Shown piece by piece: positions 1 through 32,678 of a stretch of 32,678 bases of DNA (position 1 is the stretch's first letter; each line of letters starts with the position of its first letter). The notes beneath the pieces were generated by a model. It did not search any database. It had not been told where the DNA came from and worked only from the letters and a program-made list of their open reading frames with translations. Source of the DNA: Chloroflexota bacterium (GTDB lineage: Bacteria; Chloroflexota; Dehalococcoidia; Lucifugimonadales; UBA3495); assembly GCA_028875055.1 (NCBI GenBank), contig JAPPGG010000029.1:1-32678 (forward strand), read 5' to 3'. Made by a program: the position numbers and the translations under genes.

Positions 1-81
1 CCCCTATTCTACCCCCTTCCACCCCCTCCCTACCCAATTCTCTGACGGACACCCGGCCCTGTCGGGCAGGCATGATTTCAA

Positions 82-111
82 TTGACTACTCTTTCGCCCA
101 TATGATAGGCT
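82..111 (+). promoter_or_regulatory. Possible promoter of the Fe-S carrier gene
   Basis: TTGACT at 82-87 is followed 18 bases later by TAGGCT at 106-111. The -35 is good, the -10 weak. The alternative -10 TATGAT at 101-106 is too close (13 bases). It lies about 60 bases upstream of the ATG at 173, so position supports it more than sequence. Confidence 0.3.
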
Positions 112-172
112 AACCCCCAAGCAGAAGTTTAAGGAACTTCCGCACTCTCACGTTTTTTTGGAGTGTTGCGTT

Positions 173-538
173 ATGGAAGTAACCACCCTGGCCATTGAAA
201 AACTCAAGGAAGTACTGGATCAAGAGCAGGAAGCCAACAGTTCCCTGCGAGTAATTGCCATGCCCTCAGGCGGTGGCCTTCAGTACATGCTCACCATGGA
301 AAAGGAGACCCAGCCAGACGATACGGTACTGAGCCTGGAAGGCCTGAGCTTCTTGATGGACTCAGACAGCGCTCCCTTCCTGGAGGAAGCCACCATTGAC
401 TACGTGGAAGAGTTTGGCGGCCAGGTCGGGTTTGTCATCAATAATCCCATGTACGCCAGCGGTGGTGGCTGCGGAGCAGGTTGCGGTTGCGGTTCCGGCG
501 GTGGTGGCTGCGGGGGCGGTGGTTGCGGCGGTCACTAG
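173..538 (+). CDS. HesB/IscA-like (A-type) Fe-S protein with Cys/Gly-rich tail
   Basis: A 121-residue protein with the fold signature of A-type iron-sulfur carriers (HesB/IscA): an N-terminal LAIEKLKEVL helix, a central LRVIAMPSGGG strand-turn, and the terminal NPMYASGGGCG-type Cys segment. ATG 173 is chosen because GGAG sits 9 bases upstream; the TTG at 158 has no such support. Canonical IscA uses a first Cys near residue 35 plus a C-terminal CGCG. Here the first Cys is absent (PSGGG where GGCSG is expected). The tail instead carries five Cys at residues 100, 104, 106, 113 and 118 and a terminal His. Family membership is fairly sure. A role in Fe-S delivery is inference; the tail could equally bind another metal. 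It stands alone, with no isc/suf genes nearby. Confidence 0.75.
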   Translation: MEVTTLAIEKLKEVLDQEQEANSSLRVIAMPSGGGLQYMLTMEKETQPDDTVLSLEGLSFLMDSDSAPFLEEATIDYVEEFGGQVGFVINNPMYASGGGCGAGCGCGSGGGGCGGGGCGGH

Positions 539-581
539 GCTGAAGCGGTCGCCAGCACAAAGCCCAATTCAAGGAAACAAG

Positions 582-608
582 TCGGGGCCCCGGTTTTCGG
601 GGCCCCGA
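582..608 (+). terminator. Strong hairpin after the Fe-S carrier gene
   Basis: A perfect 11-bp inverted repeat (TCGGGGCCCCG / CGGGGCCCCGA) with a GTTTT loop, 43 bases after the stop at 538. The following sequence ATTCTATT is only modestly T-rich, so it is a likely but not textbook intrinsic terminator. Confidence 0.6.
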
Positions 609-721
609 TTCTATTGGGCCTGCTGCTTCTTGCCAAAAAGGATGCTATTTCAACCTGCGCTTCAAGTCGCAATGACAATCACAGCACAGGCCCGGCCCCG
701 GATATGGGAGCGCTCCATTAT

Positions 722-780
722 AGGTGGTATGGCACAGGCAGAATGCTCTAAATGTAGCCAGGGCTGGTCTCAAGCCCGCT
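722..780 (+). repeat. Dispersed repeat copy R1
   Basis: The segment beginning AGGTGGTATGGCACAGGC matches one at 31641 in the same orientation. By hand, 35 of the first 42 positions are identical. Both copies then run into a short palindrome (here GGGCT...AGCCC). It is intergenic in both places. It is probably a genome-wide non-coding repeat, but only two copies can be seen here. Confidence 0.6.
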
Positions 781-1037
781 CTACCTGATTTAAGCCGTCC
801 AGATAGCAGTGCTGCCCAGGAGTACCAGCCCCTTGACATGCAGTCACATTAACCCCTTGGAAACTGCCTCGAAACTGCCAAATTGCAGATTGGCGGCTTT
901 TCCTGGCAACCTGTTCATCCCCAGCCTGGCCCTCTTCCGCCAAGGAGAGGGAGACTTGACACAGCTTCTTTGCAGTTGACTGTCTTTTAGCTGAACGGGG
1001 CCCCATGAGCCGGGCGGGCCTTTGCAGGGAAAGGGAA

Positions 1038-1067
1038 GGGCCACCTCCCTGAATCGGAAGGTGGCCC
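1038..1067 (-). terminator. Terminator of the solute-binding protein gene
   Basis: A 9-bp perfect stem (GGGCCACCT / AGGTGGCCC) with a 12-base loop lies 36 bases past the minus-strand stop at 1104. Reading on the minus strand it is followed by TTCCCTTTCCCT, a pyrimidine-rich tract compatible with intrinsic termination. Confidence 0.6.
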
Positions 1068-1103
1068 GGAATCAGCCGTTAGCCCCTGGCGCAACCGGCG
1101 AAA

Positions 1104-3026
1104 CTAAGCTCCGCCGGGCACACCCGATACTTGACCGGCATTGCCGGTGTCTTCCATGTGGGCCGGGTCGATCCACATATGCATGTGCTTGCGGTAGGAG
1201 CCGAAAGGCGCGGGGAAGTGGGCATAGCCTCTTACCTCGGGCCAGAAGGACACCGCTTCCTGCTCCCAGTAAACCGGGAAAGAACTGTATTGCTTCATGG
1301 CAGCCAGTTCAATCTGGTGGGCCAGGTCAAGCCGCTTCCCATGGTCCAGTTCCACCTGGGCCTGGTCCAGCAGGGACACAATGTCCAGGTCGCAGGGACC
1401 GCCGGGAGTCCAGTCATTGCCGGTGGAGTCACAGCGGAGGAACGTGGCAACCCCTGCATTGGGGTCGTCTGCGGCCACGGTGTCGTTGCCTGGCTTAAGG
1501 TCGCCCCAGGTACCGCTGGCTTCCTGCTCGCGGTAAGCGATGGTTTCAACCAGGTCGAAGTCGGTCTTTACACCCATCAGGCGCAACTGTTCCTGAAGGA
1601 AGGTGGCACGGGCCTGGACCTGGGCATCGGACTCGACGGTGAAGGAGTAGGTCTTCTCAAAGTCGAAGCCTTCCCCTTCCAGGATGGCCCTGGCCTCGGC
1701 CCGGGTGGATTCCATGTCATCAGAAACACACCAGCCGGGAACCGAGCAGAGCTGGTCCATGGGCAGTTCCCAGGGACTGCCGGGCGCGTAGCCGAAGCCT
1801 CCCCAGGCGCCGTGGCCGTCCTGGAGAATCTGGATGGCGGCGTTCCGGTCAATGCCCATGATGATGGCCTGACGAACCTTCACGTTGTCAAAAGGCTCGT
1901 GGCGGGCGTTAATCCACAGCCGGAAATTGCCCCTGGTGGCGCGGATGACAGTGATAATCTGGTCGTGGTCCACGTAGGACTGATACTGGCCCCAGTTACG
2001 GACCCAGTGCCAGTCGGTCTGGTGGGCCAGCTGGGTGGCCTGCTGGGTGGATTCGTCCAGGATGCCAAATATGACCAGTTCGTCCACGTACGGCAGTTCG
2101 GGTACGAAGTAATCGGGGTTCTTTTCGAAATGCTGCTCGTCGTTCCCCACAGTCTGGCCAGCCTGCCACTTGAAGGGACCGATTCCCACGCTGACGTCCT
2201 GGAACATGGCCTCCTCGCCACCGGCCTCAAACCAGGCCTTGTTGAATACCATGGCCCGGCGGTTGGAGAGGTTCAACAAGGGGATGCCGGTGGGACCGGT
2301 GAAGTTCATCTTCAGCGTCATATCGTCGATGCACTCCATCTCTTCGACAATGACGTGGGCCAGGCGGCTTTGCATATAGCTGGCCGTGAGTCCCTCGCCG
2401 GTGGCCATGGTCTCGAAGGAGAAACGGGCATCTTCACAAACGAAGGGCTCGCCGTTGTGCCAGTTCGTGCCTTCCCGGAAGTAGAAGGTTACACCGTCCA
2501 GTCCCTCATGAATGTCCCAGTTCCCCGCGAGGTCGGGGATTACCGGCGCGCCGGCATCATAGGGGTTTTCCATGATTAGGACCGCCCCTGTGGGGCCGCG
2601 ATACCTGGAAGCCGCGCCAGTAGCGGCGCCCCAGTCGTTGGCATGCTCCAGCGGGTCTTCGTAATTGACCCGGAGAGTCCCGCCATAAACGGGTTCGCCG
2701 TAATAATCGGTGGGGGGATTCCAGTATTCGGCGAAGGCCATGGCACCTTTCTCAGGCTTGGACATCATTTCGCCGGCCGGCTGTTCCATGGCTGCGGGAG
2801 CAGCGGTCGGAGCGGGGGCCTCAGCCTGGGCCGCCGGAGCTTCAGCCGGTGCCGCCGGAGCTTCAGCCTGGGCGGCGGGAGGTTCGGGGGCGGCAGGTTC
2901 GGGGGCGGCGGGTTCCGGCTCGGCGGCGCCGCAAGCGACAATTGACAACGCCAGGATCGCCAGTACTGGCCCCAATAAAAGTTTCCTGGGTACCTTTAAA
3001 GATTGCTTGCGCCAATGGTAGGACAT
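1104..3026 (-). CDS. ABC transporter substrate-binding lipoprotein, family 5 (peptide/nickel type)
   Basis: A 640-residue extracytoplasmic solute-binding protein of the SBP_bac_5 (DppA/OppA-like) family. A basic N-terminus and hydrophobic segment end in a lipobox (LSIVAC, Cys32), so it should be lipid-anchored. Residues 36-87 form an Ala/Pro/Glu low-complexity linker built of repeated AEAPAA-like units. The binding domain follows from about residue 115 (YGGTLRVNYEDP) to near the C-terminus, with the typical FYFREGTNWHNGEPF segment. The start is supported by GGAGG seven bases upstream. No permease or ATPase genes flank it, so it is either an orphan component or feeds a transporter elsewhere. 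The substrate cannot be told; family members bind peptides, oligosaccharides, nickel or opines. Confidence 0.9.
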   Translation of the reverse strand: MSYHWRKQSLKVPRKLLLGPVLAILALSIVACGAAEPEPAAPEPAAPEPPAAQAEAPAAPAEAPAAQAEAPAPTAAPAAMEQPAGEMMSKPEKGAMAFAEYWNPPTDYYGEPVYGGTLRVNYEDPLEHANDWGAATGAASRYRGPTGAVLIMENPYDAGAPVIPDLAGNWDIHEGLDGVTFYFREGTNWHNGEPFVCEDARFSFETMATGEGLTASYMQSRLAHVIVEEMECIDDMTLKMNFTGPTGIPLLNLSNRRAMVFNKAWFEAGGEEAMFQDVSVGIGPFKWQAGQTVGNDEQHFEKNPDYFVPELPYVDELVIFGILDESTQQATQLAHQTDWHWVRNWGQYQSYVDHDQIITVIRATRGNFRLWINARHEPFDNVKVRQAIIMGIDRNAAIQILQDGHGAWGGFGYAPGSPWELPMDQLCSVPGWCVSDDMESTRAEARAILEGEGFDFEKTYSFTVESDAQVQARATFLQEQLRLMGVKTDFDLVETIAYREQEASGTWGDLKPGNDTVAADDPNAGVATFLRCDSTGNDWTPGGPCDLDIVSLLDQAQVELDHGKRLDLAHQIELAAMKQYSSFPVYWEQEAVSFWPEVRGYAHFPAPFGSYRKHMHMWIDPAHMEDTGNAGQVSGVPGGA

Positions 3027-3424
3027 GGTCTTATCCTCCAGGTTCAGACTTTCTTGAAAAAGGAACGGATGTCCCCGTCAGGGTTCCCAGGTGGTAAACG
3101 GAAAGAGTTCCTTGGGCACACCTCCATAACTAGAATTCGCAACACCAACGTTAGACGAAAAGAGTATCTGTTCTCGTCAAATCGGCAAGGAATATATGCC
3201 TATTAGCCATTAATGTCAATATCAACAATTATATTACAGTACTACATAGGTTAAAAGCGTTAGAAATCAGGATGGCATATTGCAGAAACCGTCAAATCAT
3301 GGGAGGAGGCTCTCCTGATCGTTAATGAGGCCCCAACCTCAGACTCTTGGCTGCTTGTGTTTGCCGCATTCCAGGCACACTGCTAAACTCGATGGAACTT
3401 GCAAAGTGCAATTCTGGACGATCA
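3027..3424. other. Divergent AT-rich intergenic region
   Basis: This region separates the minus-strand solute-binding protein gene from the plus-strand vapB45-like gene. It holds the minus-strand promoter at 3191-3219. Bases 3180-3290 are strikingly AT-rich compared with the surroundings. No clear plus-strand promoter could be fixed and no small gene is convincing. Confidence 0.6.
3191..3219 (-). promoter_or_regulatory. Near-consensus sigma-70 promoter for the solute-binding protein
   Basis: On the minus strand TTGACA (3219-3214) and TATATT (3196-3191) are separated by exactly 17 bases: a perfect -35 and a 5/6 -10. The start site would be near 3183, giving a leader of about 157 bases before the ATG at 3026. 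The leader includes an interrupted inverted repeat GACGA...TCGTC (3154-3178). Confidence 0.75.
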
Positions 3425-4120
3425 ATGGCTACGTCGATCACCAACCGCGAAAATGCGCCCTGGTACAACAGGCTGTTCCTGCCGGCATACCGGGTAGTGG
3501 ACGCCGCTCGTTATACCGGAGCCCACCCTGCAACTGTGTCGTCCTGGCACCGACGGCGCAATCCCGTACTGCCAGGTCGGGGGCCCAAACAGTCGCTGGC
3601 CTACCTCGAACTGGTAGAAGTGGCTTTCGTGGCCTTCTTTCGCAGGGCTGGCGTCTCGATGCATCGCTTGCGCCGGGCTCGCGAATATGTGGCTGCGTCC
3701 TTTGAATGTGAGTATCCCTTTGCCGAGTACAAATTCAAAACGGAAGGACTCCACATATTGATGGATGCCTTTCCCCTTCCATTCGGTTCGACGGGAGAGG
3801 AGATCATAGTTGCTGACGAGGCCGGACAGTTGGCGTGGAATTCGCTCATGGGGGAGCAGTTCGCACAGTTCGATTACGAATTTGATCTGGCGTTGACCTG
3901 GCATCCGGCAGGACGGGAGTCAACCGTAAGAATAGACCCTCGAATCGCCTTCGGAGAGCCCGTAGTGGAAGGCATACCCACGCGGATAATCAAGGGCCGC
4001 TGGGACGCAGGTGAGTCCTTGGCCGAAGTCGGGGAAGACTACGAAATTCCGTACCAGGTAATTGTAGATGCCCTGATCTTCGAGGGAGTACACCTTGAGA
4101 CTATCGCATCCCGGGGGTGA
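3425..4120 (+). CDS. VapB45-like antitoxin (HTH plus DUF433)
   Basis: With the ATG at 3425 the product has 231 residues, close to mycobacterial VapB45 (Rv2018). The N-terminal third (RVVDAARYTGAHPATVSSWH) looks like a MerR-type helix-turn-helix. The C-terminal 70 residues (DPRIAFGEPVVEGIPTRI, then AEVGEDYEIPYQVIVDAL) are a DUF433 domain, which in this family neutralises a PIN-like toxin. Its end overlaps the next gene by 26 bases, the usual coupling of an antitoxin-toxin operon. The frame is open further upstream to a TTG at 3347, but no ribosome binding site favours that start. Autorepression through the HTH is likely by analogy. Confidence 0.8.
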   Translation: MATSITNRENAPWYNRLFLPAYRVVDAARYTGAHPATVSSWHRRRNPVLPGRGPKQSLAYLELVEVAFVAFFRRAGVSMHRLRRAREYVAASFECEYPFAEYKFKTEGLHILMDAFPLPFGSTGEEIIVADEAGQLAWNSLMGEQFAQFDYEFDLALTWHPAGRESTVRIDPRIAFGEPVVEGIPTRIIKGRWDAGESLAEVGEDYEIPYQVIVDALIFEGVHLETIASRG

Positions 4121-4508
4121 AGCAGAGCCAACGCTTTTCTTCGACCGCAGCGTAGGCACCACTATTCCCAGAACCTTGCGCAGGCTTCAAATTCCCGTTG
4201 GAATAGAATGGCACCAAGAGCATTTTGAGCGCAACGCTCCGGATGACGAGTGGCTGCCCCAGGTCGGCGCTAATGGCTGGGCAGTACTGGGGTTTGACTG
4301 GTCATATCACCTGAATATGGCTGAGATGTCAGCTATCCGACAATACGACATTGGAGTGTTCTATCTGTGGGGAGCCGATGCCAAGACCTGGGAGCGCATG
4401 TTCTGTTTCGCCAGGGCTTATGACCGGATTGTCAATGCTCTCAGGCTCGATTCAAGGCCGTTCATCTACAGAGTTAGACAATCAGGTGCACTAACTCGTG
4501 AACTATAG
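4095..4508 (+). CDS. VapC45-like PIN-domain toxin
   Basis: A 137-residue protein matching the VapC45-type PIN-like domain (PIN_10) in length and layout. It has an N-terminal LFFDRSVGTTIPRTLR segment with the first acidic residue, a central EHFERNAPDDEWLP acidic patch, and GWAVLGFDWS in place of the canonical VLTxD strand. Family members are Mg-dependent ribonucleases; Mycobacterium VapC45 is Rv2019 (138 residues). The ATG lies inside the end of the antitoxin gene, so translation is probably coupled. The toxin follows the antitoxin, the typical vapBC order. The domain call is by recognised motifs and context; RNase activity is inferred. Confidence 0.75.
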   Translation: MRLSHPGGEAEPTLFFDRSVGTTIPRTLRRLQIPVGIEWHQEHFERNAPDDEWLPQVGANGWAVLGFDWSYHLNMAEMSAIRQYDIGVFYLWGADAKTWERMFCFARAYDRIVNALRLDSRPFIYRVRQSGALTREL

Positions 4509-4550
4509 CTTACGTATCAACAAGTTGTCGGGATTCTTGAAAGGCGCCCC

Positions 4551-5678
4551 CTACACCACTCCCAGCATTTCATAACTTCCGCCTACCACCGGGGTGGCGT
4601 CCAGGCCCAGCCAGCGTTCGACCAGGGTGGCGTAGAGGCCGCGGTAGTCGTAGCTGAAGTGCAGGTCGCCTTCCAGCAGGTCGCCTTCACGCATGGATGG
4701 GAATTCGTTGTACTGGCCGCCCTTTACCGGGGCGCCCATGACCATGGAAAGACCACCTGAACCGTGGTCGCTGCCGGAGCCATTGTCCTTGACCCGCCGG
4801 CCGAACTCGGTGAAGACCAGCATCACCACCCGGTCTTCCACATTGTGCTCCCGCAGGTCGGCGAAGAAACAGGAAAGGGCGCCGGACAAGTCGGTCCAGA
4901 GCTGGGTATGGACCGCCATTTCGGCAGCGTGGGTGTCGTAGCCGCCGTGCTGGGTGTAGAACACCCGTGTCCCCAGGTCGGCCAGCAGCACCTGGGAAAT
5001 GGCTTTCAAGTTCTGGGCGATGGCGCTCTCCCCGTACTCCACCGTTGACTCGTACCTTTCCGGCGCAGTCCGCAGAATGTCCGCTCCCTTCAGGGCGTCC
5101 AGGCCCGTCTGGCCCAGGTAGTCCATGGTTGGGCCGGTACCCATGGCTGGCGCGTACATTCGGGCGAAGACGTCCAGGGCCCGGGCACGAGCCTCATCCT
5201 GGGGTATGGCGGTAAGCAGGCCGTAATTTTCCAGCACTGCCACCGAGGCTACCGGAACACCGGGCAGGGCCATGGCCCGGGGCAGGCCCCGGCCAAAATT
5301 GACCCCGGTCAGAACGTTTTCGGCGCGCGGGTCCAGGTCGCGGATTACCTTGCCCAACCAACCCTCGGTGCCAATCTTGTCGGGCTCGCAGGTATGCCAG
5401 ATGTCCATGGACCGGAAGTGAGAGCGGTTGGGGTTGGAGTAACCCACACCGTGAACCACGGCCACATCTCCCTGGTCGTACAGGTCCTTGATGGGCGCCA
5501 GCGCAGGATTGAACCCCACCTGATCGTTGAGGGGCAGCACCCTGTCGGGCGACACGTTGACCGTGGGCCGATTGTCGTAGTAGAGGGGGTTGCCGTAGGG
5601 GACGACGGTGTTCATGTAATCGTTGCCGCCGGTAAGCTGAAGGACAACCAGGACGGGATCTTTGCTGACGCTGGTCAT
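4551..5678 (-). CDS. DUF1501 family protein
   Basis: A 375-residue DUF1501 protein. It opens with the family hallmark LVVLQLTGGNDYMNTVVPY and has the later conserved FTEFGRRVKDNGSGSDHGSGG block, which resembles the metal-binding core of the alkaline phosphatase/sulfatase superfamily. AAGGAG lies just upstream of the ATG. Many members carry a Tat signal and are exported; this one has no visible signal peptide. DUF1501 genes usually sit beside a DUF1800 gene, but no DUF1800 gene is here. The substrate and reaction of the family are not established, so none is assigned. Confidence 0.88.
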   Translation of the reverse strand: MTSVSKDPVLVVLQLTGGNDYMNTVVPYGNPLYYDNRPTVNVSPDRVLPLNDQVGFNPALAPIKDLYDQGDVAVVHGVGYSNPNRSHFRSMDIWHTCEPDKIGTEGWLGKVIRDLDPRAENVLTGVNFGRGLPRAMALPGVPVASVAVLENYGLLTAIPQDEARARALDVFARMYAPAMGTGPTMDYLGQTGLDALKGADILRTAPERYESTVEYGESAIAQNLKAISQVLLADLGTRVFYTQHGGYDTHAAEMAVHTQLWTDLSGALSCFFADLREHNVEDRVVMLVFTEFGRRVKDNGSGSDHGSGGLSMVMGAPVKGGQYNEFPSMREGDLLEGDLHFSYDYRGLYATLVERWLGLDATPVVGGSYEMLGVV

Positions 5679-5826
5679 GGCAACCGCTCCTTGGCTCGAG
5701 GATTCTTGCCTAAAGGGTATCTATGGGAGAGTTTAACATACGAGGAACCGATGGGTGGGCTTGCGGATTTGACAGTTGGTGGGGGCAGTGCAGGGGCAAT
5801 GGTCTGCCTTCAGGATAAAGCGACCA

Positions 5827-6633
5827 CTACAGCGGCGGCAACGTGGCCTCTCTTTCCTTGAGCAGTTTGCGCCGTTCCTTATAGTCGGGCAGGTGTTCCC
5901 CCACCAAACCCCAGAAGTCGGGGGAGTGGTTCATATGGGTCAGGTGGCACAGTTCGTGAACTACGACGTATTCCAGCAGGTCGGGCTCCAGCATGGCCAG
6001 ACGCCAGTTGAAGCGCAGCACTCCCTTGCTGGAGCAGCTTCCCCAACGCCTTCGCTGGTTCCGGATATGGACGGGGGGAGCCAACCCTTTGCCCAGGAAT
6101 GGGAGCCAGCGGGTCATCTCCGCGCCGATCTGTTCCTGAGTGCGCTGGCCGTACCAGGCTGCCAGCGCCCTGGAAATTTCCCGTTGCTGAGTTTCGCCGT
6201 CCATCCCCAGGGGTACGGCTATCCTTAGCTTGCGCCGTTCCAGCGAGACCTCAGGATATCCGGAGTTGGTCAAAGCCACGCCCTGGACCCACAGGGTCAG
6301 AATTCGACCCTGGTAGGGAAGCAATTCACCGGACAGGAATCGGGGGGCCTCCGGCCGGGTTTCGGGAAGATCCAGCTTAGATAATATCCACCGCGCCTTC
6401 TGGCACACCATTTCCTCGGCCTGCCGGTTGGTGGTCCGGTAAGGCGCTGCCAGCAACACCAGCCCGTCAACGATGGAAACCTGGTAGGTCTTTCGACGTG
6501 AGCGGCTGCGCCGGATGCGGTACTCGATGGTCCTTCCATTCACCACCACGTGCTTTGGAGGGCCCGCAACTCCGTCGCGGCGTTGGAGGGCAGCGGAAAA
6601 GGCAATGGCGGCATGTTCTGGGACATTGTTCAT
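5827..6633 (-). CDS. YgjP/SprT-like zinc metallopeptidase (DUF45)
   Basis: A protein of about 268 residues of the YgjP-like (DUF45/M48-related) metallopeptidase family. The zinc site is intact: HELCH at residues 226-230 and a third His at 236, in the family order RRWGSCSSKG (195-204) then VVHELCHLTHMNHSPDFW. The N-terminal half (IEYRIRRSRSRRKTYQVSI) is the usual beta-rich lead-in. The ATG at 6633 is taken although it has no clear Shine-Dalgarno sequence; the frame is open to a GTG at 6717. In many bacteria such genes neighbour type I restriction systems, but not here. A peptidase role is family-based; the physiological substrate is unknown. Confidence 0.85.
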   Translation of the reverse strand: MNNVPEHAAIAFSAALQRRDGVAGPPKHVVVNGRTIEYRIRRSRSRRKTYQVSIVDGLVLLAAPYRTTNRQAEEMVCQKARWILSKLDLPETRPEAPRFLSGELLPYQGRILTLWVQGVALTNSGYPEVSLERRKLRIAVPLGMDGETQQREISRALAAWYGQRTQEQIGAEMTRWLPFLGKGLAPPVHIRNQRRRWGSCSSKGVLRFNWRLAMLEPDLLEYVVVHELCHLTHMNHSPDFWGLVGEHLPDYKERRKLLKEREATLPPL

Positions 6634-6961
6634 AGGCGAAGGAGGAATGACAGCTGTCTTCTCACCAATTATTCCAATGCTGACAGATAGACGCAAGGCC
6701 CTTTGAAAAATCCACACTGTCTTAGCCGGCCAGGGGGCGGCATTAGCCGAAAGGCTCGGCCCAAGCAGTAGCAGTTCAGAGTTGGCGAGATTTTCAGGCC
6801 ATCCAGCCCTGTCATACCGGGTTTCGCCGGTATCCAGGACTCATTGCTGCGTTTGACCTGGATTCACTGTCAGCCTGGCTGGATTTCGGCCTGCTCCCGA
6901 GTTACGAGTTCCAGGCCTCCATGTATATCAACCCTGGACTGTTACCCAAGACGGCTCGCCG
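6634..6961. other. Intergenic region with one palindromic repeat
   Basis: No gene is supported. The region carries a dispersed palindromic repeat at 6811-6839 and a run of moderately GC-rich sequence between the divergent metallopeptidase and beta-propeller genes. No promoter could be fixed with confidence. Confidence 0.55.
6811..6839 (+). repeat. Dispersed palindromic repeat, copy 1
   Basis: GTCATACCGGGTTTCGCCGG followed by TATCCAGGA contains the hairpin ACCGG-GTTTCG-CCGGT. A second, inverted and diverged copy lies at 32367-32396. Similar short intergenic palindromes are common in many bacterial genomes, so a REP/MITE-like nature is plausible. Confidence 0.5.
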
Positions 6962-8503
6962 TTGCTACCCGTGAATACCAATGGTATTCTTGTTAAACCG
7001 GAATCGGCGGTGCTGGTGGCAAATTTTCCTGGAAACCTGGCACGGTTATGGACAGAGTCGGTCAAAGGGTTGAGGTTGTCGGGTGCGGCGGTGACACTGG
7101 CCGGACTGGCCGCCTGCGCCGGACCGCCGTCGCTGAACCCCGACGCCGCCGCTTCAATAATCACCCCCGAACCGTCTGCGCCCACCAGCCCTGCCGCCAG
7201 GGACAGCTCCGGTACAGGAGCGTTGCAAGACTTGAGCGTTGACCGCATTGCCTACATCGGGCCCTATGGCGATCTCTTTACGGTCAATCCCGATGGCAGC
7301 GACGAACGGCGTCTGACCGGGGTAAGCCGCGTGCGGTCGCGCCCCTCGGACCCGGCCGGACCGGCCAGCCCTTCCGATACCGCGGCCTTCTTCCAGGTGC
7401 AGGACCTGGACTTCAACGAGTCCTACGCCTGGCCCACCTGGGCGCCCAACGGCAGCAGACTGGCCGCGTCCCGGGTGCAAATCACCCCCAACCGTTCCCT
7501 GGAAATCTCGGTGCAGGTAATTGATGCCATAACCGGCGTCAGCCGCATTGTTTATGAGAACGACGTACCCGGGTTGATTGCCGACGGTTCGCCGCACTAT
7601 CTTTACTGGTCACCCGACGGCGAGCTGCTGTCTTTTCTGGCCACAACCCGCCAGGGACTTACCCTGTTCGCGGTCAATCCTGACACCTCCGACGGGGCCA
7701 TTGCCCTGGAGCGGGGGGCGCCCCTTTACTACAGCTGGAGCGGCAGCGGGCAAGCCCTTATTGTTCATTCCCGGGAGGACGTGAAGCTGCTCCATCGCCC
7801 CTTCCTGAGTGACTCGGCCCAGCATCTGACCAGCGCGGCCGGTTTCCGGACGCCCGCCTTCTCACCCACGGGCGACCGGTGGGCCTACTCCACGGGCGAC
7901 GCTTCCGGCAGCGTGGTGCACGTCGGGGAAGGGGGCAATCCCTCCGGAGCGAACAACGTGCTGGATGCGGGGCCTTTGGTGGCCTTCATGTGGTCTCCCG
8001 ACGGACGAACGCTGGCCGTTGCGGACAATCCGGACCCGCAAGGGCGCATCTACAACCGCATCCGGTTGCTGGAGCCCGACGCAGGCAACCCGCGTACCGT
8101 AGTGGAGGAATCGCTGCTGGCTTTCTATTGGGCTCCGGACAGCCAGCGGGTGGCCTGGGTGGGCGTGGACCCGGAGGAGCAGGTGTTTGAATGGAAGGTC
8201 TTCGCGGCCTCCCCGCAAGGAGGGGGCGTCCCGGAGGTTGCTGAATCCCGGGAACTTTTCCGATTCCGGCCCAGCGGGGAAGTCTTCACCATGCTGTCCT
8301 TCTTTGACCAGTATGCCTACTCCCATTCCCCCTGGTCCCCCGACGGAACCCGGCTGGTGGTGGCAGGTTCGGAGGGTCCCGTGGCCGAGCGGCGAAACGG
8401 TCACACCCCCACCGGAGCCAGCATTTTTGTCCTGGACGCCGTTGGGGACGCTCCGCCAGCCGAAATCGCCCAGGGCAACGTGGCTTTCTGGTCGTGGAAT
8501 TAA
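6962..8503 (+). CDS. TolB-like beta-propeller (PD40) lipoprotein
   Basis: An exported protein of about 510 residues. A hydrophobic stretch ends in LAGLAAC (Cys near residue 52), a lipobox, followed by a Pro/Ser/Ala linker. The rest shows repeated PD40/WD40-like blades: LFTVNPDGSDERRL, WPTWAPNGSRLAA, LYWSPDGELLSF, PAFSPTGDRWAYS, FMWSPDGRTLAVA, FYWAPDSQRVAWV and SPWSPDGTRLVVA. That makes at least six or seven blades, as in TolB-type propellers. The start is uncertain: 6962 is a TTG, GTG codons at 7010 and 7016 are alternatives, and none has a good ribosome binding site. It lies 157 bases upstream of the LprG-like gene and could share in an envelope role. Function unknown; propellers of this type usually bind proteins or sugars. 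Confidence 0.75.
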   Translation: MLPVNTNGILVKPESAVLVANFPGNLARLWTESVKGLRLSGAAVTLAGLAACAGPPSLNPDAAASIITPEPSAPTSPAARDSSGTGALQDLSVDRIAYIGPYGDLFTVNPDGSDERRLTGVSRVRSRPSDPAGPASPSDTAAFFQVQDLDFNESYAWPTWAPNGSRLAASRVQITPNRSLEISVQVIDAITGVSRIVYENDVPGLIADGSPHYLYWSPDGELLSFLATTRQGLTLFAVNPDTSDGAIALERGAPLYYSWSGSGQALIVHSREDVKLLHRPFLSDSAQHLTSAAGFRTPAFSPTGDRWAYSTGDASGSVVHVGEGGNPSGANNVLDAGPLVAFMWSPDGRTLAVADNPDPQGRIYNRIRLLEPDAGNPRTVVEESLLAFYWAPDSQRVAWVGVDPEEQVFEWKVFAASPQGGGVPEVAESRELFRFRPSGEVFTMLSFFDQYAYSHSPWSPDGTRLVVAGSEGPVAERRNGHTPTGASIFVLDAVGDAPPAEIAQGNVAFWSWN

Positions 8504-8660
8504 GGGTCAGGTCCCCGTTGGCGTCCGCTAGCGGCTCGCAGCGTTAGCCACCGGGCGCAATTCAAGGGCATAAAGAAGCATGAAACCGCTCCCCTCCACT
8601 TTCCCCTAACCGGGAGCAGGAATTCTCTGTCAGTCATGTCGTTGAAGGCAGGTGATTCTG

Positions 8661-9383
8661 ATGATTAAGGTGCCTATTCGCTGGTGGTCGTGGCCGTTAA
8701 CGATGGCGGTGGCAGTGGCAGCCACGGCCGTGGCGTGCAGTCCCGCCGCGCCGCCCACTCCAACTCCGGTCCCTCTCCCCGACCCGCAAGCGCTGATTGA
8801 CGGAGCGGTCCAGCAAATGGAGGCTGAGAGGTACATCAGGTTTATATTCGACCACCCGGTGGGGAAGACACCCCTGGCGCCGGGAGCGGCCATCACCCGC
8901 GCCGAGGGCGTGGCCATACTTCCCGACCAGTTCCAGGTGGGGCTGGATATGGAGTCTGCGGGAACAGCGCTGCATCTGGGCCTAATCTCCACGGGTGACA
9001 CTGCATACATGACCAATCCACTGAGCGGAGAATGGGCTCGGGCAACGCCCGCCCAGATACCCTTCAAGTTCGAGTACATTTCGGGGCTGGTCAGCGCCAT
9101 GCTGGGCGAGGTATCGGACCTGGAAACGGTGGGCGAAACCGACCTGGAAGGAACTTCGGCCTGGCTGGTCAAGGGCCTGACTTCCACCGCGGCGCTGGGG
9201 CAGGTAATACCCGGCGCGCAGACGGACGCTCACCTGAACGTGGAAGTCTGGGTGGACCAGGCCAGTGGGAAGCTGCTGCGGGCGCAGATGCTGGGCGCGC
9301 TGGTGCCCGACGAAGACCCGGAGACGGTGCGCGCCCTGACCCTGGAATCCCTGGCCGAGCCGCCGGACATATCGCCGCCGTAG
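8661..9383 (+). CDS. LppX/LprAFG-family lipoprotein (LprG-like)
   Basis: A 240-residue lipoprotein. A hydrophobic signal ends at TAVAC (lipobox) and is followed by a PPTPTPVPLP linker. The body resembles the LppX_LprAFG family: a strand carrying ITRAEGVAILPDQFQVGLDM, then DTAYMTNPLSGEW, then TDAHLNVEVWVDQASGKLLRA. Family members in mycobacteria (LprG, LppX) have a hydrophobic pocket and carry lipids such as triacylglycerol or phthiocerol esters to the outer envelope. The ATG at 8661 has GGCAGG upstream; GTG at 8652 is an in-frame alternative. The next gene, an MFS exporter, begins 32 bases downstream on the same strand, the same order as lprG-P55. A lipid-carrier role is inferred from family and context. 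Confidence 0.82.
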   Translation: MIKVPIRWWSWPLTMAVAVAATAVACSPAAPPTPTPVPLPDPQALIDGAVQQMEAERYIRFIFDHPVGKTPLAPGAAITRAEGVAILPDQFQVGLDMESAGTALHLGLISTGDTAYMTNPLSGEWARATPAQIPFKFEYISGLVSAMLGEVSDLETVGETDLEGTSAWLVKGLTSTAALGQVIPGAQTDAHLNVEVWVDQASGKLLRAQMLGALVPDEDPETVRALTLESLAEPPDISPP

Positions 9384-9415
9384 GCCCATTCATTCCAAAT
9401 TAAGCATCGGTAACC

Positions 9416-10951
9416 GTGGACAACCCTGGAAGCGCTTCAGTGAGTGAACACAGCTCTAGGCCCACGTGGCTGGTCCTGACCATTATTGGACTGGGAGCCT
9501 TCTTCACCGCCCTGGACCAGACGGTGGTAGTGACGGTGCTGCCGGCGGTGATGCTGGACCTGCGCGTCCCCATCAGCCAACTGGACCGGCTGGTCTGGGT
9601 GGTAACCGCCTACCTGCTGGGCTACACCGCATTCATGCCCCTTTTCGGCCGCCTGGCCGACGTCTATGGATATCCCCGCCTGTACATGGCAGGACTGGGG
9701 CTCTTCGCCCTGGGCAGCGTGCTGGTGGCCCTTTCCCGCACCGTTGAGGAATTGATCGGGGCGCGGGTTGTGCAGGCCATTGGCGGGTCGGCCGCCGTGC
9801 CCATCGGGTTTGCCCTGGCCGTCAGCGCGGTACCGCCGGAACGCCGGGGACTCGCCCTCGGCATCGTGGGCGGGGCGGCCGAGGCAGGCTCCATGCTGGG
9901 GCCGGCCTACGGGGGCGCCATCGTGGAACTGGCCAACTGGCGGTGGCTCTTCTGGCTTAACATCCCGCAGGTTATGTTAATCGGCCCCCTGCTTCTGCTG
10001 TTGAACAACCGGCGGCAGTCCGGCGTGAAGGTGGACTACACGGGCGGCGTACTGGTACTGGCGGCTCTGGCGGCCCTGTCACTGGGACTGTCGCAGAAGT
10101 CGCTCTTTTCTCTTACTTCGGTATGGCCGTACGGGCTGCTGGGGCTGGGAGCGGCGCTGGCGGTGGCCCTGGGCTGGTGGGAAAGCCGGGCAATGCAGCC
10201 GCTGTTGCTGCCCCTCCTGTTCAAGACCCTGAACTTTGTCACGGCGAATATCACCCAGTTGCTGGTGGGCGTGTCCCTGGTGATCTCCCTGGTGACCGTG
10301 CCGCTAATGGCCAATACGGTGATGGGCAAAGACCCCTTTACCGGCGCAATGTGGCTTCTGCGAATGACGGCAGCCATTCCGGTGGGAGCAGTGCTTGGCG
10401 GACTGCTTCTATCCAGGACGGGGAATCGGCCGGTCATTGCCGCAGGACTAATCCTGATTGCCTTCGGTTTGTTCCTGGTTAGCGGCTGGCCCCTGGGAGT
10501 GACTGACCCGCAGCTGACCGTGCACCTGGTGGTGGTAGGGTCCGGATTTGGACTGGTGATTGCCCCCATAATGGCCCAGGCCCTGAATGCTGCGCCCCCC
10601 GAGTACCACGCTACCGCTTCATCCATGGTGGTGGTCGCCCGGCTGATGGGCATGACCCTGGGGCTGGCGGCGCTGGCAGCCTACGGCATTGAGCATTTTC
10701 AGACGCTGACCAGCGGAATGCTGCTGCCCCTGCCCGAGGCGGGTGAGTCGGTGGTTGAGACGGCGGCTCGCGTTGCTGCTTACACGGCGGAACTGGAGAA
10801 TGCGGGACTGGCCCTCTTCCACCGGTTCTTCCGCATTGCCGCCGTGGTGGCCCTGCTGGCGCTGATTCCCGTGGCGATGAAACCGGAGTGGCTCCAGTGG
10901 GCAAATCCGCGCAGGGAGGATGAAGCGTACGAGGGAGAGCCGGGGAACTGA
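9416..10951 (+). CDS. MFS transporter, DHA2 (14-TM) family, P55/EmrB-like
   Basis: A 511-residue inner-membrane exporter of the drug:H+ antiporter-2 family. Hydrophobic helices fill the chain. The D1 motif ALDQTVVVTVLPAV is in TM1, motif A is GRLADVYGYPR, and motif C is GSMLGPAYGGAI. A long loop lies near residues 430-470 before the last helix, as usual for 14-TM members. The start is GTG 9416. It lies directly behind the LprG-like lipoprotein, so the pair is most simply read as the counterpart of mycobacterial P55 (Rv1410c), which needs LprG and exports lipids. A stand-alone drug-efflux role is the alternative. Family is certain; substrate is inferred. Confidence 0.88.
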   Translation: MDNPGSASVSEHSSRPTWLVLTIIGLGAFFTALDQTVVVTVLPAVMLDLRVPISQLDRLVWVVTAYLLGYTAFMPLFGRLADVYGYPRLYMAGLGLFALGSVLVALSRTVEELIGARVVQAIGGSAAVPIGFALAVSAVPPERRGLALGIVGGAAEAGSMLGPAYGGAIVELANWRWLFWLNIPQVMLIGPLLLLLNNRRQSGVKVDYTGGVLVLAALAALSLGLSQKSLFSLTSVWPYGLLGLGAALAVALGWWESRAMQPLLLPLLFKTLNFVTANITQLLVGVSLVISLVTVPLMANTVMGKDPFTGAMWLLRMTAAIPVGAVLGGLLLSRTGNRPVIAAGLILIAFGLFLVSGWPLGVTDPQLTVHLVVVGSGFGLVIAPIMAQALNAAPPEYHATASSMVVVARLMGMTLGLAALAAYGIEHFQTLTSGMLLPLPEAGESVVETAARVAAYTAELENAGLALFHRFFRIAAVVALLALIPVAMKPEWLQWANPRREDEAYEGEPGN

Positions 10952-11149
10952 TAACAGGCAGAGGTGGGTGTCGCTTCCAGCCTGACGGCCCACGACAACG
11001 TCGGGGTGACGGTGTTTCGCAGGGAGCAAAGGAAAGGCTGCTGGGCGCAGGGAATGGGTTTGAAACCTCCCTTGCCCGTCTCGACGATTCCTGCGCAGGA
11101 GCAGGTCTGGCGGCACATTGAGACAGCCCAGGAGGGCGTTCGGAAGCCG

Positions 11150-12415
11150 CTAACCCAAGGTTCCCTCGGCCCGCCAGCGGTCAATTTCCTCGGCAGTATA
11201 TCCCAGCTCCCGCAGCACCTCATCGGTGTGCTGGCCCAGGGCGGGAGGGGGTGACGCTTCTAGAGGAGTCTCGCTGAACTTTGCCAACGGGCCCACCATG
11301 CGCAGCCGGCCGGCATCGCGGTGTTCCAGTTCAGAGACCAGTCCATTGGCCTGTACCTGGGGGTCGTCGAATACCTCCTCAATGAAGCGGACGGGACCGG
11401 CGGGGATGCCCCGCTCGTCCAGAAGGGCCAGCCACTCGGCGGCGGTGCGGGTCAGAAACACCTCCTCCGCCTGCCGCATAAGCTTCTCCCCATAGGCCGC
11501 CGCTTCCGCGCTGCGGGGGTCGTAATCGGGGTCGAAACGTATGTCCGTCAGGCCCAGGACGTCCAGGAGACGTTGACGGAGGGGGTCGCTGAGGCAGCCC
11601 AGGGACACCACGCCGTCGGCCGTCTGGTAGCTGCGATAGTAGATGTTGCCAGGGGTGACCGGATGCTCGGCCTCGTAAATCTGCAGGAGTTCGGGATAGG
11701 GTACGCCGGCGCCCCGCAAGGCAGTCAGGGATTCCAGGGTGGTGGTGAGCTTCTCCCGGTCCAGGGCTTCTACTTCCACGAATCGCATGCCCAGCATGGC
11801 GAGGGCCAGCCCCAGAAGGGTGGTCTCAACCTTCTGGCCCCGGCCGGTCTTCTCGCGATGGTAAAGGGCGGCGCAGACACACCAGGCCAGGCAAATACCG
11901 GCGGAGGTGTCCACAAAGGGCGAAGATACGACGTGGACCGGAGCGCCGTTGCTTACCTTGCTCTCGGCAGTCATTATCCCCGTCATAGCCTGGAGAATCA
12001 TGTCGTAGCCGGGGCGGTAGGAGTCGGGGCCCTGGCGGCCAAAGGCGGTGTTTTCGCAGTAGATCAGCCCGGGGTTGAGCAAGGCCAGGGCCTCGTAGTC
12101 CACCCCCAGCTTGGCGGCCACATCGGGACGGTAGTTAACGATGGCCACGTCCACCTGGGGAATCAGGCGGGAAAGGACATCGGCAGCGGCGGCGGTGGTA
12201 AGGTCAAGGGTTATGCTGCGTTTGCCCCGGTTATAGGCCATAAAGACCCGGCTCTCGGTGGGAGAAATGGGCTGGGTTCCGCGCCAGGGATCGCCCCAGG
12301 GCGGTTCCACCTTGATGACTTCGGCGCCCATATCGGAGAGCAGCATGCCGGCGAAAGGGCCCGCAATTATTTCGGTGAACTCAACGACCTTTACGCCGTC
12401 CAGCGGCCCAGGCAT
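11150..12415 (-). CDS. CaiB/BaiF family III CoA-transferase
   Basis: A 421-residue class III CoA-transferase, which moves CoA between carboxylic acids. The N-terminal block (GVKVVEFTEIIAGPFAGMLL, then SDMGAEVIKVEPP) is diagnostic. The catalytic Asp falls at residue 169 (SPFVDTSAG), the same position as in formyl-CoA transferase. TGRGQKVETTLL follows in the large domain, and a C-terminal TDEVLRELGYTAEEI segment closes the small domain. The start at 12415 has GGAGG upstream; the frame is open 11 codons further but lacks support there. The substrate cannot be told: carnitine, oxalate, succinate/2-methylsuccinate and bile-acid types share these motifs. Confidence 0.92.
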   Translation of the reverse strand: MPGPLDGVKVVEFTEIIAGPFAGMLLSDMGAEVIKVEPPWGDPWRGTQPISPTESRVFMAYNRGKRSITLDLTTAAAADVLSRLIPQVDVAIVNYRPDVAAKLGVDYEALALLNPGLIYCENTAFGRQGPDSYRPGYDMILQAMTGIMTAESKVSNGAPVHVVSSPFVDTSAGICLAWCVCAALYHREKTGRGQKVETTLLGLALAMLGMRFVEVEALDREKLTTTLESLTALRGAGVPYPELLQIYEAEHPVTPGNIYYRSYQTADGVVSLGCLSDPLRQRLLDVLGLTDIRFDPDYDPRSAEAAAYGEKLMRQAEEVFLTRTAAEWLALLDERGIPAGPVRFIEEVFDDPQVQANGLVSELEHRDAGRLRMVGPLAKFSETPLEASPPPALGQHTDEVLRELGYTAEEIDRWRAEGTLG

Positions 12416-12553
12416 GAAACACCTCCGGGGGTTGATGATTGAGGGCATTTTAACCGCTGGGCGACTGGCTGTCTCTGAAGTTAGCCCGGATTAACCGGTC
12501 AAGGGAAAACAATGGGGTCGCAGAGGGGCTTCAAAGTACTGGGCAATGGCCGT

Positions 12554-13411
12554 GGGGGGTGCCGTCGAAATCAAAACATATGGTAGATTCATGATGGTAG
12601 ATTGGTGTTGTGAGAGTGAACGTGAGGGATGGGGAAATGAGAGCGCCGCATCGACGCCACGATATTTCCGACCGGGTTTGGGAACTCCTGGAACCTCTCT
12701 TGCCAGGAGGCACTGGGAGAAAGGGCCGGCCAGCCGGAGACAACCGGTTGTTCCTGAACGCGGTGTTCTGGAACCTGCTCACTGGGGCGCCCCCGTATCG
12801 GGTACGGGGCAGGCCCTGGCGGGACCTGCCGCCGGACCTGGGGGACTGGAAGAACACTCATCGTCGCTTCTGCCGCTGGCGGGACCGTGGAGTATGGAAA
12901 GACCTTCTGGATGCGGTCATTGGCGAGCCGGACTTCGAGTACAGTAGTTCCTGTGGTTGATGATTGATTCCAGCCACATCAGGCTCCACCCAGACGGAAC
13001 CGGGGCCCGGGGCGGCAACCAGGCGGTGGGCCGCACTAAAGGGGCCTGAACAGCAAGTTGCACCTGGCCGTGGATTCCCATGGGATGCCGGTACGGATGA
13101 TTCTGACCTGTTTGCCGACGTGGCAGCCCAATACCTGTTGGCAGATCGAGGGTATGACAGCGACGCCATCGTGGTCCAGGCCGAAGGGCAGGGAATGGAG
13201 GCGGTGATACCTCCCCGGGGCCACCGCCAGAAACCAAGGGACTACGGCCGGGCGCTGTACAAACTGCGCCACCTGGTGGAAAACGCATTGCTTACCTTCA
13301 AACAATGGCGTGGAGTGGCGACCAGATATGCCAAGAATGAAGCCTCATTCCTGGCCATCTGCCAGATTAGAGCAATGGCAATGTGGACAAGATTATTTTG
13401 ACGAACCCCCC
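12554..13411 (+). mobile_element. Decayed IS5-family insertion sequence
   Basis: An element of about 858 bases. The left end (GGGGGGTGCCGTCGAAATC at 12554) and the right end read on the minus strand (GGGGGGTTCGTCAAAATAATC from 13411) form imperfect terminal inverted repeats. It encloses a broken IS5-type DDE transposase. No clear target-site duplication is visible, so insertion is old or the flanks have changed. It sits between the CoA-transferase and Ldh_2 genes. Confidence 0.75.
12637..13401 (+). pseudogene. IS5-family transposase, multiply frameshifted
   Basis: The coding sequence must be read in three frames. The N-terminus (RRHDISDRVWELLEPLLPG, then GDWKNTHRRFCRWRDRGVWK, then EPDFEY) is in the ATG 12637 frame. 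MIDSSHIRLHPDGTGARGG with the first catalytic Asp is in a second frame near 12960-13040. SKLHLAVDSHGMPVRMILT is in a third near 13050-13110. LLADRGYDSDAIVVQAEG and LYKLRHLVENALLTFKQW, with the second Asp and the Glu, return to the first frame from about 13110. All three DDE residues survive but cannot be made as one chain. About 15 residues are missing before the second Asp. Bases 12795-12818 hold an extra in-frame stretch (PYRVRGRP) not expected in the TGAPWRDLPP motif, with a palindrome inside. Confidence 0.8.
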
Positions 13412-13504
13412 TTAACCCTCCAAGTTAGACTTTTCCCTTGACCCGCAATAAACTACTCCCAATATCTCAATATTATGCCGAACAGGGCTCCGGAGGTTTT
13501 TGCC

Positions 13505-14557
13505 ATGCCTGTCTTTCCCCACGAATACCTGCATAAGCTTGCCTACCATGTTTACGTCGCCAAGGGCACTCCTGAAGAGGAGGCGGAGATTGTCGCCACC
13601 CACCAGGTGAAGTCCAACCTGGTAGGCCACGATTCCCACGGCATTATCCAGCTGCTGGAGTATTGCAGCCGCATAGACCGGGGACACATTGTGCCCGGGG
13701 CTCCCTTCGTGGTGGAACGGGAGACGCCCAACACGGCTGTCATCAATGGCAACTGGGGCTTCGGCTTCGTGCAGACGGAGAAGGCCATGCGCATGGCCAT
13801 AGACAAGGCCAGGGAACACGGTGTGGCCGCCATGACGGTCCACCACCAGAGCCACGTGGGCCGGGTGGGCGACTACCCCACCATGGCCCTGAATGAGGGG
13901 ATGATAGGCTTGGTGACCGCCGACTCCGGCGCCGGTCCCAAGAACGCCGCTCCCTTCGGCGGGCGGGCCCGGAGGTTGGGCACCAACCCAATCTGCATTG
14001 GCGTTCCCAGCGATCTCCCGGGGCCGGTGCTGCTGGATATGGCCACCAGCGCCGTTGCCATGGGCAAGATCAATCTTCAACGCAGCCGGGGTGAATCAGT
14101 GCCTTTGGGCTGGATTGTGGACAAGGACGGCAAGCCCACCACCGACCCCAACGACTACTTCGCCGGCGGCGCCATACTACCGGTGGGCGCCGACCAGGGC
14201 CACAAGGGTTACGGCCTGTCCTTTATGGTGGAGATGTTCTCCGGCCTGCTGACGGGACTGGGCTTTGGCATAGACCCGCAGGCCCGCCACAACGACGGGG
14301 TGTTTATCTCCGTTTACAACGTGGAGCACTTCCGCCCGCTGGATGACTTCAAGAAGGAAATGCGGGAGTTCGTCGAGTTCATCAAGACCTCGCCGCCCGC
14401 GGAGGGTTTCACCGAGGTCCTCTACCCGGGAGAGATTGAATACAACACGGAGATGAAACGTCGCGAGGAAGGTATCTACGTGGAAGACCAGACCTGGGAA
14501 GGGATAACGGCCCTGATGGAAGAAGTGGGGGTCACTGAGGTGGTGGGGAAGCCGTAA
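13505..14557 (+). CDS. Ldh_2 family malate/L-lactate-type dehydrogenase
   Basis: A 350-residue NAD(P)-dependent oxidoreductase of the Ldh_2 (malate/L-lactate/ureidoglycolate dehydrogenase) family, which interconverts 2-hydroxy and 2-oxo acids. Hallmarks are LVGHDSHGIIQL near residue 40, the GNWGFGFVQTEKAM helix, HHQSHVGRVGDY, the GTNPICIGVP loop, and the C-terminal QGHKGYGLSFMVEMFSGLLTG. ATG 13505 has CGGAGG eight bases upstream, which settles the start over the ATG at 13475. The length matches the family. TTGACC at 13438 could be part of a promoter just outside the IS remnant, but no good -10 pairs with it. The exact substrate cannot be told. Confidence 0.9.
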   Translation: MPVFPHEYLHKLAYHVYVAKGTPEEEAEIVATHQVKSNLVGHDSHGIIQLLEYCSRIDRGHIVPGAPFVVERETPNTAVINGNWGFGFVQTEKAMRMAIDKAREHGVAAMTVHHQSHVGRVGDYPTMALNEGMIGLVTADSGAGPKNAAPFGGRARRLGTNPICIGVPSDLPGPVLLDMATSAVAMGKINLQRSRGESVPLGWIVDKDGKPTTDPNDYFAGGAILPVGADQGHKGYGLSFMVEMFSGLLTGLGFGIDPQARHNDGVFISVYNVEHFRPLDDFKKEMREFVEFIKTSPPAEGFTEVLYPGEIEYNTEMKRREEGIYVEDQTWEGITALMEEVGVTEVVGKP

Positions 14558-14611
14558 GCGCTTCCTTCGATTTCAGCACTCCAAACAGCAAAACGAGCCA
14601 CCGGCACCGAT

Positions 14612-14680
14612 AAGAGTTGTCACAGATATTGTGTGACAACTCTCTTATTGTCACAGAAAAACAGCATTGTTCTGTGACTG
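14612..14680 (+). repeat. Double-palindrome repeat upstream of fic
   Basis: Two adjacent palindromes: AGAGTTGTCACA / TGTGACAACTCT (14613-14624 and 14632-14643, 7-base loop), and GTCACAGAA / TTCTGTGAC (14650-14658 and 14670-14678, 11-base loop). A matching unit lies after the gene at 15934-16002. Hand alignment gives 50 of 67 identical positions without gaps, and the differences gather in the loops. It lies directly upstream of the putative fic promoter, so it could be an operator, a cassette boundary, or both. Confidence 0.8.
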
Positions 14681-14684
14681 CAGC

Positions 14685-14711
14685 TTGCAACAACTACGGC
14701 GGGAATATAAT
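14685..14711 (+). promoter_or_regulatory. Putative fic promoter
   Basis: TTGCAA at 14685-14690 and a perfect TATAAT at 14706-14711, with a short 15-base spacer. The TTG start at 14749 follows after a short leader carrying AAGGA. The second palindrome of the upstream repeat ends seven bases before the -35, a position from which a bound protein could block RNA polymerase. Confidence 0.5.
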
Positions 14712-14748
14712 ATGGTCTTGAACATTACTAAATCATAAGGAATGAAGA

Positions 14749-15906
14749 TTGCTTCAAGACCAAGTTAATCTCAATCGCGCTGGCAAATACGTGATGCAAC
14801 TCACCGGCTACCAGGCCTTTATTCCTAATCCATTGCCACCCGACCCGCCTTTAGAACTGGACGATGAACTGCTCGGTCTGCTCTCCGTCGCAGACCAGTC
14901 GGTGGGGCGACTCGATAGCGTGTCGGATATGCTTCCTAACCCAGAATTGTTCGTAAGTATGTATGTGCGTAAAGAAGCGGTTCTGAGTTCTCAAATAGAG
15001 GGTACCCGGGCATCCTTGGTAGATGTCCTGGAATACGAAGCTAACTTTCGTCATCGCCAACTGCCGGCCGATGTCCTCGAGACCTTCAACTATGTCAGAG
15101 CTTTGAACGCGGGCTTGGTTCGACTTGATGAGCTGCCAATTTGCAACCGGCTTTTGAGGGAGATTCATGGAATATTGATGGAGGGCGTTAGAGGTCAAGA
15201 ACGGTCGCCCGGGGAGTTTCGAACTTCACAGAACTGGATCGGTATTCCTGGGAGCTCCCTCGAAAGCGCCAGCTATGTCCCTCCCCCTCCCCACGAAATG
15301 ACAATGGCAATGGGTGCACTTGAACAATACCTTAACTCCCCGGTTCCTTCCCCCGTGTTGATAAGAGCTGGACTTGCCCACGGGCAATTTGAAATGATCC
15401 ATCCTTTTCTGGATGGAAATGGAAGGTTAGGGCGGCTACTTATAACCTTTCTGCTTTGCCAGCAAGAGGTGCTGACCAGACCCCTGCTTTACCTCAGTTC
15501 GTATTTCAAAGAATATCAAACGGAGTATTACGAACGACTCCGCGCCATAAGCGCCGAAGGTGACTGGGAAGGCTGGCTGAAGTATTTTCTTAGGGGCATT
15601 GCCGAGGTGTCTAAAGAGGCCACGGAAACGGCCAGAAACATAATTGCCTTGCGGGAAGCCCATAGTCGCCTTGTTATCGGAGGCGTTAGAGGACAGCACG
15701 GCTTATCATTACTGGATGTCCTCTACAATTCTCCCGTCGTCACATATAACCATGTCAGAGATAGTTTGAAGGTCTCTTACAGCACCGCGAACAATCTGAT
15801 AAACGATATGGTAAGTTTGGGTATTCTGGAAGAATCCAGTGCCGTCCCACGAAACAAAGTGTTTGCGTACAGGTCCTATTTGGCGCTTCTTGAGAGAAAC
15901 GGTTAA
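14749..15906 (+). CDS. fic: Fic family protein, class II, with C-terminal winged helix
   Basis: A 385-residue Fic protein, expected to transfer AMP (or another nucleotide moiety) to a target protein. Residues 8-31 are the Fic_N opening (LNRAGKYVMQLTGYQAFIPN). The autoinhibitory motif is N-terminal, SSQIEG at residues 80-85, which makes it class II. The catalytic motif HPFLDGNGRLGR at 218-229 is fully intact. Residues about 318-370 (LLDVLYNSPVVTYNHVRDSL, then STANNLINDMVSLGILEE) form a winged helix-turn-helix. TTG 14749 is used because AAGGA precedes it and the Fic_N domain needs these residues. Base composition is AT-richer than neighbouring genes, suggesting acquisition. DNA binding to the flanking palindromes is an inference. 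Confidence 0.92.
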   Translation: MLQDQVNLNRAGKYVMQLTGYQAFIPNPLPPDPPLELDDELLGLLSVADQSVGRLDSVSDMLPNPELFVSMYVRKEAVLSSQIEGTRASLVDVLEYEANFRHRQLPADVLETFNYVRALNAGLVRLDELPICNRLLREIHGILMEGVRGQERSPGEFRTSQNWIGIPGSSLESASYVPPPPHEMTMAMGALEQYLNSPVPSPVLIRAGLAHGQFEMIHPFLDGNGRLGRLLITFLLCQQEVLTRPLLYLSSYFKEYQTEYYERLRAISAEGDWEGWLKYFLRGIAEVSKEATETARNIIALREAHSRLVIGGVRGQHGLSLLDVLYNSPVVTYNHVRDSLKVSYSTANNLINDMVSLGILEESSAVPRNKVFAYRSYLALLERNG

Positions 15907-15933
15907 CGCACTCTTGAACCATGTGGTACCAGC

Positions 15934-16002
15934 AAGAGCTGTCACACAACTTCTGTGACAACCTTCTTATTATCACAGAAACAGGCGGATTTTCTGTGAT
16001 AA
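15934..16002 (+). repeat. Double-palindrome repeat downstream of fic
   Basis: The second copy of the unit at 14612-14680. The first palindrome is GTCACA / TGTGAC (15941-15946 and 15954-15959). The second is a perfect 12-bp arm pair TTATCACAGAAA / TTTCTGTGATAA (15970-15981 and 15991-16002, 9-base loop). Compared with the upstream copy, the outer pair of the second stem changes from G-C to A-T, which preserves symmetry. It may also serve as a transcription terminator. Confidence 0.8.
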
Positions 16003-16022
16003 GCAGACTTTCTCCTGCTGCG

Positions 16023-16730
16023 TCACCCCCTCAACTTCCGCAGCAACGGTATCGCCGATATCTTTTTCTCGTCCAGGTCTTCCCAGTAGATGCCCTTGGG
16101 GTGGGGGAGGTTGCCGGGGCAGCGGATTACCTCGTCGGGGGTCACTGCGTAGTCCAGGGGGACGTCGTGGTCGGTTCGGGGCAGGTCTTCGGACAGCAGC
16201 TGCATGGGGTGGATGGTGGTAATCACCGGTATGTCGGGGGTGACGATGCCTGCCGCGGTGGCCAGGCCGTACTCCAGGTCGGCATAGCCTCCGCCCTTGC
16301 CTACCCGCACACCGTCCCGGTTTACCGCCACTGAACCGGATATGACCAGGTCCACCTGCATCATCTCTTCCACGAAGACGGGGCGGCCGTGGCGGAAGGC
16401 TCCGCTGATGGTGGAACCCTGGGCCGGGGTGCAGGCCATCTCCGAAGGGTCCAGTTCAACGAAGCATTTTTCGTCCCGCAGGCGGGGGACGGCCATGTAG
16501 AGCAGCTTGCCCTCTTCCAGAGCCTGCTGCCGCAGGGGACGCTGGGCTTTGTCGGGGTTGCTCTTGATTACCCGGGCCTGCTGCCAGACCTCCAGGTCGA
16601 AGACCCGCTCCGCAGCCTCTTTGGACCCGTAGAAGTCCGGTATCTTGTCATGCACCGTTCTGCCTCGAACTACTTTGGCCTGCTCCAGGGCTGTCCAGAC
16701 TTCTTCTCGAATGGCAAACTTGTCCCGCAT
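16023..16730 (-). CDS. 5-formyltetrahydrofolate cyclo-ligase family protein (MTHFS)
   Basis: A 235-residue MTHFS-family protein. Family members convert 5-formyl-THF to 5,10-methenyl-THF with ATP in the cytoplasm. The phosphate/folate loop GKGGGYADLEYG at residues 144-155 is the family signature (GxGxGYYD), preceded by VDLVISGSVAVNRDGVRVG. KSNPDKAQRPLR at 56-67 resembles the archaeal/MTHFSD branch more than the short bacterial YgfA type, so the exact substrate is less sure. AAGGTG lies just upstream of the ATG. It stands alone, with no other folate genes near. Confidence 0.85.
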   Translation of the reverse strand: MRDKFAIREEVWTALEQAKVVRGRTVHDKIPDFYGSKEAAERVFDLEVWQQARVIKSNPDKAQRPLRQQALEEGKLLYMAVPRLRDEKCFVELDPSEMACTPAQGSTISGAFRHGRPVFVEEMMQVDLVISGSVAVNRDGVRVGKGGGYADLEYGLATAAGIVTPDIPVITTIHPMQLLSEDLPRTDHDVPLDYAVTPDEVIRCPGNLPHPKGIYWEDLDEKKISAIPLLRKLRG

Positions 16731-16866
16731 ATTTCACCTTCAATTTACATTGATCCAAAGGATGGACAGGCTTTGACTGCTTTAGAGAGGGATACGAGCA
16801 GACGGTTGTTTCCGGCCAGGAGGCAACCTCTATCCTGACCATCCTGTCCAACCCTGTTTGATTCGG

Positions 16867-18150
16867 CTAAATGGCCCTGACGTAGTCGGCGAAGCTGCTG
16901 ACCTGGGCCTGACCGGTCATGTCTATCAGTATGTGCTGGCTCTCTATGGGTCTGTCGTTAAGCCGGTCCAGCAGCCAGTCGGCTATGTAGGTCTGGGGGT
17001 TGGGACCCAGGTCCGAAGACGATGAGCCGCCCAGGCCGTGGTCGGCTCCTTCAAACAGGACCAGCTGCCTGGGTCCGGCGATGGTATCCAGCAGGTCGTA
17101 GGTGCACTCGATGGGACTGAGGTGGTCGTCCTCTCCGGCCAGGACCAGGTAGGGGCAGGTGACCGTCTTGCCAACGCCCTCCAGGCTCATGGTCTCGGCG
17201 AACCGGTCAAACTCGTCCTCGTCCTCATAGCCGGCCATGTACATGAACCTGAGCTTGAAGGTGGGCGAGGCCAGGTTGAAGATGGTGTTCATCCCTGGCT
17301 CGTGGCAAACGGCCTGGACGGCGCAGCCCTTGAGGCGGTCGTCGATGGAGGCCACCTGGGTGCCCCAGAAGGAACCCATGCTGGTGCCCTTGATGGCGAT
17401 GCGGTCGGGGTCCAGCTCCGGCTGGGCGCGCATCCAGTCCAGCACGGCGCGGCCGGCCTCCTTCCAGTTGGTGGCGGTGACGTGGATGCCCCGCTGCAAA
17501 GCTTCCTTCTGGCCGGGGCCGTCAATGGACAGGACGGCCACGCCTCGCTCCAGCATCCGGTCGCCGTAGAGGGCCACGCCCGTTTCCTTGAAGCTGTCCA
17601 TGCCGGGGATGCTCATGACGCAGGGCAGCCGGCCCCGGTTGCCGTTGGTTGAGGCCTGGGTGTAGGGAATGTTGGGCAGGTGCAGCCACGCCGGTATGGC
17701 GCTGTCCTGGAAGGGAATGTCCACCCGCCGGATCTCGTGGTTGGCGTACCGGGTGTAGTTGGTGTAACACTCCACCTTCTTGTCGCCCAGGCGGTCGTTC
17801 TCCGGGGTGTGGGCGAAGATGGGCCACTGGGCGCTGCCGTACAAGAGGGAGGCGATGAAATAGCTTTCACCGGCGGCAACCAGGTGTCCCTCGGCCTCGT
17901 GCTGGCGGGCCTTGTTCTCCCGCCGGACCGCGGCCCGCCGGAACTCGCGGCTGGCATCGTTGAAGCGCCTGGTACGGGCCCGCACCCCGTTGAAGTCGGA
18001 GGTTGCTTCGGGTCCGCAGGGACCGAGGGTATAGCCGATGCGGCGCTGGTCCCATTCTATTCCTACGGTCTGGACCACCACGTCCAGGAGCCAGCGCTGG
18101 TCCTGCCAGCGCTTCATGCGTCGTTCGATTGCAGCTTCCATAGCGGGCAT
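16867..18150 (-). CDS. Alpha/beta hydrolase, FrsA/DHPON-hydrolase-like
   Basis: A 427-residue alpha/beta hydrolase with an N-terminal helical cap of about 140 residues. The nucleophile elbow is GTSMGS (Ser257), the acid lies in AGEDDHLSP (Asp341 or 342), and the His is ADHGLGG (His371). The core opens with VDIPFQDSAIPAWLHLPN and the oxyanion region MSIPGMDSFKE. This layout, cap first and one GxSxG core, resembles 2,6-dihydroxypseudooxynicotine hydrolase, FrsA-like esterases and fungal polyketide C-C hydrolases. It therefore probably cleaves a C-C bond or ester in an aromatic or ketone substrate. GGAG precedes the first ATG by eight bases. It shares the strand with the P450 pair, but a hairpin lies between them. 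Confidence 0.85.
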   Translation of the reverse strand: MPAMEAAIERRMKRWQDQRWLLDVVVQTVGIEWDQRRIGYTLGPCGPEATSDFNGVRARTRRFNDASREFRRAAVRRENKARQHEAEGHLVAAGESYFIASLLYGSAQWPIFAHTPENDRLGDKKVECYTNYTRYANHEIRRVDIPFQDSAIPAWLHLPNIPYTQASTNGNRGRLPCVMSIPGMDSFKETGVALYGDRMLERGVAVLSIDGPGQKEALQRGIHVTATNWKEAGRAVLDWMRAQPELDPDRIAIKGTSMGSFWGTQVASIDDRLKGCAVQAVCHEPGMNTIFNLASPTFKLRFMYMAGYEDEDEFDRFAETMSLEGVGKTVTCPYLVLAGEDDHLSPIECTYDLLDTIAGPRQLVLFEGADHGLGGSSSSDLGPNPQTYIADWLLDRLNDRPIESQHILIDMTGQAQVSSFADYVRAI

Positions 18151-18249
18151 AGTTCAATCTCCCGGGTAAAGAGTCGCCACCAATTATAGCCTTACCGGTC
18201 AATGGGGCGGGCAGTTATACGGGTGATATTGACGTGGGACACAAAGGTT

Positions 18250-18275
18250 CAGGGCGGGCCCTCGGGCCCGCCCTG
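18250..18275 (-). terminator. Terminator of the P450-ferredoxin operon
   Basis: A perfect 11-bp stem (CAGGGCGGGCC / GGCCCGCCCTG) with a CTCG loop, 38 bases past the ferredoxin stop. On the minus strand the stem is followed by AACCTTTGTG, a weak T tract; on the plus strand by TTTGCTC. It separates this operon from the hydrolase gene. Confidence 0.6.
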
Positions 18276-18313
18276 TTTGCTCAGTTTCCTGTTTCACCGC
18301 GGCAGCGATTCAG

Positions 18314-18544
18314 CTAGGGAAAGAGCTTTTCTCCCGTTTCCGCGTCCTCGACGGTGATGGCGCTTACCGGGCAGTTGTCGGCGGCCTCCAGCACCTGGGC
18401 CAGGGGGTCGCCCTGGGGGTTGACCGCCTCGGACTGGCGCTCCTCGTTGAGGGCGAAGGTGTTGGTGGCGAAGGTCTCGCACATGGCGTTGCCCACGCAC
18501 ACATCGTGGTCAACGGTAATCTTCAGCTTGCGTTCCTGGGCCAT
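18314..18544 (-). CDS. P450-type [3Fe-4S] ferredoxin
   Basis: A 76-residue soluble ferredoxin. Cys16 and Cys22 (CVGNAMC) and Cys58 followed by Pro (NCPVSAI) give the C-x5-C...CP pattern of the small ferredoxins that serve bacterial cytochromes P450. The residue where a [4Fe-4S] protein would have its fourth ligand is not Cys, so a [3Fe-4S] cluster is expected. It follows the P450 gene by 28 bases on the same strand, so the two should be co-transcribed and act together as electron donor and oxygenase. No ferredoxin reductase gene is in the window. Confidence 0.9.
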   Translation of the reverse strand: MAQERKLKITVDHDVCVGNAMCETFATNTFALNEERQSEAVNPQGDPLAQVLEAADNCPVSAITVEDAETGEKLFP

Positions 18545-18572
18545 GGTTGTGGTCCCTCCCCTTATTCGAACC

Positions 18573-19799
18573 CTAGTTCCAGGTGATTGGCAGCGACTTC
18601 AATGAGCGGAAGGTAATGCTGGGCTGGTACTCGAGCTGGTCCTCGGTGGTATCGAGGTGCAGGGACTCGAAGCGCTCGGCAAAGGCCCTGAAGGCTTCCT
18701 GTCCTTCCACCCGCACCAGGGTGGCGCCCAGGCAGTGGTGAATGCCGGCCCCGAAGGCCACATGGGGATTGGGCCAGCGGGTGATGTCGAACTGGTCGGG
18801 ATTCTCGAACTTGCGGGGGTCCCGGTTGGCCGAGGAGATGAACCAGCGGATACGGTCCTCCTTCTTGATGACCTTGTCGCGCAGTTCCACGTCTTCGGAG
18901 GCGATGCGGGTGATGGACTTGACCGAAGAGTCGTGGCGCAGGCACTCCTCGTTGGCCTTGACGTGCATGCCCTCGATGTCGCTGCGCAGCAACTCGTACT
19001 GGTCCGGGTTGCGGATGAAGGAGAGGATGCCGTTGCACAGCAGGTTGATGGTGGTCTCGTGGCCGGCCAGAAGCAGCAGAGAGGAGTTGGAGATGACCTG
19101 GTCACGACTGAACACGCCTTCCCGCTCGCCCTGGGCCAGCACCGAGATGAAGTCGTCCTCGGGTTCGACGATGCGCTTCTCCACCAGGGGAGTGACGTAC
19201 TCGATCATCTCCCGGATGCCCTCGGAGAAGTTCTGCATGCGCCAGGGTTCGCCGCGGCCCACGTAGAGGAGCTTTTCGGCCACCTCGCGGATGTAAGGGC
19301 GGTCCTGCCTGGGCACGCCCATCATCTCGGCGATGATGAGCAAGGGCAGGGGGGTCGCAAAGTCCCGCATTACGTCCATGCTGCCCCGTTCCTCTGCCTC
19401 GTCCAGCAGGTCCTTAATAACGTCCTTGACCATGGGCCGCCACTCCTCCATGGAGCGGGGGGTGAAGTAGCCGTGGACCACCTTGCGCATGTCCAGGTGG
19501 ACCGGGCGGTCGTGCTGGATGAACTGGCGGGCCTGGTACTCCCGCACAAATTCATACAACCCCAGGTCGGAATCGTAGATGGTTGGGTAAGGAGGCCGGG
19601 GGTCGTTCTTGAACACCGCCGACGAGAAGAGTTCGTTGTGGCGGGTCAGCCATACCAGGTCGTCGTGACGGGTGACAACCCACAGCTGATAGAGGTCGTT
19701 CCAGTGGACCGGGTCTTCCTCCCGCAGCTGGCCGTAATAGGCGTAAGGGTCGTTGAGTACCTCGTCGGTGAACATGTCGTCGCTGACAGCAGTAACCAT
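18573..19799 (-). CDS. Cytochrome P450 monooxygenase
   Basis: A 408-residue soluble bacterial class I P450. The I-helix oxygen-activation motif is AGHETT (residues 245-250). The K-helix ExxR is E285-R288 (EECLR). The heme loop is FGAGIHHCLGAT with the axial Cys at residue 356. The ATG at 19799 is preferred; the frame is open 18 codons further upstream but without support. It forms an operon with the ferredoxin. Substrate unknown: in Chloroflexota such enzymes are probably used to hydroxylate sterol-, terpene- or fatty-acid-like compounds, but nothing in the sequence fixes this. The hydrolase and CoA-ester enzymes nearby would fit a catabolic use. Confidence 0.95.
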   Translation of the reverse strand: MVTAVSDDMFTDEVLNDPYAYYGQLREEDPVHWNDLYQLWVVTRHDDLVWLTRHNELFSSAVFKNDPRPPYPTIYDSDLGLYEFVREYQARQFIQHDRPVHLDMRKVVHGYFTPRSMEEWRPMVKDVIKDLLDEAEERGSMDVMRDFATPLPLLIIAEMMGVPRQDRPYIREVAEKLLYVGRGEPWRMQNFSEGIREMIEYVTPLVEKRIVEPEDDFISVLAQGEREGVFSRDQVISNSSLLLLAGHETTINLLCNGILSFIRNPDQYELLRSDIEGMHVKANEECLRHDSSVKSITRIASEDVELRDKVIKKEDRIRWFISSANRDPRKFENPDQFDITRWPNPHVAFGAGIHHCLGATLVRVEGQEAFRAFAERFESLHLDTTEDQLEYQPSITFRSLKSLPITWN

Positions 19800-20369
19800 A
19801 TCGCCACCATCCCTAATATACGTTGCGAAATTCGTCAACCAGGGTACCCGCATGGTATCGAAATCACTGGAGATTTGCCTTTGGTGGATTCTATCAATGT
19901 AATTGGCGGCAGGTCAAGGTTGAGCGGTGCGCTGGCAAGGGCAATCGCGCCTTAACTGACTGTCACTCTGAGCCCTTCGGCAGGCTCAGGATAAACTCCG
20001 CCGAATAGTATGGAGTCCAGCATACTTACGTGCTATCAGACCTGAAACCGGGCTGAGGACAAGGATTCCAGGCCCTTCGGCGGGATCAGGGCGACATTCT
20101 CTTCGACGGTAACTACTTGCCAGCTATGGCCCAAGTCTAAAGTGCGATCGCCCTGGGCAAAAAAGCATTTTTGCCACCATCTGGTCTCATTTGAACTCAT
20201 TCTGTATTTGGCGAGCGATAAATTTGAGATGCGGCGCGAGAACATTTTTGAATTTTCCAGGTACGCCTATGAGGTCAGATGGCAAGAAATCAGGACAACT
20301 TTATGGTTTTGTTCGCGGCTTGAACGCTGCGTACTGAGGCCTGAAGGCCTGCGGGCGGCATGGCTGCCA
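19800..20369. other. Intergenic region without a supported gene
   Basis: No convincing gene is seen. It contains a short hairpin repeat at 19968-19989 and a related sequence (CCCTTCGGCGGGATCAGG) near 20072. An AT-richer stretch lies at 20120-20330 whose open frames have no family likeness. It may be a remnant of lost accessory DNA. Confidence 0.55.
19968..19989 (+). repeat. Short hairpin repeat
   Basis: CTGAGCC-CTTCGGCA-GGCTCAG is a perfect 7-bp stem of a kind often found dispersed between genes in bacterial genomes. A degenerate relative lies about 90 bases downstream. Confidence 0.45.
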
Positions 20370-21701
20370 TCAGGCCGGATGACCGGGCGTTCCCCTGAGA
20401 GCGCAGCCGTTGCAGGACGTTGCCAGGCCGCAGGGGGCAGCGGCGCCGGCAGTGGCGGGTACGGGACCGGATGGGACCGTCTCCCTGGCGCCTTCGGGAA
20501 ATAGGTCCAGTCTCAGCTGCTTGCCGGAGGGCGGGCGCTGGCCGGGGAATACCACGAAAGGCCAGGCCCGCTTGCGCACCACGCCCATGGCCGTCAGATC
20601 GCGCCAGTTGTCGATGCTGTGGTGGCGGCGATTGTCCAGGATGCGCTGGGCGGAGGTTGGCCCAAGGCCGGGGACCCGAAGCAGGAGTTCGCGGCTGGCG
20701 GTGTTCAGGTCCACCGGGAAAGTGTCCAGGTTCTCCAGGGCGATGGCCGTCTTGGGGTCCTGGTCCAGGGGCAGGAAACCGCCGCCGTCGAAGGCCAGGT
20801 CCAGTTCGTCGTTGGAGTACTGGTAGATGCGCTTGAGCCAGTCCATCTGGTACAGGCGGTGCTCCCGGAGGGGAGGGACCGGCGGTTTTTCCTCCAGGGG
20901 CGTGTCGGAGGCCGGCCGGAAAGCGGCGTAATAGACGCGCTTCAGGTTCCAGTCGCCGTAAAGCTGGTCAACCCTCCGGAAGATGTCGGCGTCGGACTCA
21001 TCGGCGGCGCCCACCACGAACTGGGTGGCCTGGCCCACCGCGCCACCGGTGGTGGACCGGGTCAGCCCGTCAATCCAGGACATGGGAGCCAGGATGCCGT
21101 TTTCAAAGTCCTTGTGGGGACTGATGCGCTTCATGGCCTCGGCGGTGGGAGTTTCGATGTTCACGGACAGGCGGGTGCCCAGCCGGTGGGCGGCCTCCAC
21201 GTACTGGTATTCGGCCCCGGGCATAACCTTGAGGTGGACGTAGCCCCGGAAGTTGTGCTTGCGGCGGAGGACTTCCACCACCTTCACCATGCGTTCGGTG
21301 GTTTTGGAGCCGCTGCCGGCGATGCCCGAACTTAGGAACAGGCCGGCGACAGTGTGGCGGCGGTGAAGTTCCATGAAGGCGTCGGCCAGTTCGTCCACCT
21401 TGAAGGCGTACCGCTTGCGGGGGACGTAGATGCTGTTGGGACAGTAGGCGCAGTCCATCATGCAGAAGTCGGTGAACATTACGCGCATCAGGTTGATGAA
21501 CTTGCCGTTGGGCATGGCGGCGCGGTACACCCCGGCCAGGGGGCGCTTTTCGGGAGCGGAATAGGGGCCGGTTACGCCTTTCACCGCCCACTTGCCCTGG
21601 CCGCCCGAGCCAGTTTGGGATGGGGTCAGGAGATCGTCGCCGGCCATGCCGCCGAGGATCCGGATCTTGTCGTAAACGTCGGGGGTGCGCTGGATGAGCA
21701 T
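20370..21701 (-). CDS. Radical SAM protein with C-terminal HhH (putative DNA modification/repair)
   Basis: A 443-residue protein matching the family annotated as a putative DNA modification/repair radical SAM protein. The [4Fe-4S] motif is CMMDCAYC (Cys80, Cys84, Cys87). GLFLSSGIAGSGSKT follows at about 120-134 and SVNIETPTAEAM at 179-190. A helix-hairpin-helix DNA-binding element (LLLRVPGLGPTSAQRILDNR) lies near residues 339-358. GGAGG stands seven bases before the ATG. In most genomes this gene is coupled to a uracil-DNA-glycosylase-like partner; none is adjacent here. A DNA-related role is inferred from the HhH and that usual partnership; the reaction is not known. Confidence 0.88.
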   Translation of the reverse strand: MLIQRTPDVYDKIRILGGMAGDDLLTPSQTGSGGQGKWAVKGVTGPYSAPEKRPLAGVYRAAMPNGKFINLMRVMFTDFCMMDCAYCPNSIYVPRKRYAFKVDELADAFMELHRRHTVAGLFLSSGIAGSGSKTTERMVKVVEVLRRKHNFRGYVHLKVMPGAEYQYVEAAHRLGTRLSVNIETPTAEAMKRISPHKDFENGILAPMSWIDGLTRSTTGGAVGQATQFVVGAADESDADIFRRVDQLYGDWNLKRVYYAAFRPASDTPLEEKPPVPPLREHRLYQMDWLKRIYQYSNDELDLAFDGGGFLPLDQDPKTAIALENLDTFPVDLNTASRELLLRVPGLGPTSAQRILDNRRHHSIDNWRDLTAMGVVRKRAWPFVVFPGQRPPSGKQLRLDLFPEGARETVPSGPVPATAGAAAPCGLATSCNGCALRGTPGHPA

Positions 21702-22007
21702 GAGCCAACCTCCAAAGTCAGTCTATAAGAACATTAGTTCTTTTCAGGTTGACAGTGGGTCATCCAGAGTGTCAAGGGGTTGTGGGAGAATTTGGGGTGA
21801 GCTGAGGACGTCGGGAGTCTTCGAAAAGCAGACAGTTGCCATTGGGCTTTCACGCCTGTGCCTAACCCAATACCCTCCATCGAGTTACGATGCTTTGTGG
21901 CAATTTCTGCGGCAATATTCCATAATGGTTGGCGACCTGGTGTACATTTATACAACCGGACTCTATGGAAAGGAGGCTGAACGCCCCATCAGATAGGAGG
22001 GTTTATT
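21702..22007. other. Intergenic region upstream of the Panacea locus
   Basis: No supported gene. TATACA at 21949-21954 could be a -10 for the downstream operon, with TTGGCG at 21929 too close (14 bases) to be a sure -35. TGTA-N6-TACA at 21941-21954 is a small dyad that could be an operator. The region becomes AT-richer toward 22000, matching the toxin-antitoxin genes. Confidence 0.45.
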
Positions 22008-22544
22008 TTGAAGGAATTTGATGAGGCCAAATTTCGCGAGTTGGTTCTTTACATTGCAGATAAGAGCGCCGAGGACCCTCGATTTGGAGCCGTAAAGTTA
22101 AACAAAATACTCTATTACTCGGATTTTGAAGCCTTTCGACGGCTTGGCGAGTCCATAACGGGCGCAACCTATCGAAAACTCAGTGAGGGGCCAGCCCCGC
22201 TGCAAATGCTTCAACAACGAAGGGTTCTCTTGGATTCTGGTGCAGCGAAATTGGTGCAGCGACCGTATTTTACCGGCACACAGCACCGAATAGTTGCCGA
22301 GCGAAGGCCCCAAGAGGAACTGTTTTGTTCGTCTGAACTGAAGATAGTTGATCAAGTCATCAATGGTATGTGGCACCTGACTGCAAGGGAAGCTTCAGAG
22401 TTCTCTCATAAGGAATTGGGATGGCAGGCAGCTCAGATGGGGGAGGTTATTCCCTATCCGACGGTATGGCTTAACTCAGGGCCAATCCCTCAAGAAGCTG
22501 AGGAATACGCGGCGGAAGTGGCAGTGAGACTTGGCTCAAGATAA
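22008..22544 (+). CDS. Panacea-domain (DUF4065/SocA-like) antitoxin
   Basis: A 178-residue protein beginning at TTG 22008 with GGAGG a few bases upstream. The N-terminal block (FRELVLYIADKSAEDPRFGAV, then KLNKILYYSDFEAFRRLG, then SITGATYRKLSEGPAP) is the signature of the Panacea/DUF4065 domain. This domain is found in antitoxins that neutralise many unrelated toxins, and in the proteolytic adaptor SocA. The C-terminal part (MWHLTAREASEFSHKELGW) also fits. The next reading frame, a RelE/ParE-like toxin, starts 14 bases before its stop, so the two are translationally coupled. AT-rich relative to its neighbours, which suggests horizontal acquisition. Confidence 0.85.
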   Translation: MKEFDEAKFRELVLYIADKSAEDPRFGAVKLNKILYYSDFEAFRRLGESITGATYRKLSEGPAPLQMLQQRRVLLDSGAAKLVQRPYFTGTQHRIVAERRPQEELFCSSELKIVDQVINGMWHLTAREASEFSHKELGWQAAQMGEVIPYPTVWLNSGPIPQEAEEYAAEVAVRLGSR

Positions 22545-22815
22545 TCCCGCAGGCTTGCCTTACGAGATAGTTGAATCCCAGGCATTTCTTGATTTAGTCA
22601 GGGATTTGTTAGGCAACGTCGAACGTTGGGATGAAATGAAGTGGGCAGGAGACTGGCTATTAGAGAAAGACCCACTAAGAGGCAACTACCTGCCTCATTA
22701 TAATCTTTGGGTCCTGATGCTGGGAAGTGATCCGACGATTTTTGTATATTACCGCGTAGAACAGTCCAACAGACAAGTAATTCCTCACGACATTCAAGTA
22801 TTTCCTTTCCGATTC
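22531..22815 (+). pseudogene. RelE/ParE-like toxin with lost 3' end
   Basis: The frame starts with TTG 22531 inside the antitoxin gene. About 92 residues resemble RelE/ParE-superfamily toxins: YEIVESQAFLDLVRDLLGNV near the start, then a charged helix. A beta-rich end with NLWVLMLGSDPTIFVYYRV and NRQVIPHDIQVF follows. The expected stop is missing. From about 22816 the frame runs antisense through the MaoC gene to 23247, which would add some 145 unrelated residues. The toxin gene was therefore probably cut at its last codons by a recombination that joined it to the MaoC stop. It may be inactive, or active as a run-on protein. Confidence 0.65.
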
Positions 22816-23814
22816 TTAATCCCCAAACGCCATTACCGCGTCGGCGAGGCAGACCAGTTCGCCGCGCTGGTTGATGCCCTTTACCCGGCACTCCACCAGG
22901 CCTTGCCCGTTCTCTTTCCGCTTGCCGGTGATCTCACCGCCGAAGGTGACGGTGTCGCCGGAGCGGAAGGGGGTGATGGCGCGCATCAGCAGGCTGCCGC
23001 CGTTGTAGAAGGCCTTGAGGGGGAAGGAGAGCTGCAGCATCTGGTCAACGTAGGACATGGTGGCGGGACCGGCGTTGACCGTGCCGCCGAAGATGTTCTG
23101 CCGGGCGAACTCCTCGTCGTTGTGGATGTTGCTCTCGCTGGGCTTGCCGGCCAGGCGAAACTCGCTCTTGCGGTTGATGATTTCCTGGCTTTCGGTGATG
23201 GCCAGTTCGGCAAGGGTGTCGCCGACCAGCACCGAGTCGTAGTTTAGAGACTGGGACGGCGCGGGCTTCAGGACCGGAGCTTCCGCCCTGGGGAACATGG
23301 CCGTCACCTCCTGGCTGGGCACGGCCCGTTGGCCCTGGGCGTACTCGAAAATGCAGGTGTAGTCATACTGGCCCACGGGTTCGCCACGCTGGTTTTCGGC
23401 CTCGATGCGGAAAGTTACGAACTTGCTGCCCCGCCGCTCGTACTTTTCCAGCACCCGTCCCACGCCGGTGATGGTATCGCCGACAAGGGCGGGCCGGAAC
23501 CACCGGGCCTCGCACTTGGCGAAAGGAGTCTGGCGGCGGGCGGTTTTGGAGTGCTCGAGGGCGACGAAGCCGTTGTTCTCGGCGATTTCGGGCCGCAGCA
23601 GGGGAGCATAGGACACGGCCATGGTGGGCATGGGCACCGGGTGGCCGCCGTATTCGTCGCTGCCGTTGCCCAGGCGGTAGCGCGGGTCGGGATTCTGGGC
23701 GATGTCGGCGTACTCGGCTATCTGCTCCGCTGTGATGGTTACCACCGTGGGCCTGGCGGCCTGGCCGGGTTCCACGACGTCATACTCCCACAGTCGTTCG
23801 GTAGTCTCTACCAT
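22816..23814 (-). CDS. MaoC-like double hotdog dehydratase/hydratase
   Basis: A 332-residue protein with two hotdog repeats. The first (about 10-170) is FAS1-like dehydratase N-terminal (ADIAQNPDPRY near 36-46, FRPALVGDTITGVGRVLEKY). The second (about 185-332) is MaoC-like (LNYDSVLVGDTLAEL, SNIHNDEEFARQNIFGG with His231, TPFRSGDTVTFGGEITGK). Such proteins hydrate 2-enoyl-CoA thioesters or dehydrate 3-hydroxyacyl-CoA. The canonical Asp-x4-His spacing is not obvious in the second half, so activity is probable, not certain. GAGG lies six bases upstream of the ATG. It follows two VOC genes on the same strand and may be last in their operon. Confidence 0.85.
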   Translation of the reverse strand: MVETTERLWEYDVVEPGQAARPTVVTITAEQIAEYADIAQNPDPRYRLGNGSDEYGGHPVPMPTMAVSYAPLLRPEIAENNGFVALEHSKTARRQTPFAKCEARWFRPALVGDTITGVGRVLEKYERRGSKFVTFRIEAENQRGEPVGQYDYTCIFEYAQGQRAVPSQEVTAMFPRAEAPVLKPAPSQSLNYDSVLVGDTLAELAITESQEIINRKSEFRLAGKPSESNIHNDEEFARQNIFGGTVNAGPATMSYVDQMLQLSFPLKAFYNGGSLLMRAITPFRSGDTVTFGGEITGKRKENGQGLVECRVKGINQRGELVCLADAVMAFGD

Positions 23815-23994
23815 GTTTTTCCTCTATTTCTTCCACGAAGGTTCACGAAGGCTCACAAAGGGTTCTTTTTCCCGAACAAACGCGAATCTTGACTGATGAA
23901 GCGCTAACCACGAGAAATCACCAGCAATAATTCGTGGCAATTGGTGGATAAGAATCCCTTTGGCGCGCCTTCGTGGATTGATTTATGGCGTGGT

Positions 23995-24390
23995 TCAGGC
24001 GGCGGGTTGGACCAGTTCAATCAATACGTCGTCGGGGCCCTCGATGTAGGCCAGCCGGGTGCCGCCGGTTACCTCGGTGAGGGGCAGGACCACGCGGATG
24101 CCGTCGGCCTCGAATTTGGCCAGTTCCGCTGCCAGGTCGTCAACGTGGAAACCGAAGTGTTCCAGGCCCAGGCGGTTGAGTTCGGCCACGGCGCGGTCGT
24201 CAGAGGAGCCCACGGGCTTGGAGGAGACGTTGAGGCGGGTGGGGCCGCCCACCTCCATGCCGATGGTGATGGTGCCGGGCATTACCTCGCGTTCGGACAC
24301 TTTCTTTGCCTCGAAGTACTTCTCGTACCAGGCGGCGGTGGCGTGGGGGTCGGCGGCGCGGATATGGACGTGGTTGATGGCGTAGGGCAT
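23995..24390 (-). CDS. VOC (glyoxalase/bleomycin resistance/dioxygenase) family protein
   Basis: A 131-residue single-chain VOC protein with two beta-alpha-beta-beta-beta modules. Putative metal ligands are His7 (INHVHIRA), His78 (EHFGFHVDD) and Glu125 (VLIELVQ), the usual H/H/E arrangement. AAAGGAG precedes the ATG. It lies between another VOC gene and MaoC on the same strand. VOC proteins include methylmalonyl-CoA epimerases, glyoxalases, extradiol dioxygenases and resistance proteins. Beside MaoC, an acyl-CoA or lyase role is as likely as detoxification. The reaction is unassigned. Confidence 0.85.
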   Translation of the reverse strand: MPYAINHVHIRAADPHATAAWYEKYFEAKKVSEREVMPGTITIGMEVGGPTRLNVSSKPVGSSDDRAVAELNRLGLEHFGFHVDDLAAELAKFEADGIRVVLPLTEVTGGTRLAYIEGPDDVLIELVQPAA

Positions 24391-24493
24391 GTTGATTGCT
24401 CCTTTAATGTTTATGCGCGGGGGAGTTCCTCACCCCCGGTCCCTCTCTTCCCGAGAGAGTGGAGAAGAAGGTCTGATTACCATGGGGCAGGTG

Positions 24494-24925
24494 TCAGCCG
24501 ATGTCCTCGAAGGATGGAGTGGGCATTCCGGCTTCCCAGGTGGGGTCGCGCAGTTCCAGGCGGTTGCCGCTGGGGTCGAAGAAGTACAGTTCCCGCCCGG
24601 TAAAGAAGCCCCGCTCGCGGTAAACCAGGTCGTCTATGGGGACGCTTCGGTCGCGGAAAATCCGGCAGGCTTCTTCGAAGGTTTCCGGCGTGACGGTGAA
24701 GGAGTGGTGGACCTTGCGGTCGCGCTGAGATGCCTGCTGGGTGGGTTCGTCCAGTTCGCAGAGGAGGATGTTGTGGTCGCCCACGTTGAAGCAGGACATT
24801 CCGGAGTTGCCCAGCCTTCCCTTAGCGTCGAGGCCCAGCAGTTCGCCGTAAAAGGCCTCGGCTTCTTCCAGGTTGTTAACCGGGATAGACCAGTGGGTAA
24901 CGCCTTCGATCTTCAGCAATCCCAT
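24494..24925 (-). CDS. VOC family protein (second copy)
   Basis: A 143-residue VOC protein not closely alike to the one downstream. The first module opens with VTHWSIPVNNLEEAEAFYGE and His11. The second has His73/His74 (KVHHSFTVTP) and ends with LYFFDPSGNRLELRDPTW, with Glu124 as the last ligand and the common FxDPxGNxxEL motif. GGAGG stands five bases before the ATG. It is the first of three same-strand genes (VOC, VOC, MaoC) with gaps of 103 and 180 bases, so co-transcription is possible. The exact reaction is unknown. Confidence 0.87.
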   Translation of the reverse strand: MGLLKIEGVTHWSIPVNNLEEAEAFYGELLGLDAKGRLGNSGMSCFNVGDHNILLCELDEPTQQASQRDRKVHHSFTVTPETFEEACRIFRDRSVPIDDLVYRERGFFTGRELYFFDPSGNRLELRDPTWEAGMPTPSFEDIG

Positions 24926-25099
24926 GTTTCACCTCCAAGTCAATCGTTTCCTCGGGTTGCACAGTAGATTGTTGGATGGGGGCCGCCTATAGTGGCAGCC
25001 ACCTGGCAAGATTATGGCACATTCCGGGCCGGCGGGGTATAGGGGGCCTGGAACGCGGGGACGAATGCCGGTCGTGCCGCGAACATGCCTGCGGCGCTT

Positions 25100-25121
25100 G
25101 CAGAATACTTGGCAGAATACT
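25100..25121 (+). repeat. Direct repeat upstream of brnT
   Basis: GCAGAATACT occurs twice, starting at 25100 and 25112 (12-base period), just before the brnT ATG, with the palindrome GTATATAC at 25127-25134 next to it. Such tandem sites near a toxin-antitoxin start are candidates for BrnA/BrnT operator DNA. Confidence 0.45.
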
Positions 25122-25137
25122 ACATCGTATATACAAT

Positions 25138-25407
25138 ATGCCTATAGAATACGAATGGGACGAAGGGAAGCGGCTTTCCAATAAGTTAAAACACGGTGTA
25201 GATTTTTCGGAAGTGACGGACCTGGAGTGGGAAACCGCTGTTATTCAGTCCAGCCCTCGCGGTGGTGAAATTCGTTACACTGCCATGGGTTTCATACATG
25301 GGCGACTCCATTTCCTGGTGTTTACCACCAGGAGTGGCAACCTCCGTATAGTCAGCCTGAGAAAAGCCAATCGGAGAGAGAGAATTCACTATGAGAGACA
25401 ACGCTGA
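25138..25407 (+). CDS. brnT: BrnT toxin (ribonuclease)
   Basis: An 89-residue BrnT-family toxin, a RelE-like ribonuclease. The N-terminal YEWDEGKRLSNKLKHGVDF matches the family opening (F-x-W-D...N...KHGV-x-F), and the end RIVSLRKANRRERIHYE carries the catalytic-type SLRKAN/R-E-R-x-Y motif. ATG 25138 is the only start that gives the standard BrnT N-terminus, although no Shine-Dalgarno sequence precedes it; the open frame extends upstream without family likeness. It overlaps brnA by 17 bases, toxin first, the usual brnTA order. Length is normal and the active-site residues look intact. Confidence 0.92.
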   Translation: MPIEYEWDEGKRLSNKLKHGVDFSEVTDLEWETAVIQSSPRGGEIRYTAMGFIHGRLHFLVFTTRSGNLRIVSLRKANRRERIHYERQR

Positions 25408-25825
25408 CCTGGACAACCTTCCTTTCGCGGAATACGCGGCTGTTGTGGCGGAAGAGGGAGGGAAGCAGAATGGCAGACCCGGGGCTTCCAGGTTGTCATT
25501 CCGGGAATTGGTGGCCAGCAGCTTGACCTTTGACGAAATCAAGGCCGACTACGGCGAAGAGACCGCCATCAACGTCGGCATCGCCCAGGACCCGGATGCC
25601 CCGGAGTGGACGGAGGAGGACTGGGCCCGGGCCCGACCTGCCATAGAAGTGGACCCGGAACTGGTCGAATGGGCGCGCCGCAGACGAGGCAGGCAGAAGG
25701 CCCCCAGGAAGGAGCTGATTTCCATCCGGCTCGATCCCGACATTACTGACTATTTCCGGGCCGGCGGGCCGGGCTGGCAGACCCGGCTCAACGATACCTT
25801 GCGGCGGGCCATATTCGGTCCCTGA
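25391..25825 (+). CDS. brnA: BrnA antitoxin with long N-terminal extension
   Basis: A 144-residue protein whose C-terminal third (RKELISIRLDPDITDYFRAG, then WQTRLNDTLRRAI) is the BrnA ribbon-helix-helix domain that binds DNA and BrnT. It begins inside brnT, so synthesis is coupled. Most BrnA proteins are shorter (about 80-100 residues). Here residues about 1-50 precede the usual acidic WTEEDWARARPAIE linker and include LSFRELVASSLTFDEIKADY. An internal ATG or GTG start could give a shorter form. Autorepression by BrnA-BrnT at the upstream repeats is expected from the family. Confidence 0.88.
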   Translation: MRDNADLDNLPFAEYAAVVAEEGGKQNGRPGASRLSFRELVASSLTFDEIKADYGEETAINVGIAQDPDAPEWTEEDWARARPAIEVDPELVEWARRRRGRQKAPRKELISIRLDPDITDYFRAGGPGWQTRLNDTLRRAIFGP

Positions 25826-25863
25826 TGATGCCCCGATGTGACGTCCCGGCCAGTTGACCTCAC

Positions 25864-26259
25864 CTACATGCCCGGCGAGGCATGGTGGGCAATCATTTTC
25901 CAGCCCTGGGGAGTCCTTACGAAGATGTTGGTGGCCAGAACGCCGAAGTTGTCGGCGCGCCCCTGGAGGACGCTGGTTATTCCCTCCACGCAGGTTACCC
26001 AGCCGCTGTCGCCCTCCACGACCACGTTGATGTAGCGGATGTTGAAGTGCATCAGCGTGGTATTGTCGAAGATGCGCCGCCAGCTTTCCCGGATGGCTTC
26101 CCAGCCCACCAGGGGCTGCCACCCGGGGTGAATGCACAGGGCCTGTTCCGAGTCCAGGCAGATTTCGTCCAGGGCCGCAACGTCCAGGGCGCCAAAGGCG
26201 TCGTAGAACCGTTGGTTGGCCTGCTTGACTGCTTCAACTTCCGGCGTGTCAGGGAGCAT
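25864..26259 (-). CDS. SnoaL-like/NTF2-fold protein
   Basis: A 131-residue NTF2-superfamily protein of the SnoaL_3/DUF4440 type. It has an N-terminal helix VKQANQRFYDAFGALDVAAL, the loop CIHPGWQPLVGWEAIRESW, and C-terminal strands ending TNIFVRTPQGWKMIAHHAS. These folds act as small-molecule isomerases/cyclases or as binding subunits; the conserved CIHPG...HHASP ending is typical of the SnoaL_3 branch. No strong ribosome binding site precedes the ATG. It is convergent with brnA (38 bases between stops). The substrate is not known. Confidence 0.82.
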   Translation of the reverse strand: MLPDTPEVEAVKQANQRFYDAFGALDVAALDEICLDSEQALCIHPGWQPLVGWEAIRESWRRIFDNTTLMHFNIRYINVVVEGDSGWVTCVEGITSVLQGRADNFGVLATNIFVRTPQGWKMIAHHASPGM

Positions 26260-26330
26260 GGCTAAGTCTCACTTGGTGGTGGATGGGAAGGCCGGGGCAC
26301 GGGCCGGGGAGGGCCGGGCCGGATATATTC

Positions 26331-26359
26331 GCAGGGGCGTCCACGAGGGACGCCCCTGC
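26331..26359 (-). terminator. Strong hairpin between NIPSNAP and SnoaL-like genes
   Basis: GCAGGGGCGTCC / GGACGCCCCTGC pair perfectly over 12 bases around ACGAG. It lies about 47 bases past the NIPSNAP stop on the minus strand and 72 bases before the SnoaL-like start. T-rich sequence after the stem is weak. It may be a terminator or a dispersed hairpin element. Confidence 0.5.
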
Positions 26360-26405
26360 CGGTGCCTGCCTGGATTATGGGCAACCGATCGGGCTGCCCT
26401 ATCCC

Positions 26406-27017
26406 CTAATGCATGGGGGAGAAGGAGGCAGGAATGACGATCTTGTTTTCCTGCTTCAGGAGGAACTCGCGGGTGGGAGGCGGCCAGTTGGGATTCTCGC
26501 CGGCCTCGGCGCGGGTGCGGCCCCGGGCAGCCAGGTCTTCATAGGGCCAGACGTGCATCCACTGGAAGGTGCCGTCCTCCAGGTCGCTGTACATGCCGGC
26601 GGCCAGGGGGGAGTACTGTTCGCGGTGGGTGATGGCGTTGGCCCAGCGGCTCAGGACTTCGTCCTTGGAACCTTCCTGGTAGGTGTAGATCCGCATTTCG
26701 TAGATGCTGCCCAGTTCGCGGTCGCCCATGGGGGTCATGAACTCGGCCGGACTCCAGATCTGGGAGTCCATGTTCAGGATGTTGCCGCCGTTGGGGGGAG
26801 GCCAACCCTCGACGCTGGTGGCGCGGCACTCTTCCCGGTGGTCTTCATCGTCGTAGGGCCAGATGTGAATTACCTGGTTCAGGGGACCAATGTCCGTGTG
26901 GAAGAACGCGGCCAGGGGAGATACCTCAAGGCGTCCCGGCAGGGCCTTCCCGAAGTTTTCCTCGAATTCGGCAACGCTGCCCGGCTTCATGTCGTACGTG
27001 CGGACTTCGTAAATCAT
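26406..27017 (-). CDS. NIPSNAP family protein, two domains
   Basis: A 203-residue protein with two NIPSNAP (ferredoxin-like) repeats. The first starts IYEVRTYDMKPGSVAEFEEN and contains NQVIHIWPYDDEDHREECR. The second starts IYEMRIYTYQEGSKDEVLSR and contains FQWMHVWPYEDLAARGRTR. ATG 27017 is preferred because AGGAG lies five bases upstream; a GTG at 27023 is in frame. The NIPSNAP family is widespread, and bacterial members are small soluble proteins often near catabolic genes. No reaction is firmly established, so none is claimed. It stands alone between the hairpin and the secreted nuclease gene. Confidence 0.9.
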   Translation of the reverse strand: MIYEVRTYDMKPGSVAEFEENFGKALPGRLEVSPLAAFFHTDIGPLNQVIHIWPYDDEDHREECRATSVEGWPPPNGGNILNMDSQIWSPAEFMTPMGDRELGSIYEMRIYTYQEGSKDEVLSRWANAITHREQYSPLAAGMYSDLEDGTFQWMHVWPYEDLAARGRTRAEAGENPNWPPPTREFLLKQENKIVIPASFSPMH

Positions 27018-27193
27018 AGCCACTCCTTGCTTTCGATTGTTGGGCCCGTCTCCAAACAGGGGACCGGCTGATGGCGCTAGTGTAGCAAAAAGGGGAATTC
27101 AGGGCAATTGGGAACCATGAAACCGTCGTTGCTCCAGGCCCCGGTTCCGCCCCTTTTCCCGGGGATGCGGTCTCGTAGGCGAGCCGCGCTCAG

Positions 27194-28609
27194 TCAGCAT
27201 GCGTCGTTGGCGGCGTCGGGGCTTCCGTGATCGCCGTTGGCCATCGTCGAAGTTGCCCGGCACCAGTTGTCAGGGTCGTCGTTGGCGCCGGCGTCGAGGT
27301 GGTCGGGACTCAGGCTGGTTGAAGCCCCCGGGAATACCAGGGCCGAGTGGTACTCGACCCGGTCCACCACCCGCCCGTTGCCGTCGGCCAGTTCAATGGA
27401 ATCTTCATCGTTAGTCAGGGCAATGTCGGAGTACTGGTAGGCGGCCGGTATGCCCCCGTTGGCGGCTGGGTCGCCATTTCGGGCCAGGACGACGTAGCCG
27501 CCGGCCGGAACCACAATATCTTCCGATATCCGGTGCTGTCCTCCTCCCCCTTCGCGAATGGTCCAGCCCCGCAGGTTGATGTCCAGATTCCCGTTGGGAT
27601 TATGGACTTCAAACCACTCGCCGGACCGGTCCCGGACGGCGGAGGGGTCGGCCATTATTTCGGTTATAACTATCCGGCCAGAAGCTGGAATGTCCCCGCC
27701 GATTGTTGGCGGTGGAGGTTCAGGGTCAGGATCTGGCCTGGGCAGAACGGCAGCCTCACCGGCATCGTCCACGATTCTGACCGGGTAGGGACAGGTGGCC
27801 AGCATGGCTGCCAGGGCCTCCCATTCGGCGGGAGTAGCGCTGAGGCCCCAGACGGACTTGACCGAAATCCAGCCGCGGGCGTACTGGCAGTGGTAGGTGT
27901 CGTCCGGGGGTTGCCACTCCTCGGGACCCCTGGCGCCCTTGGAGCGGTTGGCGTATTTCTCCACTGCCACCAGGTGGTTGTCGGCCGCCATGCTGTTGGC
28001 GTACTCCTCCTTGCGGTCCGCATCCCACTGCCAGCCTCCCGACAGGTGGGCATTCTTGAGGGGCACGAGGTGATCAATGTCCAGGTCGCTGGCGGCGGTG
28101 AAGGTCTCGCCGGTGTAGGGGCCCTCCCACAGCCCCCCGGTAACGCGACACTGCCTGTCGGTGGCGAATGTGGGGTCAGTTGTTGACTCCGCTATCAGCA
28201 CTTCCGCCCGGGTGTTCTGGCAGTCACTGTCGGTATCGTTCCAGTGCTTCCAGTCGTCCCGGGAGTAGGCGGGCAGGTCCGCCGGAATGGCGGCGATGGT
28301 CAGTTGCGGGACGATGACCGCATCACCCGGTACCACTTCGGGAAAAGGGCTGCTCCCTGGTGCAGGCATTTCTGCTGTCGGGGTGGCCGGAGGAGCCTCA
28401 GCCGGGGGCAGGGTGGCCGCTGGTCGGGGGGCGCTGGTAGCCCGGGCCGGCAGCGGTATATCAGGAACGGCCGGCACCTCAGGAACGGAATTGCAGGCGG
28501 TGAAAATGAACAACGCCAGGAAGCCAACGGTCAGGAGAGAGGGGATGGGCCTGGGGCACCTTCGGAAGGATTTCCAAAGGCCGCCGCGCTTTGCTGCCTG
28601 CAGATACAT
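27194..28609 (-). CDS. Secreted lipoprotein: HNH nuclease (DUF1524) fused to lamin-tail domain
   Basis: A 471-residue lipoprotein. A hydrophobic segment ends in the lipobox FTAC (Cys39), followed by a Pro/Ala-rich linker (about 42-100). Residues about 113-275 form a DUF1524-type HNH nuclease: DLDIDHLVPLKNAH with His180, ADNHLVAVEKYANRSKGARG with Asn211 and Asn221, then YARGWISVKSVWGLS. A Pro/Asp spacer (about 288-302) leads to a lamin-tail (LTD) immunoglobulin-like domain at about 311-450 (GRIVITEIMADPSA, GEWFEVHNPNG, LRGWTIRE). GGAGG precedes ATG 28609; the open frame upstream is not needed. It should degrade DNA outside the cell. It lies downstream of a two-component system on the same strand. 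Confidence 0.9.
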   Translation of the reverse strand: MYLQAAKRGGLWKSFRRCPRPIPSLLTVGFLALFIFTACNSVPEVPAVPDIPLPARATSAPRPAATLPPAEAPPATPTAEMPAPGSSPFPEVVPGDAVIVPQLTIAAIPADLPAYSRDDWKHWNDTDSDCQNTRAEVLIAESTTDPTFATDRQCRVTGGLWEGPYTGETFTAASDLDIDHLVPLKNAHLSGGWQWDADRKEEYANSMAADNHLVAVEKYANRSKGARGPEEWQPPDDTYHCQYARGWISVKSVWGLSATPAEWEALAAMLATCPYPVRIVDDAGEAAVLPRPDPDPEPPPPTIGGDIPASGRIVITEIMADPSAVRDRSGEWFEVHNPNGNLDINLRGWTIREGGGGQHRISEDIVVPAGGYVVLARNGDPAANGGIPAAYQYSDIALTNDEDSIELADGNGRVVDRVEYHSALVFPGASTSLSPDHLDAGANDDPDNWCRATSTMANGDHGSPDAANDAC

Positions 28610-28989
28610 CGCCTCACCTCCCTCCACCATCGCCCCTGCGGGACAGGCCACCTTTTGCTGGTCCCATTGTAGCGTTGGGCCTGGGGGGTGAAAATGCCAA
28701 GCAGGGCGAGGTAAGGGGGAATTTCGATTGATTGCCAGCCGCCCACACCTCCCTTCGTCCCGAGTTACTACCTGGGCCATCCGCTGGTGGTCGGACTAAC
28801 TCGCAGCGACCGGGCGTGGGGTTGAGGCCGTTGATTGACAGGCCCTTCGGTGAGACAAGGCAATGTTGCCTCGGGTGATTGCACCAGGCAGGCGGGAACA
28901 GGGAGGCGGGGAGCGGGCAGCCACAGGGGCCGCCCCTGAAGGGTCGGCGCCCCGGTCGGGCCGGGGTTCGACCAGGAAGGGCTATCGGC
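28610..28989. other. Intergenic region between nuclease and histidine kinase genes
   Basis: No gene is supported. Two GC-rich hairpins lie at 28924-28938 (CAGGGGC / GCCCCTG) and 28950-28966. The nuclease promoter must lie here if it is not read through from the two-component operon, but no clear -35/-10 pair could be fixed. Confidence 0.55.
28950..28966 (-). terminator. Possible terminator after the histidine kinase gene
   Basis: CCCCGG-TCGGG-CCGGGG lies 24 bases past the kinase stop on the minus strand. There is no T tract, so it may only pause or partly end transcription before the nuclease gene. Confidence 0.35.
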
Positions 28990-30786
28990 CTACCCGGCGA
29001 GGGGTACGGTGAAGGTGAAGGCGCAACCCTCACCCTCGCGGCTTTCGACGCTGATCCGACCGCCGTGGGCTTCCACCAGCTGCTTGACTATGGCCAGGCC
29101 CAGGCCGGTTCCGCTGTCCCGGCGGGAGCGGTCCACCTTGTAGAAGCGCTCAAAGAGATGGGGCAGGTGCTGGGGCGGCACGCCGATACCCGTGTCCCGT
29201 AGCTGCACCTGCACATGGCCGTCTTCAGCCCGGGCCCGGATGCTGATGCTGCCGTTGGCCGGGGTGAACTTCAGGGAGTTCTCCACCAGGTTTACAAATA
29301 CCTGGGTGAGCTTCTCGCCGTCGGCCATAACCAGGGGGAGCCTTTCGTCCAGGTCGGCCACAATGTTGACCTGCCGGGCCTCCGCCAGCTGGCTGAACTG
29401 CTTGCTGACGGCGTGTACTACCGGCACCAGGGAAAGGGGTTCAGCCTCGATGGTGAACTGGCCGCTCTCCATGCGGGAAAGCTCCAGCAGGTCGTCCACC
29501 AGGGCGTTGATGCGGTCCACGTCGCCCCGCATCCGGGCCAGGAAGTCCAGGGCCACCCGCCGGTCGGCGACCGCCCCCGACTCCAGGGTTTCCACCATGG
29601 CCTTGATGGAGGCCATGGGGTTGCGCAGTTCGTGGGAGACGTTGCTGACGAACTCCTTCTGGCTGGTTTCCACCTGGCGCATTCGGGTCAGGTCGTGGAG
29701 GGTCAGCAGCACGCCCCCGTTGTTCTCCAGGGGCGTGGCGATGGCGCTCAGGTAGCGCAGGGGCAGAATCAGCGAAACCTCGGCCTGCTGGCGGGACTTC
29801 TCTTCCTGGCAGACGGCAATCACCTGATGCAGCTCGTTGTCCCGGACCAGTTCCATCAGCCCCTGACCTTCCACGACCTGGGTCCGGATGTTCAACAGAT
29901 CGCGGGCGGCGGGGTTGAGCAGGTTGACCCGTCCGGCGGGGTCGGTCACCACCACGCCGTCGGCCATGGTGTCCAGGACGGCGGAGAGGGTATCGCGCTC
30001 CGACGAAAGGTCGTTGATTGCGGACCCGATGGTATCGGCCATCCGGTTGAATGCTTCGGTAAAGGGGCGAGTATCCTGGTGGGACTCAGCCGGAAGCCGG
30101 CGCTCGAAGTGTCCCTGGGCCAGCCTTTCCGAAGCGTCAGCGATTGCGTGAAGGGAACCGTATGGTCGGCGGGCGCGGCGGGCCACCAGCCAGATGGCTG
30201 CCAGGGCCAGCAGTCCGGCGGCCAGTCCCCAGACCACAAACCAGATGGAGGATCCCTCTATTCCCGGGCCTGGCTCGTAGATGGGTGTCCGCAGCCTCAG
30301 CACGCCGACCACGTCGCCTTCGCTCATGATGGGAGCGGCAGTGTAGAGAAACTCGGAGTAGTCCGCGTGGAAGGTCAGTCCCCGGGAAGTTGCCACGTCG
30401 CCGAGGCGGGCCTGGAGAAGGTCGTAGTCCGAGTTGAAATCGTAACTGGAGTCGCCGCTGCCTTCGGCAGGGCTCTCCCGCAGGCTGTTGGCCACCCCCT
30501 CTCCGGAAAGGGAGATAATTGTGACCTCGCTGCCCAGCCACCGGTGGAGGGTCCTGGCGAGTTCATGCAGGGCTTCCAGGTCGGGCGGGCTGGTCCGGTC
30601 GGCGAGCAGGGGCGCTGCCAGCCTGGCGGCCAGGCGGGCTTCCTGCTCTTTCTGAACCGTCAGGTCGGCGACATCCTGGTCGGGAGGGGCCTCTCTCAGC
30701 AGGAAGATGAGGGCGGCCAGCGAGGCGACGATAAAGGCCGCATAGGCGGCCGAGATGCGCCAGGCAAAGGAACGGTCGAGGTTCAT
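28990..30786 (-). CDS. PhoR-like sensor histidine kinase
   Basis: A 598-residue membrane sensor kinase. TM1 spans about 11-30, an extracytoplasmic sensor region about 31-179, and TM2 about 181-202. HAMP is at about 203-260 and PAS at about 265-375 (DGVVVTDPAGRVNLLNPAA). HisKA has the phospho-acceptor His385 (SNVSHELRNPMAS). The HATPase_c domain has N box NLVENSLKFTP (Asn503), G1 DTGIGVP, F box FERFYK and G2 GTGLGLAIVK (559-568). The layout is that of PhoR/WalK-type kinases. The ATG overlaps the stop of the response-regulator gene by four bases, so they are co-translated. The signal sensed cannot be read from the sequence. Confidence 0.93.
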   Translation of the reverse strand: MNLDRSFAWRISAAYAAFIVASLAALIFLLREAPPDQDVADLTVQKEQEARLAARLAAPLLADRTSPPDLEALHELARTLHRWLGSEVTIISLSGEGVANSLRESPAEGSGDSSYDFNSDYDLLQARLGDVATSRGLTFHADYSEFLYTAAPIMSEGDVVGVLRLRTPIYEPGPGIEGSSIWFVVWGLAAGLLALAAIWLVARRARRPYGSLHAIADASERLAQGHFERRLPAESHQDTRPFTEAFNRMADTIGSAINDLSSERDTLSAVLDTMADGVVVTDPAGRVNLLNPAARDLLNIRTQVVEGQGLMELVRDNELHQVIAVCQEEKSRQQAEVSLILPLRYLSAIATPLENNGGVLLTLHDLTRMRQVETSQKEFVSNVSHELRNPMASIKAMVETLESGAVADRRVALDFLARMRGDVDRINALVDDLLELSRMESGQFTIEAEPLSLVPVVHAVSKQFSQLAEARQVNIVADLDERLPLVMADGEKLTQVFVNLVENSLKFTPANGSISIRARAEDGHVQVQLRDTGIGVPPQHLPHLFERFYKVDRSRRDSGTGLGLAIVKQLVEAHGGRISVESREGEGCAFTFTVPLAG

Positions 30787-31481
30787 CCGTCCAACCGGTA
30801 GCCCACGCCCCGAATGGTCACGATGCTCTGGGCGGTGGAGGGGTCCGCCTGGAGTTTTTCCCGCAACCAGCTGATGTAAACGTCCACGGTCCTGGTCTGG
30901 CCGATGTAGTCGTAGCCCCAGACCTTTTCCAGGATCTGGTCGCGGGTAAGGGCCCGGCCCTTGTTGGCGATCATCAGGGCCAGCAGGTCAAATTCCTTGG
31001 GCTTCAGGTAGAGGGGCTCGCCGGCCAGGCGGACTTCGTGGCTGTTGAGGTCCATTTCCAGGTTGCCGACGCGGTAGCTCTGTTCCTCGCCAAGACCGCG
31101 GTTGTCCTGCAGGTAGCGGGTGCGGCGCAGCGTGTTGCGGACGCGGGCCACCAGTTCGCGGATGCTGAAGGGCTTGGTGATGTAGTCGTCGGCGCCCAGT
31201 TCCAGGCCCACCACCCGGTCAACTTCCTCGCCCCTGGCGGTGAGCATAAGGATGGGGACCTCAGACTCGCGCCGGAGAATGCGGCAGATTTCGAAGCCGT
31301 CCAGGGTGGGAAGCATGATGTCGAGGAGGACCAGGGAAGGATCTACCTTGCGGGCCAGTTCGAGACCCTCGCCGCCATCGGTGGCGGTATGGACCCGGTA
31401 GCCCTCCCGCTCCAGGTTGTAGCGCAGGGCTTCGAGGAGGTTTTCCTCGTCTTCGATGACGAGCACCGAACGTTCGGCCAC
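30783..31481 (-). CDS. OmpR/PhoB-family response regulator
   Basis: A 232-residue response regulator. The receiver domain has the acidic pair Glu10/Asp11 (VIEDEENL), phospho-acceptor Asp54 (VLLDIMLP), Thr81 and Lys103 (DDYITKPF). A C-terminal winged-helix DNA-binding domain of the OmpR type follows (LKPKEFDLLALMIANKG, YIGQTRTVDVYISWLREKL, IVTIRGVGYRLDG). GTG 31481 is preferred: AGAAGG stands nine bases upstream. GTG 31508 is open in frame but unsupported. It is first in the operon with the PhoR-like kinase. Targets are unknown; the secreted nuclease downstream on the same strand is a candidate. Confidence 0.93.
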   Translation of the reverse strand: MAERSVLVIEDEENLLEALRYNLEREGYRVHTATDGGEGLELARKVDPSLVLLDIMLPTLDGFEICRILRRESEVPILMLTARGEEVDRVVGLELGADDYITKPFSIRELVARVRNTLRRTRYLQDNRGLGEEQSYRVGNLEMDLNSHEVRLAGEPLYLKPKEFDLLALMIANKGRALTRDQILEKVWGYDYIGQTRTVDVYISWLREKLQADPSTAQSIVTIRGVGYRLDG

Positions 31482-31640
31482 TTGACTTGACCTTCTGCCG
31501 TGGACCACGGGGCCACGGACTTGCTGCGGTTTAACGGACTCCGGCAGCCGGGGAACTGTTTGCGATCTCTTCGCCGAACATTATACGGGAAGCGCGCCGG
31601 GTTTTGCAGGTTGCCGGCTCAGTCGGAAGCGTTCCGGTCC

Positions 31641-31700
31641 AGGTGGTATCGCACAGGCCGAACTGTCGAAATGTAGTCAGGGGGGTTCAAACCCCTCCCA
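31641..31700 (+). repeat. Dispersed repeat copy R2
   Basis: The second copy of the repeat at 722-780, in the same orientation (AGGTGGTATCGCACAGGC, then AAATGTAGTCAGGG). It ends in a clean palindrome GGGGTT-CA-AACCCC (31682-31695). It lies between the response-regulator gene and the DUF971-like gene. Confidence 0.6.
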
Positions 31701-31736
31701 GCCTCCATAAGCCTCCTGAATCCTAACGCTGCCGCT

Positions 31737-32069
31737 TCAGCCTGCCGCCAGGGCCAGTTCGGGGCCGGCGAAGGCCAGGACCGAATCCCGCAAATCGTCC
31801 AGGGAGTAACGGCTCACCTCCCGAAGGCAGGCCCAGGAGATAACCAGGGTCTCGTCATATTCAACGCTGACTGACCAGGGGCTGCCCGGTTCCTGGAAGC
31901 CCGGGGAGGCGTACGCCCGCGCTCCCCCGGGGAAGTACCGGTTTTCGGGGGCGTTTTCCCACAGCCAGGCGTGAGGGAAAACTCCCGTTTCGCCATCGTC
32001 CCACTGAATTACCAGGGCCTCCGCCTCGCGGATAACCCTTGCCGTGGATGGGGCCTCAAACTGGTACAT
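31737..32069 (-). CDS. DUF971/gamma-butyrobetaine hydroxylase N-terminal-like protein
   Basis: A 110-residue protein whose first half (EALVIQWDDGETGVFPHAWLWENAPENR) follows the pattern of the DUF971/GBBH-like N-terminal domain (W-x-DG...FP...WLR). It continues with SVEYDETLVISWACLREVSRYS and DDLRDSV. In eukaryotic enzymes this domain precedes a dioxygenase; free-standing bacterial forms are linked to Fe-S or cofactor proteins but have no firm role. The zinc Cys cluster of the longer forms is not seen. GGAGG lies five bases upstream of the ATG. It stands alone and no function is assigned. Confidence 0.65.
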   Translation of the reverse strand: MYQFEAPSTARVIREAEALVIQWDDGETGVFPHAWLWENAPENRYFPGGARAYASPGFQEPGSPWSVSVEYDETLVISWACLREVSRYSLDDLRDSVLAFAGPELALAAG

Positions 32070-32147
32070 ATTGCCTCCCGGACTGCCGTGGACCTTTTCC
32101 CTGACCAGAAGAATAGCGGCGGGGTATTAACCCCGAATTTCAAGAAA

Positions 32148-32185
32148 GTTAAATGTTAATTTCTGAAATGTTAACGGGCGGTTAA
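32148..32185. promoter_or_regulatory. GTTAA-rich cluster
   Basis: GTTAA occurs four times, starting at 32148, 32155, 32170 and 32181, in an otherwise GC-rich region; ATGTTAA occurs twice 15 bases apart. It is about 80 bases upstream of the minus-strand DUF971-like gene. It may be a regulator-binding site or simply an AT-rich promoter region. Confidence 0.3.
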
Positions 32186-32366
32186 GGCCACCGGTGGAGG
32201 TTGGGTGGGGTCTTGACCCGCCGGCAAGCCGTCCTCGTATGAATTGTCGTAGGGGGAAGCAACTGTCCAGCGTTGATGAGCCACAGGGGCCTGTAACGGG
32301 TTATTCGGGCGCGGACGGGGGTACGGAGCGAGGCCAGGGGTGCATGCAGGTCAAGCGCGGCAAGGT

Positions 32367-32396
32367 TTCCTGGCTGCCGGCGAGAGCCGGTATGAC
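32367..32396 (-). repeat. Dispersed palindromic repeat, copy 2 (inverted)
   Basis: Read on the minus strand this gives GTCATACCGGCTCTCGCCGG followed by CAGCCAGGA, matching the copy at 6811-6839 apart from a few changes. The hairpin core CCGG...CCGG is kept. Confidence 0.5.
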
Positions 32397-32455
32397 GAGG
32401 CTGGCTGGCGCGGACATCCCATCGCCTGCGGACTGTCGCGAGGGGAAGGGTTGTG

Positions 32456-32484
32456 TTGACGGTGGGTAGGGACGTTGATAAACT
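32456..32484 (+). promoter_or_regulatory. Putative tRNA promoter
   Basis: TTGACG at 32456-32461 and TAAACT at 32479-32484 with a 17-base spacer. Transcription would start close to 32491, five bases before the tRNA 5' end. Confidence 0.55.
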
Positions 32485-32495
32485 GGGATTCCCCC

Positions 32496-32572
32496 GGGCG
32501 GTTAGCTCAGTTGGTTAGAGCACTTGCTCGACACGCAAGAGGCCAGTGGTTCGAGTCCACTACCGCCCACCA
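32496..32572 (+). tRNA. tRNA-Val (anticodon GAC), CCA encoded
   Basis: A complete cloverleaf. The acceptor stem is GGGCGGT/ACCGCCC (32496-32502, 32562-32568), D-stem GCTC/GAGC, anticodon stem CTTGC/GCAAG (32523-32527, 32535-32539), variable loop AGGCC, and T-stem AGTGG/CCACT with TTCGAGT loop. Discriminator A and CCA follow to 32572. The seven-base anticodon loop TCGACAC places GAC at positions 34-36, reading GUC/GUU valine codons. Position 33, nearly always U, is C here. All stems pair perfectly, so the gene is probably functional. Confidence 0.95.
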
Positions 32573-32678
32573 AGCTGGACAAAATCAAGAACCTTTCACA
32601 TCAGGTTCACCCTGGACTTATAAGCGCCCTTGGCAGTATCCATAGTGAGGCCGCGATTGGCTTGACGATGGAAAGGTC

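Follow-up and report, generated by a model that had tools for sequence, protein, structure and literature searches.

A double palindrome, repeated in direct orientation, brackets a fic gene of the SoFic type in a Chloroflexota genome; the unit spans 67 to 75 bp, and its palindrome centres lie 36 bp apart. We consider it probable that both units serve as operator arrays for the winged helix of the Fic protein encoded between them. Fic dimers would bind the arrays through this C-terminal domain, next to the promoter, and would set the level of an AMPylating and probably phage-triggered growth-arrest protein, most likely by negative autoregulation. The downstream unit would be a further such array, either a direct duplicate or a partner site, and could outlast the gene, one copy staying behind once fic has been lost along with its upstream array. 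A preliminary description of this DNA had proposed either a self-regulated Fic gene or a mobile cassette ended by the repeats. Comparison with relatives gives the first proposal good support, through a unit confined to fic within its own genome, a geometry shared by the family with letters private to each locus, and the precedent of CccR, whereas the second stands only in part.

The bracketed fic locus

A repeat search of the window, the whole 32,678-nucleotide stretch analysed here, returned one family of direct repeats, 75 nt at 14603-14677 and 15925-15999, in the same orientation and with 73% ungapped identity, along with the expected palindromes (Table 1). The first palindrome of each unit (P1) is tight, with half-sites about one helical turn apart, and the second (P2) is wide, with half-sites about two turns apart. 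The inverted pair TCACAGAA-N3..20-TTCTGTGA has exactly two matches in the window and none in 100 shuffles. The two same-orientation copies of the preliminary description are real. With one mismatch allowed, TGTCACAGAA has 10 matches where 1.24 are expected, eight of them within the two units. For the half-sites of the preliminary description, TCACAGA is the better form. Each unit contains four TCACAGA-like half-sites in alternating orientation, their mid-points 10, 21, and 20 bp apart, so that all of them face one side of the helix. The reported exchange of a G-C for an A-T stem pair with symmetry kept was located in the second palindrome (upstream GTCACAGA..TCTGTGAC versus downstream ATCACAGA..TCTGTGAT).

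Table 1. Coordinates of the features at the fic locus of the window
Feature	Position	Strand	Remarks
Left neighbour, malate/L-lactate dehydrogenase (Ldh_2)	13475..14557	+	Pfam PF02615; syntenic in G001, G003, G002, and G007
Upstream double palindrome, predicted Fic operator array	14612..14680	+	Kept in G003 and G001; geometry recurs upstream of other SoFic genes
Upstream P1, AGAGTTGTCACAGATATTGTGTGACAACTCT	14613-14643, centre 14628	+	
Upstream P2, GTCACAGAAAAACAGCATTGTTCTGTGAC	14650-14678, centre 14664	+	
Probable promoter	14685..14711	+	Weak -35 TTGCAA 14685-14690, 15-bp spacer, -10 TATAAT 14706-14711; read by eye
fic, SoFic family, TTG start, 385 aa	14749..15906	+	Pfam, PADLOC, PDB, AlphaFold2/Foldseek
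Fic protein domains	Fic_N residues 44-123; Fic 132-236; winged helix ~318-382		Recognition helix 344-356
Downstream double palindrome, oriented as the upstream unit	15935..16007	+	Between convergent gene ends; also in G003
Downstream P1, TGTCACACAACTTCTGTGACA	15940-15960, centre 15950	+	
Downstream P2, TTATCACAGAAACAGGCGGATTTTCTGTGATAA	15970-16002, centre 15986	+	
Right neighbour, convergent, 5-formyltetrahydrofolate cyclo-ligase (FTHF ligase) family	16023..16730	-	Pfam PF01812; marks the syntenic site

The only gene between the two units is fic, and its GC content (~0.48-0.52, against 0.57-0.68 in the surroundings) confirms the AT-richer composition seen at the outset. An IS4/5-family transposase (DUF4096 and DDE_Tnp_1), split over two open reading frames at 12610-13401 on the plus strand, lies beside Ldh_2 and outside the bracket. 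The upstream unit had been described as abutting the -35 element; read by eye, it ends 5 to 6 bp ahead of the weak TTGCAA, but an automatic scan with 16- to 18-bp spacers did not call this promoter. The -10 TATAAT is kept in a related locus (L023). Upstream of the -35, where the array lies, activation is as plausible as repression, and the downstream array, lying between convergent gene ends, has no obvious promoter to control.

Judged by its profile matches, the product of fic is within the SoFic family but outside NCBI's narrow equivalog. Pfam places both Fic_N and Fic above cut-off, and the PADLOC SoFic profile matches over its full length (389.6 bits, E 4e-117, residues 20-383), while the score against the NCBI equivalog SoFic (NF046030) is 154.6 bits versus a cut-off of 550. 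The closest solved chains in the PDB are SoFic (E 5e-33), with the C-terminal part included. In the alignment, an intact active-site motif, HPFLDGNGRLGR at residues 218-229, fits HxFx(D/E)GNGRxxR, and SSQIEG at 80-85 fits the N-terminal inhibitory motif (S/T)xxxE(G/N), both motifs as defined for Fic proteins elsewhere (PMC9755527). The winged helix at the end of the protein, already suspected, was modelled confidently by AlphaFold2 (pLDDT 82), with helices 318-327, 333-340, and 344-356 and strands 361-364 and 371-373 at high confidence, and the top Foldseek match is Shewanella SoFic (3eqx; TM 0.80 over the full length). We suspect fic to be an anti-phage toxin gene.

A pattern search and BLAST over the source genome (75 contigs, 3.75 Mb, 98% complete) found no third copy of the unit. 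This absence rules out a dispersed repeat of the REP or MITE kind.

Upstream palindromes across the SoFic family

Homologues were present in 60 of 250 genomes of the order, mostly metagenome assembled, and about 70 loci were compared. The best upstream palindrome was significant (p<=0.05 versus dinucleotide shuffles) in 40 of 71 SoFic-family loci, compared with 0 of 72 in-gene controls and 12 of 72 downstream regions. Spacings between palindrome centres cluster at 15-15.5, 20-21, and 35-36 bp. With the window and its orthologues excluded, this geometry is found in 20 of 69 loci (36 of 60 pairs), against a mean of 0.05 loci and a maximum of 1 in shuffles, a comparison that bears on the clustering of palindromes no less than on the exact classes, since these were first read from the data and then counted on a largely overlapping set. 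Some SoFic clades (L045, L047, L048, L055, and L063) have no strong palindrome by this score. In a clade that comprises these loci and L098, several members have a recurrent word, e.g., CGCTAATAAGG, just before the start codon.

The half-site words themselves vary by clade and include TATTAAGATTTA, GATACT, TATTATACT, TTGCATT/TGTAAA, TTAAAGG, and others. The array geometry is common to the family, and the half-site letters are private to the locus or clade; TCACAGA palindromes in other relatives are mostly isolated single palindromes, and the one at G001 C165 resembles a terminator-type hairpin. Pairs of loci share words more often as winged-helix identity climbs, the fraction being 0.003 where identity is below 20% and 0.41 where it exceeds 70% (Mantel p 0.002). 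The winged helix by itself contributes weakly (partial r 0.07, p 0.02, all pairs), and not significantly below 60% core identity; the correlation belongs to the whole protein, the winged helix not being separable from the rest. Scored by raw local alignment, upstream DNA covaried weakly with the winged helix; scoring by repeated words made this clearer.

Outside the order, upstream palindromes or inverted words accompany SoFic genes on plasmids of Picosynechococcus, Synechocystis, Ensifer, Azospirillum, Sinorhizobium, Roseomonas, and Lachnospira, with 15.5- or 20.5-bp spacings at the Azospirillum and Ensifer loci. These plasmid loci span cyanobacteria, alphaproteobacteria, and Bacillota, and their neighbours are unrelated, which leaves Fic as the only constant DNA-binding protein. 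At the pSYSX locus of Synechocystis (L142), fic and an annotated gene for an S subunit overlap. Upstream palindromes at SoFic relatives in at least four bacterial phyla, often with the same spacing and different letters, make self-control by the toxin look like a general rule for the family.

Binding of the arrays by Fic is what we infer, and the sites could in principle serve another regulator, global or coded by a neighbour, whose regulon would include fic. This seems very unlikely to us because no unit was found away from fic in the source genome, the letters vary by locus in related genomes, and the neighbours vary as well. Half-sites that share one word, alternate in orientation, stay in phase, change together, adjoin a promoter, and are private to their locus, in the company of no other constant gene, point instead to a self-encoded DNA-binding protein that is dimeric or of higher order.

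Rewriting and possible gain or loss of the arrays

G003, from the same genus, has the same locus with both units present. In G001, also of this genus, the Fic protein is 74% identical, the neighbours are the same, and the upstream unit is conserved, while the DNA downstream of fic contains TAAAGAACATCTTTA and ATTAAAGATATCGGCCGATTATCTTTAAT, a tight and a wide palindrome that read TTAAAGA where the window has TCACAGA. Letters 2 and 4 are altered in all four half-sites with symmetry kept, and the 36-bp spacing of the centres is retained despite a rewritten spacer. Five pairs are altered on both sides, and across just five sequences the covariation score is higher than in 499 of 500 shuffles and in every slid control. 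With a TCACAGA-type array upstream and a TTAAAGA-type array downstream, at least one of the two in G001 may not match the present protein.

Compensatory stem changes of this kind, together with the position of the downstream unit between convergent genes and a scan that rates P1 of both units as terminator-like (stems AT-rich), might suggest a role in the transcript, where the palindromes would form terminators or 3' and 5' stem-loops. We regard this as extremely improbable: hairpins require neither one shared word that changes in concert nor a fixed 36-bp spacing, terminators number 2 versus 1.2 in shuffles, neither unit matches an Rfam family, and the upstream unit precedes the probable promoter.

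Divergence along the locus is mosaic. Between the window and G001, 352 of 984 positions differ (36%) in 15047-16030, a stretch containing the winged helix and the downstream unit, versus 301 of 2206 (14%) outside. Between the window and G003, by comparison, a block around fic differs at 13 of 1936 bases, versus 177 of 3174 outside, its right edge at 15898-16050 and its left edge ill defined at 14107-14623; ordinary recombination would be enough to explain this block. Presence of the gene at the window site is also patchy, with neither fic nor unit in G002 and other genes there in G004.

A matching downstream array is present in about four to five of the 71 SoFic loci (the window and G003, G001 with other letters, L044, L087, and L092), and at the bracketed loci (the window, L044, L087, and L092) the copies are in direct orientation every time. 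Direct-repeat matches at L050, L076, and L063 were judged to be chance, low-complexity, or coding. The upstream flank of L044 is a dispersed repeat of ~215 bp (>70 BLAST matches in the 2.4-Mb genome G063) and has no counterpart in sister species. The collapse to one copy in relatives lacking fic, which the preliminary description had predicted, was seen in G007 and at the L092 site. G007, from another genus, has no fic and a single decayed unit before the same FTHF ligase, the only one in its genome. Its Ldh_2-FTHF ligase gap (L103) also contains an open reading frame of ~76 aa without a Pfam match and, near the Ldh_2 end, a long inverted repeat, CCCGGCCTTTAAT..ATTAAAGGCCGGG. At the L092 site, three sister species (G137, G142, and G143) have the flanks and one unit without fic, and three further sister species have no unit; at the L087 site, G140 lacks fic and has one palindrome at the upstream flank. 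Two of these single units (L120 in G143 and L121 in G137) have near-identical flanks and are themselves strongly diverged, as if their arms were being rewritten. The repeat was not widespread away from fic, the case that would have spoken against a link: no further copies were found in the source genome, nor in the seven genomes compared from the genus to which G140 belongs.

Integron cassettes (attC) and the ends of IS200/IS605 elements set a gene between direct palindromic sites and leave one site in the empty locus. The units might similarly be recombination-site ends of a fic cassette, and the constant direct orientation, the one-copy sites in G007 and in the three L092 sister species (whose genomes hold the unit nowhere else), the single palindrome of G140, the patchiness of fic, and the low divergence of the G003 block around fic, with its right edge at 15898-16050, would all agree with this. 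We nevertheless find it unlikely. The window bracket differs from those elements in having no integrase, recombinase, or transposase inside it (the IS4/5 transposase lies outside), no dispersed copies or other cargo were found in the source genome or the seven genomes of the genus of G140, and the letters vary by locus. Most SoFic loci lack the downstream array, and the ill-defined left edge of the G003 block is as expected from ordinary homologous recombination. The L092 single copies, moreover, follow the downstream copy over their full length and are not chimeras of upstream left and downstream right parts; the G007 copy is heavily decayed.

That the retained L092 copy matches the downstream one suggests a relic of fic loss and not a site-specific cassette. 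Loss of fic together with the upstream array, or gain beside an array already resident, explains this match better than crossing over between the repeats would. Because the letters are private to the locus, a matching resident array without an earlier fic would be hard to explain, and we prefer to read the one-copy relatives as relics of loss, an order of events that we infer.

The direct repeats may also be merely a substrate for homologous recombination or slippage, with the operator-fic-operator segment occasionally lost and operator function unaffected. This is possible, if somewhat doubtful, and can be true together with the operator reading. The presence/absence polymorphism of a defence gene, the one-copy relatives, and the mosaic blocks against G001 and G003 would be accounted for, and fic is bracketed by unrelated flanking direct repeats elsewhere: at L033 (G248:C101) by a 64-bp repeat that reads like a type I restriction S-subunit fragment (apparently hsdS-like), and at L093 (G172:C39), where fic and its operator lie between exact 22-bp repeats without palindromes, CCCGTTGCTATACTCGCAGCGC, like a long target duplication. 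An identity of 73% over 75 bp is, however, poor for RecA-mediated deletion, and the L092 copies are again not chimeric.

A further idea, which we hold to be rather unlikely, makes the operator array the unit of gain and loss as well: fic would move or be deleted between direct operator copies, and new operator specificities would arise when the 3' half (winged helix with downstream array, as in G001) is swapped. If true, a single piece of DNA would serve an anti-phage gene both as control element and as exchange site.

Relation to known Fic systems and significance

The closest functional parallel to autoregulation by fic is CccR of Yersinia pseudotuberculosis, a class II Fic-HTH protein that binds inverted repeats in its own promoter and represses itself (PMC9755527), and it is from CccR that we take the likely sign of regulation. 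The two proteins share a Fic domain, an N-terminal inhibitory helix, and a C-terminal HTH, one protein being both AMPylator and regulator (a prediction in the present case), and inverted repeats occur in the promoter region of both genes. CccR has a single pair of 10-bp half-sites separated by N26, whereas the window has four half-sites per array at 10, 21, and 20 bp, with an array on either side of fic. In addition, CccR is a type VI secreted effector, and no such link was seen at the window fic.

The fic product resembles the SoFic/EcSofic anti-phage system (PMC12249575; structures 3eqx and 3zcn) in its full-length profile match, in its fold including the C-terminal domain, and in being encoded by a stand-alone gene. 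A 47-aa antitoxin gene, AS1, follows the EcSofic gene, but no open reading frame of at least 20 aa after fic is common to the window and G001, and no AS1-like conserved antitoxin was found there. Neither a palindrome nor autoregulation is mentioned in the EcSofic paper (PMC12249575), and no promoter operators for SoFic were reported in the literature found. CbFic2 of Coxiella burnetii, like the protein described here a Fic protein with a wHTH, forms a dimer and binds DNA through the wHTH; it AMPylates histones, its binding was assayed on random DNA only, no operator is known for it, and its authors noted that DNA binding by SoFic had not been demonstrated (PMC10628234).

Fic proteins of class II that end in a winged helix are very common, and in CccR a single promoter palindrome has been described. 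With half-site geometry shared and letters private, the operator of every SoFic gene would become readable and predictable, and it could be tested directly whether phage infection relieves self-repression. The bracketed loci and their one-copy relatives show a stand-alone, putative defence gene coming and going at a fixed chromosomal site.
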